DNA of 64,000 nucleotides from an uncultured Desulfobulbaceae bacterium. Lineage in GTDB: Bacteria; Desulfobacterota; Desulfobulbia; Desulfobulbales; Desulfocapsaceae. Both the position numbers and the translations under genes were made by a program. The stretch covers positions 1-64,000 of the forward strand of contig CAISPV010000060.1 of assembly GCA_903887485.1 (NCBI GenBank), read 5' to 3'. Below, in pieces: positions 1 to 64,000 of this stretch. Positions within the stretch are counted from its first letter, which is position 1. Each line of letters starts with the position of its first letter. The notes below the pieces were generated by a model. It did no database searches. It had not been told where the DNA came from and saw only the letters and a list, made by a program, of their open reading frames with translations.

Positions 1-170
1 ATCCCCACCCTGCCGTGTCAGCAGAATATTTAAACCTATGAAATAGGTGGGTATAACTCATAGCCTCGTCGGGAAGTTTGCTAAACAAACTTCCTTTAGA
101 AAACCGTAGAGATACCCTTTTTATGAGAGTTGGCTCAACATTCTGAAGATCACCAACAGGGCAGGGAAAA
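1..170 (-). ncRNA. ssrS: 6S RNA (ssrS)-like regulatory RNA downstream of zapA
   Basis: On the minus strand, a long imperfect hairpin is closed by CCCTGCCCTGT (156-166) pairing with ACACGGCAGGG (8-18), with one mismatch, and has internal purine-rich/bulged segments. It sits immediately downstream of a zapA homolog, the usual synteny of 6S RNA. Confidence 0.65.
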
Positions 171-305
171 CAGATTGCACAATAAATCCCAAACAAATTT
201 CAAGCAAACACGTCAATTGCATATCGCACCCAAAACAAAAGCGACAACATGAAGAGACAACCATCTGAAACAACTATAACAAAAATTCAAGCAAACAAAA
301 GAGAA

Positions 306-614
306 TTATCTCCGACCCTCTCCTTTTTCCAGAGAAAGCCCTGAATCAATTTTCCTTGTCAGACTGACAATCCTCTGTTCAGTGTCTGCTTTATAGCGAT
401 CAAAATTAGATTTTAACTCAAAATACCTGGAGGCAATATTCAAACTCACCAATACTGCCACCTTGCTCACCGGTATTGATCCCGAGGCACCAGACATATT
501 TTCCTTAACCAACCCTTGTACGAGATCAAGGATATCTGCCACCTCATCCTCTGGAGCCCCAGTATAGAAGGTATATTCCTGGCCGAGAAGTTCAAACCGA
601 ACAAGTCTTTCCAA
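306..614 (-). CDS. zapA: Cell division protein ZapA family
   Basis: 102 aa; LVRFELLGQEYTFYTGAPEDEVADILDLVQ...VLVSLNIASRYFEL is ZapA-like; adjacent to a 6S-like RNA and a coiled-coil ZapB-like gene. Confidence 0.75.
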   Translation of the reverse strand: MERLVRFELLGQEYTFYTGAPEDEVADILDLVQGLVKENMSGASGSIPVSKVAVLVSLNIASRYFELKSNFDRYKADTEQRIVSLTRKIDSGLSLEKGEGRR

Positions 615-697
615 GTCAACTCTCCACGACTCTGACGGATCTGCACAATATCCCTCTCAAAAGACAAGCCTCAAGAAAAATCTGTCCAAAAACCACC

Positions 698-997
698 TTA
701 AAAAAGACTTCCCTGCACGGCGCCATCCGAATTACGGTTGGTTGCGCCGGCACTGCTGTTCTCGCTCTCGCCTGCTTCCCATTCTTCAATACGTTCCAGA
801 AGCCCAGACACCCTGTTGCCGATCTCTCCTCGCTCATCCTTGAGATCAGCCAACTCCTCCTGCAAGGTGGCAATCGCAGCCTCCCGCTGCAACAAAAGCT
901 CATCAACTTTCTTTTTATCTGCCTGCAAGGCATTAAATCTTTCCAATAGCTTAGCAACAAAATCCTCTAGACGCCCTAACTCGCTATCCTGCATCAT
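698..997 (-). CDS. Coiled-coil ZapB-like / cell-division-associated protein
   Basis: Heptad-rich coiled coil (LGRLEDFVAKLLERFNALQADKKKVDELLLQREAAIATLQEEL), directly upstream of zapA; start set at internal MMQD rather than the longest ORF start. Confidence 0.55.
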   Translation of the reverse strand: MMQDSELGRLEDFVAKLLERFNALQADKKKVDELLLQREAAIATLQEELADLKDERGEIGNRVSGLLERIEEWEAGESENSSAGATNRNSDGAVQGSLF

Positions 998-1219
998 ATC
1001 CTTTACTCCTGTAATTATTATAATAAATACAAAACACTTTTTACACATCAACAAACAATCTAAATATACCCACGGCCTGTATTCTCCGCAAGCATTAAGC
1101 TATTTTCACAAAATAATATCCTCAGCAGAATAAAAACAGCAGTCGCTTTTTATCAATTTCTGGAACGAGCGATACTGGAGCAGTGCGAACAAGGCCCCCA
1201 ACTCCCCACCATCCTTACT

Positions 1220-1705
1220 TCATCCCCTTGAATAGCTCCAACTCAGGGGCCGACCATCGCGATAAGGCATATACCCATGAAATGGAAAGATATTATCATC
1301 AAAAACCATATCCAGAAAATACTTATCCCCCTCCCACATCGGCAACAGATGCAACTCATCCAATCGGCACCACCGCAGATCACCTTCTTCATTGGAGGTC
1401 TTGGGTGTGCCGCTAAAGCGATCTATCCGATAGATAAAACCAAACCAATCCTCTCCGCCGCGACCGAAACCGGCCCAATTCACCGTTCCTCGCAACGTAG
1501 CCTCCTCACACAACAGGCCCGACTCTTCATAAACCTCCCGACTGAGACACGAAAAAATATCCTCCTGCCGTTTCATCTTGCCTCCAAGACCATTATATTT
1601 CCCCAGATGCTGATCAGTGGCTCGCTTGTTCCTGTGAACAAGTAAGGTTTGCTGACCATCTAGAGAAAGAATAAAACCAAGTGTTGCCAATATTGGAGTG
1701 TACAT
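1220..1705 (-). CDS. NUDIX hydrolase (MutT-like, 8-oxo-dGTP diphosphatase type)
   Basis: Nudix box GLGGKMKRQEDIFSCLSREVYEESGL. Confidence 0.85.
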   Translation of the reverse strand: MYTPILATLGFILSLDGQQTLLVHRNKRATDQHLGKYNGLGGKMKRQEDIFSCLSREVYEESGLLCEEATLRGTVNWAGFGRGGEDWFGFIYRIDRFSGTPKTSNEEGDLRWCRLDELHLLPMWEGDKYFLDMVFDDNIFPFHGYMPYRDGRPLSWSYSRG

Positions 1706-1772
1706 CAGGCCTTCCTTATGATTAAATAAAGGGTATCGTTCTTTTCAACTTTTAACTTTTAACTTTTGCAAC

Positions 1773-3011
1773 ATGAAACCCGCAAACTCAGAGACTTTTA
1801 CCCTCATCCACCAATCCAGCGCCCATAGGTTGCTGACGTCCTTCCTTGTTGCCACTATGGCATTCCTTTGTCTTTTAGGCAACACTTCCGATCTTGGCGC
1901 GACGGTCAGCAATAAAAATTTCCCTACATTTCCGGCCATTCAGACCAATGTCGCTTTCTGGGAAAAAATCTACACCACATACTCTACCAGCGAAGCCGTC
2001 ATCCACGACAAGTACGACTTGACAAAAATCTATGGAGTAATCCCCATTGTTGATTATCTCCAGCCCGGCGCCAGGCAGCTCAATGAACCCCTGCTCGAAA
2101 CAGCTAAACAGAAATACAGCACCATTCTGACCCACCTTGCCCAGGGGAATCCCCCCATCACCAAAGAAGAACATCGAATCGCCGCCATGTATCAAGGTGC
2201 CCGCAAGTCACAACTGCAAAAGGCCAGCGAATCCATCCGTGTCCAGATTGGCCAGAAAGAACAATTCAGGGAAGGAGTTGTGCGTTCGGGAGCGTATCTC
2301 CATGAGATCAAACGAATACTCCGCTCATATGACCTCCCGGAAGAACTCGCCTACCTGCCTCATGTTGAATCTTCCTTTAATCCCGACGCCTACAGCAAGG
2401 CGGGGGCCTCCGGCCTTTGGCAGTTCACCAGGTCAACAGGAAAACAGTATCTGCGCATCGACCATACCATTGATGAACGCCAGGATCCATTGAGGGCAAC
2501 TCACGCAGCCGCAAAATTCCTGAAAAGAAATCACTCTGTTCTTGGCAGTTGGCCCTTGGCCCTTACTGCCTACAATTGTGGAACATCAGGAATGTGCCGG
2601 GCAAAAAAAGACAAAGGCTCTTATGAAAAGATCTTTCTGGAATATGAGGAGGGACATTTCAAATTTGCCTCACGCAACTATTATCCAGAATTTCTTGCCG
2701 CCATCCGGGCCGCGCAAAAGCTTGAGCAGAATCCATCTTCGCGCTCCCTCCAATCTGCACCATTAACGACTGTCCGGCTTACCAGCCGGGCATCCATAGA
2801 TGACATCAGTCGCCATTTCAAAGTCGACATCAACACCATCAAGACGCTCAACCCTGCTATCAAACCATCGATTTTTCAAGAGAAGAAACAACTTCCCCAA
2901 GGATATGAGCTAAAGCTTCCCGCTACCGTAAACCAAAAAAAACAATCAGTTACGACACAATCCAAACTCGAATTTCTGAAAAATAGCCCCCAGGCCGTTG
3001 TTCAAAAATAA
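1773..3011 (+). CDS. Lytic transglycosylase (SLT domain plus LysM-like C-terminus, MltD-like)
   Basis: LPHVESSFNPDAYSKAGASGLWQFTRSTGKQYL...ALTAYNCG; C-terminal LysM-like segment RASIDDISRHFKVDINTIKTLNP. Confidence 0.85.
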   Translation: MKPANSETFTLIHQSSAHRLLTSFLVATMAFLCLLGNTSDLGATVSNKNFPTFPAIQTNVAFWEKIYTTYSTSEAVIHDKYDLTKIYGVIPIVDYLQPGARQLNEPLLETAKQKYSTILTHLAQGNPPITKEEHRIAAMYQGARKSQLQKASESIRVQIGQKEQFREGVVRSGAYLHEIKRILRSYDLPEELAYLPHVESSFNPDAYSKAGASGLWQFTRSTGKQYLRIDHTIDERQDPLRATHAAAKFLKRNHSVLGSWPLALTAYNCGTSGMCRAKKDKGSYEKIFLEYEEGHFKFASRNYYPEFLAAIRAAQKLEQNPSSRSLQSAPLTTVRLTSRASIDDISRHFKVDINTIKTLNPAIKPSIFQEKKQLPQGYELKLPATVNQKKQSVTTQSKLEFLKNSPQAVVQK

Positions 3012-3127
3012 CGGTAACAGGATAACACCATAAACAGCATAAGAAACCGTAACGAAACAGATAAAGATATAATGGTTATTCCCTAACAGCCTTAAATCTC
3101 TGTTTACTTCAACCCAAGGAACCATCC

Positions 3128-3493
3128 ATGGACATCTCTAAACGAATTGCTGAAATGAAAAAACAACCTGGCTTCCAGGACAATGTAGGGATGGTCCTCA
3201 TCCACAACGGTGTGGTGCGCAACTGGTCGAGGAAGGACAAAAGCAAGGTCAAGGCGCTGGAAGTCACCCCTGATCTTAGCAAGATAGAGACCATCCGCCA
3301 GGAATTCCTCAAACGAGATGGTATTTTTGATATCGTTATCGAGGCCAAAAGCGGGGAGTTCCAGCCAGGCGAAGACCTGCTCTTTATCATCGTTGCCGGT
3401 GATATCCGCGAGAACATCAAGCCCGTTCTGGCGGAACTTCTTGATCGGGTCAAGGCCGAGGCTATCGCCAAACGAGAAATCATCCTCAACTAA
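3128..3493 (+). CDS. Molybdopterin synthase catalytic subunit MoaE-like protein
   Basis: 121 aa; VGMVLIHNGVVRNWSRKDKSKVKALEVTPDLSKIETIRQEFLKRDGIFDIVIEAKSGEFQPGEDLLFIIVAGDIRE resembles short MoaE-like proteins of anaerobes. Confidence 0.65.
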   Translation: MDISKRIAEMKKQPGFQDNVGMVLIHNGVVRNWSRKDKSKVKALEVTPDLSKIETIRQEFLKRDGIFDIVIEAKSGEFQPGEDLLFIIVAGDIRENIKPVLAELLDRVKAEAIAKREIILN

Positions 3494-3576
3494 AGGATTC
3501 AGACAATCTCACCCACAGGATCAACGTGCTGAGCACCGAACATTTTGTCTAAAAATTCAAAAAGGTAAAAACATTG

Positions 3577-3675
3577 CCGTACGTTGTCACCGAGCTTTCA
3601 CGAATGATCGCCAATGACAGCTCGACCATGAAAGGCGATCGAGAAAAATGCATTGAAGTCGGCATGAATGATTGA
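3577..3675 (+). pseudogene. Remnant of a response-regulator receiver (REC) domain C-terminus
   Basis: Short open frame PYVVTELSRMIANDSSTMKGDREKCIEVGMND* matches the conserved 'MKGDREKCLEAGMDD' segment of REC domains, with no upstream receiver domain. Confidence 0.45.
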
Positions 3676-3730
3676 TCACCTTCAAGATCCTTAAGAACGG
3701 CTCTACAAGAACGCTTGACCAAGAGATGGA

Positions 3731-5110
3731 ATGACTCACACCCCAAGTAAACCGTCCATAACCAGCCGCATACTGACCTGGGCAAACCAAAGCGCCGCTC
3801 CTGCAGGTGCGAAACAGGCACTCCACACCTTTACCCGGTTACTCCTGATCACAGCCAGAGAATTTCGCAAGAACGAACTTTCACTGCGCGCCAGCGCCCT
3901 TACCTACATCACCCTCCTCTCTCTGGTGCCCTTACTGGCCATGAGCACAGCGCTGGTCAAAGGATTTGGCGGCGACAATCACCTCCGTCAGGTTGTGTAC
4001 GGCTACATCGACACCCTTGAGCACAACTCAACCCCCACCGCACCTGCACCCTCTCAGCTTGATACCACACCTGCGGCAGAACCCGGCGACACAGATGAAA
4101 CAACCGCGACTCTGACCGTGCATCTCCGTTCAGCTGCGGACAAGCTTTTCAACTATGTTGACAAGACCGACTTTACCACCTTGGGATCCATCGGGGTCCT
4201 TGTTATGCTCATCACGATCATCATGGTATTTGATACCATTGAAAAGGCCATGAACGCAATCTGGCAAGTGCACTTCGGCCGCTCGGCACTGCGCAAGGTC
4301 ACGGACTATCTGGCCTTGCTGATCCTGATGCCGGTTACCATCAATATTGGCTTTGCAGCCACCACTATTCTCAAAAGCCCGACATTACTAGGCAAAATCG
4401 AACCGTTCCTGCCAGTGATCTGGCTGCAAACCAGCTTTCTTCTCTTGCTGCCAATCCTGTTTATTACCCTTGCCTTATCGATCACTTACATGGCCTTTCC
4501 CAATACCAGGGTCCACCCAATCCCCGCCTTGATTGGCGCGATCTTTGCCGGGTCCCTCTGGTTTATCACCCAGAATATCTTTATCAGCCTGCAGATTGGA
4601 GTCTCAAACTACAACGCCATCTATGGTTCCTTTGCCACACTTCCCCTGTTTCTGGTCTGGTTATACCTTGGTTGGATTTTTATTCTGAGCGGCGCCCAGG
4701 TCGCCTTCGCCTGCCAGACGCATCACAACTATCAACTCCTTCCTGAACCACCAACGCCTGCCCAACAACTCAGTGCCGCCTTTGATATAGTCCATCAGGT
4801 CTTTCTCTCTTTTGACAGACAGCAGACACTGACGATCAAAATGCTCCCCGACCTCTGCCCTGGGCATCCCCCCTCTCTTATCTCCTCAACCATTGAGCAG
4901 CTGCTTGCCGCTGGCATCATCCATATCGAGGATAAAGAACAGCACCTGTTTCCCACCCTGCCAGCCGCAAAACTCAGTCAAGGCACTCTCGTCAAGGCCA
5001 TTCTGGGCAGAGAAACTCCCGACACCGAAGGTGGCAGGCAAAGCCGAAACGCCATAGAGGCGGCCAGTCAAGCGCTTCCTCTGAGCTTCCAGGAAAATCA
5101 AAAGAGTTAG
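3731..5110 (+). CDS. YihY/virulence factor BrkB family inner membrane protein
   Basis: Multi-TM, ASALTYITLLSLVPLLAMSTALVKGFGG and NYNAIYGSFATLPLFLVWLYLGWIFILSGAQVAF motifs of the YihY/BrkB family. Confidence 0.85.
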   Translation: MTHTPSKPSITSRILTWANQSAAPAGAKQALHTFTRLLLITAREFRKNELSLRASALTYITLLSLVPLLAMSTALVKGFGGDNHLRQVVYGYIDTLEHNSTPTAPAPSQLDTTPAAEPGDTDETTATLTVHLRSAADKLFNYVDKTDFTTLGSIGVLVMLITIIMVFDTIEKAMNAIWQVHFGRSALRKVTDYLALLILMPVTINIGFAATTILKSPTLLGKIEPFLPVIWLQTSFLLLLPILFITLALSITYMAFPNTRVHPIPALIGAIFAGSLWFITQNIFISLQIGVSNYNAIYGSFATLPLFLVWLYLGWIFILSGAQVAFACQTHHNYQLLPEPPTPAQQLSAAFDIVHQVFLSFDRQQTLTIKMLPDLCPGHPPSLISSTIEQLLAAGIIHIEDKEQHLFPTLPAAKLSQGTLVKAILGRETPDTEGGRQSRNAIEAASQALPLSFQENQKS

Positions 5111-5237
5111 TACCCATCTCGAAAAATATGGTATACGTTAACAGCCACTGTCCAGATGAGTAGAATTACCGGGACGACTGAACACATTTCAGCGTCACCT
5201 CATCTCCATCATCAACATATACCAAGAGGAAAAACAG

Positions 5238-5558
5238 ATGAAAAAGATTCTTTTATCCGCTCTTGTAACCGCCACATTCGCCAGCTTGATGATTTCCGGA
5301 TGCAAAAATGAAGAACCTAAACAACCACCGGCAAAAGAGACAACAAACCAGGCCATTCAGGCCGCTGCCAACAAAGCCCATGCGGTTATTGACAAAACCG
5401 CAACCGCCTCACAGACCTTAACCGAAAGGGCGAATGAAATAAAAGATGCCGCCCGCAAGGCAGCAACCGACATGAGCGCCACTATCCAGAAAAGCAGTCC
5501 GCAGATCACAGAAAAAACAACTGAACCTCGGCCCGCACCCGCTGAAACCCACAAATAA
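5238..5558 (+). CDS. Small putative lipoprotein
   Basis: Signal peptide with lipobox-like LMISGC; Ala/Lys-rich remainder. Confidence 0.55.
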   Translation: MKKILLSALVTATFASLMISGCKNEEPKQPPAKETTNQAIQAAANKAHAVIDKTATASQTLTERANEIKDAARKAATDMSATIQKSSPQITEKTTEPRPAPAETHK

Positions 5559-5617
5559 CAGCTCAGTCAACTCTGACCTCCACAGAATAACCGACCAGGA
5601 TTCATCAGGAATACCCC

Positions 5618-6130
5618 ATGACCAACAATGATACTCTCCGCAGGATCCGCTACGCACTCGACCTGCCCGACACAACAATCGTTGAGATATGCAAACTCGG
5701 CGGACACAATCTGGAAAAGTCATCCATCACTGCCTTGCTGAAAAAGGAAGAGGAAGAAGGCTACCTTGCATGCAGTGATCTGGTCATGGGTTCCTTTCTC
5801 GATGGTTTCATTATCCACAAAAGAGGCCCTAAAGAAAACAAAGCCGAACAAGCGGATGCAGCATCGCCCATCACCAACAATATCATCCTCAAAAAACTAC
5901 GCATTGCCCTGGAACTGAAAGAAGATGCCCTGCTGGAAATCCTGGAGCTGGCCCATGCCGGTATCACCAAGGCCAAGCTCAGCGCCTTGTTTCGAAAAGA
6001 AGGCCATAAAAATTACAAGGAATGCGGCAATCAGTTTCTCAGGAGCTTCCTGAAAGGACTCACTATTCGTTTCAGAGATCAGCGAGATCAAAGAGATGAC
6101 TCCCGCCCTGTGAGGCAAGAACAGTCATGA
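5618..6130 (+). CDS. DUF1456 family protein (YehS-like)
   Basis: Two copies of the DUF1456-type repeat (NDTLRRIRYALDL...; NNIILKKLRIALEL...). Confidence 0.8.
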   Translation: MTNNDTLRRIRYALDLPDTTIVEICKLGGHNLEKSSITALLKKEEEEGYLACSDLVMGSFLDGFIIHKRGPKENKAEQADAASPITNNIILKKLRIALELKEDALLEILELAHAGITKAKLSALFRKEGHKNYKECGNQFLRSFLKGLTIRFRDQRDQRDDSRPVRQEQS

Positions 6131-6993
6131 GAAACCTCCTGACCAAAAACAAATCAGACATCCTGACCTTTCTCACGGATGCCGGCTACTCAAAGACCAA
6201 GGCCAAACAACTGATCAAGCATGGGGCGGTGACCATTGGTGACAAAGAGGCGACACGACCAGACCAGCTCTTGTTGCCGGGAGAATTGGTGAGCGTTCGT
6301 TCAGAACAGGAAATGCGCGAGCAGGCCAGAGAGTGCCCAGGACTCACCATACTTTACGAAGACGAAGACATCATTGTCATCGACAAGCCTTCGGGATTGT
6401 TGACTATTGCCACTGAAAATGAAAAAAGGAAGACCGCCTTTTACCTGCTCAGCAGCTATCTCAAGGAACGGTCAAAATCGCCGCAAGCGCGGATCTTCAT
6501 CGTCCACCGTCTCGATCAGGGGACCTCAGGACTGCTGGTTTTTGCCAAAAACGAGGCAGCAAAACAGGTCCTCCAGGATCAATGGGATCATGCCGACAAG
6601 AGATACTCCGCCATCGTGGAAGGGGTTCCCAGAGAGAGAGAAGGACAGATTACAAGCATGCTCGCCGAGTCAAAGGCCCTACGGGTCTATACCGTCAGGG
6701 ATAATAGCGAAGAGGGGAAGGAGGCCACAACCAACTACAAGGTAGTCAAAGGAAATGACACCTATACCTTGCTCGATATCACCCTGGTCACCGGACGCAA
6801 GAACCAGATTCGCGTCCACATGACCGACCTTGGCCACCCCATTGCCGGCGACAAAAAATATGGCGCCAAGACCAATCCTCTGCGCCGGTTGGCCCTGCAC
6901 GCATATTACCTCTCCTTTCCTCATCCGACCATCCCCGAGAAACGGATGGAATTCGAAATCAAGATACCAGGGAAATTTTACATACTTTTTTGA
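6127..6993 (+). CDS. RluA-family pseudouridine synthase
   Basis: S4-like N-terminus and VHRLDQGTSGLLVFAKNEAAK catalytic motif. Confidence 0.88.
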   Translation: MRNLLTKNKSDILTFLTDAGYSKTKAKQLIKHGAVTIGDKEATRPDQLLLPGELVSVRSEQEMREQARECPGLTILYEDEDIIVIDKPSGLLTIATENEKRKTAFYLLSSYLKERSKSPQARIFIVHRLDQGTSGLLVFAKNEAAKQVLQDQWDHADKRYSAIVEGVPREREGQITSMLAESKALRVYTVRDNSEEGKEATTNYKVVKGNDTYTLLDITLVTGRKNQIRVHMTDLGHPIAGDKKYGAKTNPLRRLALHAYYLSFPHPTIPEKRMEFEIKIPGKFYILF

Positions 6994-7015
6994 ACAACCT
7001 CTTCGTTCTTCTCTT

Positions 7016-8029
7016 TTATCGCCAAACCCCGGCAATCTGTTCCCCGCACTGCGGACAGCAGCCACCAACAACCCTGTTTTCCTCGATACAGAACCCCAGA
7101 CGGCTGACCAGCCGGGCCTGACACGACGGACACGCGGTATTTTCTCCCCCTGAGCCAGGGACATTGCCTTCATAAACATACCTCAGTCCAGCCGCAAGTC
7201 CAATCTCCCTGGCCTTCTGCAGAGACGCCGCCGACGTGGCCGGCCTGTCGGTCAATTTATAGGTGGGATAAAACGCGGTCACATGCCAGGGCAAGGACGG
7301 ATCAACAGAGAGTATAAATTCAGCAATTTTAGCCAGTTCCGCATCACTATCATTGAGTCCGGGAATGACCAGGGTGGTAATCTCCACCCACACCCCCAGC
7401 TCATGCATGAGCCGCACCGTATCCAGCACCGGTTGCAGACGAGCCCCGCATATTTTCCGGTAAAAATCATCGCTGAAGGATTTAATATCGATATTAATGG
7501 CATCCAAAACCGGCGCCAGTTTCCGGGTTGTCTTTTCTGTCATATAGCCGTTGGAGACAAAGATATTCTTCAACCCCCGGGCACGGGCCAGCACACTGCA
7601 ATCATAGGCAAACTCGAAAAAAATCGTTGGTTCCACATAGGTATAGCTGATCGATTGACAGCCGTTACGCAAAGCGCTGGCCACCACGTATTCCGGTGAT
7701 CGCAGGATACCGGGGACCGCGTCAGCGGCAAAGGGGCCCGGCTGGGAGATGGAAAAATTCTGACAATGACGGCAATGGAAATTACAGCCAACCGTGGAGA
7801 TGGAATAGGACTGGCTTCCAGGCAGCACATGAAACAGCGGCTTCTTCTCCACTGGATCCACATTCTCCGCCACTAACCACCCATAGACCAGACTGTACAG
7901 CACTCCCTTTCTGTTCTCACGCACCCCGCAGATTCCCCGATGTCCATCCTTGATCCGGCAATGATGGGCGCAAAGTTCACAGATCACCTCACCACTATCG
8001 CCCTTACTGTATAATTGTGCCTCATGCAT
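7016..8029 (-). CDS. amrS: AmmeMemoRadiSam system radical SAM enzyme
   Basis: CELCAHHCRIKDGHRGICGVRENRKG...CNFHCRHCQNFSISQ radical SAM cysteines. Confidence 0.88.
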   Translation of the reverse strand: MHEAQLYSKGDSGEVICELCAHHCRIKDGHRGICGVRENRKGVLYSLVYGWLVAENVDPVEKKPLFHVLPGSQSYSISTVGCNFHCRHCQNFSISQPGPFAADAVPGILRSPEYVVASALRNGCQSISYTYVEPTIFFEFAYDCSVLARARGLKNIFVSNGYMTEKTTRKLAPVLDAINIDIKSFSDDFYRKICGARLQPVLDTVRLMHELGVWVEITTLVIPGLNDSDAELAKIAEFILSVDPSLPWHVTAFYPTYKLTDRPATSAASLQKAREIGLAAGLRYVYEGNVPGSGGENTACPSCQARLVSRLGFCIEENRVVGGCCPQCGEQIAGVWR

Positions 8030-8051
8030 CAGAAGACCCTCCCAGCTTAGG

Positions 8052-8819
8052 TTAATCCTTCACCACCTGTTGCCAGCTGCCATCATGATACAGATAGTGG
8101 GGAGTAAAGCGGCTTTTATAGTTCATGGCCGCCACGGACTGAATATAATAACCAAGATACAGATAACTGATTTGCTGGTTGAGACAGATTTCCGCCAGGG
8201 TCAGGATATTAAAGGTACCCAGACTCCGCCCGCCCTGATCCGGATCAAAATAAAAATAGACGGCATTCATCCAGTTGGCGCCCACATCGACAATAGCGGA
8301 ACCGACCAGCCTGCCCGCCAAGCGATACCGGATCTCCATGCACGTTACAAGAGAGGTCAGGAAAAAACCGGAATAATAACTCTCGGCCTGATTGTTCTTG
8401 TGCGGATAGCGACTGGACAGAAATTTCTGACACAGGGCCAGATTTTCCGGACTCAACTGCACCGGCCCGAACTCGATCTCCAGATCCTGGTTCTTTTTCA
8501 TCACCCGCCGCTGATTGCGATTGAACCGGAGCTCCTCTGGATGCAGACGGATAGGGACACAGGCGGAGCAGGCAGGACAGCGCATGGCGTATAGACAATT
8601 GCCGTTGCGGCGATAGCCGGAGGCCAGGAACAACTCCATGATCCGCTCGGGAATCGGGGCAAACAGGGCCTGATAAAAAACCGCGGTATGGGGAAGATGA
8701 TAAGGACACTCCACCGCCATCTCGACAAAATACTCATCCAAACGGGGTCGCAGTTCCGCAAATTCGACAGCACACTGTTGATCGTAATGAGTCATAGAAA
8801 TCATAAGCCAGAAGGCCAT
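8052..8819 (-). CDS. bpt: Aspartate/glutamate leucyltransferase (arginyltransferase family, Bpt)
   Basis: ATE N-terminal CPYHLPHTAVFYQ...LFLASGYRRNGNCLYAMRCPACSACVPIR and C-terminal GYYIQSVAAMNYKSRFTPHYL motifs. Confidence 0.88.
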   Translation of the reverse strand: MAFWLMISMTHYDQQCAVEFAELRPRLDEYFVEMAVECPYHLPHTAVFYQALFAPIPERIMELFLASGYRRNGNCLYAMRCPACSACVPIRLHPEELRFNRNQRRVMKKNQDLEIEFGPVQLSPENLALCQKFLSSRYPHKNNQAESYYSGFFLTSLVTCMEIRYRLAGRLVGSAIVDVGANWMNAVYFYFDPDQGGRSLGTFNILTLAEICLNQQISYLYLGYYIQSVAAMNYKSRFTPHYLYHDGSWQQVVKD

Positions 8820-8830
8820 TCGAACCTTCC

Positions 8831-10198
8831 CTATACCAATCCCTGTTCCAGCATGGCACGAGCCACCTTGACAAATCCGGCAATATTGGCGCCGGCAACG
8901 TAATTTCCCGACACACCATATTCCGCCGCTGTATCAAGACAACTCTGATGAATAAACTTCATGATCTGCCTGAGCCTGGCATCCACCTCAACCCTCGACC
9001 AGGACAGCCGCATGGCATTCTGGGCCATCTCCATCCCGGAGACCGCCACCCCGCCGGCATTTGCCGCCTTGCCCGGCCCGTACAGGATATTCTGGGCAAG
9101 AAAGAGCTCCACCGCCTCGGGCAGACATGGCATATTGGCCCCTTCACAGACCAGACCAACACCACCTGCCAGGAGCCGGGCCGCATCATGGCCATTGATC
9201 TCATTCTGGGTCGCGCAGGGGAAGGCGCAATCCGCAGGAAAGCTCCACACCAGATGCTGATCCCCATCAGCCGCCAGCGGATCACAAGGGATATAAATGG
9301 CACCAGGATAGCGCTCTCCATATTCAGTCAGCCGCCCCCGCCGAAAATTTTTTAGATCCTTGATAAAGGCAAGTTTATCTAGATCAAGTCCCTGCTCGTC
9401 ATAGATGACACCCGTGGAATCAGACAGGGTCAACACCCGGCCCCCGAGTTCCAGCGCCTTTTCGGCGGCGAACAGGGCCACATTCCCTGCCCCGGAGATC
9501 AGGCAGCGCTTGCCTTCCAGCGTCTGGCCACGGGTGGCAAGCATCTCGCCAGCAAAATAAACCATCCCGTAACCAGCGGCCTCAGGCCGAATCAGACTGC
9601 CACCCCAGGCAAGACCTTTGCCGGTCAATACCCCCGTGAATTCATTGGCTATTTTTTTATACATCCCAAAGAGATAGCCAATCTCCCGGCCCCCAACCCC
9701 GATGTCACCAGCGGGGATATCGGTATCCGGCCCGATATGCCGGGACAGCTCAGCCATGAAGGCCTGACAGAAGCGCATAACCTCCCCGTCTGATCTTCCC
9801 TTGGGATCAAAATCAGCACCGCCCTTGGCCCCGCCCAGGACCAGAGGAGTCAGTGCGTTTTTAAACACCTGCTCAAAGGCCAGAAACTTCATGATCCCCA
9901 AATTCACCGAAGGATGGAAGCGCAGACCGCCCTTGTACGGACCAAGGGCGCTGTTCATCTGCACCCGGTACCCGCGATTCACCTGCACCTGCCCCTTATC
10001 ATCCATCCATGGCACCCGGAACAGGATGACCCGCTCCGGCTCCATGATCCGTTCAAGCACGGCCAGTCGGCGATATTCAGGATGATGCTCCAGCACTGGC
10101 CCAATCGTAGCAAGCACCCCGAGCACAGCCTGATGAAACTCACGCTGTTCAGGGTCCCTGCCTTGCACCCAATTCATTATCTCATCCACAGATGCCAT
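8831..10198 (-). CDS. gdhA: NADP-specific glutamate dehydrogenase
   Basis: RGYRVQMNSALGPYKGGLRFHPSVNLGIMKFLAFEQVFKNALT and PLVLGGAKGGADFDPKGRSDGEVMRFCQAFM. Confidence 0.95.
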   Translation of the reverse strand: MASVDEIMNWVQGRDPEQREFHQAVLGVLATIGPVLEHHPEYRRLAVLERIMEPERVILFRVPWMDDKGQVQVNRGYRVQMNSALGPYKGGLRFHPSVNLGIMKFLAFEQVFKNALTPLVLGGAKGGADFDPKGRSDGEVMRFCQAFMAELSRHIGPDTDIPAGDIGVGGREIGYLFGMYKKIANEFTGVLTGKGLAWGGSLIRPEAAGYGMVYFAGEMLATRGQTLEGKRCLISGAGNVALFAAEKALELGGRVLTLSDSTGVIYDEQGLDLDKLAFIKDLKNFRRGRLTEYGERYPGAIYIPCDPLAADGDQHLVWSFPADCAFPCATQNEINGHDAARLLAGGVGLVCEGANMPCLPEAVELFLAQNILYGPGKAANAGGVAVSGMEMAQNAMRLSWSRVEVDARLRQIMKFIHQSCLDTAAEYGVSGNYVAGANIAGFVKVARAMLEQGLV

Positions 10199-10608
10199 CC
10201 TTGCTTCATGGTTTGATCAAAGTCCAAGTTTTGCTTTTAAAACCTTTTGATAGCATCATTGTATAACCCTTTTACGAAAAAAGGAATATTTCTGCCTAAT
10301 CTTGCCGATCCTTTCCCAGAAGAAAGTTCGCCTGCAGTCACCAACAGGCTGCCTCTCCCCGGAAGTCCTTCACATTATTACCCATATAGTTTTTTCCCAT
10401 ATGGGTTCCTCCAACATGTTGAAGATCAAAAAAATTGAAGCCTATTTACTCAACAGATTTTATACATTTTTGTATTGAGATAATATAGCAATTAACAAAA
10501 TCGTACTAAAGTAACACCAAGAAACACCCCTGCACGGAAGCACACACACTAATACAACATACTAATATACCTTAACATATTCAACTAATCCCAATCGGAC
10601 ATCAATGC

Positions 10609-11073
<465 letters not shown>

Positions 11074-11135
11074 CAAGACTCAAGGTTGATCTTAAATCAA
11101 AAAGAAGGGAAAACCATAATGAAAAGGGAGGGGAA

Positions 11136-12704
11136 ATGATGAAAAAACATGTATTACTGTTTCTGTTTATGATGACGTGTTGGTGTGGATCGCTTGCAAT
11201 GGCAGCAGAACCAGTGGCCGATCCATCCGGCGCCAACACCGGAATTGCCGCCGACGTAGTTGGCGCCAGTGCCGGAGCGCCGACTGCCGCTGATTTGGCG
11301 GCAATGAGTCAGGCCGAACCTTTAGCGGCAAAACTTGCAGACGTCATTGGACATAACAGAATTGCCATCAATATGGTTTGGACCATGATTTGCGGCTTTC
11401 TGGTTATGTTCATGCAGGCAGGGTTTGCCTTGGCTGAAGGCGGATTTACCCGGGCAAAGAACGCTGGACATACCATGGCGATGAATTTCATGATCTACGC
11501 TATCGGCATACTGGGTTACTGGATCTGCGGATTTGCTATTCAGATGGGCGGGAGCGGCGGGGCGGCCACTCTTGGTGGCGGCGCAGTTCTCAACAGTGAA
11601 TTTGTCATCAACCTCTTTGGCAAAGATTTCGGTCTGTTTGGCACCAAAGGCTTCTTCCTGTCTGGCGGAACCTATGATGCTGTTGTCTATGCCATCTTCC
11701 TGTTTCAGATGGTGTTCATGGACACGACCGCTACCATCCCGACCGGATCAATGGCAGAGCGCTGGACCTTCAAGTCCTTCGTCATCTACGGCTTTTTTAT
11801 CACCGCTTTGGTCTATCCGTTATTCGCCAACTGGGTATGGGGCGGCGGCTGGCTCTCACAGTTAGGAAAGAATTTTGCTTTGGGGCATGGCCATGTTGAT
11901 TTTGCCGGTTCATCGGTAGTACACATGACTGGTGGTTTTGCGGCCCTGGCCGGAGCGATGGTTCTGGGGCCACGACTTGGTAAGTTCAAGGCCGATGGCA
12001 CGCCTAATGCCATCCCGGGTCATCACATCCCTATGGCAATAACCGGATGTTTCATTCTTGCCTTTGGCTGGTTCGGATTCAATGCCGGTTCAACCCTTGC
12101 CGGTGGCGACTTGCGCCTGTCAGTGGTAGCCGTCAACACCATGCTGGCCTCGGCCGCCGGTGCATTCGGTGCCATGGCCTATATGTGGGCCATTTATGGC
12201 AAGCCGGATATCTCAATGATTGCCAATGGACTTCTGGCCGGCCTGGTAGCTATCACTGCACCCTGTGCCTTTGTTGATTCGGTTTCCGCCGTTATCATCG
12301 GTGCCATTGCGGGTATCCTGCTGTGCATAAGCGTCTTTTTTGTCGAGAGGGTGATGAAGGTTGACGATCCTGTTGGCGCGATTTCTGTGCACGGTGTCAA
12401 TGGGGCCTGGGGCGTGTTATCACTGGGACTCTTTGCTGATGGGACATACGGCGAGGGATTTAATGGAGTAAGCGGCACAGTGAAGGGCTTGTTTTATGGT
12501 GATTCATCTCAGTTCATCGCCCAGGTTATTGGTACGGTAACAAACATCGTTTTTGTCTTTGTCGTCATGTATGTCTTTTTTAAAGTACTCGACAAAATCG
12601 TTCCGTTGAGAGTTTCTCCAGAACTGGAATTGGAAGGTCTGGATCAGAGCGAAGTTGGTGTTACCGCCTATCCAGAATTTCATCTCAACAAAACACATCG
12701 GTAA
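11136..12704 (+). CDS. amt: Ammonium transporter (Amt family) with N-terminal signal-like extension
   Basis: Amt signatures MVWTMICGFLVMFMQAGFALAEGG and DFAGSSVVHMTGGFAALAGAMVLGPR. Confidence 0.95.
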   Translation: MMKKHVLLFLFMMTCWCGSLAMAAEPVADPSGANTGIAADVVGASAGAPTAADLAAMSQAEPLAAKLADVIGHNRIAINMVWTMICGFLVMFMQAGFALAEGGFTRAKNAGHTMAMNFMIYAIGILGYWICGFAIQMGGSGGAATLGGGAVLNSEFVINLFGKDFGLFGTKGFFLSGGTYDAVVYAIFLFQMVFMDTTATIPTGSMAERWTFKSFVIYGFFITALVYPLFANWVWGGGWLSQLGKNFALGHGHVDFAGSSVVHMTGGFAALAGAMVLGPRLGKFKADGTPNAIPGHHIPMAITGCFILAFGWFGFNAGSTLAGGDLRLSVVAVNTMLASAAGAFGAMAYMWAIYGKPDISMIANGLLAGLVAITAPCAFVDSVSAVIIGAIAGILLCISVFFVERVMKVDDPVGAISVHGVNGAWGVLSLGLFADGTYGEGFNGVSGTVKGLFYGDSSQFIAQVIGTVTNIVFVFVVMYVFFKVLDKIVPLRVSPELELEGLDQSEVGVTAYPEFHLNKTHR

Positions 12705-12770
12705 TTATTAACTCAACTTTCCAAATAAGGATAACTTGCAAGAAGCATAATACCTCTAACATTATTGACA

Positions 12771-12808
12771 AATCGTTATTCCGGCATTTTTTAGCCGGAA
12801 TAACGATT
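12771..12808. terminator. Strong inverted repeat after amt
   Basis: Perfect 15-bp stem AATCGTTATTCCGGC / GCCGGAATAACGATT with 8-nt loop; T-run a few bases downstream. Confidence 0.6.
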
Positions 12809-12924
12809 CGCTTGCCACTTTTTTTGATATAACTTATCGTCAGTTAATAATGTGGAAAGTTGAATCATTAAAATGGGATGGCCAGCGCCGTCCCGGACAA
12901 CCACCAATTAAAAAGGAGAGAACA

Positions 12925-13740
12925 ATGGAAACAAGAAAAAAAATCAGCATAGCCGTTTTGGGGGCCATGTGCTGCCTGCAGTTCAGTGGCGTCGCCAGGG
13001 CCGAAGAGGAGGACAAACCCACAGCAAACCTGGCGGTTGCCGCCCTAAGCAAGTACGTCTGGCGCGGCTTTGAGGTCACCAGGAACAGCATGGTACTGGA
13101 GCCGTCGATGACAGTCGCCTATAAAGGATTTTCCGCCAATGTCTGGGGCAATCTCGATACCGATTATTATGGATCAGGGCCAAATTCCGGCACAAATTTC
13201 TGGAATGAAACAGATTTCACCTTGGCCTACGACTGGACTATGGGACCAGTCGGCATGACTGCCGGTTATATTTATTATGCTTTTGATGGTCTTCCAGACA
13301 CCCAGGAAGTCTTTGCTCGCGCGGCCTGGCATGTCCTGCTGACCCCGACCCTGAGCATCTACAGGGATTACCAAAATCTGGCCGGTTGGTACATAACCCT
13401 TGGGGTGTCACATACCATTCCAATCACAGAAAAAATTGGCGTTAGCCTGGGTGCCCAAGCCGGTTATCTGGACGCCGCAGATGCCAGTTCCTATGCCGAG
13501 GTCAACGCAAGCAACTGGACCTACACCGATAAATCCTTCAACGGATTCCATGATGGACTGCTGTCAGTTTCGGTTCCTATCCAGGCAAATAAGTACATTA
13601 CGGTTACCCCGGTATTGAACTATTCGTTCCCGTTATCAGGCAAGTCCGCCGATTTGATTGAGATCAGAAGTCTTAACGGCGGGGGAAGCGGCGATAATAA
13701 CTTCGTTTATGGCGGCGTTACTGTCTCCATGGCCTTCTAA
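12925..13740 (+). CDS. TorF-family/Gcw_chp putative porin
   Basis: Signal peptide, then NLAVAALSKYVWRGFEVTRNSMVLEPSMTVAYKGFSANVWGNLDTDYYG; terminal aromatic VSMAF; next to amt. Confidence 0.75.
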   Translation: METRKKISIAVLGAMCCLQFSGVARAEEEDKPTANLAVAALSKYVWRGFEVTRNSMVLEPSMTVAYKGFSANVWGNLDTDYYGSGPNSGTNFWNETDFTLAYDWTMGPVGMTAGYIYYAFDGLPDTQEVFARAAWHVLLTPTLSIYRDYQNLAGWYITLGVSHTIPITEKIGVSLGAQAGYLDAADASSYAEVNASNWTYTDKSFNGFHDGLLSVSVPIQANKYITVTPVLNYSFPLSGKSADLIEIRSLNGGGSGDNNFVYGGVTVSMAF

Positions 13741-13759
13741 TAGAGTTTTCCTAAGCAAT

Positions 13760-13803
13760 GCATAAGGGCGGCATTCCCCTTAAGGAGCCTGCCGCCCTTA
13801 TGC
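13760..13803. terminator. Intrinsic-terminator-like hairpin after porin gene
   Basis: Perfect 14-bp stem GCATAAGGGCGGCA / TGCCGCCCTTATGC. Confidence 0.6.
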
Positions 13804-13872
13804 TCTTCACATCGTCCCAATACATGTAACAAGTTCGCGTCAACTCATTCAATTAAAAAAAGATTGACAACC

Positions 13873-14985
13873 TCAAACAGGTCTTGCCTGTCGCGATTCG
13901 GCCAGTTCCAGTGGAGTATTGATGTTATGCCAGGAAGACCTGATCTGCAGAGGAATGAGGGGGGTCTCGATCTTGCCCTGTCTGGCAATCTGGCCAATCC
14001 GTAAAGAACCGGAGGCAAGGAGTTCCTCAAAAAGAGGGCCGCAACGATAATCATAATGGGCCAACAACGGCTCCACATAGCCGTTTTCCTGAAGACAGGG
14101 CACCGTCCCCCAATATCCGGGCTGACGCTGGGCAAGCAACCAGGTCAGGGCCTCCGTGCTGATATCCGGCATATCACAGGCAATGAGCAGCCAGGAAACC
14201 GCAGGCTGCCAGCGCATAGCCGCAAGGATACCGGTTAAAGGGCCGCGAGCCTCCGGAACATCGGGAAGCCGGGGGAGATGGGCCAGCGATTGCGGCACCA
14301 AACCGCCGCCCGAAAGGGCAATCTGATCACCAATCAGGGGTTGAAGCAGGCCGACCGTATGTTCAAGCCAGGTGGAGCCGGCAGTTGCTTCTTCCTTCTC
14401 AAGCAGATGCTTGGGCCGTCCCATCCGGGAACTGCGGCCACCAATCAAGACACAGGCCCAGACCGGCGTCTGACGCCAGATCTCCTGCAGCCATTGCAGA
14501 AGGAAATCAAGAACCTGCGCCGCTCGCGTCTCACCTCGTGAGAACACCTTGAGCACCGCCTCCACATCCGTAGACGGCATTCCCCCATCATTCGCCAGGA
14601 GCCAGACTTTCGGTACGGGGGTCTGGCCATGCCCTTCAACGAGCACCAGATCATAACGGCGGGCAAGCTGACTGAGTTGAAAGCCGAAACTGGCCCCAGC
14701 ATCCCCGTGCAGGCGAACAAACTCCTCACCGCCAAGAAGAAAAACATCCGCGCCCGCCCGATACAGCCGATCGCCATCCTTACCGGGAATATCCACCACC
14801 AGATTCCGGCAATCATGTTTGACCACAGCCACCCGCAGCCCGCGTTGCACCAGTTCCGGCAATAGGGCCTCAATGAGCGTGGTCTTCCCTGCTCCCGAGA
14901 GGCCGCAGATCCCAAGGATCGGCAGCCTTGTTGCGGGCTGCTCCGGCATCTGGCTCTCCTTCTGCTGAAAAGATTGCTGTTTCAT
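13873..14985 (-). CDS. MobB-MobA fusion (Mo-guanine dinucleotide biosynthesis)
   Basis: MobB P-loop GICGLSGAGKTTLIEALLPEL...VVKHDCR followed by MobA VLIGGRSSRMGRPKHLL. Start taken at MKQQSF rather than the longest ORF start. Confidence 0.85.
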   Translation of the reverse strand: MKQQSFQQKESQMPEQPATRLPILGICGLSGAGKTTLIEALLPELVQRGLRVAVVKHDCRNLVVDIPGKDGDRLYRAGADVFLLGGEEFVRLHGDAGASFGFQLSQLARRYDLVLVEGHGQTPVPKVWLLANDGGMPSTDVEAVLKVFSRGETRAAQVLDFLLQWLQEIWRQTPVWACVLIGGRSSRMGRPKHLLEKEEATAGSTWLEHTVGLLQPLIGDQIALSGGGLVPQSLAHLPRLPDVPEARGPLTGILAAMRWQPAVSWLLIACDMPDISTEALTWLLAQRQPGYWGTVPCLQENGYVEPLLAHYDYRCGPLFEELLASGSLRIGQIARQGKIETPLIPLQIRSSWHNINTPLELAESRQARPV

Positions 14986-15001
14986 GATTGATCTTCCCCT
15001 C

Positions 15002-15853
15002 TCACTCCGACCCCAAGGCGCGACTGGAGTGGGGCAGGATGCCCGCATCTCTTCCCCGCTGCAAAAAAGCAGCAATGGCAGCCATCCCCGCAGGCCCGAG
15101 CTCTCTGGAGAAATCATTCACATACAGACCGATATGATCCTGAATGACCCGCTCCTCCAGCTCCTGGGCATGCTCTCTGATATAAGGCAAACACTGCTCA
15201 GGATGGGCAAAGGCCCAGTCAATGGAGGCCCGGATCGCTTGATCGATGGCCGCAATCCGTTCCCGGCCGAGCGAGCGCCGAGCGGCGATACAACCCAGAG
15301 GAATGGGATACCCAGTATCCTGCTCCCACCACCGGCCAAGATCCTGAAGGCAGATCAACCCCTCCTGCCGATAGGTGAACCGGCTCTCATGGATAATGAC
15401 CCCGGCATCCACCTGCCCCTGCTGCACCGCCGCCATGATGGTATCAAAACGCATCTCTACCAGCTCCGTACATCCTGGCAAAAAGAGACGGAACAGAAGG
15501 GCCGCCGTGGTCAGGCGGCCGGGGATGGCAATTCTATAGCGCTCAGGAGTGCCCAGATCAAGGGGGCTTCGCGCCACCAGCAACGGCCCGCATCCCCGGC
15601 CCAGGGCGCTGCCCGATGACAAGACGCAGTATTCATCAAGCACATGGCCAAGGGCATGGTAAGAGAGCTTGGTCACATCCAGCCGATGCTCCAGAGCCCA
15701 GCCATTGAGGGTCTCCACGTCTTCCAGCACCGGAGTTGCCAGTTCCGTTCCCGGCAGATCAATCTTGCCATGGGTCAGTCCATAGAAGATAAAGGTATCA
15801 TTGGGACAGGGTGAGTAGCCGATGCTTATTGACTTTATTAACGGTTTCGTCAC
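15002..15853 (-). CDS. mqnD: 1,4-dihydroxy-6-naphthoate synthase (futalosine pathway)
   Basis: SIGYSPCPNDTFIFYGLTHGKID...TKLSYHALGHVLDEYCVLSSGSALGRGCGPLLV. Confidence 0.9.
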   Translation of the reverse strand: MTKPLIKSISIGYSPCPNDTFIFYGLTHGKIDLPGTELATPVLEDVETLNGWALEHRLDVTKLSYHALGHVLDEYCVLSSGSALGRGCGPLLVARSPLDLGTPERYRIAIPGRLTTAALLFRLFLPGCTELVEMRFDTIMAAVQQGQVDAGVIIHESRFTYRQEGLICLQDLGRWWEQDTGYPIPLGCIAARRSLGRERIAAIDQAIRASIDWAFAHPEQCLPYIREHAQELEERVIQDHIGLYVNDFSRELGPAGMAAIAAFLQRGRDAGILPHSSRALGSE

Positions 15854-16545
15854 GACTCCTCCATCTCTCTGATCAGCAAGTCTGCCGCTTCAGCCGCCCT
15901 GGCACAGGCCTCAGCCATCTTCCAGCGACTCAGATCCCGGTCTTCCACCAGGTTTGAGACCGCGCGCACCTCCAGCAGAGGCAGGGAAAACTCGGCGCAG
16001 ACCCTGGCCACCGCCGCCCCTTCCATATTCTCGCACAGCCCTTGATACCTGGCGGCCAGCATCGCCCCCCGCTGCCTGGTGGCACTGACAGCCGAAACGG
16101 TCACAAAATTACCGCACCGGTAGGCCATACCATGGCGATCCAGAATCTTCCTGGCCTGGCGCAGCATGGACGAATCCAGGGGAAAAACCGTACTGCCGCC
16201 CAATTTCTCATCAAGTGCCTCAAGATGATCAGCAAAACAGATCCCGAAATCCCCCAGGTTCTCCTGCTCTGCCAGACACAGATCAAGCAGTGCGCCATTG
16301 CCCGACGGCGACGGTGCACAGACATAGGCCCCGGCCACTCCGAAGTTCAACACCTTATCAACACGCGGATCTCGTCTTTCCAGGTAACGGGTCAGACGCA
16401 GAGTCGTCTCCACCGGCCCGACCCCGGCAATCAGGGTACAACAGGGAAGCGCCCGACCTTCCTGGCAAGAGAGATCCCTGCCCATCGCCAGGAATCGCGC
16501 AAGGGGTTTCATCTCAAATTCAGTTGCGGCCACAGCAAGGATCAT
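15850..16545 (-). CDS. mqnB: Futalosine hydrolase
   Basis: MILAVAATEFEMKPLARFL...LIAGVGPVETTLRLTRYLE...VLNFGVAGAY...ENMEGAAVARVC; overlaps mqnD by 4 bp. Confidence 0.85.
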   Translation of the reverse strand: MILAVAATEFEMKPLARFLAMGRDLSCQEGRALPCCTLIAGVGPVETTLRLTRYLERRDPRVDKVLNFGVAGAYVCAPSPSGNGALLDLCLAEQENLGDFGICFADHLEALDEKLGGSTVFPLDSSMLRQARKILDRHGMAYRCGNFVTVSAVSATRQRGAMLAARYQGLCENMEGAAVARVCAEFSLPLLEVRAVSNLVEDRDLSRWKMAEACARAAEAADLLIREMEES

Positions 16546-16627
16546 GGTAGGTAGTTCAAGGTTTGAAGGCTGAAGACTCACGAAGAAAAGGCAACATTCA
16601 TCTCTTTTACTGCAAAACAGAACAACC

Positions 16628-17716
16628 ATGCAACAGGATTTCACGCTCACCGCCTACGACTATCCCCTGCCGCCGGAAAATATCGCCCAGCATCCAGCGG
16701 ACAGACGGGAAGACTCAAGACTCTTTGTCCTGCACCGCGAAACAGACACAAGAGAGCATCGCACCTTCACCGATATAGTCGATCTGCTGCAGCCAGGCGA
16801 CCTGCTGGTCATCAATGACACCAAGGTCTTTCCCGCTAGACTGTTAGGCCAAAAAGATACGGGCGGCAAGGCAGATGTCTTTCTTCTATCCTATCCCCTG
16901 CTGATTGAAGACACAGCAGAAAAGGCCGCCTCCGCAACCGCCGTTGCCACAGCCCTGATAAAAAGCTCCAAACGGCCTCGTCAAGGATCAACCATTACCA
17001 TCAACGACGACCTTTCCTGCACTATCTTGGAACAACTGGGCGAAGGCAGGGTCAGCATCGCGCTCCATTACGACCGGCAAAAGGAGTTGACCGAGATCCT
17101 CAAAAATCACGGTCAGATCCCACTTCCCCCATATATCGCAAGAACAAACGGCAGCACCGCCGAAGACAGCAACCGCTATCAGACCGTCTATGCCGACCAG
17201 CCAGGGGCCGTGGCCGCGCCCACGGCCGGCCTCCATTTCTCGGAATCACTTCTAGAAAAAATCAGGAACAAAGGCGTAACAATCGCCAGAATAACCCTGC
17301 ATGTAGGGTATGGAACCTTTGCCCCGGTGCGAACCGAGGCCATCAGGGACCACACGATCCATCAAGAGTATGTCCATATCTCCAAAGAAAATGCTGAAAC
17401 AATTAACAGGGTTCGACAAGAAGCGGGGAAGATCTGGGCCGTGGGCACAACCACGGTGCGGGCCCTTGAATTTGCAGGAAATGAGGAGGGAAAGGTCCTG
17501 CCGACAGATGGTTGGTGCAACCTCTATATCGTGCCGGGCTATCGGTTCAAGGTGATTGACAACCTGATCACCAACTTTCACCTGCCCCAGTCATCCCTGC
17601 TCTTTCTGGTATCGGCCCTCTGCGGCCGGGAAAGACTGTTGGACTGTTACCGGGAAGCGATTGCGCAAGGCTACCGATTTTATTCCTATGGCGATGCCAT
17701 GGCCATAACAAAATAG
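16628..17716 (+). CDS. queA: tRNA preQ1(34) S-adenosylmethionine ribosyltransferase-isomerase
   Basis: YDYPLPPENIAQHPADRREDSRL...INDTKVFPARLLG...PTAGLHFSESLL. Confidence 0.93.
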   Translation: MQQDFTLTAYDYPLPPENIAQHPADRREDSRLFVLHRETDTREHRTFTDIVDLLQPGDLLVINDTKVFPARLLGQKDTGGKADVFLLSYPLLIEDTAEKAASATAVATALIKSSKRPRQGSTITINDDLSCTILEQLGEGRVSIALHYDRQKELTEILKNHGQIPLPPYIARTNGSTAEDSNRYQTVYADQPGAVAAPTAGLHFSESLLEKIRNKGVTIARITLHVGYGTFAPVRTEAIRDHTIHQEYVHISKENAETINRVRQEAGKIWAVGTTTVRALEFAGNEEGKVLPTDGWCNLYIVPGYRFKVIDNLITNFHLPQSSLLFLVSALCGRERLLDCYREAIAQGYRFYSYGDAMAITK

Positions 17717-17744
17717 GCGGTTGCCGAAAAATCAGCAACCGCCT
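17715..17744. terminator. Hairpin between convergent queA and FmdB-family gene
   Basis: 10-bp stem AGGCGGTTGC / GCAACCGCCT, 10-nt loop. Confidence 0.5.
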
Positions 17745-17781
17745 GAAACAACAGAAAATCTAAAAAAGTCCAGAAAACCGA

Positions 17782-18048
17782 TCAGCCGGCCGCAGCCGGA
17801 CACTTGGTACACCCGCCGGCGGAACAGGGCGGCGTTGTGGCTGTGGCGCTGGAACCTGCCCCTTTCTGGGTACTGGCGTAACCATCTGCGTACCAGCCGC
17901 CACCCTTGAGCTGAAAAGAGCTCATGGACATTACTTTTTTAACCGACCCTTCACATTCAGGACAACTGCTCAACGGCGCATCCGCCATCCGTTGCTGCAC
18001 CTCAAACACCTTTCGACAGGCATCACACTCATATTCATAAACTGGCAT
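17782..18048 (-). CDS. FmdB-family zinc ribbon protein
   Basis: MPVYEYECDACRKVFEVQQRMADAPLSSCPECEGSVKKVMS. Confidence 0.88.
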   Translation of the reverse strand: MPVYEYECDACRKVFEVQQRMADAPLSSCPECEGSVKKVMSMSSFQLKGGGWYADGYASTQKGAGSSATATTPPCSAGGCTKCPAAAG

Positions 18049-18267
18049 TTCTCTACTCCATTCCTGACAAATATACTCTTAAATATACTCTTTCCAGACT
18101 CAGAACCAAAAAACAAAAACCCTTCCAGCCTGGAGCTTATCTTCCTGTTTCTCTGTACTCAAAGAGAAACTATAATTTAACGCTCCTGACTTCATCTGTC
18201 AATAAGCACACTCTATGAAATAAGGCAAATTGCCGACCGCCGCAAAATCATGGTCGCTGATTACCTA

Positions 18268-21200
18268 TCATCCGGGCTGATCGAGAACCTGCCGCAACAC
18301 CATGGCCAGCTCATCACGCAGCACCGGCTTCATCAGCAGCCGGCGGACGCCCAGGGCCTTGACCTTCTCCTCATTAATGATCTCGCTGAAGCCGGTACAG
18401 AGAATGATCGGCAGATTCGGACGGCGGGCCAGCAGCCGCTGGGCCAGCTCAGCCCCGGTCAGGTGCGGCATGGTCATATCGGTGAGTACCAGGTCAAAAG
18501 CTGTCGGCTGGGCCTCAAACTGTTCCAAGGCCTGGCGGGAGTCGATGCAGGCGGTCACCCGATAGCCCAGCGCTTCCAAGATCCGCCGCATCAGCTCGAC
18601 AATCACCGGCTCGTCATCTACCACCAGGATATGCTCATGGCCCCTGGGCAGGATGGCAGCCGTTCTCGCGACCCCTGCCACCCCTTTTCCCTCCAAGGCC
18701 TTGGGGAGATAGACGTGGAAGGTGGTTCCCTTGCCCGGTTCACTGTAGACGGTGACATGGCCACCAAGACTGGTGATGATACCGTGCACCACGGAGAGCC
18801 CCAATCCGGTCCCCTCCCCCTTGGCCTTGGTGGTGAAGTAGGGCTCGAAGATCCGCTCAACGACATGAGGCGGCATGCCACAGCCGGTGTCACTCACCTC
18901 CAACCGCAGATAAAGGCCGGGCTTGAGGTGGAGCTCAGCGCTATAGTCATCGGTGCCGATCTCCACCTCCTGCAGGGAGACCGCGAGGATGCCACCGGTC
19001 TCCCGCATGGCATGGTAGGCATTGGTGCAGAGGTTCATCACCACCTGGTGGATCATGGTCGGATCGGCCAGGACCATGGCCTCGGTACTGATATCCTGTC
19101 TGATCTCGATGGTGCTGGGGATGGAAGATCGCAGCAGCTTGAGTGCCTCCTTGACCATCAGATGGATCTGAAGGGGGCTGCATGCCTGCTCGGTCTGCCG
19201 GCCGAAGGTGAGGATCTGCTTGACCAGGTCCCGCGCCCGCTTGGCGGCCATCAAGACCTCCCGGGCCGGCTCGATCAGGGGGCTGTCGGCGGGAAGGCAC
19301 TCGGCAATGATCTCCGAGTATCCCAGCACCGGGGTAAGGATATTGTTGAAGTCATGGGCAATGCCGCCTGCCAGGGTGCCGATGGCCTCCATCTTCTGGG
19401 CCTGGCGCAACTGCCCTTCCAGAGACTTCAGCTCGGTGATATCCCGGGCAATATAGACAATGCTTACCAACTCGTTATTCGGTCCACAAACCGGAGAAGT
19501 AGTAACCGAAAAAGTCTTGCCCATCCGTTCATGCTCGATTTCCGCGGTATGGGTTGCCACATCCCTGACAGTGAGTACAGCCGGGCAGCCCTCACAAGGC
19601 TGGGTCCCGCCATGGAACACCTCATAGCAGATCCTGCCCACCAGCTCCTCGGGCTGAACACCGAGCACCTCGCCGGCCCGACGGTTGGCCCGAAGGATAC
19701 GGTGGTTGACGTCCTGAATGGTGACGATGTCGCCGATAGCCGCAAAGGTCCGTTCCCAATCCTCCTTGCCCTTGCGAAGCTCTTCTTCCCCCTGCTTGCG
19801 CCGTGTAATGTTGATAGCGATCTCCACCCGCACCAGACGCACCCCCCCATTCTGCCAGCGGATCGCCTGGTCCCGGCAGTCATACCATTGCTGGTCCACG
19901 GAATTCTGGAACTCCCAAGCATAGACCCCGGTGGGGGCGCCATCACTAGAGACCAATCTGTCATTGGTGCAGAAGGAGCAGGGACCATTCTGGCCGGCCT
20001 GGAGAACCTGCCAGCATTTCCGGCCGGCGCCCTCCCCAAAGATCTCCCGGCCATATTTATTCATGAACAGCAACTCGTAGGTCTCCATGTCGGCAACATA
20101 GACAAGACTGTCAAGGCCGTCAAGAATGTGGTACAGCCGCTCCTCACTCTGCGCCAACCGCGCCTCCGCCGCTTTGGATTCAGTAATATCGGTGATGGAA
20201 CCCACATAGCCGAGCAGCAGGCCATTGCTGTCAGGTTCTTCCTTGGCCTGCCCCAAGACCCAGGTGATCGTGCCATCCGGCCGCTGGAAGCGGTACTCCT
20301 CTCTGAACGGTTGCTGGTTGCGGGCCGCCTGCTCCCACTTTCTGCCAACCCGCTCCCGGTCCTCCGGGTAGAGCGCTTTGATCCAGCCATCGCCCAAGGC
20401 CTCCTCCTGGGAGAGTCCGGTAATCTCCGACCAGCGTTCGTTGACATAGAAACGGCCGCCGGCGGCATCGGTGCGGAAGATGCCCACCGGTGCCAGTTCG
20501 GCCAGGGATGCGTACTGTTTCCTTGCCTGAGTGATCTGCTCATTGGCCTGCTGCAGCAGTTGAAAGGGCTCCCGGACGCTGGTTATGAACACCGCCCGAT
20601 AGATAAAACCATAAGCCACGATCTTATATATGTGGCCCATCAGGTTGAAGATGTCGGTGACATCGGCGTACACGGTAAAGGTAAGTTCACTGAGGCAGGT
20701 GATGATGAGAGCGGCAAAGAGGCTGGTCGCGTCATAGAGGGTGGCCGGATTTCTCGCCTGGCGAAAAAACAGCCCTGCGGCCACGAGCATGATGGCGATG
20801 GCCGTATATTCGGCACCGATCTTAAACGGGGTCAACCCCTGCCCCACTATGAAGGTGCGCGGCCAGAGCGGCTGATGGTAGAGCGCCAGCCAGTAAATAA
20901 TCCCGGTCAGGAGAAGGCCGCCGGCCAGCAGCCATTGGCGACTACGGGGAGAGGCCATGGGCCGCCAGGGCAGCAGCGCGAAGACCAGCATGGCTAGGGC
21001 AAAGAGCAAGCGCGCCGCCAGCCAGAAATTCAACCCTTTTTCGCGGTCGGCCGGGGTGACAAAATCAGGCATACCCTTAAAGGAGAGCATGTGGCCAAAA
21101 TCAAGCAGCCCGACAACGAGCAGGGCGCAACCAAGAAAGACGACAGGTACTGGCCGTTCGGACCGGGAGGCATAGGCAACCCCAAACACCATGGCAGCGA

Positions 21201-21396
21201 TGGCGATGGAAAAAGTTTCCGTGAAGATATGCATCGGCAGGGACATAATGGTGGTCCCCAGCAGGCCAGGCAGGAGAGGAAGCCGCCAGACAAGAACGAA
21301 CAGACAGGTCAGGAGGAGAAGCAGGAGAATAATCCGCCCGAGAGTACCGCTGCTGGTTGGTTTGATCATAGTATCACTATGAGGAGGGGAAAGCAC
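18268..21396 (-). CDS. Hybrid sensor histidine kinase: MASE3-like membrane domain, three PAS domains, HisKA/HATPase, REC
   Basis: N-terminal multi-TM MASE3-like region; PAS repeats; [42 protein letters not shown]; C-terminal [17 protein letters not shown]. Confidence 0.9.
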   Translation of the reverse strand: [1042 protein letters not shown]

Positions 21397-21706
21397 TATT
21401 CTGTTAGGACATCAATGAGTTGGAGGCCAGACAGCGCAGAGAGCAACGACCATATCTTACCTTTCAGTATCTAACAAAAGGCCCCCCGCTGTCAAGAGAA
21501 AGCAAAAAGAGTAACCCTCGCTCGACAGAGAGCCCTTTCTCTGGAAGAAGAGATCAAGGAACGAACTCATGCCGAAGAGACTCTTTATTCACTCTCTACA
21601 GACTGAAATTTTTACTTGTCATGCCAAACCCCAGCAGGTACATTGTGTCCATGTTTTTAATTCATACCTGCTTATAAAATAGAATTTCTAATAATGGAGA
21701 CAAACT

Positions 21707-22033
21707 ATGGCAAGCGACAAAGTTCAAGCGATCAATGACGCCAATTTCAAAACGACAATTTCTGCAAACGTACCATGCCTTGTTGATTTCTGGGCCCCAT
21801 GGTGTGGCCCTTGCAAGGCAATCGGCCCCGTCATTGAAGATCTGGCCGAGGAATATAAAGGCAAAGTTACTATCCTCAAAATGAATGTTGACGACAACCC
21901 GGTCACCCCAGGACAATTTGGCATCCGCGCCATTCCCACCTTGATTCTCTTTAAAAAAGGTGAGATCGTGGACCAGATTACCGGCGCCGTAGGGAAAAAA
22001 CAACTTGTTGACCTCATCAGCAAGGCCCTGTAA
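21707..22033 (+). CDS. trxA: Thioredoxin
   Basis: VDFWAPWCGPCKAIGPVIEDLA. Confidence 0.97.
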   Translation: MASDKVQAINDANFKTTISANVPCLVDFWAPWCGPCKAIGPVIEDLAEEYKGKVTILKMNVDDNPVTPGQFGIRAIPTLILFKKGEIVDQITGAVGKKQLVDLISKAL

Positions 22034-22090
22034 TCAGCGGCCAATCTTATCTTTTCTTTTGGCTGGGATCTTTTCTTATCAAAAAAGTTA

Positions 22091-23023
22091 ATGAAAAAAA
22101 CTCATTTTGAACTGATCATCCTGGGCTCCGGCCCTGCCGGACTCACTGCCGGTCTGTATGCGGCAAGAGCGAGGATTGATCATCTTCTGATCGAAAAAGG
22201 CGCTGCCGGCGGTCAGGTTCTGCTCACCGACTGGGTTGACAACTATCCGGGTTTTCCTGACGGTCTTTCCGGATTTGAACTTGCCGAAAAGATGGAGGCC
22301 CATGCCAGGCGTTTTGGGCTTAATACCCTGACTGCCAATGTAGTCAGTATGGATCTCTCCCAAGCCCCAAAACGCCTCACCACAGAAGACGGTGAGCAGC
22401 TCAGTTGCAACGCCCTTATTATCTGCACCGGAGCCCGTCCGCAACTGCTGGGTATCCCGGGAGAAGTCGAGTTCACCGGCAGGGGCGTCTCCTACTGCGC
22501 CACCTGCGACGCCCCATTTTATCGCAACATGCATGTGGCCGTGGTGGGTGGCGGCAATACCGCCGTTCAGGAGGCCTCGCATCTCACCAAATTTGCCAGC
22601 CGGGTCACCCTGATCCATCGCCGTGACGCCTTGCGGGCCACCAAGATTGTTCAGGAAAGGGCTTTTGCCAACGATAAGATTGACTTCATCTGGAACAGTC
22701 ATATTACGGCTATTGAGGGAGAAAAAGGGGTTGAACGGATTCACATCAAAGATAATTCCGGCAAAGAAACCAGCCTGGCCGTTGACGGTGTCTTCATCCT
22801 CATTGGCGTTATTCCTAATAATGAGATACTGCCCCTGCAACTGCTGAAGGCAGAACATGGTGGATTTATCCCCACAGACAATGAAACCCGGACCGCAATT
22901 CCAGGAGTCATGGCTGCAGGCGATATCCGCAGCAAAGAAGTACGACAGATCGTCAACGCTGCCGGCGAAGGGGCAACGGCTGTACTCGCCGCAGAACATT
23001 ATCTGAACAATTCAACATTGTAA
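22091..23023 (+). CDS. trxB: Thioredoxin-disulfide reductase
   Basis: GSGPAGLTAGLYAARA...CATCDAPFYRNMHVAVVGGGNTA. Confidence 0.95.
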   Translation: MKKTHFELIILGSGPAGLTAGLYAARARIDHLLIEKGAAGGQVLLTDWVDNYPGFPDGLSGFELAEKMEAHARRFGLNTLTANVVSMDLSQAPKRLTTEDGEQLSCNALIICTGARPQLLGIPGEVEFTGRGVSYCATCDAPFYRNMHVAVVGGGNTAVQEASHLTKFASRVTLIHRRDALRATKIVQERAFANDKIDFIWNSHITAIEGEKGVERIHIKDNSGKETSLAVDGVFILIGVIPNNEILPLQLLKAEHGGFIPTDNETRTAIPGVMAAGDIRSKEVRQIVNAAGEGATAVLAAEHYLNNSTL

Positions 23024-23029
23024 CCAATC

Positions 23030-23836
23030 ATGCCAATCATGCGCTTACCTGCTTTTTTCTCCCGCTCCCTTCTAGTCACCCTGCTTTCCGCAGCCCTTAT
23101 GACTTTTTCTTTCAGTGGATGCGCCACCATGAAATCATGGTTTGGCATGGAGGAAGGCGAAGAGACCCAGCTTCCCGCAGACAGCCTGGCGGTTAAAGGC
23201 ATGGATGCATACGACGTGGGCAATTACCATGAGGCGGCAAAACATTTTACCGCACTCCTGGACCATTACCCTTTCAGCCCCCAGGCTATGCTCGCTGAGC
23301 TGAAAGGCGCTGACTGTCACTATTTTATGGGAGACTATGCGGAAGCGCTGGTGCTTTACCAGAAATTTGAGGAACAACATCCAAGCAATGAGGCCGTTCC
23401 TTATGTCATGTACCAGATCGCCATGTGTAATTATCAGTTGATCGACACCATTGACCGCGACACCTCCGGCGCAACAAAATCCATCCGGGATTTCACCAAA
23501 CTGATTAAGGCCTTTCCGCAATCACCTTATATCGATGAGGCCAAGGCGCGCATTAAGGCGGCCAACGAATTTCTGGTCAATCATGAATATCTCGTCGTGG
23601 AGTTCTATCTCAGAACCGACAAAGACCTTGAGGCCAAAACCAGGCTGAAATATCTGATCAAGACCTTCCCTGACGCCTCTATCACTCCACAGGCCAAGGC
23701 ATTGCTCGCCAAGATCGAATCCGGTGAGAAGCTGGGGTTCAATCTCTCGTCCTGGTTCTCCAACCTGACAGAACTGCCGGACTGGCATCTCTTCTCCTCT
23801 GAAAAACCAGCACAACAAACCCACCCTGCAAAATAA
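23030..23836 (+). CDS. bamD: Outer membrane assembly lipoprotein BamD-like
   Basis: Lipobox FSGC; TPR pattern typical of BamD (YHEAAKHFTALLDHYPFSPQAMLAELKGADCHYFMGDYAEALVLYQKFEEQHPSNEAVPYVMYQIAMCNY). Confidence 0.85.
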   Translation: MPIMRLPAFFSRSLLVTLLSAALMTFSFSGCATMKSWFGMEEGEETQLPADSLAVKGMDAYDVGNYHEAAKHFTALLDHYPFSPQAMLAELKGADCHYFMGDYAEALVLYQKFEEQHPSNEAVPYVMYQIAMCNYQLIDTIDRDTSGATKSIRDFTKLIKAFPQSPYIDEAKARIKAANEFLVNHEYLVVEFYLRTDKDLEAKTRLKYLIKTFPDASITPQAKALLAKIESGEKLGFNLSSWFSNLTELPDWHLFSSEKPAQQTHPAK

Positions 23837-23934
23837 GATTCTTCGCCTCCGCTGTCGAACAGACAATCCTGTTCGGCAGCGTCCGATCTTTTCTCATTTC
23901 ATCCCGTTCATTCACTGCGGTTAGGTGAAAACGA

Positions 23935-25005
23935 TCAACAATTTTCAAACCAGCGGATTCGTAAACGATGGGCGACACCTAATATAGGTAGCTCAACCAG
24001 TCGATATCCTATCCAACCGTAACTCACAACAGACGCTACCATCAGCAGACAGACAATCATATTGTCCACCAAGCTGTTCCGCGCAGGATTTGCCATCGCC
24101 CATAATCGACCAAGCGCAGACAGAATGAGGACATGAGAGAGATAAACTGTGTACGAAATATCACCGATAGATTGTAAAAACCTGGGAACGATGAATTTCT
24201 TTTCTCTTTCAAGAGTCGCCAGAGAAAGCATGAGCAATCCATACAGTGTGCCGATAATACTCACTCGCATGATGCCGGCCTCCTTGAGAATGTCAAAGAC
24301 ATACACAAGAGGTAACCCAACCAAGAAAAGAACGATGACTACCATCAAAGACATGCGCGAAGAGACTTTTCTGGAACACTCACTGGCAACGAAGATTGCC
24401 ACTAAGGCACCAATGATAAACTCAAAGGTATAGGGATGAAGGACGATACGGACACCCGCCGACAAATTGGCTATTGTGGCAAAGGCATTGGCTGTTGCCA
24501 CTATCATTCCCCATACAAGCAAGGATGACAGCAGTCGCTTTTCATTAAATTTCAACAAGACAGCGAAAACGGCATAAAACCATAATTCGTGAATAAGTGA
24601 CCAGACCACCATGACCAGTGGCGGTTGACGATTAGGCAGCAAAAAAAAAGAAGAAAACAACTCAGCCTGATGGCCTTGTGATGAATTTACCCAATTGGGC
24701 CTGATTAAAAATACGGCAGCCGTCAAAAAGAAGTAGAACCAGTAGGTTGGATATATTCGGGAAAGTCGGCCCCAGAGGAATCGCCCTATCTCCCTGTTCC
24801 TCGCAAAACGCCCCCTGGTAACAGTCACCATCACGAAGCCGCTAATTACAAAGAACAGATCCACACCTGACTGCCCGAGCCGCAAAAAATCAGGCAGAAG
24901 CAGATCACCGCCGGAGTATTTTATCTCGATCGACATTAAATGGAATACTACGACAGCAAGGATCGCGACCCCCCTGAGCGCCTGAATAAAGAGCCACTTG
25001 TGCAT
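23935..25005 (-). CDS. Acyltransferase 3 family membrane protein
   Basis: ALRGVAILAVVVFHL...SGVDLFFVISGFVMV; multi-TM. Confidence 0.88.
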   Translation of the reverse strand: MHKWLFIQALRGVAILAVVVFHLMSIEIKYSGGDLLLPDFLRLGQSGVDLFFVISGFVMVTVTRGRFARNREIGRFLWGRLSRIYPTYWFYFFLTAAVFLIRPNWVNSSQGHQAELFSSFFLLPNRQPPLVMVVWSLIHELWFYAVFAVLLKFNEKRLLSSLLVWGMIVATANAFATIANLSAGVRIVLHPYTFEFIIGALVAIFVASECSRKVSSRMSLMVVIVLFLVGLPLVYVFDILKEAGIMRVSIIGTLYGLLMLSLATLEREKKFIVPRFLQSIGDISYTVYLSHVLILSALGRLWAMANPARNSLVDNMIVCLLMVASVVSYGWIGYRLVELPILGVAHRLRIRWFENC

Positions 25006-25085
25006 TATTAATGATTTTGTGTGCCTGTCTCAATCTGCCTGTCGGGAGCCATTTCCATGCTTGCCACAATCTCTTAACATCCTTC

Positions 25086-25526
25086 TCAGGATAGTATCTC
25101 TTCAGTCAGCATGCCCTGCCCCAGAGAGAGCTCCATGGCCCTGACCGGGCAGATGGGCACACACAGACTGCATCCTGTACATTTGTCCGGATCAAAGAGC
25201 ACGGCCATGTCCGGTCGATGCAGGGACAAGGCGCCCACCGGGCAGACACCGGTACAGACCCCGCACTGAAAGCATTTTTCATCATCCCGGCGAACACTGG
25301 CAGCAAGACGCTCAACCTTGACCCCCCGCTCTTCCAGATACTCAAGCCCTTTTCCCACATTGGCCTTGGTTCCTTTTAATTCGAGGATCATAAGCCCATC
25401 CCGCTGCGGCAAGATATCTGCCTTCAGGATATTAAACTCAACATCATACTGCTTCACCAACTGATAGATAATCGGCTCATTGCTGGTCTGCTTGGGAAAT
25501 CGCAAGATATAAATACGGTTATACAC
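25086..25526 (-). CDS. NIL-domain plus 2x[4Fe-4S] ferredoxin
   Basis: NIL-like N-terminus and CFQCGVCTGVCPVGAL / CTGCSLCVPICPVRAM clusters. Confidence 0.88.
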   Translation of the reverse strand: MYNRIYILRFPKQTSNEPIIYQLVKQYDVEFNILKADILPQRDGLMILELKGTKANVGKGLEYLEERGVKVERLAASVRRDDEKCFQCGVCTGVCPVGALSLHRPDMAVLFDPDKCTGCSLCVPICPVRAMELSLGQGMLTEEILS

Positions 25527-25579
25527 GTTAAACCCCTTTTCTGAATTTCTCTTTGATCTATTGCCGGCCTGTTACAAGA

Positions 25580-26176
25580 TTACGCCACAGCCTGCGTCTC
25601 CACCCTCATCACCCACTCATCAATCAAAATCAGGAGCGCGTCAAGGGCCTGATTGGTGTTTATGGTTATCAACTGCTCCGGTCTCAGCTCACTTGGCAGC
25701 TCAAACCTCACCTTCTGTTGCAGATAAACCTCCCAACGGCCATCAGACACCGCCTGCGGATCCTGTTGCCGTTGTTCCATTCGCTTGCGCATTACCTCTT
25801 CAGGACAGATGCAATGCACAAAAAGCACCCTGGCCTTGCCTGCCAAGCCTTCCTGAACCCGTTGCCGCTCACCACGATCCTGATACGATCCATCAAGAAC
25901 CACACAGGCCCCGGGGTTTGCATCCAGATCCTGCTCCGCCAGGATCAACAACTGATCGTAGGTCCTGCGGGAAAATTCGCGGCTGTAAATCCCCTGATCC
26001 ACTGCCGCCGCCTGCCTGCTCTCAGGGACAAGACCCGCAAGCTCTTTGCGTACCCGGTCGGAATTATAGTAGGCACAACCATGGTGCCTGGCCCAGGCCG
26101 CCGCCAGATAACTCTTACCAGTGGCAATCATCCCAAAAAAAACCAGCACCTTACTGGCAACCACCACTTCAGCCAC
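25580..26176 (-). CDS. P-loop kinase-like ATP-binding protein
   Basis: VLVFFGMIATGKSYLAAAWA Walker A; overlaps the stop of the upstream APH-like gene by 8 bp. Confidence 0.75.
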   Translation of the reverse strand: MAEVVVASKVLVFFGMIATGKSYLAAAWARHHGCAYYNSDRVRKELAGLVPESRQAAAVDQGIYSREFSRRTYDQLLILAEQDLDANPGACVVLDGSYQDRGERQRVQEGLAGKARVLFVHCICPEEVMRKRMEQRQQDPQAVSDGRWEVYLQQKVRFELPSELRPEQLITINTNQALDALLILIDEWVMRVETQAVA

Positions 26177-27191
26177 CTGCCTTCATGGCATATCTCTGGG
26201 CCAGGGCAAAATAACGGGCCGCCTGTTCCTTACACCGTACGACCACAGACGCATCAACCGCCGGATCACTGGCCGTAAAGAGACTTATCTTGCCCCGCAC
26301 CATGGCCCGGTAACATTTATAAAAATCAAGCATCTCCATAAGACCGGGATCTGCTGATTCTTTGACAAAACATTCAATAAAATAAGCAGCAAGAGTATCG
26401 AGGCCATGAAAGTCAAGATCCATGGCCAGAAAGGCCACATCAGCCGCCACATCCGAATAGCGAAAACGCTCATTAAATTCTATGCAATCAAAGATGTGCA
26501 CAGGATCAGTCAGACAGATATTGGCAGAATAGAGATCACCATGACAATCACGAATCTTCCCCGCCGCCCGGCGTCGCTCAAAACGCTGTTCATCTTGCAG
26601 GAAGGCGCGGGCATAATCACCAATCTGGAGAAACTGGCCACGACTGATGGCTCCTTGATCCACAAAAGACTCGGTCTGATCAAAATTTTCCAGGACATTC
26701 ACCGCAACAGAAGCGGCACGCCCGAAGTCCGCAATGGCTTCCGTCCCATCAGCCCGCTGATAAAAGGGAACAAGCACAGCAATGATCCGGTCAATCTGCC
26801 CGCGATCCAACTGACCTGCGGTAATCACCTGGGACATCATCCGATCTTCCGGCATGCGGGCCATCTTCACCCCATATTCCACCACCTCGCCCCTGCCGTT
26901 CAGACTATACTGACTGCCCTCCCGATTGACCGTGACCACCTCCAGATACAGATCAGGACAGAGACGACGATTAAGGATCAACTCCTGTTCACAATAATAT
27001 TTCCTCTTCTCCAAGGTAGAAAAATCCAGGAATCCAAAATTCACCGGTTTTTTCCATTTATAAACAAAATCGCCGGCAAGCAGGACAAAGGAGATATGGG
27101 TCTGAATAAGGTGAATACCCTCCACGGCATGGGGATAGCTGCTGCTCTGCTGCAGATACTGAATATAGGCGGGCATGATCTCTTCGCTCAT
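26169..27191 (-). CDS. Aminoglycoside phosphotransferase-like kinase
   Basis: IRDCHGDLYSANICLTDPVHIFDCIEFNERFRYSDVAADVAFLAMDLD. Confidence 0.8.
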   Translation of the reverse strand: MSEEIMPAYIQYLQQSSSYPHAVEGIHLIQTHISFVLLAGDFVYKWKKPVNFGFLDFSTLEKRKYYCEQELILNRRLCPDLYLEVVTVNREGSQYSLNGRGEVVEYGVKMARMPEDRMMSQVITAGQLDRGQIDRIIAVLVPFYQRADGTEAIADFGRAASVAVNVLENFDQTESFVDQGAISRGQFLQIGDYARAFLQDEQRFERRRAAGKIRDCHGDLYSANICLTDPVHIFDCIEFNERFRYSDVAADVAFLAMDLDFHGLDTLAAYFIECFVKESADPGLMEMLDFYKCYRAMVRGKISLFTASDPAVDASVVVRCKEQAARYFALAQRYAMKAGG

Positions 27192-27472
27192 CGGTCACTC
27201 CTGATACAATGAAACTTTCTTTAGAATAATTTTTCTTCGCAATAAACTACGACAAAGCCTTTACCTTATTTTATTCTCATGATAAACATCCTTTTACAAA
27301 AATGAAATCATTCGTGCAAGACGGTATCTCTCTTTTTCAGCCCAGCTCCCAAGAGAAATAAAAACGTCGGAACGACTCAGGTGGATAGATGGAAGGTTGA
27401 AAGTTTTGAGAGACAAAAAATTCTTAAACCACTTCATCTCCCCCTATAAACAGTGAAGCACGACAAAGCGCC

Positions 27473-28228
27473 ATGAATCCGGATCAACTGACCCAACTTC
27501 TCCAACTGGTCCAGGCTGGGCAATGCAGCATTGACGATGCTGTCAGGCAACTGAAGCATCTCCCGTCAGAGATGATTGAGGACGCCTGCCTGGACCATCA
27601 TCGCTGCCTGCGCACCGGGATCCCGGAGGTCATTTACGGGGCCTCCAAGACCCCGGAACAAATCATCACCATTGCCACCACCCTTCTCAAGCGATCATCC
27701 CTGCTCATGGCAACTCGGGTGGATGCGGTCAAGGCGGCTGTTGTCCAGAAATCTCTGCCGGAAATTCACTACTATCCTCAGGCCAGGATGCTGACCGGAA
27801 ATAAAAAAGAACAGGATTCCCAGAGATGCCGCGGGCTCATTCTCATTATCTGTGCCGGAACCTCCGACATCCCGGTAGCAGAAGAGGCCAGGGTCACCGC
27901 AGAGACCTTGGGTCATTCAGTGCAGACCCTCTATGATGTCGGGGTCGCCGGCCTGCATCGCCTCCTGAGTCATCAGGGCCTGCTGCACACAGCCACCGTT
28001 ATTATCGTGGTAGCCGGGATGGAAGGGGCACTGCCCAGTGTCGTCAGCGGTCTTACGGCCTGTCCGGTCATTGCGGTTCCCACGTCAATTGGTTACGGAA
28101 CAAGTTTTGGTGGACTTGCCGCCCTGCTTGGCATGCTCAACAGTTGCGCGCCAGGACTGGGCGTGGTCAACATCGACAATGGCTTTGGCGCTGCCTGCCT
28201 GGCCACGGCAATCAACAGAAAAACATAA
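27473..28228 (+). CDS. larB: Nickel pincer cofactor biosynthesis protein LarB
   Basis: LILIICAGTSDIPVAEEARVTAETLGHSVQTLYDVGVAGLHRLL...IVVAGMEGALPSVVSGL...PVIAVPTSIGYGTSFGGLAALLGMLNSC. Confidence 0.92.
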   Translation: MNPDQLTQLLQLVQAGQCSIDDAVRQLKHLPSEMIEDACLDHHRCLRTGIPEVIYGASKTPEQIITIATTLLKRSSLLMATRVDAVKAAVVQKSLPEIHYYPQARMLTGNKKEQDSQRCRGLILIICAGTSDIPVAEEARVTAETLGHSVQTLYDVGVAGLHRLLSHQGLLHTATVIIVVAGMEGALPSVVSGLTACPVIAVPTSIGYGTSFGGLAALLGMLNSCAPGLGVVNIDNGFGAACLATAINRKT

Positions 28229-28367
28229 AACAGAGGCCAAACTGTGAGCAAAACTTGCAAGATTCATGCAGTGCTGTATAATCGCTGCACGAACACCTTC
28301 ACTTAACTTATTCTTCAGTTTTCATTCATCATCTATCTTTTTTATAGAAGAAACTTCAGGGACGTCA

Positions 28368-30938
28368 ATGAACACATCACTCAAGCTCAAGATCGGCACA
28401 CTCCTGTTTCTCGTCATCCTTTCCGTCATCACCATCGTTCCCTCCTTTTATTCGGCAACGCCAGACTGGTGGAAAAAATATATGGCGCCGGAAGGATTAC
28501 GTCTCGGCCTTGATCTGCAGGGAGGGATGCATCTGGTGCTGAAGGTTGACCTGAAAAAGGCCGAAGAAAACTCCCTTGAACTGGCTGCAACCGATCTGAA
28601 AGACAGTCTCAAGGAAAAATCGATCACCGCCGTACGGAGCGAAGGCAAGCCCGGAACCATTATCTTTACCCTGCCCAATACCGGTGCCGTAGAGACCGTC
28701 AAAGATCTGATCAAAAATGATTTCCCTAATATCAATGTGCAGGTAGAAGCCAAAGAGGGTTCATTTCCACGAATCACCCTGAAGCTGAAAGACTCAGAGA
28801 TCACCTTCATCCGAACCCACGCAGTCGATCAATCTCTGGAGATTATCAGAAACAGGATTGACCAGTTCGGTGTTGCCGAACCGGCGATCATCCGGCAGGG
28901 CGCAGACGAGATTGTCGTCCAGCTTCCTGGGGTCAGGGACCCAAAGCGGGCGATGAAACTTCTGGGTGAAACCGCCCAGCTTGAATTTAAACTGGTGGCA
29001 GAAACGGCGGGTATCAACCTGCAGGATTTAATTGATCAGGCCAAGAAAAATGGCCAATGGGCCGACAATGAGGGGCGGAAAAAGCTCAACCGGGCCCTGC
29101 AGAACCGCCTGCCGCCAGACACGGAGATCTATTTCGAAAAGGATAAGGACAAGCAGACCGGCCAGGAGATCATCCGTCCCCTGCTGCTCGAAAATCAGAC
29201 CTTGATGACTGGTGACATGGTTAAGAATGCCCAGGTACGCATCGGCGGTCAGTTCAATGAACCCTATGTCAGCATTGACCTCACCGGTCGGGGCGGCAAG
29301 GTTTTTGCCCATATTACCGAAAAAAGTGTCAACCGGCAATTGGCTATTGTCCTTGATGACGTTGTCCGCTCGGCCCCATCCATCCGGGAAAAGATCATGG
29401 GCGGATCAGCTCAGATATCCGGCCGTTACAGCCATGAAGAGGCAACAGACCTGGCCATTATCCTGCGGGTCGGCGCCCTGCCGGCGCCGGTTGATATTAT
29501 CCAGAACCTGACGGTCGGCGCCAGCCTTGGCCAGGACTCCATCCACAAGGGTCTGACCGCAGGGATCTTTGGCTCACTTCTGGTTATCACCTTCATGATG
29601 ATCTATTATCATCTCTCAGGAATCATTGCCAATGGGGCCATGGTCCTCAACATCCTCTTTCTTTTTGCCGGACTGGCCATTCTCAATGCCACCCTGACCC
29701 TGCCAGGTATTGCCGGTATTATTCTCTCCATCGGTATGGCCGTGGACTCCAACATTCTGATCTTTGAACGAATGCGTGAGGAGTATGATCTGGGAAAATC
29801 AGTCCGATCCAGCGTCAACGCCGGCTTTAGTGAAGCACTCTCTACCGTTGTTGACTCACATGTAACCACGCTTATCACCTCTATGGCCCTGTTCTTGTTT
29901 GGCACTGGCCCGATCAAGGGTTTTGCCATCACCCTGTCTCTGGGCGTTCTTTTCAACCTGTTCTCCACCCTGTACTGTTCCCGTTTTGTATTTGACATCC
30001 TGCTCTCTTTAAATCTCCTGAAAAAATTAACCTTTCTCCGGTTTACGAGAACGCCCAACCTCGATTACATGAAGCTGCGCCACATCACCTATGCCATCTC
30101 AGCGGTCCTGGTCGGCATCGGCATCATCGCCTCTATCCAGATTGCTCGGGGTAAGGCCAATATGGGGGTTGATTTTTCCGGCGGCACCCTGTTGCAATAC
30201 AAGGCATCTCAGGCATTTACCATGGACGAGGTTCGTCAAACCTTTAACAAGCACAACATAGAGGGCCTTGATCTGCAAAAGGTTGAAAACGAAAATAGTC
30301 TGATTGTCAAGGTCAAGAAATCAGAAAGGATTATTGGCAATCTCAGCGACCAGATCAATTCTATCCTGACCACAGAATTTACCGACAAACATTTCACCCT
30401 GGAAAGCCAGTCCGAGATTGGTTCTTCTGTAAGTTCCGTCCTGCGGAACAAGGCCGCAATGGCTATCCTGATCTCTCTGGTCGGCGTTATTATCTATCTG
30501 GCCCTGCGCTTTGATATCCGTTTTGGAGTAGCGGCCGCCATTGCAACTCTCCATGACGTCTTTATCATTCTTGGACTCTGCTGGATGCTGAATATGGAAA
30601 TGACCCTAATGATTGTCACGGCCATGCTCACCCTTGGCGGCTATTCCCTCGCGGATACAGTCGTTATCTTTGACCGGATCCGCGAGAACATGGCTAAAGA
30701 CAAGACGCACACGCTCATCAGCCAGATCAACGACAGCATCAATCAGGTTGTCGGAAGAACTATTTCGACAGGGCTCACCGTCTGTATGACCTTACTGGCA
30801 CTGTTACTCCTGGGCGGATCCGTTATTCATGATTTTTCCTTTGTCCTTTTATTCGGCGTCATCATTGGGACCTTCTCCTCCGCGTTCGTGGCCAGTCCTG
30901 TGCTGTTGCTCTGGCCTGAAAAGAAGGAACAACAGTAA
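28368..30938 (+). CDS. secDF: Fused protein translocase SecD-SecF
   Basis: GLRLGLDLQGGMHLVL; GIILSIGMAVDSNILIFERMREE; SecF half MGVDFSGGTLLQY and SLADTVVIFDRIREN. Confidence 0.95.
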   Translation: MNTSLKLKIGTLLFLVILSVITIVPSFYSATPDWWKKYMAPEGLRLGLDLQGGMHLVLKVDLKKAEENSLELAATDLKDSLKEKSITAVRSEGKPGTIIFTLPNTGAVETVKDLIKNDFPNINVQVEAKEGSFPRITLKLKDSEITFIRTHAVDQSLEIIRNRIDQFGVAEPAIIRQGADEIVVQLPGVRDPKRAMKLLGETAQLEFKLVAETAGINLQDLIDQAKKNGQWADNEGRKKLNRALQNRLPPDTEIYFEKDKDKQTGQEIIRPLLLENQTLMTGDMVKNAQVRIGGQFNEPYVSIDLTGRGGKVFAHITEKSVNRQLAIVLDDVVRSAPSIREKIMGGSAQISGRYSHEEATDLAIILRVGALPAPVDIIQNLTVGASLGQDSIHKGLTAGIFGSLLVITFMMIYYHLSGIIANGAMVLNILFLFAGLAILNATLTLPGIAGIILSIGMAVDSNILIFERMREEYDLGKSVRSSVNAGFSEALSTVVDSHVTTLITSMALFLFGTGPIKGFAITLSLGVLFNLFSTLYCSRFVFDILLSLNLLKKLTFLRFTRTPNLDYMKLRHITYAISAVLVGIGIIASIQIARGKANMGVDFSGGTLLQYKASQAFTMDEVRQTFNKHNIEGLDLQKVENENSLIVKVKKSERIIGNLSDQINSILTTEFTDKHFTLESQSEIGSSVSSVLRNKAAMAILISLVGVIIYLALRFDIRFGVAAAIATLHDVFIILGLCWMLNMEMTLMIVTAMLTLGGYSLADTVVIFDRIRENMAKDKTHTLISQINDSINQVVGRTISTGLTVCMTLLALLLLGGSVIHDFSFVLLFGVIIGTFSSAFVASPVLLLWPEKKEQQ

Positions 30939-31672
30939 TGAACCCGCCCCTGCTCCCTAAAAATGTCACCAGGATAGAAAAAGAGGAGACATTCCGTTTC
31001 TCCTGTCATCCCTCCGTCGCCTGCTTTACTGACTGCTGCCGCCAGCTGGAACTGGCCCTGACTCCGTACGATGTGCTGCGTCTGAAAAAAGGTTGCGGCC
31101 TCCGCTCTGAGGAATTTCTCGACCGCTATGTGATCATGGAGCTGGAAGAACACGAAACCTTCCCCCGTTTTTACCTCACCATGGTCGATGATGGCCAGGC
31201 AAGCTGTGTCTTTGTTTCGAACGCCGGCTGCACCCTGTATCAGGATCGACCAGGGGCCTGCCGGGCCTATCCCTTGGGCAGGGCAGCCATTCGTCAAGCT
31301 GACAACACCATGGATGAGTTCTTCGTCCTCCTGCGAGAAAGCCACTGCCAGGGATTCCAGGAACAGCAGGAGCAGAATGGCGCCACCTACAGCACCGAAC
31401 AAGGGCTGGCAACCTACAGTCGCTTTAACGATGCGGTGGCGGCTCTCCTGCAACATGACCAGATACGACAGGGAAAAAGGTTTACAGAAGAGCAGATCGA
31501 GCAGTTTATCCTGGCCCTCTATAATCTTGACCAATTCCGGACATTGTTGTTCACTGGACAGATTTCTGGAACAATACAACAGAACGACACGACAAGACAG
31601 CGCCTGACCGATGATGAGGAACTGCTTCTCTACGCCATTGACTGGCTCAAGGACATATTATTCAAGAAGTGA
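30938..31672 (+). CDS. YkgJ-family cysteine cluster protein
   Basis: CHPSVACFTDCCRQLELALTPYDVLRLKK...CVFVSNAGCTLYQDRPGACRAYPLGR. Confidence 0.85.
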   Translation: MNPPLLPKNVTRIEKEETFRFSCHPSVACFTDCCRQLELALTPYDVLRLKKGCGLRSEEFLDRYVIMELEEHETFPRFYLTMVDDGQASCVFVSNAGCTLYQDRPGACRAYPLGRAAIRQADNTMDEFFVLLRESHCQGFQEQQEQNGATYSTEQGLATYSRFNDAVAALLQHDQIRQGKRFTEEQIEQFILALYNLDQFRTLLFTGQISGTIQQNDTTRQRLTDDEELLLYAIDWLKDILFKK

Positions 31673-31697
31673 TTGTTTTTCTAAGGCGCGACTGACC

Positions 31698-32327
31698 ATG
31701 CTCAAGCTCATTATCTTCGACTGCGACGGGGTCATGTTTGACTCCAAATTTGCCAACCAGGAATACTACAATCAACTTCTTGCCCATTTCGATCGACCGG
31801 CAATGAGTCCGGCAGAACTTGAGCACGTCCATATCCACAACGTGCTGGACTCCATCCGCCACATCTTCCGCCATTATCCACTGCAAGATCTGGCAGAGGT
31901 GCATGCCTATCGCATGGCCCTTGACTACACACCCTTTCTCAGCCACATGCGAATGGAGCCGGATCTCATCGAATTTCTTGAGGAAACAAAACCCAGGTAC
32001 CAATTGGCTATCTCCACCAACCGCACCAACACCATGGTGCCCATCCTGCAGATGTTTGCGTTACAGGACTACTTTGACAAGATAATGACCGCAGAAAACG
32101 CGCGCCGCCCCAAACCAGCACCGGACGCCTTGCTGGAAATCCTTGATTATTGTGGATGTCAGACCGGTGAAGCCATTTACATTGGCGACTCCATTATTGA
32201 CCGGGAACATACCGCCAACTGCGGGATGCGGCTGATTGGATTCAGAAATCCAGCCCTGCCCGCCGAGTATCACGTGACCTGTTTCAAGGAGATCCTGGAG
32301 CTTCCCCCCTTTCGTGAACCTCTCTGA
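31698..32327 (+). CDS. HAD family hydrolase
   Basis: LIIFDCDGVMFDSK...GEAIYIGDSIIDREHTANCGMRLIGF. Confidence 0.88.
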   Translation: MLKLIIFDCDGVMFDSKFANQEYYNQLLAHFDRPAMSPAELEHVHIHNVLDSIRHIFRHYPLQDLAEVHAYRMALDYTPFLSHMRMEPDLIEFLEETKPRYQLAISTNRTNTMVPILQMFALQDYFDKIMTAENARRPKPAPDALLEILDYCGCQTGEAIYIGDSIIDREHTANCGMRLIGFRNPALPAEYHVTCFKEILELPPFREPL

Positions 32328-32464
32328 TTCCATCTCAATCTCAGCCAAGACCACTCTGCCCGTCCCCGCCTATGCCATTGTAACAGTTACAGTTATGCGG
32401 CAAGAACAGCATAAGGATCCATAACAAAAGGGAGAAGGATGTAACGGTTATTTCGTAACGATTT

Positions 32465-33598
32465 CTAATGATTCCCGGCCAGGCTCTCATCTTTTTCTTC
32501 CAGTGCATCATCCACTCTTTTGATCCCCTCCATGAGAAGTTTCATAAAATCACCAACTTCCGCCGCCTTCATCTCCTGCGGGGAAAGACCAATAGTAAAT
32601 CTATAGGTTCCTTCATGCTCACCAAGTATGGCAAAAATCGCCTCCTCATTTTCTTGCGCCCGATAATGGGCATTAATAATACATCCCTCCCTGAACGAAA
32701 TCTTTCCCGGACCGTGAGGAAGGTCAAAGGAAAGCACACCGGTTTTGCTATTCATATGAAAGACCTGAAACAACTCTGCAGGGGCCATATCCTGCAATCT
32801 CCCCTGCATACAGGAGGCAAAATCTTCCGCCCGGGCCCTGTTCACCCGCGTCAGACGCTTGGCCAATAAACTGGCCATAAACATCTGAACAGCAGGCAGT
32901 TTGTGGAGCAAAAAATGAAAATCTTCACTGGAAACCGCAAGCACCTCAGTATCACACAAGGCCCTGACTGACGCCCCAGCCACCTCACCTCCCAGATAAC
33001 TCATCTCCCCGCATATTTCACCAGACCCCAAGGTCGTGATAACAACAGGCCCATCAATCACCAGCACTTGTCCCGAGATAATAAAATACAGATACGCATT
33101 CGCCTCCCCTTTATGGATCAGAAGGGCCCCTTCATGAACAATATTCTGTTGACACCGCCTAATAAATTCCTTTAATTCGTCGTCAGGGATGACCTGAATC
33201 AAGGGAAATAAGCGAATCTTCTCCAAAAGTTCCTGTTCTCTGCTCTCCAACACCACAGGCTTCGCTCCTGCTTCTATGGCCAAGGTGTCAGAAGTTGAAA
33301 TCGGCACAAATTTAATCAGGCCCGTACAACCACTACAATTGAATATCGGTTTTGCCGCTATCAGATCATCTGGTTTTGCCGCCAGAAATCTGAACAATAA
33401 CTGGGTCATTTCCCGAACCAGAATCAGACAGGTTGCCTTGTTTCCAGGACAGGAAAGCGATTTGTCCGACAGAATCAACCGGTCACCAACCTTATAAAAG
33501 GGGCAACGGTTTCCTTCAATAATTTCAAAATTGACCTGCAAGGATTTCATATCTTTCTGACTGCAGAATAAAGATTTAAATTTTCCATCATGAAACAA
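32465..33598 (-). CDS. Cyclic nucleotide-binding domain plus DUF4388-like protein
   Basis: CNB segment HKGEANAYLYFIISGQVLVIDGPVVITTLGSGEICGEMSYLGG; C-terminal DUF4388-like GRLQDMAPAELFQVFHMNSKTGVLSFDLPHGPGKISFREGCIINAHYR. Exact start uncertain. Confidence 0.8.
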   Translation of the reverse strand: MFHDGKFKSLFCSQKDMKSLQVNFEIIEGNRCPFYKVGDRLILSDKSLSCPGNKATCLILVREMTQLLFRFLAAKPDDLIAAKPIFNCSGCTGLIKFVPISTSDTLAIEAGAKPVVLESREQELLEKIRLFPLIQVIPDDELKEFIRRCQQNIVHEGALLIHKGEANAYLYFIISGQVLVIDGPVVITTLGSGEICGEMSYLGGEVAGASVRALCDTEVLAVSSEDFHFLLHKLPAVQMFMASLLAKRLTRVNRARAEDFASCMQGRLQDMAPAELFQVFHMNSKTGVLSFDLPHGPGKISFREGCIINAHYRAQENEEAIFAILGEHEGTYRFTIGLSPQEMKAAEVGDFMKLLMEGIKRVDDALEEKDESLAGNH

Positions 33599-33895
33599 AG
33601 AGGAGCATATTCTTCTATTTTACCACGGATATCCCCTCTTGACACTTCCCGCAAAGTTTTTTTCAAAACAATCACGGTTCGCCCCCATCTTTACCAAAAG
33701 ATTCGGTGAAAAATGAGAATAACTTAGAAGCATACGGATATCTCATTCCAAAAATAAAAAAATTCCTCTTCTTCGCAAAACCTGATACATTTGTACCAAG
33801 ATTTTCATTAATTGTCTGAACGTATCAACGTCATTGCATGTGACGCAAGGTTGCAAAAAACTCTCATCATTCAACTGAGGCATCAGTGAACTTTC

Positions 33896-36634
33896 ATGGC
33901 CATCATCTCTGAACAGCTTGAAGCCATTTTTCAAGAAATCAAGACCAACTTTGCCCAGCATCAACAGATTCAAGTCACACCCATTGCTGGAGACCCACCT
34001 GAACAGTATCGCGTCGCCTATCACCTGCAGGGATTCTGCAAAAAAGATGGGGGAGAAGTCCAAATATGCCCTAACCATATCATCACTATCACCCTGCCTT
34101 TTGGATTCCCCCACTTCCCCCCAAACTGTACGCCTGAAAGCCCTGTCTTCCACCCTGACTTTGATCAGGCGGCCATCTGCATCGGGGAGTTTTGGGAAAA
34201 CAACCCTTCTCTTGCCGAACTGATCATTCATATTGGCCGCATGCTGTGCGGCGAAATCTACTCAAGCAATAATGCTTTCAATGAAGAAGCTGCTACCTGG
34301 TACAAGGAAAACCAGAACCAACTGCCCCTGGATACCATCCGTCAATTATCAGCGCCTGAAGAACAGCCCCTGCAGCCTCCCGAAGAAAAGCGTGCAGTCA
34401 CCACCCCTCTTACGCCTCTGGGCTTGGTGGACATTGTCGATGAAACCTTTTTTCCAAGAAATGAAGAGGTAACCATTGATGACAACGAATCCTCCGAACG
34501 AGCGAATACCTTTACTGAAACTACGATAGAAAAAGTTTTTCCTCCTTCTCTGCACCAATCTCCCGTTACCCCCCAACACCTGGAAACAGTATCAAACCTG
34601 AACAGCCCGGATCAGCACAAACATGATAACGCCCGAAAAATATACCAGGAAGGGGAGGCATTTGAAAACAAGGGGCAGCCAGCAAGAGCCTTAGAAAGAT
34701 ATAAAACTGTAAAAAGTTTGGCCCCAGATTTTCCAGAGATAGATAAAGATATCAGTCGTGCACAATATTCTCTGGAGATACTTAGCGACTTGGTAGCAGG
34801 AGATTATTCCGAAGAAGACAGCAACGGCAAAAAGAAATCAGCGGTAAAACCCAAAGGCAAAAAGGTCGAATCGCCATCCCCCAAAAAACATTCTGTTCCA
34901 CAAGAGAGGAAACAAACCTCTCGCTGGCCGGCCATTATCATTGGCAGTGGCTGTACAGCCGTTTTGCTCACCCTGATTGGTGGTTACCTCTTTTTCAACA
35001 CTCAATGGGAACATGCTCAAACAAAGTTTAAAGAATGCAAACAGCTTCTGGATAGAGATCTGTTCTCGGATGCCGATCAAAAATGCACCGATGCCATGGC
35101 GTTAACCTTCAAAATTCTCTTGATCAAACAACAGGAGAAAAAACTTCTCACCGAAAAGATTAAAGAGATCCAGAGTTCCGAAAAATTAAAAAAAGGACTT
35201 GCGCTAAGCAAAAAAGACACCAGTCAACCGGAATGGCAGAAATCCATGTTCCTTGCCGATACATACCTGGCTGACAACAAATGGAAAGAGGCCATGGCAA
35301 GTTACACGCTCGCTCTTCAGCTTGCAACTAAGATACCAACAGTTGATCGCGCCATCCTTGATCAGATCCATAGCAACATTGCAACCGCCCAATTTAATAT
35401 TTTTTTACAGACGGGTGAGCAGGCTTTAGCTAAGTCAGAATGGGATTCCGCAAAAGATTACTTTAACAAGGCCGTGGATCTCACCAAACAAAATCCCCAC
35501 ATTCCACCAGAGGCCCTTTCCCGGATTAAATCCCTTACTGGCCAGGTCGAATTTAACAAGTTAATGGCTGCAGGTGAAGAAAATTTTTCGAAAGGAGATT
35601 GGCAGAATGCCCTTGTTGCTTTCGAACAAGCTCAAAAGATAGATCAAAACTTCTCTTTTTCTAATGCCAAAACAGTCGCCTCTCTTCAAGAGGTCATAGT
35701 CAAAACCAAGGTATTCAACGCCCTGGAACAGGGGAAGAAGGCAGTTGCGGATGCACAATGGGATCAAGCCATCAATCAATACGAAACAGCCATTCAACTC
35801 CTGAAAGAAAACAATGAGATCCTCAGTGGCGACAACCCCCTGCAAAGCCAGCAAAAAATTTCACGACTGATGCTTCACGCCGCGATTATCAGAGACAAAC
35901 AAAGCGCTGCCGACCACTTGAAGAACAAGGAATCTACCCAGGCAATCGACAAAATGCAGGCTATCATCGAGACGATAAACATGAGTTCTTTCGCCAAAGA
36001 ACAAGAGTTCCAGACAATTATCAAAGAGACCATGATCTCTATCAATCAGACTCAAGAAGACGCCCTCATCGCCGAGCAGATCTCATATCTAACCAACAAC
36101 TACCAAAAGCTCTTCACCCAGAATAACCCAACCCTGACCGCTGAGAATTTATCGCAACCACGGGCCAACCTTCTTAAAAAAATAGACAATAAACTGCTCT
36201 TCAAACTCCAGTGTTTTGAGCAGGGCCAGGGCCGACCAGTACTCTTGCAGATAAGTTATATCTATAATCCTGCCACCAAACAATGGCACCTTTTCAATAA
36301 TGACAAACCTGCAGGCGAACAAGAGGCAGAAACTGTTGGCCAGAATATCCTTTCCTCAGCTTATCAGGCCCAGGAAAATCATGCCATTCAAGAGCAGATA
36401 TCATACCTGACCGACAATTTTCAGACCCTTTTTATCAAAAACAACCCCGCACTGCACCGTGAAAACTTATCAAAACCTCAGGCAAGCTTTGTGAAGAAGA
36501 TAGGTGAAAATATGCTGTTTCTACTCCAGTGCTTCGAACAAAGATCTGACAAACCAACACTTCTAAAAGCCAATTATCTCTACGATCCAGCAAGCAACCA
36601 GTGGGAGATATACACCAATAAAAAAAGTAAATAG
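33896..36634 (+). CDS. Bacterial E2 (UBC)-like domain, transmembrane helix, helical/TPR-like repeats, C-terminal tandem duplicated domain
   Basis: N-terminus IITITLPFGFPHFPPNCTPESPVFHPDFDQAAICIGEFWENNPSLAELIIHIGRMLCGEIYSSNNAFNEEAATWYKEN matches the E2 pattern (PedYPf.PP...HPNv..G.iCl...Wsp..tl..il..i..lL.....ln.eAa..y...). TM helix WPAIIIGSGCTAVLLTLIGGYLFF; repeated EQISYLT(N/D)N(Y/F)Q.LF domains at the C-terminus. Confidence 0.78.
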   Translation: MAIISEQLEAIFQEIKTNFAQHQQIQVTPIAGDPPEQYRVAYHLQGFCKKDGGEVQICPNHIITITLPFGFPHFPPNCTPESPVFHPDFDQAAICIGEFWENNPSLAELIIHIGRMLCGEIYSSNNAFNEEAATWYKENQNQLPLDTIRQLSAPEEQPLQPPEEKRAVTTPLTPLGLVDIVDETFFPRNEEVTIDDNESSERANTFTETTIEKVFPPSLHQSPVTPQHLETVSNLNSPDQHKHDNARKIYQEGEAFENKGQPARALERYKTVKSLAPDFPEIDKDISRAQYSLEILSDLVAGDYSEEDSNGKKKSAVKPKGKKVESPSPKKHSVPQERKQTSRWPAIIIGSGCTAVLLTLIGGYLFFNTQWEHAQTKFKECKQLLDRDLFSDADQKCTDAMALTFKILLIKQQEKKLLTEKIKEIQSSEKLKKGLALSKKDTSQPEWQKSMFLADTYLADNKWKEAMASYTLALQLATKIPTVDRAILDQIHSNIATAQFNIFLQTGEQALAKSEWDSAKDYFNKAVDLTKQNPHIPPEALSRIKSLTGQVEFNKLMAAGEENFSKGDWQNALVAFEQAQKIDQNFSFSNAKTVASLQEVIVKTKVFNALEQGKKAVADAQWDQAINQYETAIQLLKENNEILSGDNPLQSQQKISRLMLHAAIIRDKQSAADHLKNKESTQAIDKMQAIIETINMSSFAKEQEFQTIIKETMISINQTQEDALIAEQISYLTNNYQKLFTQNNPTLTAENLSQPRANLLKKIDNKLLFKLQCFEQGQGRPVLLQISYIYNPATKQWHLFNNDKPAGEQEAETVGQNILSSAYQAQENHAIQEQISYLTDNFQTLFIKNNPALHRENLSKPQASFVKKIGENMLFLLQCFEQRSDKPTLLKANYLYDPASNQWEIYTNKKSK

Positions 36635-36735
36635 TTCTTTAGGTACTCTCCTCACATTTTTATTGATATTTATCATTGGGTACGGATGAATACTGGATTA
36701 AAAAACGGAACAACCACCACCCAGGAGCGCCAACC

Positions 36736-37221
36736 ATGTCCCTCACTATCAGTTCACCAGCATTTGCAGATAACTGCCAGATCCCGGCCATCTATACCTG
36801 CGACGGCCGGAACATCTCTCCTCCCCTGCAATGGACCGGAGTTCCGTCTGGCGCCAAGAGCCTGGTCCTGATCATCGACGATCCTGACGCCCCTGATCCG
36901 GCGGCACCCAAAAGGATCTGGGTCCACTGGATCCTGTACAATATCCCGTCCAGTGTCTCTATCCTGCCTGAAGGTATCGCCCCTCATGCACTGCCAGCGG
37001 GGACAATGGAAGGCCGTAACGACGGCAAAGAAACAAGCTACGGCGGCCCCTGCCCGCCCATAGGCTGCCATCGCTACTTCCATAAGCTCTATGCTCTGGA
37101 CGTCATCCTGCCAGACCTGCGGCAGCCCACAAAACAGGTGCTCCTCCAGGCAATGGATGGCCATATCCTTGCCCATGCGGAAACCATCGGCCTCTACCAT
37201 CGGCCTCACAAGCCATCATAA
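36736..37221 (+). CDS. YbhB/YbcL (PEBP/Raf kinase inhibitor-like) family protein
   Basis: YTCDGRNISPPLQWTGVPSGAKSLVLIIDDPDAPDP...WVHWILYNIP...YGGPCPPIGCHRYFHKLYAL. Confidence 0.93.
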   Translation: MSLTISSPAFADNCQIPAIYTCDGRNISPPLQWTGVPSGAKSLVLIIDDPDAPDPAAPKRIWVHWILYNIPSSVSILPEGIAPHALPAGTMEGRNDGKETSYGGPCPPIGCHRYFHKLYALDVILPDLRQPTKQVLLQAMDGHILAHAETIGLYHRPHKPS

Positions 37222-37355
37222 TTTCAATTTGCATTCAAGCCAATACCTTTGTCGGTCGTGCTTTTGCCAGGCAAGCAAGGCAAAGCTAAAACTCCGGCCT
37301 TGTCAAGCACGACACTGCAGCATCCATACTTTGCAACTGTGCGCCGCGCAGCTCC

Positions 37356-38168
37356 TCAACAGAACCGCGCAGCCATCTCTTCAAGGCCCAGGAGATGCAA
37401 CAAGTCCTCAAGGCGTTGACTGGGGCGCCGGCGCGGCAGGTCTTGAAACTTTGCAAGGATAAGCTCATTTTTCATCGAATGTTCCCACCCCACAAGTTCA
37501 GTGACACTCACCTGATACCCATGGGCCTCAAGCTGCAGACAGCGCAGCACATTAGTGATATGACTGCCAAATTCGCGGGTATGCAGGGGATGCCGCCAGA
37601 TTTCGGTAAGGACATCGCCGCCCAATCTCTTCCCCTTGTTTTTTTTCAGCACCGACGCCACTTCCGCCTGGCAGCAGGGCACCAGCACAATACATTGCAC
37701 CTCTTTCTGCAGGGCAAAGTGGATGGCATCATCAGTTGCCGTATCGCAGGCATGAAGGGCGGTTACTACGTCAACCTTGGCCGGCAGCAAGGAAGAACTC
37801 GTTGCCTCGGCCACCGACAGGGTCAAAAAAGACATGCCGGGAAACTCCAGTCGCCGGGCCAGTTCCTGCGACCTTTGCACCAGCTCATCCCGAGTCTCAA
37901 TCCCATAGATATGCGATCCATTCTCCAGCTTCTTAAAAAAAAGATCGTAGAGGATAAAACCCAGATACGACTTGCCGGCCCCATGGTCCACAAGCTGTAT
38001 ATCCTGATGATCTTTCTGGATTTCCTGCAGAAGCGGCTCAATAAACTGGGTGAGATGATAGACCTGTTTCAGTTTCCGCCGGCTGTCCTGATTCATCTTC
38101 CCGTCTCGGGTAAGAATATGCAATTCCTTCAGCAGTTCGACCGATTGACCAGGTTTTATCTCGTGCAT
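37356..38168 (-). CDS. Class I SAM-dependent methyltransferase
   Basis: LVDHGAGKSYLGFILYDLF...VVTALHACDTATDDAIHFALQ...CIVLVPCCQAEVA. Confidence 0.8.
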   Translation of the reverse strand: MHEIKPGQSVELLKELHILTRDGKMNQDSRRKLKQVYHLTQFIEPLLQEIQKDHQDIQLVDHGAGKSYLGFILYDLFFKKLENGSHIYGIETRDELVQRSQELARRLEFPGMSFLTLSVAEATSSSLLPAKVDVVTALHACDTATDDAIHFALQKEVQCIVLVPCCQAEVASVLKKNKGKRLGGDVLTEIWRHPLHTREFGSHITNVLRCLQLEAHGYQVSVTELVGWEHSMKNELILAKFQDLPRRRPSQRLEDLLHLLGLEEMAARFC

Positions 38169-38285
38169 GATATGAAAAAAGTTTTAAGTTTTCAGTGGTA
38201 AATGGTAAGGAGTAAGGAGTAAGTGTTTAGGTGAATAGAGAGACGATCCTGACAGACTAAAAGACTACAGACTCAACGACCTTGT

Positions 38286-40343
38286 ATGCAACGACTCTTT
38301 CAATCATTTCTTCTCTTCTGTCTTCTGCTGACAACAGCAGCGACCCCTCTGAGCGCCAAAACCGTTGAACTGCCACTTTTCCTGCGGACCAAGATCTTAC
38401 AAAATGCCCTGGTAGAGTCTCTCTCCCCGCAGCCGGACCGTCCCACTGTACTCTTTCAGGAGGGTTCCTACAACTATCTTCATATCTCCAAGCCCCAGTT
38501 ATCCATCCGTGACGGGCAACCCTATTTCAGTTGTAACGCCACCGCCGGAATGGGGTTTGATTCACTCGGGGTCCTGCCGTCGGTAGTCAAATGGAGTGGA
38601 TCCATTCTCATGAAGTTAAACTTTTATGTGGATCCCCAATGGCAGCTACGTTATCGCATTATTAACTCCACCATCTATAATGAAAAAGACGGCAAGCCTG
38701 TGGTTACGGGATTTGCCTGGGAGCTCTGCAAACGTTTCCTGCATCCTCGCCTAGAGCAATACGCCTTTGATCTGGCCATGCCCAAAAAAGACATTACCGC
38801 CGTGCTCCGTGCCTGCACCTCCCCGACAAATACCACGCCACTTGAGGCGGCCCTGAGCACGCTCACCGTCGGAACCCTGCACACCAACGCGGACGGTCTT
38901 ATCGTCCCCCTGCTCCTGACTGTGGCTGACGCCCAGACCCACGTGGCGCCTCTGCCGCCTCAGGCGCCCCTCGGTTTTGAAGAAATGGAGAAACTCCAGC
39001 ATATTTTTGAACCGCTCGATGCCTTTCTGGTCTTTATCATCAAGAACCTGAGCGCCGACACCGTCAATGCACCTGTTGACGCGCAGCAACAGAAACAGCT
39101 CTTTGACCTGCTCATCACCAGCCGATATCAACTGCTGATGATCCTGACCGGCCAGGCGCCAATGGAGAGCACAGATCCATTACGGCTGTTATTTATCGAT
39201 GCATGGGAGCAATTACGCCCCATCATCGAACAGAATAGCGGCAAAAATGGGTTGATGCAAAAACAACTGCTGCGCTACATGACCTTTGTCAATGCCGGAG
39301 ACGCCCTGCTGACACTCGATGCCGCCGCCCCTGGCCTTGGCATCCATCTTACCAGTGATGGTCTGCGGCGATTGGCAAGGATGCTGCAGCCAGGTTCCGC
39401 AGAAGACCCTCTGCACTTTGACTGGAAGATCGATCCCGCCCTGCGCGAGCTGTTCCAGTTCCAACCAGAGCCGGAAGCAAAGATTCAAGACTTTCCGCCA
39501 GACGCGATACAAGAGCCACCAGCAGATTTTCCGCCGGAACCAGTGCCGGTACCGACACCTGCTCCGGTGCCGAATGCAACACCAGATTCAACACCACAAA
39601 CGGCCCCCAAGCCGATCATAGAACAAGACATACCGCTCCCACCAACAAAAGACTCAACAGCAAACCCACCAGCCCCAGCACAGGGTTCGACAACAGGCCA
39701 GTATCTCTTGAATTTTCTAGTGGGGGTTGCCCATGCCGAAGGGCCCCCACCCCTGACCACTACCGAGCTGAAAAAACGGCTGGATCACTGGGTGCCAAGC
39801 CCGGAAGAGCTGACGGAATATGGAAAAATCATTGCCCAACTGCTGAAGTCCTTTGCCCGTGAACAGATAAAAAAAGACAGTCTTGAACCTCGCTATGCAA
39901 CAATCTACCAGCATCTGATTCCTGCCACCGCCATGATTGAGAGCTGCTGGCAGCAATATGAACGCAAAGACGACAAGATCGTCACGCTGCAATCTCAGTC
40001 AGGTGGGCTTGGCATCATGCAGATCAATCAACATGTGTGGCGGGGATTTTACAATATAGAACGATTACAAGGGGATGTTGCCTATAACATCCAGGCGGGA
40101 AGTCAAATTCTGATGCGCTATTTTAAAGAGTACGGCACACAAGTAGCCAAAGAGAATGGCAATCCTGAGCACGCCGCCCGTGCCGCCTATGCGGCATATA
40201 ACGCCGGACCACGCGCCAGCCGCAGGTTCATGAAACCAAACGCCAACGCCCGTCAGAAACGGGTGGACGAACACTTGTGGGATCTCTATCAAAAGATTGC
40301 CGCCGGCGGCAGCGTCGATTTGGCAACCTGCAATATCCTGTAG
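38286..40343 (+). CDS. SLT-domain lytic transglycosylase with Pro-rich linker
   Basis: AMIESCWQQYERKDDKIVTLQSQSGGLGIMQINQHVWRGFYNIERL...AAYNAGPRAS; PVPVPTPAPVPNATPDSTP linker; signal peptide. Confidence 0.82.
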   Translation: MQRLFQSFLLFCLLLTTAATPLSAKTVELPLFLRTKILQNALVESLSPQPDRPTVLFQEGSYNYLHISKPQLSIRDGQPYFSCNATAGMGFDSLGVLPSVVKWSGSILMKLNFYVDPQWQLRYRIINSTIYNEKDGKPVVTGFAWELCKRFLHPRLEQYAFDLAMPKKDITAVLRACTSPTNTTPLEAALSTLTVGTLHTNADGLIVPLLLTVADAQTHVAPLPPQAPLGFEEMEKLQHIFEPLDAFLVFIIKNLSADTVNAPVDAQQQKQLFDLLITSRYQLLMILTGQAPMESTDPLRLLFIDAWEQLRPIIEQNSGKNGLMQKQLLRYMTFVNAGDALLTLDAAAPGLGIHLTSDGLRRLARMLQPGSAEDPLHFDWKIDPALRELFQFQPEPEAKIQDFPPDAIQEPPADFPPEPVPVPTPAPVPNATPDSTPQTAPKPIIEQDIPLPPTKDSTANPPAPAQGSTTGQYLLNFLVGVAHAEGPPPLTTTELKKRLDHWVPSPEELTEYGKIIAQLLKSFAREQIKKDSLEPRYATIYQHLIPATAMIESCWQQYERKDDKIVTLQSQSGGLGIMQINQHVWRGFYNIERLQGDVAYNIQAGSQILMRYFKEYGTQVAKENGNPEHAARAAYAAYNAGPRASRRFMKPNANARQKRVDEHLWDLYQKIAAGGSVDLATCNIL

Positions 40344-40406
40344 AAAGCAGGCGCGGCTTCAGCCGCAATCATCAGAGGTCAGGTGGAAATCACGGTTGAA
40401 GCCGTT

Positions 40407-41054
40407 CTACTTGTCCCAGCCATGTTCCCCGATCAGATTAACAAAGCGAACACGCTCAAGGAGTTCCACCTGGATAAGGCCATCTTTTTTGGTAACCATC
40501 TGTAATTCCTGTACGTCCTGATCACCAACAGGGATCACCAACCGGCCGGGATCTGCCAATTGAGCCACGAGTGGCTCCGGAATCTCAGGGCCGCCAGCCG
40601 TCACCATAATGGCATCATAGGGGGCATACTCCGGCCACCCCAGAGTCCCATCATCAAACTTGGCCTGGATATTGTAACAGCGCAGACGGTCAAAGATTCG
40701 ACGAGAACCGGCAAGCAGATTGTTGAGCCGTTCTACGGTATAAACCTTGGCACAGAGTCGGGATAAAATAACTGCCTGATATCCCGACCCCGTCCCGATC
40801 TCCAGAACTTTTTCCGTACCTGTCAACTGCAGGGCCTGGGTCATGTAGGCTACAATAAAGGGCTGGGAGATGGTCTGTCCGTCAATAATAGGTAACGGAT
40901 AATCCCCATAGGCATTGGCCTGCATGGCATCATCGACAAAGAGATGCCGCGGCACCTCACCCATGGCCGCCAGCACCCGTGGATCATGAATACCACGGCT
41001 GATCAGTTGTTCCTGTACCATCCGCTGACGAATGGTCTCAAAACGATCCGTCAC
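40407..41054 (-). CDS. pcm: Protein-L-isoaspartate O-methyltransferase
   Basis: MVQEQLISRGIHDPRVLAAMGEVPRHLFV...VLEIGTGSGYQAVILSRLC. Confidence 0.94.
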   Translation of the reverse strand: MTDRFETIRQRMVQEQLISRGIHDPRVLAAMGEVPRHLFVDDAMQANAYGDYPLPIIDGQTISQPFIVAYMTQALQLTGTEKVLEIGTGSGYQAVILSRLCAKVYTVERLNNLLAGSRRIFDRLRCYNIQAKFDDGTLGWPEYAPYDAIMVTAGGPEIPEPLVAQLADPGRLVIPVGDQDVQELQMVTKKDGLIQVELLERVRFVNLIGEHGWDK

Positions 41055-41512
41055 TTGCCAGTCTTTGTTTCAATTTTAGTTTCAGCCTCGGTTCCGGCTT
41101 TCTGGTCGATCTTCTGCCACTTGCAATCCTTCTTCCAGTCAAGCTCACCCTTGCAATAGTCACCATAACGGACCTCAGTCACAATGTCGCCCTTCAGGGT
41201 CAAGACAACCGTCTTGACCCCTTTGGCGGAAAACGCCCCCCCCACCACGGGTGCCTGCTGCAACAGTGACTTGTCTTCCTCCTGATACATCCACTCTTCA
41301 GTCGTGGCCGAGACCTTCCGCGTGGAGTCCGGATCCCCCAGCAAAGAAAGCGCCTCCTGACGGGTGGTTGCATCGGCCTTGATCAGACCGACATCCGAGC
41401 CCAGATGACGTACAGGATGGTTATGGCAGCCAGACATGGCCAGACAAAGCAAGACAGTGATTAACAAACCAGCGAAACGACGTGTAGAGACAAATATCGC
41501 GCAAGTGGACAT
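41051..41512 (-). CDS. SmpA/OmlA-like lipoprotein
   Basis: Lipobox LAMSGC; TTRQEALSLLGDPDSTRKVSATTEEWMYQ fits SmpA/OmlA-type proteins. Confidence 0.6.
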   Translation of the reverse strand: MSTCAIFVSTRRFAGLLITVLLCLAMSGCHNHPVRHLGSDVGLIKADATTRQEALSLLGDPDSTRKVSATTEEWMYQEEDKSLLQQAPVVGGAFSAKGVKTVVLTLKGDIVTEVRYGDYCKGELDWKKDCKWQKIDQKAGTEAETKIETKTGK

Positions 41513-41637
41513 CTTATTCTCTCCGTTAAAAAAGGAAACTTTTGGACACAATTTCAAAAGGCCAGAAATATCCTGAATATTACACAAAAACAATATGCAG
41601 GATATAGTCTGTAGCTTTTTTTTTTTCAATATTTATG

Positions 41638-43521
41638 TCATAGACAACCAGCGGCCCGGTTCAGAATCTTGTAATTCCGTTCCACCATGGCCAGAGGGTC
41701 AACCACCAGTCCAGCCTGGATCATGGCATTATCATAGATCTGGGCAGCCACCTCGGCGGCAAAGGGCTCGTCACTTTTCTGCAACTCAGCCAACTGCTTG
41801 ATCAATGGGCTGGCAGTATTGATTTCCAGGTTCTTTTTGCTGCTCGTGGCCGCCAACCCTTTCTCCCGGCGACTGGCAGCCATCACCCGCTCCATGGAAG
41901 AGGTCATATAGCCATCAGGATTGACTATCATGGCCGGGGCATGGGCCAGACGCTTGGACTCAACCACATCCGCGACCTTGTCTCCCAGGGTCTGTTTCAA
42001 CCAACTGACCAGCACCGCCTTGGCCCCCTGCTCCATTTGCCCGGCCTCTTCGCTGGCAGCCTCATCTTTATCTTCAGAGGCGCCGCCCTTGCCAAGATCC
42101 AGATCCGCCCTATCGGCAGAGACCAGTTTTTTACCATCAAATTCGGCCAGATGACTGAGCACGAAGTCATCAATGGGCTCAAGAGTATAAAGGATCTCAA
42201 TATCTTTTTTGGTGAACATCTCCACATAGGGGCCAGCCTCAATAGCCGCGCGACTGGGGCCATTGATGTAATAAATGGCCTCCTGTCCCTCTTTCATCCG
42301 CTCCACATAGGCGGCAAGGGATATCGGTTTTTCCTGCTCCGACCGCGAAGACTCAAAACGAACCAGCTTGCCCAGCTCTTTCTGGAACTCATAGTCAGAG
42401 GTAATCCCCTCTTTCAGGTAGATGCCGAAGGTCTTCCAGAAGGTCAGGTAGGCCTCTGGATCTTCCTGGGCCTGTTCATCGAGGAATTTCAGGAAACGCT
42501 TGGTGATCACCTTGCGCAACTTGGCAAGCAGGGCGTTATCCTGCAGGGACTGGCGGGAGATATTGAGCGGGATGTCCTCACTGTCGACCACCCCTTTCAG
42601 GAACCGCAGCCACTCAGGCAGGACATTTTCCGAATGCTGATCAATAAGGATCCGCTGACAGTAGAGATTGACCCCGGAATCGACCCGGCCAAAACCCATG
42701 ATCTCAAAATTATCCTTGGGCACAAAAAGCAGGGCATTGATGGCCAGCGGCGCATCGGCGGAAAAATGGAGCCGATACAGGGGCTCATCAGTCGCCGTGC
42801 CGACAAACTTATAAAAATCGGTATATTCCTGTTCGGTGATCTCACTCTTGCTGCGGGTCCACAGGGCCTGGACAGTATTCACGACCTCTCCGGCCAGCTT
42901 GATCGGGAAAGGGACAAAGGAAGAATATTGTTTAATGATATTCTCGACCTTCCATTTCATGGCATAGTCATGGGCATCATCCTTCAGCTCCATGATAATC
43001 CGGGTGCCCCGATGCAGGCCGGGCGCCTCACTGATGGCATAGGTGCCTGTGCCTTCGGAGACCCACTCATGCCCTTCCGTCCCGTCCCAGGAGCGACTCT
43101 GCACCCGAACTTTGGCGGCAGCCATAAAGGCGGCATAAAAACCGACCCCGAACTGTCCGATCAGGCTCACATCCTTCTTGGCCGCCTCAGCCAGACCGTT
43201 CATAAAGCTGCTGGAACCGGAATGGGCAATGGTGCCGAGATTGGCCTCAAGTTCGTATCTGGTCATGCCGATGCCGGTATCGGTAATGGTCATAGTATGC
43301 TTCTCCTCGTCAAGATCAATGGTGATCTCGAGAGGCATATGGGAATCAAAGACCTCGCCCGCAGTGAGGCTCTCGTGCCGGAATTTTTCCAGGGCATCCG
43401 AGGCATTGGAGATCAATTCGCGGACAAAGATATCGCGCTCGGTATAAAGGGAGTGAATAACGATATCGAGAAGTTTTTTGGTCTCGGCCTGAAACTCATG
43501 GGTTGTTGTTTGACTGGTCAT
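41638..43521 (-). CDS. htpG: Molecular chaperone HtpG (Hsp90)
   Basis: TTTHEFQAETKKLLDIVIHSLYTERDIFVRELISNASDALEKFRH; GTIAHSGSSSF; IGQFGVGFYAAFM. Confidence 0.96.
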   Translation of the reverse strand: MTSQTTTHEFQAETKKLLDIVIHSLYTERDIFVRELISNASDALEKFRHESLTAGEVFDSHMPLEITIDLDEEKHTMTITDTGIGMTRYELEANLGTIAHSGSSSFMNGLAEAAKKDVSLIGQFGVGFYAAFMAAAKVRVQSRSWDGTEGHEWVSEGTGTYAISEAPGLHRGTRIIMELKDDAHDYAMKWKVENIIKQYSSFVPFPIKLAGEVVNTVQALWTRSKSEITEQEYTDFYKFVGTATDEPLYRLHFSADAPLAINALLFVPKDNFEIMGFGRVDSGVNLYCQRILIDQHSENVLPEWLRFLKGVVDSEDIPLNISRQSLQDNALLAKLRKVITKRFLKFLDEQAQEDPEAYLTFWKTFGIYLKEGITSDYEFQKELGKLVRFESSRSEQEKPISLAAYVERMKEGQEAIYYINGPSRAAIEAGPYVEMFTKKDIEILYTLEPIDDFVLSHLAEFDGKKLVSADRADLDLGKGGASEDKDEAASEEAGQMEQGAKAVLVSWLKQTLGDKVADVVESKRLAHAPAMIVNPDGYMTSSMERVMAASRREKGLAATSSKKNLEINTASPLIKQLAELQKSDEPFAAEVAAQIYDNAMIQAGLVVDPLAMVERNYKILNRAAGCL

Positions 43522-43724
43522 CGGAAGCACCTCTTTTTCTCTGGTTATATAGAAGCATCTCTGGCGCACCGGGTACGCCAGAACAACTGCGGGGCAGAAT
43601 AAGACAACAGCACACACCGTCCTATTCCGTTGCATTTTTGCCTGAATTCGGCCAAAATGATAAACATGGAACTCAAGGTGTCAAGTTATCAAGATAAATC
43701 CCAACCTACAGACTCAGGAAAACC

Positions 43725-45122
43725 ATGGATACCCTTATTATTGGCGGTGGACTCTCCGGCCTGATCGTGGCCCATAAACTGCGGCAGCTCTGCCCTGGGC
43801 ACCAGTCCCTTATCCTTGAGAAATCAGACAGGACAGGCGGGGTCATCTGGAGCCATGCCGAGAATGGTTTTCTCGCTGAAAACGGCCCTCATGGTTTTCT
43901 CGATAATTGCCCGGAAAGCCAGCTTTTATTGCAGGAAACCGGTCTTGACCAGGAATGCGTGAAGGCGCCCCTCAGCCGATTTGTCCGCTATGTCTGCATG
44001 GACGGCGCCCTGCGTTGTATCCCACAGAGCCCATTGAAGATCATCATGGCCCCCCTGATCTCACCGCTGGCCAAGCTGCGGGTCGCAGGTGAGCTGTTCA
44101 AAAAACCACTCCAGGGCGAGCCAACCGTGGCTGAGTGGGTGGCACACCGCTTCGGCCCAGCCCTGCTGCCCTATGTTGACGCGGTCTTCACCGGTACCTA
44201 TGCCGGCGACCTGAACCGGCTGGTCATTGATGGGGTCATGCCCGGAGTACGCCGCCTGGAAAAGGCCCATGGCTCTGTGATTCGTGGCCTTATTGCCAAG
44301 ATGAACCAGGCCAGGCAGACCAAGACAACCACGGGCGGGGGGAAAAAGGGACTGCCCGCCATGACTAGTTTTCCCGGCGGCATGGGGCGTCTCCCGGAGA
44401 AGCTGACTGAATCGCTGCAGCCAGGCCGTGACATCCTGTTGAACTGCAGCGTCAAGGCCATCCGCAAGGACCAATCAGGCTGGGAGGTGGAATCCGACCA
44501 GGGAATCCATGAGGCCAGAAATCTGGTGCTGGCCCTGCCCATCAACCCGTCCCTAGATCTTCTCCGGACCTTTACTCCCACCATGCCCCAAAACTCTGTC
44601 CCTGAGGCCAGGATTGCGACCATTGCCATGGGCTTTGGCCCAGGCTCCACCCTGCCGCCGGGATTCGGCTATCTGGCCCCGGAACAGGAAAAACGCTTCT
44701 GTTTGGGAGCGCTTTTTTCCTCCAACATGTTCGTCGACAGAGCACCCCAGGGCCATATTCTCCTTGAGGCCCTGATCGGTGGACGTCGGCACCCGGAGCG
44801 GATCGACCTGGACGACGCCACCCTGATCCGCCAGGCCCTGGCTGATCTGCGCCAACTGCTGCCCCTGCAGGGAGAACCAAGCTACGCCAGGGTCCTGCAC
44901 CCCAAAGGGGGAATTCCCCAACTGGAGGCAGGCTACCCCGCCCTCCTGAACTGGCGTGACCAGTTGATGCGGGAGAATCCAGGACTGTTCATTCACGGTT
45001 TTGGCTGGGAGGGCATCGGACTTAACGATATGATCAAGAGCGCCACCCGGGTCGCTGCCTCCATCCGGGAAAATGCCGGAGCCGGCAGGGAAGAGGCGGA
45101 AGTCAAAGGAATTTATTTTTAA
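43725..45122 (+). CDS. hemG: Protoporphyrinogen oxidase (oxygen-type, FAD-dependent)
   Basis: IIGGGLSGLIVAHKL...NGFLAENGPHGFLDNCPESQLLL...GGMGRLPEKL. Confidence 0.88.
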   Translation: MDTLIIGGGLSGLIVAHKLRQLCPGHQSLILEKSDRTGGVIWSHAENGFLAENGPHGFLDNCPESQLLLQETGLDQECVKAPLSRFVRYVCMDGALRCIPQSPLKIIMAPLISPLAKLRVAGELFKKPLQGEPTVAEWVAHRFGPALLPYVDAVFTGTYAGDLNRLVIDGVMPGVRRLEKAHGSVIRGLIAKMNQARQTKTTTGGGKKGLPAMTSFPGGMGRLPEKLTESLQPGRDILLNCSVKAIRKDQSGWEVESDQGIHEARNLVLALPINPSLDLLRTFTPTMPQNSVPEARIATIAMGFGPGSTLPPGFGYLAPEQEKRFCLGALFSSNMFVDRAPQGHILLEALIGGRRHPERIDLDDATLIRQALADLRQLLPLQGEPSYARVLHPKGGIPQLEAGYPALLNWRDQLMRENPGLFIHGFGWEGIGLNDMIKSATRVAASIRENAGAGREEAEVKGIYF

Positions 45123-45164
45123 GTTATTCGGCAAGTTATTGAACAATCATAAACACTGACCACA

Positions 45165-48100
45165 ATGACCACAGCAATACATATCCCCTTGCGCTGGCAG
45201 AGGCGGGAACATGAAGGCCGCGCCATTTATATCCAGCCGGAGACACCGGACTGGCTGGTGCCAACCGATTATGGCGATCAATTACTGCAGGCCCTGACCA
45301 GTAGCGGAAGCATCGCCGAGGCAATCAGCAATCTGCGAAAGACCTCTCCCGGCATGGTTGCAACAAGCATGACCGATGAACACCGGATCGCCCTCGACCT
45401 CGATCGTCTCCAGCAGGCCCTCCATATCACCAGCCGGAAAGGCTATGCGGGACGCGGCCAGGAACTGACCCTGAATCGCCTCAAAGAATGCTGGTTTCAT
45501 CTGACCGACCGCTGCAACCTCAGCTGCAGCCACTGCCTGTTTGCGGCCTCTCCGGCCAAAAGCCGCACCCTGCCCCAGGCGCAGCTGGACATGGCCGCCA
45601 GTCAGGCCCTGGCACTTGGCTGCCGTCTCTTTTATTTCACCGGCGGCGAGCCCTTTCTTTATCCTGATTTTTTCCCCTGGCTAACCCTCTTTTTGTCCGA
45701 AAACCCCGAAGCCCATGCCGTTATCCTGACCAACGGCATGCTCTTGGAAAGAAACATACCGGTGTTGCAAGGCCTGGACCGCCTGCATCTGCAGGTCAGC
45801 CTCGACGGGCTGGAACAGGCCCACGACAGCCTGCGGGGCAAAGGAAGCTACAGCCAGCTTCTGGACAACCTTGCAGCCCTGCGGCAGGCGGGAATCCCTT
45901 TTACCCTCTCCATTGCCGTCAGTCGGGCCAATGTGGCCGATCTGGCCGAACTGGTTACCCTGGCGGCTTCCATCGGGGCCGCCTCCATCCATCTGCTCTA
46001 CCATTTTATCCGCGGCAAAGGCAGCCAGGAACAATTTGTCCCACCGGCGGAGATCTTCCCCCATCTGGTAGCGGCGTGGGAGCGGGCCGACCAGTGCGGA
46101 CTCCCCATTGACAATATCGAGACACTCCGTGCTCAGGTCTTTTCCACCCCCGGCACCCGCCATGATCTGTCCAATAGCGGTTGGGAATCGGTGGCCATCG
46201 GGCCGGATGGCATTGTCTATCCCTCCCCGGCCCTGATTGGACTGGCCGAGGCCGCCTGCGGTGATCTGGCCCAGGGGCTGGCCACGGTCTGGCAGACCAG
46301 CCCGGTCTTGACAACCCTGCGCCATGCCTCCCTGATTGATTCCCCGCGCTATCAGAAGAACCCCCTGAGGTTCATCATTGGCGGCGGCGACATTGATCAC
46401 AGTTTCCTGACCGGCGGGGAGTGGGTGGGCCATGATCCCTATGTGGAGCTGTACGACAAGATCGCCCTGCACTTGATCAGCAGGCAGGCTGCCTGCTCGC
46501 TACGATCGAACCGTGCTGCCATAACGCTGCGCATGGGCGATATCCGTCATGACTGTCCTGACCCGGAGACATCAGGCGGCAGCGTCACCCTGACCCACTG
46601 CAACTGTGTAATTTCCCTCGCTTCGGACAAGGGGCACGGTCAGGTGCGTGAATTTTACGGTCAGGCAGCCCTCACCGCCAATACGGATATTGTCAACCCG
46701 CTGGCCCCAGCCCAAGAGCAGGCTGATTTTATTCCTGAGGATTCGCGGAAGCGCTCGTACGGCTGCGGCAGTCCGGTGACAGATGCCGACCCGCAGCCAG
46801 GAGAGACCCTGGTGGATCTGGGTTCCGGTTCGGGCGTGGAGTGCTTCATGGCCGCGGCCGCCGTCGGCGCCCAGGGACGGGTCTTTGGCATTGACATGAC
46901 AACGGAGATGCTCAGTCTCGCTACTGCCTCAAAACAGGAGGTCGTGGTCCGCCTTGGCTATGACAATGTGGAATTTCGCCGGGGATTTCTGGAGCAGATC
47001 CCGCTTGATAATCAGTGTGCCGATATTGTTATCTCCAACTGTGTCATCAACCTGAGCCCTGATAAACGTAAGACCTATCAGGAGATCTTCCGGATCCTGA
47101 AACCGGGCGGCCGATTGGTGATCTCGGACATCATCACCGACACCCCTATTCCTCTGACTATCAAGAACAACGTGCTCTACCGAGGAGAATGTCTGGGCGG
47201 GGCCATGCAACAGGAAGAGCTGGTGGCCATGCTGGAGTCGGCCGGATTTGTGGCCATTCACCTGATCAAACGCTTTCCCTATCGTCAGGTGGAGGGCATG
47301 GACTTTTTTTCTCTCACCTATCAAGCGCAAAGGCCGCAGGAGGAAAAAAGAGTGGACACCGTGGCCTGCGTCTACCGGGGGCCGTATGGGGCTGTGTACA
47401 CGGAAAGCGGGATTCTGCTGGTCAAGGGAAGGCGCACCGTAATACCTGAAACTGACATCGCATACCTGGATGACTCGGTGTTTGTCCTTGACGAGCAAGG
47501 AGCAGTCACCAATCTGATCATGACCAGTTGCTGCTGTGTCCCACCATTGGCCACAGAACCCGCCGCCTCCTGCTGCGTAATGCCGGATACCGCCACGGAG
47601 AGCTCGAGCCGTCAGAAATCGGGGTGCATGTGCTGCGGCAGGGAGCTGTTCTACTTCACCGAACCCCTGGAAATGGCCTGTTCCTATTGCGGTCGAACAC
47701 ACTTTGCCGATGGCTGCTGTCAGGATGGCCATTTTGTCTGCGACCGCTGCCATCAGGAGAACGGCCTGGAGGTCATCAAGGCCATCTGTACCACCACCAG
47801 GGAACAGGATCTAATCAGACTGCTCACCATCATCCGCAGTCACCCCTCGATCCCCATGCACGGCCCGGAACATCACGCGATGATTCCCGGCATCCTGCTC
47901 GCCTGTTATCGTAATTGCGGCGGCAAGATCGGTTCTCAAGAGATTCTGACCGCTATCAACCGCGGCGCCGATGTGCCGGGCGGGGTCTGTGGTTTCTGGG
48001 GCGCATGCGGGGCAGCCATTGGCATTGGTATTGGCATCGCCACAATTTTTGCGGCAACCCCGCTGACACCCGGACCGCGTCAACTGGCCCAGGAATTTTC

Positions 48101-48353
48101 CGGCCGGATCCTGACGGCCCTGGCCAGCCGCAAGGGGGGCCGCTGCTGCCAGCGGGAAACCTATATCGCCCTCAGCGAAACTGCCAGGCTTTCCACCGAA
48201 CTGCTTTCGGTATCCCTGCAAGCAGAGGCAATACTCCACTGTGATCAGTACCTGAAAAACAAGGAGTGTATCGGCAAACAGTGCCCGCTTTGGGAACAGC
48301 GAGTCCGTGGTGCTAAAGAAAGAACCCTGCCGATGGCAATGACATTTTCTTAA
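45165..48353 (+). CDS. Fusion protein: radical SAM/SPASM-like, ArsM-like SAM methyltransferase, DUF5714
   Basis: Radical SAM CNLSCSHCLF and TGGEPFLYPDF; ArsM-like RKRSYGCGSPVTDADPQPGETLVDLGSGSGVECFMAAAAVGAQGRVFGIDMTTEML; Cys-rich C-terminal CMCCGRELFYFTEPLEMACSYCGRTHFADGCCQDGHFVCDRCH (DUF5714 type). Confidence 0.85.
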   Translation: MTTAIHIPLRWQRREHEGRAIYIQPETPDWLVPTDYGDQLLQALTSSGSIAEAISNLRKTSPGMVATSMTDEHRIALDLDRLQQALHITSRKGYAGRGQELTLNRLKECWFHLTDRCNLSCSHCLFAASPAKSRTLPQAQLDMAASQALALGCRLFYFTGGEPFLYPDFFPWLTLFLSENPEAHAVILTNGMLLERNIPVLQGLDRLHLQVSLDGLEQAHDSLRGKGSYSQLLDNLAALRQAGIPFTLSIAVSRANVADLAELVTLAASIGAASIHLLYHFIRGKGSQEQFVPPAEIFPHLVAAWERADQCGLPIDNIETLRAQVFSTPGTRHDLSNSGWESVAIGPDGIVYPSPALIGLAEAACGDLAQGLATVWQTSPVLTTLRHASLIDSPRYQKNPLRFIIGGGDIDHSFLTGGEWVGHDPYVELYDKIALHLISRQAACSLRSNRAAITLRMGDIRHDCPDPETSGGSVTLTHCNCVISLASDKGHGQVREFYGQAALTANTDIVNPLAPAQEQADFIPEDSRKRSYGCGSPVTDADPQPGETLVDLGSGSGVECFMAAAAVGAQGRVFGIDMTTEMLSLATASKQEVVVRLGYDNVEFRRGFLEQIPLDNQCADIVISNCVINLSPDKRKTYQEIFRILKPGGRLVISDIITDTPIPLTIKNNVLYRGECLGGAMQQEELVAMLESAGFVAIHLIKRFPYRQVEGMDFFSLTYQAQRPQEEKRVDTVACVYRGPYGAVYTESGILLVKGRRTVIPETDIAYLDDSVFVLDEQGAVTNLIMTSCCCVPPLATEPAASCCVMPDTATESSSRQKSGCMCCGRELFYFTEPLEMACSYCGRTHFADGCCQDGHFVCDRCHQENGLEVIKAICTTTREQDLIRLLTIIRSHPSIPMHGPEHHAMIPGILLACYRNCGGKIGSQEILTAINRGADVPGGVCGFWGACGAAIGIGIGIATIFAATPLTPGPRQLAQEFSGRILTALASRKGGRCCQRETYIALSETARLSTELLSVSLQAEAILHCDQYLKNKECIGKQCPLWEQRVRGAKERTLPMAMTFS

Positions 48354-48368
48354 GAGGAGCCTTCATCC

Positions 48369-48926
48369 ATGGCAAATTCACTACGGGATCAATTTCTCAA
48401 AATGGGTCTGGCCGACAAAAAACAGGTCAGCCAAGCCAAAAAGGCCACTTATAAAACAACCAAGGCACAGGACAAGGGCCGCATTCAAAGCCCAGACGAA
48501 AACAAGATCCATGCCCAGCAGGCCCTGGCCGAGAAAAGGGAACAGGCACAAATCGCCAACCAGAAAAGGCAGGAAGAGATGAGGCACAATGAAGCCATTG
48601 CCCAGCTCAAACAACTCATCGCCACCAACCGCCTGAGCCTGAAAGATGGCGCCATTGCCTATCACTTCACCGACAACAACAAAATTGCCCGGCTCTTTCT
48701 GCCGACTAAGGAAATGGTGGACGAGTTGAGCCAAGGCCAACTGGCTATCATCCGGGAAAAAGACAACTATGCCGTGGTGCCGTCTTCCGTTGCCGAGAAG
48801 ATAAGGGAATGGCGGCCGGATCTCATTGTTCTCCATAACCTGGAACCACCTGAGCCCCAGGCTGATCCTGATGATAGTGATGATCCCTATGCGGCCTACC
48901 AGATACCGGATGATTTGATCTGGTAA
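48369..48926 (+). CDS. DUF2058 family protein (YaiL-like)
   Basis: MANSLRDQFLKMGLADKKQVSQAKKATYKTTK...IAYHFTDNNKIARLFLPTKEMVDELSQGQLAIIREKDNYAVVP. Confidence 0.9.
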   Translation: MANSLRDQFLKMGLADKKQVSQAKKATYKTTKAQDKGRIQSPDENKIHAQQALAEKREQAQIANQKRQEEMRHNEAIAQLKQLIATNRLSLKDGAIAYHFTDNNKIARLFLPTKEMVDELSQGQLAIIREKDNYAVVPSSVAEKIREWRPDLIVLHNLEPPEPQADPDDSDDPYAAYQIPDDLIW

Positions 48927-49026
48927 TTGAGAAAGTGATCGACAAAACTGCATAAAATTGTTCAGCTATCTTTGGGTAACGACTGGCGAATTCAAAATCT
49001 TAAAAATCAAGAGACGGGAGAGCAAG

Positions 49027-49152
49027 ATGAGTGGACACGAGCATCATGAGGCAGGAGCACCTGAAGAGGACCATTCAATCAATGTAAAGGTTGGGGTGTT
49101 TTTTGTTTGTGTCATCCTGTCACTCTTTATTATTGCCATGATCAGTTCATGA
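49027..49152 (+). CDS. Small single-TM protein with His-rich N-terminus
   Basis: MSGHEHHEAGAPEEDHSINVKVGVFFVCVILSLFIIAMISS; followed by a terminator. Confidence 0.5.
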   Translation: MSGHEHHEAGAPEEDHSINVKVGVFFVCVILSLFIIAMISS

Positions 49153-49183
49153 AAAGAGTGCAAAGCAGGTTCTGCGTGATTGC

Positions 49184-49220
49184 AAAAACCGTCCGGGTAA
49201 ACCTCCCTGACGGTTTTTTT
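49184..49220 (+). terminator. Rho-independent terminator
   Basis: AAAAACCGTC...GACGGTTTTTTT. Confidence 0.75.
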
Positions 49221-49237
49221 CTTGCCAGGATCTGTTC

Positions 49238-49948
49238 ATGACCAAAAAGAAGGTTTATGCCGTTGCCGCCGGAATCAAACCCGGGATTTACGATAACTGG
49301 CCAGAGGCAGAGAAACAGGTCATAGGATATGCCGGGGCCAAGTTTAAAGGCTTTACCGACAGGGCTGAGGCCGAGGCCTGGATACAGAACCCACCCCAAT
49401 ACAGCCAGGCACCAGCAAAAAAAAGCACCGGGGCCAAGACGGTGCCGGCTGTATCTTTGCCGCGCGATGGGGAGATCAGCATCTATACCGACGGGGGCTG
49501 CAGCCACAACCCCGGCCCTGGCGGCTATGGCGCCATTCTGGTCGCTGACGGCCAACAGCAGGAGCTCTCCGGCGGTTTCAGGCTGACCACCAATAACCGG
49601 ATGGAACTGATGGCCTGCATTGTCGCCCTGCGTATGGCCCTGCGTACACGGGAGGACAACAAGCGCCCGGTAACCGTCTATTCCGACTCCAGCTATGTGG
49701 TCAATGGCATCAGCAAGGGCTGGGCCAAAGGCTGGCGACAACGGGGCTGGATAAAATCCGACCGGCAACCGGCAGTCAACCCGGATCTCTGGGCCGAGCT
49801 GCTGGATCTGACGGAGAAGATGGCTGTCACCTTTGAATGGGTCAGAGGACACGCCGGCCACCCTCTCAATGAGCGTTGCGATCAACTGGCAGTGGCGGCC
49901 TTAAAAATGAAAGACCTGCCGGTGGATGAGGGGTATCCCGGAAAATGA
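49238..49948 (+). CDS. rnhA: Ribonuclease HI with N-terminal viroplasmin-like domain
   Basis: KVYAVAAGIKPGIYDNWPEAEKQVIGYAGAKFKGFTDRAEAEAWI plus RNase H IYTDGGCSHNPGPGGYGAILV...NNRMELMACIVAL. Confidence 0.92.
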   Translation: MTKKKVYAVAAGIKPGIYDNWPEAEKQVIGYAGAKFKGFTDRAEAEAWIQNPPQYSQAPAKKSTGAKTVPAVSLPRDGEISIYTDGGCSHNPGPGGYGAILVADGQQQELSGGFRLTTNNRMELMACIVALRMALRTREDNKRPVTVYSDSSYVVNGISKGWAKGWRQRGWIKSDRQPAVNPDLWAELLDLTEKMAVTFEWVRGHAGHPLNERCDQLAVAALKMKDLPVDEGYPGK

Positions 49949-50955
49949 AAGAGAAGACCGCAAATGCCGGGAAACATGCGTTTCACGGACTGACCCCGGA
50001 TGTGATCATCACTCTGGCGGAAAAAGCCCTGGGGGTGCGCTGCACCAATCTCTGCCGCCCCTTGAACAGCTACATCAACCGGGTTTACGAACTGGAATTT
50101 GAGGACCGAACCGGCCTGGTGATCAAGTTTTATCGGCCGGGCCGCTGGTCAAAAAACGGCCTGCTTGATGAGCACACCTTCCTGCAGGAACTTGCCGCCC
50201 TCGAGATCCCGGTGATCGTCCCCCTGAAGATGGTGGATGGCACAACCCTGGGCCGATTCGGCAAGATCTGGTTTGCCTGTTTTCCCAAGTGCGGCGGCCG
50301 CAGTTTTGACGAGTACTCGGAAGAGCAATGGCTGGAACTGGGACGCCTCATCGGCCGTGTCCATGCGGTCGGGGCCGTGCGTCTTCCCGAAGAACGGATC
50401 ACCATGAAGCCTTCCAGCTCCACCCGAACCCAGGTTGATTCTCTGCTTGCCTCCAACCTGATCCCGGCTGAGATGCGGCAGGAATTCAAGGAGCTGGCCG
50501 ATACCCTGATCACCGAGATCACCCCGCTCTTTGACCATACACGGATGATCCGCATTCATGGCGACTGCCATTTCTCCAACCTCATCTACCTTCCGGAAAA
50601 GTCCTTCTACATCATCGACTTCGATGATATGGCCGTGGGGCCGCCAGTCCAGGATTTCTGGATGCTGCTTCCCGGCGTGAAGGAGGATTCCTGGCGGGAG
50701 ATCAATCTCTTTCTCGAGGGTTATGAGACCTTCATGGACTTTGACCAACGCAGCCTGGCCCTGATCGAACCCCTGCGGGCCATGCGCTACATCCATTATA
50801 TTGCCTGGTGCGCCCACCAGGTCAGCGAAGACGGGGAATCACGGGTGGCCCCCAATTTCGGCACCCGGGAATACTGGCAGCAGGAGATGGGAGACCTAGC
50901 CGATCAACTGGAGCGCATCAAGAATGCACCCCGGCAGATCGGCAATATGCTGTAA
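49945..50955 (+). CDS. Stress response serine/threonine kinase SrkA/YihE-like
   Basis: IRIHGDCHFSNLIYLPEKSFYIIDFDDMAVGPPVQDFWMLLPG. Confidence 0.87.
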   Translation: MKEKTANAGKHAFHGLTPDVIITLAEKALGVRCTNLCRPLNSYINRVYELEFEDRTGLVIKFYRPGRWSKNGLLDEHTFLQELAALEIPVIVPLKMVDGTTLGRFGKIWFACFPKCGGRSFDEYSEEQWLELGRLIGRVHAVGAVRLPEERITMKPSSSTRTQVDSLLASNLIPAEMRQEFKELADTLITEITPLFDHTRMIRIHGDCHFSNLIYLPEKSFYIIDFDDMAVGPPVQDFWMLLPGVKEDSWREINLFLEGYETFMDFDQRSLALIEPLRAMRYIHYIAWCAHQVSEDGESRVAPNFGTREYWQQEMGDLADQLERIKNAPRQIGNML

Positions 50956-50971
50956 GCTAAGTCAAGGCTGA

Positions 50972-51020
50972 CAAAACGAAAAAGCCGTCAGGACAGGATT
51001 CTGACGGCTTTTTCGTTTTG
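50972..51020. terminator. Bidirectional terminator between convergent genes
   Basis: Perfect 20-bp stem CAAAACGAAAAAGCCGTCAG / CTGACGGCTTTTTCGTTTTG. Confidence 0.85.
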
Positions 51021-51039
51021 CAAAGAAAGATTATTACCC

Positions 51040-52398
51040 TCAGCTTCTGATCATCTCCGCAATCTGGAAGGCGACCTCCAGACTCTGTTCAGCGTTCAGA
51101 CGGGGATCACAGGTGGTAAGGTAGTTGTTGCCAAGTTCCGCGTCAATGATGTTTCTGGCGCCGCCCATACACTCAGTCACATTGTCGCCGGTCATCTCCA
51201 GATGGATACCGCCGGGGATGGTGCCCTCGGCCCAGTGGATCTCGAAGAAACAGGTGATCTCCGAGAGGATATCGTTGAAATTCCTGGTCTTGTGGCCGGA
51301 CTCGGCGGTATAGGTATTGGCGTGCATGGGGTCGCAGCTCCACACTATATTAAAACCCTCTTTCTTCACCTCTCGCAGCAGCGGCGGCAGAACCTTTTCA
51401 ATCTTCTTCATCCCCAGACGGGTAATCAGAGTCAACCGGCCCGCCTCATTCTCAGGATTCAGGGTCTCGATCAGCCGCTTCACATTATCAAGATCATAAT
51501 CAGGCCCGATCTTCACCCCGATGGGATTCAGGACCCCGCGCAGAAACTCCACATGGGCGCCATCGAGCTGCCGGGTCCGCTCGCCGATCCACAGCATATG
51601 GGCAGAACAGTCGTACCAGCCGCCGCTGGTGGAATCCTCACGGGTCAGGGCCTCCTCATAGCCAAGAAGCAGGGCCTCATGCGAGGTAAAAAAACTGGCC
51701 TCCTTGATCTGCGGGATGTCGGTGGGAATACCAATGGTCGCCATAAACTGGATGGCCTGACTGATATGCTTGGCCAGACGCTCATAGGATCGGCCCATGG
51801 GCGACTGCACCACAAATTCCTGGTTCCAGGCATGGACCCGGTGCAGGGCGGCAAACCCGCCGCGGGTATAGGCCCGCAGCAGATTCAAGGTGGAGGCGGC
51901 CATATTGTAGCCCTGCAGCATCCGATTGGGATCTGGGATGCGGGCAGCGGCAATGGGCTCAGGGCTGTTGACCATATCGCCCCGATAGGAGGAAAGCTCC
52001 ACCCCGTTCACCATCTCGGTATCAGCCGAACGCGGCTTGGCAAACTGACCGGCAATGCGGCCCAGCTTGATCACCGGCTTGCCGCCGGCATAGGTAAGGA
52101 TAACGGCCATCTGCAGGAGCACCTTCAGGGTCTCCCTGATCTTGGGGGCCGTCACCTGCGAAAAATCTTCCGAACAGTCACCGCCCTGGAGAAGAAAGGC
52201 ATCCCCCACTACGGCCTTTGCCAGCATCGCCTTCAAATCGCGGATCTCACCGGCAAAGACCAGAGGCGGCAAACGGGTGAGATTGGCAAGGACCTTGTCA
52301 TGCACATCCATATCCGGCCATTTTGGCTGCTGCAGGGCAGTAAAATTATGCCAGCTCGATTTTGTCCAGTCTGTCGGGTTGTTTTTTGCGGTTCCCAT
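51040..52398 (-). CDS. Class II 3-deoxy-7-phosphoheptulonate (DAHP) synthase
   Basis: LLQGGDCSEDFSQ...IVWSCDPMHANTYTAESGHKTRNFNDILSEI...GTIPGGIHLEMTGDNVTECMGG. Confidence 0.95.
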   Translation of the reverse strand: MGTAKNNPTDWTKSSWHNFTALQQPKWPDMDVHDKVLANLTRLPPLVFAGEIRDLKAMLAKAVVGDAFLLQGGDCSEDFSQVTAPKIRETLKVLLQMAVILTYAGGKPVIKLGRIAGQFAKPRSADTEMVNGVELSSYRGDMVNSPEPIAAARIPDPNRMLQGYNMAASTLNLLRAYTRGGFAALHRVHAWNQEFVVQSPMGRSYERLAKHISQAIQFMATIGIPTDIPQIKEASFFTSHEALLLGYEEALTREDSTSGGWYDCSAHMLWIGERTRQLDGAHVEFLRGVLNPIGVKIGPDYDLDNVKRLIETLNPENEAGRLTLITRLGMKKIEKVLPPLLREVKKEGFNIVWSCDPMHANTYTAESGHKTRNFNDILSEITCFFEIHWAEGTIPGGIHLEMTGDNVTECMGGARNIIDAELGNNYLTTCDPRLNAEQSLEVAFQIAEMIRS

Positions 52399-52831
52399 GA
52401 TTTTTCCTTACAATCAGAGCAAGTGGCAATTCAACTTGCATACTATTCACGCCTTCGATGGAAAAAATCCCGCCATATCACCCCTACGGGTGGACGGAAT
52501 TTCCGTTTATTCATATTGGAGGCTCTTATAGGTTAAGCGAGCCTGCGAGAGGCTCATTCTCTTTTCAATTTCTTTCCGGCCTGATCCTGTCGTCCAATTT
52601 CATTACCTTACCATGAACCGCTTCATTGTCAAACAGTTACAATTTATCCCGGCGGATCACGGAGATCACGCTCCTACCCTAAAAAAGGACAAGAGGGGTG
52701 TGTTTACGAAAGGGCCGATGTAAAAATCGGACATCTTTCTATGGGATCTGTGGTAGGATTATTGAGTTATCGTCACGGATCGTTGCTGCCTTCTTTTTTG
52801 CGAGACCTTCACTTTGGCGGGAGGTGTGACC

Positions 52832-53380
52832 ATGCATAGACTTTTTGTATCCATTGATTTGCCTCAGGCTGTAAAGCGGGAACTGGCCGGGATCTATTCC
52901 GCTCTGCCCGGTGCGCGCTGGGTGAAGGATGAACAGATTCATCTTACCCTGCGCTTTATCGGCGAGGTGGACGACAGGGTTTTTCAGGATATACGGGAGG
53001 GACTTGCCGATATAAAGAGTTCCGCTTTTGCCATACGGCTTGCCGGACTCGGTTTTTTCCCGCCCCGCAAGCAGCCGCACGTCTTGTGGGCAGGCGCTGA
53101 GCCCGTTGAACCCATTGCCGCCCTGCGCGACAGGGTGGAGTCGGTCCTTGTCCAGCTGGGCCTTGAGCCGGAAGGGCGAAAATTCTCGCCGCATGTAACC
53201 ATGGCCCGTCTCCAGGATACGCCGGCTACCAAGGTCTCCCGGTATCTGACCGACAACGCGCTCTTTGCAAGCTCGGAATTTGAGGTAGATACGTTTCACC
53301 TCTACTCCAGTATCCTGACCAGGAATGGGGCTCTGCACCAGATTGAGGCCAGCTATTCTCTGATCCCGCCATCAGTGTAA
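52832..53380 (+). CDS. thpR: RNA 2',3'-cyclic phosphodiesterase
   Basis: RLFVSIDLPQAVKRELAGI; HLTLRFIGEV and HVTMARL 2H-phosphoesterase motifs. Confidence 0.92.
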   Translation: MHRLFVSIDLPQAVKRELAGIYSALPGARWVKDEQIHLTLRFIGEVDDRVFQDIREGLADIKSSAFAIRLAGLGFFPPRKQPHVLWAGAEPVEPIAALRDRVESVLVQLGLEPEGRKFSPHVTMARLQDTPATKVSRYLTDNALFASSEFEVDTFHLYSSILTRNGALHQIEASYSLIPPSV

Positions 53381-53467
53381 CAGACAGAATACTGTAAAAC
53401 CCACTCTCGGATTCTTCTGCTCCTTCGCACTGCAAGGCGGTCCTCTGCCTCCAGACACAGAACCTAA

Positions 53468-53893
53468 CTACTTGCCGAGGGCCTGTTCCAGGTCCATCGC
53501 GTGCTCCTGCTCTACGGCAAGGATGGTCCTTAACTGCTGGGCAAGGTGATAGAGATCCAACGCCTCTGCTTGCTTCACGCGAACGATATAACGAGCAATG
53601 GCATCGTTCTCGCCTGCCAGGTCCTGGGTGAGCATTTCCTCATTGTTCGCCGATATCTTGGGAATAGGCATAATAACGGTTGGCGTCCCACCCAGGTAGG
53701 CAATCTGGCTTGCCAAAATCGTCGCGTGGGCCAGTTCTTCCTGGGCGTGGATGATAAGTTCCTTTTGCATAGACTGGTACATAGCACCTTTCAATACCCC
53801 CTGATGTTGGGTGTACTGGACGCACGCTGTATACTCCAGCCCCAGGTCCTTGTTCAGCAATTCGATCAACTTTTCTTTTGTTACCTTTGACAT
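53468..53893 (-). CDS. Ferritin-like / bacterioferritin-type diiron protein
   Basis: LIELLNKDLGLEYTACVQYTQHQGVLKG...HAQEELAHATILASQIAYLGGTPT...EQEHAMDLEQAL. Confidence 0.8.
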   Translation of the reverse strand: MSKVTKEKLIELLNKDLGLEYTACVQYTQHQGVLKGAMYQSMQKELIIHAQEELAHATILASQIAYLGGTPTVIMPIPKISANNEEMLTQDLAGENDAIARYIVRVKQAEALDLYHLAQQLRTILAVEQEHAMDLEQALGK

Positions 53894-54037
53894 GTCACCC
53901 TCCATTTATTTTTTCAATCTCGTGAGTCCCATAAGGACTCGGCTTTTGTCTCCTGCTCGACCTTTGATCAGGTCAATTTGCTTTGATAAATTGTCACCTT
54001 TTTCTCTTTGAGGCGATTGCAACCACTATCTGGATGT

Positions 54038-56755
54038 TCAAGATTCAAAAAAATGTACCAGATTGCGGCCACTTTCCTTGGCTTGATACATCGCCATATC
54101 GGCCCATTTAAGAACGTCTTCAGGGCTGGCTTCATGGTTGATGAACAGCACTACGCCGATACTCGACGTGCAATGATGTTCTACTGCGATCTCCGTATTG
54201 TCACCTTTCGTGCGCGTCAGCAAATAGGGCTCAGCCAGCGTGACACGTATCTTTTCGGCGACAATGCCAGCCTGCTCGATGGATAGTTCTTGATCCACAT
54301 CCAACTCGCTGAGCATCACTACGAATTCATCACCTCCGAAACGCGCAACGGTATCCATTTCCCGCACGCAACGGGTGATGCGGTGCGCCACTTCGATCAG
54401 CAGCAGGTCGCCAATATTATGCCCGTGCGTATCGTTGAGCGGTTTAAAATTGTCCAAATCCAGAAACATCACCGCACCATAACGCCCGCTGCGTTTGCTG
54501 GCAGCCATCACCTGCCCCAGACGGTCATTAAGCAAGCGGCGATTGGCAAGGTGCGTCAAGGTGTCATAGAAAGCAAGGTTGCGAATCTGTTCCTCAGTTT
54601 TCTTGCGCTCAGTTATGTCCCGGGACACATGCACCACACTCACTACCTTGCCATTCCTGTCGAAAACAGGCGAGGTGGAGACCTCGGTATAAAACTTATC
54701 GCCGTTCGCCAGAGAATGGATATGTTCGGCTGTCGAGTGATTCCCGGTTGTAAGGGTTTCTTTCATCGGACAGATATCGAATGGGGGGCCACAGGGATCG
54801 GGCTGATTATGGGTCACCTCGTAACATTTTCTTCCCACCACGTCCGCCTCGGCCAGTCTGACCTGCTTGAGGAATACTGCGTTGCACCCGGTGATCCGGT
54901 AATCGCTGACATCTATGATTGAAATAGCATCGTCGATACTGTCCATCACGATCCGGGAGAACTCAGTGGCGCTCCAGAGAGCCTCTTCTGCTCGCTTACG
55001 TTCGGTAACGTCACGGGCGATCCCCATTGCACCGGTTACCCCATCACTACAAAGGGGCGTGATACTGAGATCGGCATCGAAATACTCTCCGGACTTCTTG
55101 GCGAGGCGCAATCCGAAAGACGGCAAGGATTCGCCGGTCAGTGTTTTCCGGAAGATGTCGGTGGCGTAGGGTAAATCGTCAGGGTGGATGATGGGCGCGA
55201 ACGGTTTGCCGATCCATTCTTCTACTGTCCACCCCGTAATCTGCTCAAAGGCGGGATTGAGGGAACGGAACGTGCCGTCCGGATTTAAGATGTAGATGAC
55301 GTCGTCGGCATTTTCGAATATACTGCGGTAGCGTGCCTCGCTTTCACGAATACGTTCTTCCGCCTGCGTCCGCTCGGTGATGTCCCTGAATATGCCGACC
55401 AGATAACTCTTCCCGCCCAGGGTGACCGGACTCGCGCTGATGTCGGCATAAAAAACGGTCCCGTCTTTTCTTTTCACCGACATGTTTTCCACGATGGAAA
55501 AATCTCCCTTCTGCGTCCGCTCGAAATGATCAATAACACGGGGCAGATCCTTTTCCGGATGGATGTCGGCAACGCTAATGGTGTTGATTTCTTCGGGACC
55601 ATACCCCAGCATGCTGCACATCATTTTGTTAGCGAGATAGAATTTCTTTTTCTCGATATCCGCAAGAATGATCCCGTCGATGGCGTTGTCGAAAATGTTT
55701 CTGAACCCTTGTTCGAATTCGAGGCGGGACTCTTCCAACCTCTTTTGCTTCTTTTCTATCTGCCCGAGGAAAGCATAAAAAAACACGAAGAGCGCGATGC
55801 CGACCCAAACATAGAAGATGCTGATGAATAGAACAGACCGGTGAAAGGCTGAAACCCTTGCCGTCGTATCGTGCAGAATCGAAATGTGCCCTATTTCACG
55901 CTTGCCCGCATCAATGAGAGGGATGAAGGCGACCTGGTAATATGTCCCTTTACTATGGATATCTGTTCCCGGTTGCAGCGGCTGTTCTCCGGCTATAACC
56001 TGCGCGACATTCTCCGGGATCTGGCCCAGTGCTTCGCCGGCGATTACGGTATCAGGGAAATGTCCCCACTCTTCCTTATGGCCGAGCATCCGTATGCCCG
56101 CCTCCCATCCCTCACGCTGGATGAAATCTTTATGGATAAAGATGTAAACTCTGCTGTCGAGGATTCGCTGTAGCTCTTTGAGAATATGCTCTACTTCCAT
56201 GCCGAGTTCGACATATCCGAGCAGCTTTTCCCCATCATGCCACGGTGTGACCGCCCTCAAGGTAAGGGTCCCCATAGGGCCAAGCTCGATACCCCACGAT
56301 TCCTTTCCCGTTTTTTCGGCTTCCAGCGTGGTGAAGCGGTCGATCCTGTCACCGTAACGGTCCGGTTGATGAAGACGCAAGATATTCACCCTGTCCGGCC
56401 CGTTGAAATAGAGGTGGGTGACATCGTAATGCGATCGTATCTGCTCAAAATAGGGGCTCGTCAGGTCATGGAGGCGCTCCCTGTCTCTCGCCTTGAAGGC
56501 TGCCATCAACTCCTTGTTGAGGGCAAGGGTGCTCAAGGCGAGACTCAGCTTCTGCACCTCTTCATTTCTATACTCAAGGAAGAGCCTTTCAGTCTCCCTC
56601 GTTTTTGCGGCTAATTCCTGTCCCAACACTTCCTGCTGCGACTGCTGAAGAATCAGCGCCATAGAGCCGAGGAGGAGCATTAGGGCGAGTACAAGCGGCA
56701 CGAGAACACGGGTTCTTAAGCTGTTTGTCTTCCTGAGACGTTCAAGGATTTTCAT
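54038..56755 (-). CDS. Membrane diguanylate cyclase: periplasmic cache-like sensor, three PAS domains, GGDEF
   Basis: PAS repeats; RRLLNDRLGQVMAASKRSGRYGAVMFLDLDNFKPLNDTHGHNIGD...REMDTVARFGGDEFVVML, with GGDEF and RxxD I-site both intact. Confidence 0.93.
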   Translation of the reverse strand: MKILERLRKTNSLRTRVLVPLVLALMLLLGSMALILQQSQQEVLGQELAAKTRETERLFLEYRNEEVQKLSLALSTLALNKELMAAFKARDRERLHDLTSPYFEQIRSHYDVTHLYFNGPDRVNILRLHQPDRYGDRIDRFTTLEAEKTGKESWGIELGPMGTLTLRAVTPWHDGEKLLGYVELGMEVEHILKELQRILDSRVYIFIHKDFIQREGWEAGIRMLGHKEEWGHFPDTVIAGEALGQIPENVAQVIAGEQPLQPGTDIHSKGTYYQVAFIPLIDAGKREIGHISILHDTTARVSAFHRSVLFISIFYVWVGIALFVFFYAFLGQIEKKQKRLEESRLEFEQGFRNIFDNAIDGIILADIEKKKFYLANKMMCSMLGYGPEEINTISVADIHPEKDLPRVIDHFERTQKGDFSIVENMSVKRKDGTVFYADISASPVTLGGKSYLVGIFRDITERTQAEERIRESEARYRSIFENADDVIYILNPDGTFRSLNPAFEQITGWTVEEWIGKPFAPIIHPDDLPYATDIFRKTLTGESLPSFGLRLAKKSGEYFDADLSITPLCSDGVTGAMGIARDVTERKRAEEALWSATEFSRIVMDSIDDAISIIDVSDYRITGCNAVFLKQVRLAEADVVGRKCYEVTHNQPDPCGPPFDICPMKETLTTGNHSTAEHIHSLANGDKFYTEVSTSPVFDRNGKVVSVVHVSRDITERKKTEEQIRNLAFYDTLTHLANRRLLNDRLGQVMAASKRSGRYGAVMFLDLDNFKPLNDTHGHNIGDLLLIEVAHRITRCVREMDTVARFGGDEFVVMLSELDVDQELSIEQAGIVAEKIRVTLAEPYLLTRTKGDNTEIAVEHHCTSSIGVVLFINHEASPEDVLKWADMAMYQAKESGRNLVHFFES

Positions 56756-56900
56756 TCTATACTCCGTAAAAACCGCATTTCGTTATTGCACGACACTGAG
56801 TATAACCTGGTGGCATTTAAACTACCCATGTGATTATCAGATCAAAAAGTCGTAAAAACGAATCTGCCCACTTTTCCTCTTTTAGGCCCAGCCTTCATTG

Positions 56901-57116
56901 CTCATTCAACCCTTTCCCAGACTAATTGCAGCACTCTTGGAGTTGGGTCGCTCACCGTTTGCAGTGGCGGACCCGTAATAACCAGCCTCTTCCCCTCAAA
57001 ATGGACAAACCTCGTATGGTCTTTCCCTGTCCAGGTTGGATCAGAAGTCTCTGTATGTCATAGACAGCAATCTCCAGGTGCCGATAATTCCCGGTTGTGA
57101 GACTCCAATCTGCTTA
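56901..57116 (-). pseudogene. Decayed duplicate of the downstream lipocalin-like gene with 233-bp internal deletion
   Basis: Near-identical to 58514-58659 and 58893-58961; segment 58660-58892 is missing, giving a frameshift. Confidence 0.85.
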
Positions 57117-57285
57117 AACCCATATAGTGCGACAATTTACCACTTCTTTTTTGTATATACAGTATGGTATGCATATTTAGAAAAAATTTTTGACTGTTGG
57201 AAAGTACTTTTTTCAGACGGCGTTGTGTTCACAAGACGCAACAATTGGCAAAAGCCATTTTTTCAATTGAAGGGAGAGACGTAAA

Positions 57286-58164
57286 ATGAAAAAAATCATA
57301 TGTGCCCTGAGTATTACTGTTGCGTTCATGGGGATGAGTGCCTTACCTGCGATCGCCGGCCCCCCGTTCACCAATATTGAAGGGGTTGGAGGAGTGGCCT
57401 TGAATCCATTGGCCTTCGTCGCAAACGGTATTAAAGCTGATGGGACAGGATTATTTGGCAGCACTGTTGTTTCCAAGCCCAATATCGGCTACTGGCATAT
57501 CGGAATGGGTGATTCAGACATTAACTGGGAGGCCGTCGGGGCCAACATGAGTTTCTGGAACGTGCTTGAAATTGGATACGGACATGAATTTGTCAGCATT
57601 GATGATGTGGCTAATGTTGAGAAAAACAACTTCTCGATGAAAGCGAACTTCCTGAAAGAGGGTGATTGGTATCCAGCTCTTGCCGTTGGTGCCATATACA
57701 AAGAAACAAACTTCACTGTTACACAGGATGACTCTGGTCTTGATTATTATGCTGTAGCCTCTAAACATTTTATGGATCTTCCAATGCCGATCGTCCTGAG
57801 TGCCGGTGTTGTTTCCACCAAAGGATATGTCCGAGGCGTTCTTGGCTTCGGCGACGATAGAGATGAAGCTTTCTTCGGTAACTTCGAGATCCTTCCTACT
57901 GCAAAAATGGACAGCTGCCCAGAGATTCTCAAAGGGCTTATTGTCGGTATAGACTATCTTGACGGCACAAAAGTCGGAACCAACCTGGAGACACATGCTG
58001 TTTGGAACGCGCATGTGGCCTGGATGTACAAAGAATTAACTCTGATCGCGGCATATGTTGGTTCAGGTTCAGATGAAGTCCGTGATTTTGCAGGCGGAAG
58101 GCGTGGTCTTCCGCCTACTGCCTTTGGTGACGGTTTTGCCCTCTCCATGCAATACCAGTTTTAA
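57286..58164 (+). CDS. DUF3034-type outer membrane protein
   Basis: Signal peptide; PPFTNIEGVGGVALNPLAFVANGIK; C-terminal FALSMQYQF consistent with an outer membrane beta-barrel. Confidence 0.8.
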   Translation: MKKIICALSITVAFMGMSALPAIAGPPFTNIEGVGGVALNPLAFVANGIKADGTGLFGSTVVSKPNIGYWHIGMGDSDINWEAVGANMSFWNVLEIGYGHEFVSIDDVANVEKNNFSMKANFLKEGDWYPALAVGAIYKETNFTVTQDDSGLDYYAVASKHFMDLPMPIVLSAGVVSTKGYVRGVLGFGDDRDEAFFGNFEILPTAKMDSCPEILKGLIVGIDYLDGTKVGTNLETHAVWNAHVAWMYKELTLIAAYVGSGSDEVRDFAGGRRGLPPTAFGDGFALSMQYQF

Positions 58165-58344
58165 TTGATTTACGAATAGAGCTGAAGTTTCCGATTTTTT
58201 TATAACGCCGCTGTAAAGTTGGCAAAAAGAGAGATCGATGGGACGAGCATCTGTTTATAAAATTTGCATAAAAATCGAAATGTTAGGCAGCAAAAGACTG
58301 GAGCGGCCTGCAAACTGGAATTATTGCAAATTGTACGCAAATCT

Positions 58345-58375
58345 CTTTGACCACGCCCTCAGGGCGTGGTCAAAG
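58345..58375. repeat. 31-bp near-perfect palindrome
   Basis: CTTTGACCACGCCCT-C-AGGGCGTGGTCAAAG (15-bp arms, 1-nt centre). Confidence 0.85.
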
Positions 58376-58513
58376 TTCAATGGCTATGCCAGCCGAACAA
58401 ACCAGGCGACTTTCTCGCAACCCACTCTCGTCTGGTTCACGGATTGTTGAGGGTCAATCTATTCTCAAGACCTTTGCCCCCGCTTGTCCCCGTTTCCTCT
58501 TTTAGACCAGGCC

Positions 58514-59095
58514 TCATTCAACCCTTTCCCAGACTAATTGCAGCACTCTTGGAGTTGGGTCGCTCACCGTTTGCAGCGGCGGACCAGTAACAACCAGCCT
58601 CTTCCCCTCAAAATGGACAAACCGCGTTTGGTCTTTCCCTGTCCAGGTTGGATCAGAAGCCACTTCAACATGATGAATGACACCGGTCTCAGTCATGCTG
58701 TACGTTCCTGCATAGGCAATGCAGGAACGAAAGAGCATCGCCTGTTCCTCAAGGGGGGCCTGGTCAACATTTTCCGTCGAAACCTTCCTTGATGCGGCGG
58801 CAATAACCGCGCTCATTCTTCCGTCAGGCGTATAGGTGAGAAAACCTAGTGGCCCTTTCCCCCAAAGGTCCTCTTCTTTGCCGGTGGCCTGGTCTCTGTA
58901 TGTCATAGACAGCAATCTCCAGGTGCCGATGATTCCCTGTTGTGAGACTCCAGTCTGCTTTATATCTTTCCTCGCCTCTACAGGGTCGGCGGCAGATGAA
59001 ACATTGGCCCAAAAAAGAGCGAAGAAGGCGAAGGCAGCGATCACGGTGGAGAAAGCACGATAATGTTCGAAAGAAACTCTTTCTATCATTTTCAT
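58514..59095 (-). CDS. Secreted lipocalin-like domain protein
   Basis: Signal peptide; IIGTWRLLSMTYRDQATGKEEDLWGKGPLGFLTYTPDGRMSAVIAAASR...YAGTYSM...VVTGPPLQ. Confidence 0.8.
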   Translation of the reverse strand: MKMIERVSFEHYRAFSTVIAAFAFFALFWANVSSAADPVEARKDIKQTGVSQQGIIGTWRLLSMTYRDQATGKEEDLWGKGPLGFLTYTPDGRMSAVIAAASRKVSTENVDQAPLEEQAMLFRSCIAYAGTYSMTETGVIHHVEVASDPTWTGKDQTRFVHFEGKRLVVTGPPLQTVSDPTPRVLQLVWERVE

Positions 59096-59207
59096 TTCCC
59101 CCTTATACGTTGTTTATGACGAGATCCCAGCTCAACAAAACCATAAGTGGCCCCCAAGTGAGAGGTGGACAGTATCTCTGATTATTCGTTTCCGCTCAGA
59201 CTCCCGT

Positions 59208-59798
59208 TCAATGGATTGCTTTATCACCCCAGATTTCTTTCAAGCGTTGATCACGACCACAATTCCAGCGATAGGTCTTGTAGCGGATTGGGTTTTTCTT
59301 ATAATAATCCTGATGATAGCTTTCGTTATCTTTAACGGGATAAAAGGTGGATGCCGTTAATATCGGCGTAACAACTTTTTCGTTGGGGAACTGCTCTTCA
59401 ACCTTCCTTTTCGATTGTTCAGCAAGTTTTCTTTCGGTTTCATTCGCTACGAAAATAGCACTTAAATAACTTGGGCCTTTATCACAAAATTGTCCTTGGG
59501 CGTCAAAGGGATCGATATGAACCCAGTAGTATTCCAACAACTCCTGGTAACTGACCTTGGCGGGATCATAGGTTATTTCAACGGCCTCCAGGTGACCTTC
59601 ATGGTTACCGTTGTAGGTTGGATTTATTAAAGTTCCACCCGTAAATCCTGAGACCACACCGGTTACCCCCGCAAGTTTTTCAAAATCCGCCTCCATACAC
59701 CAGAAACAGCCGCCAGCCAATATAGTTGTATCGGCGACAACATTTACAGCACAAGACAGGAAACTTACGAAGAGGATAAATTCCAATGTGGTTTTCAT
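59208..59798 (-). CDS. msrA: Peptide-methionine (S)-S-oxide reductase MsrA, exported form
   Basis: TILAGGCFWCMEADFEKLAGVTGVVSGFTGG...YHQDYYKKNPIRY; N-terminal signal sequence. Confidence 0.93.
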   Translation of the reverse strand: MKTTLEFILFVSFLSCAVNVVADTTILAGGCFWCMEADFEKLAGVTGVVSGFTGGTLINPTYNGNHEGHLEAVEITYDPAKVSYQELLEYYWVHIDPFDAQGQFCDKGPSYLSAIFVANETERKLAEQSKRKVEEQFPNEKVVTPILTASTFYPVKDNESYHQDYYKKNPIRYKTYRWNCGRDQRLKEIWGDKAIH

Positions 59799-59817
59799 AG
59801 TAGTTCTCTCTCCATTG

Positions 59818-59949
59818 TCATTTGCAAATATGGCAGTCGTCAGTCGTACAAACGCACGGCTTGGCTGATGGCGGAACATCGCCTGCCGCGCAGTAACCAG
59901 CGAACCCAAAAGCGACCAGCCCGGAAGCAAGCGTCAGAATTTTTCTCAT
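59818..59949 (-). CDS. Small secreted Cys-rich protein
   Basis: MRKILTLASGLVAFGFAGYCAAGDVPPSAKPCVCTTDDCHICK: signal peptide followed by a CxC...CxxC tail; located between msrB and msrA. Confidence 0.5.
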   Translation of the reverse strand: MRKILTLASGLVAFGFAGYCAAGDVPPSAKPCVCTTDDCHICK

Positions 59950-59960
59950 GGGAATCGCCT

Positions 59961-60461
59961 TTACGATCTGAGCACCGGTAAAGATTCGCTTTCTGCGACA
60001 AACTTCAACGCCAGCCCGTTGTTGCAATAGCGCAAACCGGTCGGCGCCGGGCCGTCTTTAAAAACGTGGCCCTGATGCCCGCCGCAACGCACGCAATGAT
60101 ATTCGGTGCGCGGCCAGACCAACTTGAAGTCCGTCCTGGTGCCGACAGCGCCCGGCAACGCATCCCAGAAACTGGGCCAACCGGTTCCGCTATCGAACTT
60201 ATGGGCAGAATCGAACAAAGGCAGAAAACAGGCGGCACAGATAAAAGTGCCTTTGCGTTTTTCATGGTTGAGCGGACTGCTGAACGCGGGTTCGGTATTC
60301 TCATCGAACAATACGGCGTAACTGTCGGGAGACAAGAGCTCCTTCCATGCGGATTTGGATTTGATGAACGATTCCACGGCAGCAGCCTCCCCGGCAAAAG
60401 CTGGTAACGTCGTAGCCAGGCACAAACCTGCTACATCGATAAAAAACTGACGGCGATTCAT
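59961..60461 (-). CDS. msrB: Peptide-methionine (R)-S-oxide reductase MsrB, exported form
   Basis: FICAACFLPLFDSAHKFDSGTGWPSFWDAL...EYHCVRCGGHQGHVFKDGPAPTGLRYCNNGLALKF; N-terminal signal-like sequence. Confidence 0.93.
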   Translation of the reverse strand: MNRRQFFIDVAGLCLATTLPAFAGEAAAVESFIKSKSAWKELLSPDSYAVLFDENTEPAFSSPLNHEKRKGTFICAACFLPLFDSAHKFDSGTGWPSFWDALPGAVGTRTDFKLVWPRTEYHCVRCGGHQGHVFKDGPAPTGLRYCNNGLALKFVAESESLPVLRS

Positions 60462-60756
60462 GATAGCTCCCGACTTTCTGAAATTTGATCTTTCCATTGA
60501 AAAGCAGGCTCAGTTGCCGATTACTTACAACTAAATGTATCACTCTTTACCGAGGAAATTCAATAGGGGGAGAGAGATAACCCACTGTTTTTTACGATCA
60601 GGCCATTTGCTTCTGCCCATGGCAGTACCTCATTCAGTGGGCATCACGATTCATTTTTTGTACGCAGGAAGCCACTATTTCTCAATATGCACGAAACAGT
60701 GACGACACTATCAAAATTCGTATTTCCCTCATTCTGCCTTTTGTCAGAGACAGTTA

Positions 60757-60804
60757 GCCCAACGCGAACATCTGTAGCTTGTCCGCAGAATGTTTCTGTT
60801 GGAC
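60757..60804 (-). other. attC-like folded site candidate (or terminator)
   Basis: GCCCAAC (RYYYAAC)...GTTGGAC (GTTRRRY) enclosing arms AACATCTG / CAGAATGTT with a single bulge; short for an attC. Confidence 0.3.
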
Positions 60805-60962
60805 CTTTTTGCCTTAAAAGCCCCTCTTGACCGTTAAAATGGTGCCTTTATGGCAACACATGGCCAATTTTTCATATTTTTTCTCATAAAATAAGTCAGT
60901 TGTCTTGGCCGGACCCAACATCACATTAAGCATTAAGATCCTCTCTCTACTTCCATTAACCA

Positions 60963-62486
60963 TCAATGAACAATCTCGTCGCCTGGCGGGGTTTCCTTAA
61001 AGTCTATCGGCTGCACCGGGTCCGTCATTTTGTCGACGCGAAACACGTTCTTGCAGACGACTCGCTGCAACCGGATGTCTACCAGTGTTGTACTGTTGCG
61101 GTGTAGTGCTTTCTCAAGCATCTCTCTTGACGCAGTGAACTCACAAGGGAGGTAGTGGACAAATCCTTTGTCGGGCCGAGCCACTATTCTGATTCCTAAT
61201 GTTTCAGCCCCTTTCAGTGCTTCTCGTACCACTTTGCCAGCTTCGTCCGAAACCGCCTCCGATCCTTTCATCACATCGTGGTTAAAGAAGTAGGTGATGG
61301 TCTCAGGATTAAGAGCATTGCGTTGGCGATCAACTGCAAAACCTTCAGGGAGGTGGTTAGGGTCAGCATCCGGGCCGTCGGTGAGAATCAGATCGTAATC
61401 TGTTACTGGATGATCCTCGTTGTCACGCACCCGAAAAATCATCATCGAGAACTTGTCGTGGATAAAATATCTGGGAGTTAAGAAAAATCGTTTTTCGACT
61501 TCTAATTTTTCGCTCTTCTGGATCTCCTCCGTTTCGACCGCGAATTGTTGGCACATTTGCATGAACTCGTCATTCGTTTGTACTTTGATGCAAGCAAGAA
61601 TTGCATTCACGGTTGCCTGGCTTTGTTTATCTCCCTGGTCCTCATTGACGCTGCGCATGATACCCATGTCTTCGCCCGAGTGAGATTTACCACTTATCAC
61701 CCGCAGGGGAGTCTTCGGTGCAGGAATGATAGATTCGATTATTAGCTCATTTGCTATGAATTCGCCATTTCCTCCCAATCCCAGCTTCGGTGTTTCCTGC
61801 ACCAGTTTAATGTAAGTGCCACAGAGATTTGCAGCTGCAACACGTACAACTCCATCCGAACCAATCTCGCCAGTATAAGGATTAATATGGTCATAAAACG
61901 CTCGGTCGATGTACTGCCCTGAGAGGACAAAGGGAAATACTCCCTTAGGTCCAATCCAACTCCCGCCATTACAAATCCACTTGGTATTGAGATCCCAGGC
62001 TTCGGCGCTGCCAAGCTCAAGCCAGTCGAGTACTCCTTGACCAGGCTCCACTCCGCCAAACCAAAATTTCAATCGGCTTAACCTCCCCTTACCGAGCTGG
62101 GCTAATGCTGAACCATAGTTGGCAGGTGCCAGCATGACAAGGTGGCTCATGGGGCAGATTTCGCTTCCCTCAGCCGTATAGTAGTGATGCCACCAATCAC
62201 GAATGACTGGACCGCCGGTTGAGTGTGTAATGCACACAAAACGGATTCCATCATCCACAATGTCAGACAGTTGATCTTTAACCGCAGCATGAAATGCCTT
62301 GGAGATATCATTAACACGAACTTCATCGTGAAAACTAATGTACCGACCGAGAAAAATTTCCTTGATCTGTATATTGACTCCTACTGCCTTAGCTTCCTCA
62401 CGCAAACGAACAGGTAAGCCTCCGTAGGTGTCAGTATTGGTGACACTCCATCCGTGAACGAATACTACAACTTTTTCAATCGGCAT
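60963..62486 (-). CDS. Alpha/beta-hydrolase (lipase/phospholipase-like)
   Basis: KVVVFVHGWSVTNTDTYGGLPVRL...GIRFVCITHSTGGPVIRDWWHHYY (S within xHSxG nucleophile elbow). Confidence 0.75.
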   Translation of the reverse strand: MPIEKVVVFVHGWSVTNTDTYGGLPVRLREEAKAVGVNIQIKEIFLGRYISFHDEVRVNDISKAFHAAVKDQLSDIVDDGIRFVCITHSTGGPVIRDWWHHYYTAEGSEICPMSHLVMLAPANYGSALAQLGKGRLSRLKFWFGGVEPGQGVLDWLELGSAEAWDLNTKWICNGGSWIGPKGVFPFVLSGQYIDRAFYDHINPYTGEIGSDGVVRVAAANLCGTYIKLVQETPKLGLGGNGEFIANELIIESIIPAPKTPLRVISGKSHSGEDMGIMRSVNEDQGDKQSQATVNAILACIKVQTNDEFMQMCQQFAVETEEIQKSEKLEVEKRFFLTPRYFIHDKFSMMIFRVRDNEDHPVTDYDLILTDGPDADPNHLPEGFAVDRQRNALNPETITYFFNHDVMKGSEAVSDEAGKVVREALKGAETLGIRIVARPDKGFVHYLPCEFTASREMLEKALHRNSTTLVDIRLQRVVCKNVFRVDKMTDPVQPIDFKETPPGDEIVH

Positions 62487-62615
62487 CTCAACTCTCCTTA
62501 TCTTTAAGGTATGTAGGTAGGTTGACTGTCATCCTCACTGCCAAGGGGCAGCTCACGTAGCGATCCATGGTATCTTCTCGAAAAATTTTAGAGCCTGAAT
62601 TGTTGGGGTCGGTTG

Positions 62616-62903
62616 TCAAAAGAAAGCTAACTCCACAGATTCCCGATACGAGTGGAGCCGATTATTGGCAACCATTACTTCGGTGATGGAATAGCTGGAC
62701 ATGTGGGCGGCAGCTTCAGCCTTCGCCAAGTCTATGGGTGACATTGTCTTGAGCTCGTCCGGTGCCGCAAAGGTTGCACCGTTGAGAATGAAGCCTCGCA
62801 CAATACTGCCTGTGGACAGTTTGACGGTGCCATACTGATAGCCCCTTCCGTACTCGGCTTGGTCTTTCAGCCACGATTGAAGATGTATCGGCAACTTTAC
62901 CAT
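62616..62903 (-). CDS. Hypothetical protein (95 aa)
   Basis: Complete ORF upstream of and co-oriented with the hydrolase gene; no recognised family. Confidence 0.45.
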   Translation of the reverse strand: MVKLPIHLQSWLKDQAEYGRGYQYGTVKLSTGSIVRGFILNGATFAAPDELKTMSPIDLAKAEAAAHMSSYSITEVMVANNRLHSYRESVELAFF

Positions 62904-62982
62904 AACGACCTATTCCTCTATGTTTTGTTAATGTTCTGCCACACAATCCCTGTGGCTCAATGCCTTTGTCCGGGGGGCGATG

Positions 62983-63106
62983 CGGGAACGTTCAAATTGA
63001 GGGGCTGGCCGATTACAAAACCTGACCGAAGCTCCGGAAGTTCAAAAAGCTACAGGCCGCAAAGAGAACGCATATCGGCCAGTCCCTCTCAAATGCAGGG
63101 TTAGGC
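62983..63106 (-). other. attC-like integron recombination site candidate
   Basis: Minus strand: GCCTAAC at 63106-63100, then 17-bp paired arms (62997-63013 with 63074-63092) interrupted only by two single-base bulges, ending AAC-GTTCCCG. Lies 13 bp downstream of the stop end of the 63120..63944 gene. Confidence 0.5.
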
Positions 63107-63119
63107 AAAATGCTTGATG

Positions 63120-63944
63120 TCAAGACTTGCCCCCTTCGTTCCCCTCATCCTTGTATCCAAGCCTTTGGAACATTTTTTTCCTGAAGAGCCAGATGATTGC
63201 AGCAATAGCCGCCCCAAGCAATCCAGTTAAGAGTTTGATTACATTGTCAATTACGACAACTTTGAACTTAATCCAACGGTCATGGATAATATCCGGTATT
63301 GCAATTGCTTTGATCGAAATATGTAATGGCTTGGGTGATAGTCCATGTGGAGTGCTATTGCATTTAACGGAGCCATACAGTTCAATTTTGGCCCCTACGT
63401 CATATTCTCCATCAATAAGCGCTATTAAGTTAAAAGGGAATTCGGTTCCACTTGCAGTGATTTCTTGGCAATCGTTCCCTACGATCTCTAATTTAAGGCC
63501 ATTATTCTTCCCACCTGTATAATCTGGTATGACTTTTGCGAACTTGGCCACTATGTCAATATTCACGCTAGCGCTCATCTCGGTGCCTACGGTTACAGGT
63601 TTTTTGCTTTTTGGACCAATCCAAACCTTATACTTATATCGATTGCCAACTATCAGTTGTTCCTTCGGGCCTTTTATTTCGGCTAAGTAACTTTCAGATA
63701 TCTTGTTATATCGATTGCCAACTATCAGTTGTTCCTTCGGGCCTTTTATTTCGGCTAAGTAACTTTCAGATATCTTGTTTTCAGGATTCTCGAAAGGTAT
63801 TGATTTCGCAAATTCTTTTTGACCATGAGCAGATATTGTTGGATTAGATGATTTATCTGAGTATTTGGATGGAGGCGTCACAACAGGCGAGGACAATTTA
63901 GGCGGCATTGATAATGGTGCGTTGTCTTCTTCGGTTTTTTCCAT
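63120..63944 (-). CDS. Hypothetical protein with C-terminal TM helix and 24-aa duplicated segment
   Basis: Duplicate NKISESYLAEIKGPKEQLIVGNRY; TM LLTGLLGAAIAAIIWLFRKK; no family recognised. Confidence 0.6.
   Translation of the reverse strand: MEKTEEDNAPLSMPPKLSSPVVTPPSKYSDKSSNPTISAHGQKEFAKSIPFENPENKISESYLAEIKGPKEQLIVGNRYNKISESYLAEIKGPKEQLIVGNRYKYKVWIGPKSKKPVTVGTEMSASVNIDIVAKFAKVIPDYTGGKNNGLKLEIVGNDCQEITASGTEFPFNLIALIDGEYDVGAKIELYGSVKCNSTPHGLSPKPLHISIKAIAIPDIIHDRWIKFKVVVIDNVIKLLTGLLGAAIAAIIWLFRKKMFQRLGYKDEGNEGGKS
63637..63780. repeat. Perfect 72-bp tandem direct repeat (two units) inside CDS
   Basis: Unit TATCGATTGCCAACTATCAGTTGTTCCTTCGGGCCTTTTATTTCGGCTAAGTAACTTTCAGATATCTTGTT plus one base; copies at 63637 and 63709, in frame. 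Confidence 0.9.
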
Positions 63945-64000
63945 CGCTATGACCTTTGTCTTGGCATGAGCCGGCGCCTTCTCGGCCTTTATGTGAGTCA

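Follow-up and report, generated by a model that had tools for sequence, protein, structure and literature searches.

A gene in the analysed window, a 64,000-nucleotide stretch of contig CAISPV010000060.1 from an uncultured Desulfobulbaceae bacterium, encodes a membrane protein with a ubiquitin-conjugating (UBC/E2) fold at its N-terminus, and this domain is probably a non-catalytic, UEV/RWD-like pseudo-E2 used for docking on a bitopic TPR scaffold and linked to a DUF4388 protein. The residue aligned with the E2 catalytic Cys was replaced in about half of the relatives and no linked E1 or JAB genes were found; therefore the domain is most likely a docking or sensing module, not a conjugating enzyme. 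The features of the gene, its divergent neighbour (the partner gene) and the related short paralogues are listed in Table 1.

Table 1. Positions of the features (window coordinates unless another locus is named)
Feature	Position	Strand	Basis
912-aa bitopic protein: UBC-like domain, linker/TPR, TM helix, TPRs, C-terminal repeats	33896..36634	+	ORF; Pfam TPR and UQ_con; frame open in relatives
UBC-fold (E2-like) domain, aa 1-148	33896..34339	+	Pfam, family profile, AlphaFold, Foldseek
HPD tripeptide, residues 86-88, counterpart of E2 HPN	34151..34159	+	H and P in 163/163; D in 157/163
Cys95 codon (ICIG), aligned with E2 catalytic Cys	34178..34180	+	Cys in 84/163 distinct relatives
TPR-like repeat ahead of TM helix, aa 252-282	34649..34741	+	Pfam TPR_14, weak
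Single TM helix, about aa 347-365; basic flank on N-terminal side	34934..34990	+	Hydropathy scan
TPR repeats past TM helix, aa 452-642, putatively periplasmic	35249..35821	+	Pfam; side from charge distribution
C-terminal domain copy 1 (EQISYLTNNYQKLF...KQWHLF), conserved across order	36074..36297	+	Without Pfam match
C-terminal domain copy 2	36392..36631	+	Alignment of relatives
Partner gene: N-terminal Cys4 domain, cNMP-binding domain, DUF4388	32465..33550	-	Pfam; adjacency
Partner N-terminal domain, invariant Cys17, 42, 73, 76	33299..33550	-	Alignment
Short paralogues (about 530-560 aa)	L051 10040-11653; L052 9532-11118; L054 9825-11423; L055; L056

The N-terminal domain has the UBC fold

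A sequence-only reading of the window had placed a bona fide UBC-fold domain at the N-terminus of a membrane protein, and the residues it quoted were confirmed in a 912-aa ORF with an ATG start. Searched alone, the window domain matched UQ_con (PF00179) with an E-value of 6e-5 and 23-24 bits, under the 27-bit cut-off; all 38 of 38 aligned relatives matched UQ_con (best E 2.7e-9), and several relatives scored above the cut-off (33.5 and 33.8 bits). When a profile of the family was compared with the PDB, human UBE2C was matched at E 1.4e-8 and 207 PDB sequences were found at E ≤ 0.01. An AlphaFold model of the domain, for which 43 window and relative sequences were the input, had a pLDDT of 91.9 and a pTM of 0.89, with a helix, strands and helices in the order expected for UBC. 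Foldseek with this model gave 347 PDB matches at E ≤ 1e-3, eukaryotic E2s being found at prob 1.00, and the best 50 of the 347 were E2s, E2 complexes or E2 fusions. The N-terminal domain thus belongs to the UBC fold superfamily, as had been proposed.

The order of parts was conserved in the family: UBC domain, a linker that may contain TPR, a single TM helix, TPRs and a C-terminal domain. In the long form of the protein TPRs were detected by Pfam on both sides of the TM helix. A hydropathy scan of 133 uncut ORFs (duplicates included) counted a single TM helix in 126, and the assignment to a membrane protein also held. The N-terminus would be cytoplasmic, because the basic flank lies on the N-terminal side of the helix, and this topology rests on a modest difference in basic residues across it (11 versus 6). 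The window protein and L032 each have the C-terminal domain twice, the other aligned members of the order once; it gave no match in a Pfam search and is new. The gene was under strong purifying selection (dN 0.035-0.124 versus dS 0.19-1.13).

Motifs are conserved but residue 95 is not

Residues were counted over 163 distinct UBC domains. P72, P76, H86, P87, W100 and A132 were found in 100% of them, D90 in 99%, N129 in 98% and D88 in 96% (157/163; N in 1), and the signatures PFGxPHFxP, HPD, W and FN.EAA.WY were near-invariant. The PP and HP motifs pointed out in the sequence-only reading are therefore truly conserved. HPD in place of HPN was seen as it had described, with the correction that HPD is the norm of the family. 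The motifs also followed in the E2 order it had given, but their spacing differed, a profile alignment with classical E2s revealing that three residues are deleted between Cys95 and Trp100.

At position 95 the residues were C in 84 domains (52%), R in 63 (39%), K in 6, P in 3, S in 2, A in 2 and Y, H or D in 1 each. The Cys state changed at least six times on the tree, with losses nested inside Cys clades. One large clade, with 28 rows in the first tree, had no Cys at all and mostly Arg; Tyr, Ser, Arg, Ser and His arose at separate places within the Cys clade. Tyr95 was found in the window's own genus (L012/L084, G014), and dN/dS in the Tyr95 lineage was about 0.14-0.18; the ORFs remained long despite the loss of Cys95. 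Neither of two marks of a catalytic E2, an invariant catalytic Cys and an HPN with its catalytic Asn, was found in the family. Since Cys occupied position 95 in 52% of the domains and the 3-residue deletion followed it, the catalytic reading is no family property, and the "retained" catalytic Cys proposed earlier had to be withdrawn as a family feature. Of the two roles then suggested, a catalytic conjugase is unlikely and an inactive E2-like adaptor is favoured, because Cys was lost several times inside Cys clades. Of the features whose absence the earlier reading had named as refuting it, the fold and the PP/HP motifs were borne out and the conserved Cys was not. Cys95 nevertheless has some role in the Cys clade, since most of its members kept it.

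One alternative reading is a thiol or redox switch, in which Cys95 and Cys78 (34127-34129, in the PPxCKP strand) sense redox or bind metal in the Cys lineages and thereby modulate binding of a partner. Cys78 was present in 84/84 Cys95 domains and in 14/79 domains without Cys95, four Cys are invariant in the partner N-domain, and the hosts of the named relatives are, from general knowledge of their physiology, mostly anaerobic sulfur-cyclers. This correlation of Cys78 with Cys95, however, follows one large clade, and several lineages keep Cys78 without Cys95, so that we consider a switch unlikely.

E1 and JAB genes are not linked to the family

No ThiF-like ORF was found in 205 UBC loci (2.57 Mb with duplicates). 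The E1-like content of the window's own genome consisted of a TcdA-like protein, a small ThiF and one partial ThiF match below the cut-off, none of them near the UBC gene. Prok-JAB was absent from this genome; strong JAB matches in 38 relatives fell mostly in genomes without the UBC domain, and JAB did not track the family. No match to ubiquitin (PF00240) was obtained in the own genome, an uninformative result because control genomes likewise gave none. The Prok-E2 Pfam models matched none of 38 members at E ≤ 0.1. No dedicated E1 partner was thus found in the own genome or the UBC loci, and no dedicated JAB partner in the own genome or the relatives; the earlier description of the gene as an orphan of E1/JAB context was right. 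A defence system was also rejected: PADLOC gave no match for the UBC protein, and the partner's matches were to the shared cNMP-binding domain only.

These searches bear on the proposal that the domain is an active E2 in the Cys lineages, where an E1-like protein acting in trans would load Cys95 with a Ubl or a ThiS/MoaD-type sulfur carrier, the Arg/Lys lineages being secondary pseudo-enzymes. The alignment of Cys95 with the E2 Cys in the profile, its retention in 75/80 members of the main Cys clade and the TcdA-like E1 homologue and small ThiF encoded in the genome are consistent with it. We regard it as very unlikely: the gene was retained through repeated loss of the Cys, three residues are deleted after it, Asp replaces the catalytic Asn, the searched neighbourhoods contained no E1, the own genome no Prok-JAB, and no dedicated Ubl was seen. 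Moreover, a distant outlier that bears HPN has Asp, not Cys.

A divergent gene adjoins the UBC gene

The partner product matched cNMP_binding (6.6e-16) and DUF4388 (1.6e-19) in Pfam. Among 153 distinct cases whose flank was long enough, its gene adjoined the UBC gene in divergent orientation in 122 and was absent beside 31, including the 530-560-aa UBC paralogues. A SecDF-YkgJ-HAD-DUF4388-UBC block was syntenic in most relatives, the SecDF, YkgJ-type protein and HAD hydrolase being putative names read from the sequences. The partner-UBC pair persisted without the remaining synteny at L047, L048, L049 and L068. The two divergent genes could simply share a promoter region.

A comparison of the partner gene in the window with relatives (L046, L047, L153, L193, L195, L202 and L209) showed that in most Arg/Lys95 lineages exactly the cNMP-binding domain was missing from the partner. 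Beside UBC genes with Cys95 the partner was long in 67 cases, short in 1 and lacking in 9, and beside those with another residue it was long in 3, short in 51 and lacking in 22. On the tree, pairs differing in Cys state and partner content pointed in the same direction (3.1 versus 0.0 on average), with a median p of 0.25; because the independent changes were too few for significance, the association of residue 95 with the partner domain is a lead, not a result.

The block synteny would also suit a UBC-like domain that only caps the TPR protein structurally and binds no specific ligand, the neighbour being a bystander. Three observations make this quite unlikely: motif conservation in the UBC domain far exceeds that of the linker, the pair outlasts the rest of the block at the four loci, and the Cys state tracks the domain content of the partner.

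A model of the partner N-domain had a pLDDT of 82.8. The order of its elements was beta-grasp-like, but a ubiquitin-like fold was rejected as Foldseek gave no Ubl; only weak XdhC/CoxI-type matches (E 0.04-0.06) were obtained, and the match to TIGR04076 was weak as well. Partner paralogues with the same Cys-domain N-terminus and no UBC gene nearby occurred elsewhere in some genomes, at L297 (5245-6333), L299 (6216-7286) and L300 (5261-6394).

A proposed docking model

According to the docking reading that we prefer, the pseudo-E2 UBC domain would form the end that a single-pass TPR scaffold of the Desulfobulbales exposes to the cytoplasm. The PFGxPHFxP turn, HPD, W100 and N129 would make up a surface on which a cytoplasmic partner docks. 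This partner is most likely the protein encoded by the divergent neighbour (Cys4, an optional cNMP-binding domain and DUF4388), the contact being predicted from adjacency only. The state of the docked partner may be relayed across the membrane to the TPRs and the C-terminal domain, this direction of the signal being putative, or the partner may be anchored there. A more specific form of the model is possible but doubtful: the two proteins would make up a ubiquitin-free pair that signals across the membrane, with an E2-fold domain as the receptor on which a DUF4388 protein that binds cyclic nucleotides docks, and residue 95 would co-evolve with the cNMP domain of the partner (Cys with it, Arg/Lys without it).

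Distribution of the family

Relatives of the UBC protein were detected in 61 of 97 near genomes and in 171 of 258 genomes of the class; they fell in families f1, f12 and f3, with a single member in f6. In three families of the order Desulfobulbales the protein was present in most of the members sampled. Named relatives were mostly Desulfocapsa, Desulfofustis, Desulfopila, Desulforhopalus, Desulfobulbus and Desulfurivibrio. Their hosts are mostly anaerobic sulfur-cycling bacteria, and the three families are sulfate-reducing and sulfur-cycling. A wider survey covered 297 genomes sampled evenly from the phylum, in which G282 was the sole family member outside the order; a PF00179 search found the same seven genomes, indicating that practically all UQ_con proteins of this sample belong to the family. 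The G282 protein (L190) was distant and had HPN with Asp at the Cys position; it kept the UBC-TPR-TM-TPR layout, with longer TPR-like stretches.

Some genomes carried a short paralogue (UBC-TM-TPR, 530-560 aa) alongside the long form. Its position 95 was Arg or Pro and no DUF4388 partner adjoined it. Its neighbours varied (a Clp ATPase or a RecD2-like helicase upstream, cytochromes) and gave no function.

No copies of the UBC protein were matched on plasmids and none were found in viral contigs. The literature searched, which reached few subscription papers, contained no earlier description of the family.

Comparison with known systems

The family shares its fold, its motif order and an above-chance sequence similarity with eukaryotic UBC/E2 proteins (UQ_con PF00179; UBE2C, UBE2D3). 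It differs from them in having HPD for HPN and a 3-residue deletion after the Cys position, in lacking the Cys in about half of its members, in its fusion to a TM helix and TPRs, and in the lack of a detected Ub/E1 context.

UEV/RWD pseudo-E2s (Mms2, Tsg101, RWD) have an E2 fold without a conserved catalytic Cys and are used for binding. The window family likewise has an E2 fold without a conserved Cys, and by this analogy its UBC domain is probably similar in role, binding being predicted; 38 members gave no Pfam UEV match and one weak RWD match. With DUF4388/PATAN proteins the partner has DUF4388 in common, alongside a cNMP-binding domain, but it is fused to a Cys4 domain and its gene is paired divergently with a pseudo-E2 gene.

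Bacterial E2-fold proteins have been described in operons with E1-like, JAB or polyUbl genes, and some of the E2-fold domains in E1/JAB operons are without Cys (Iyer et al. 2006, PMC1779556). The window family has a bacterial E2 fold in common with those operon proteins. As a family it fits neither the catalytic E2s, which have the Cys and Asn, nor the prokaryotic E1/E2/JAB systems, since it is without E1/JAB linkage and without a Prok-E2 match. If our reading is true, the E2 fold serves outside conjugation in bacteria, and the natural alternation of Cys and Arg makes the purpose of an E2 fold without ubiquitin directly testable. In contrast to the proteins of Iyer et al., the family stands outside the E1/JAB context and combines eukaryote-like E2 signatures with a membrane scaffold.
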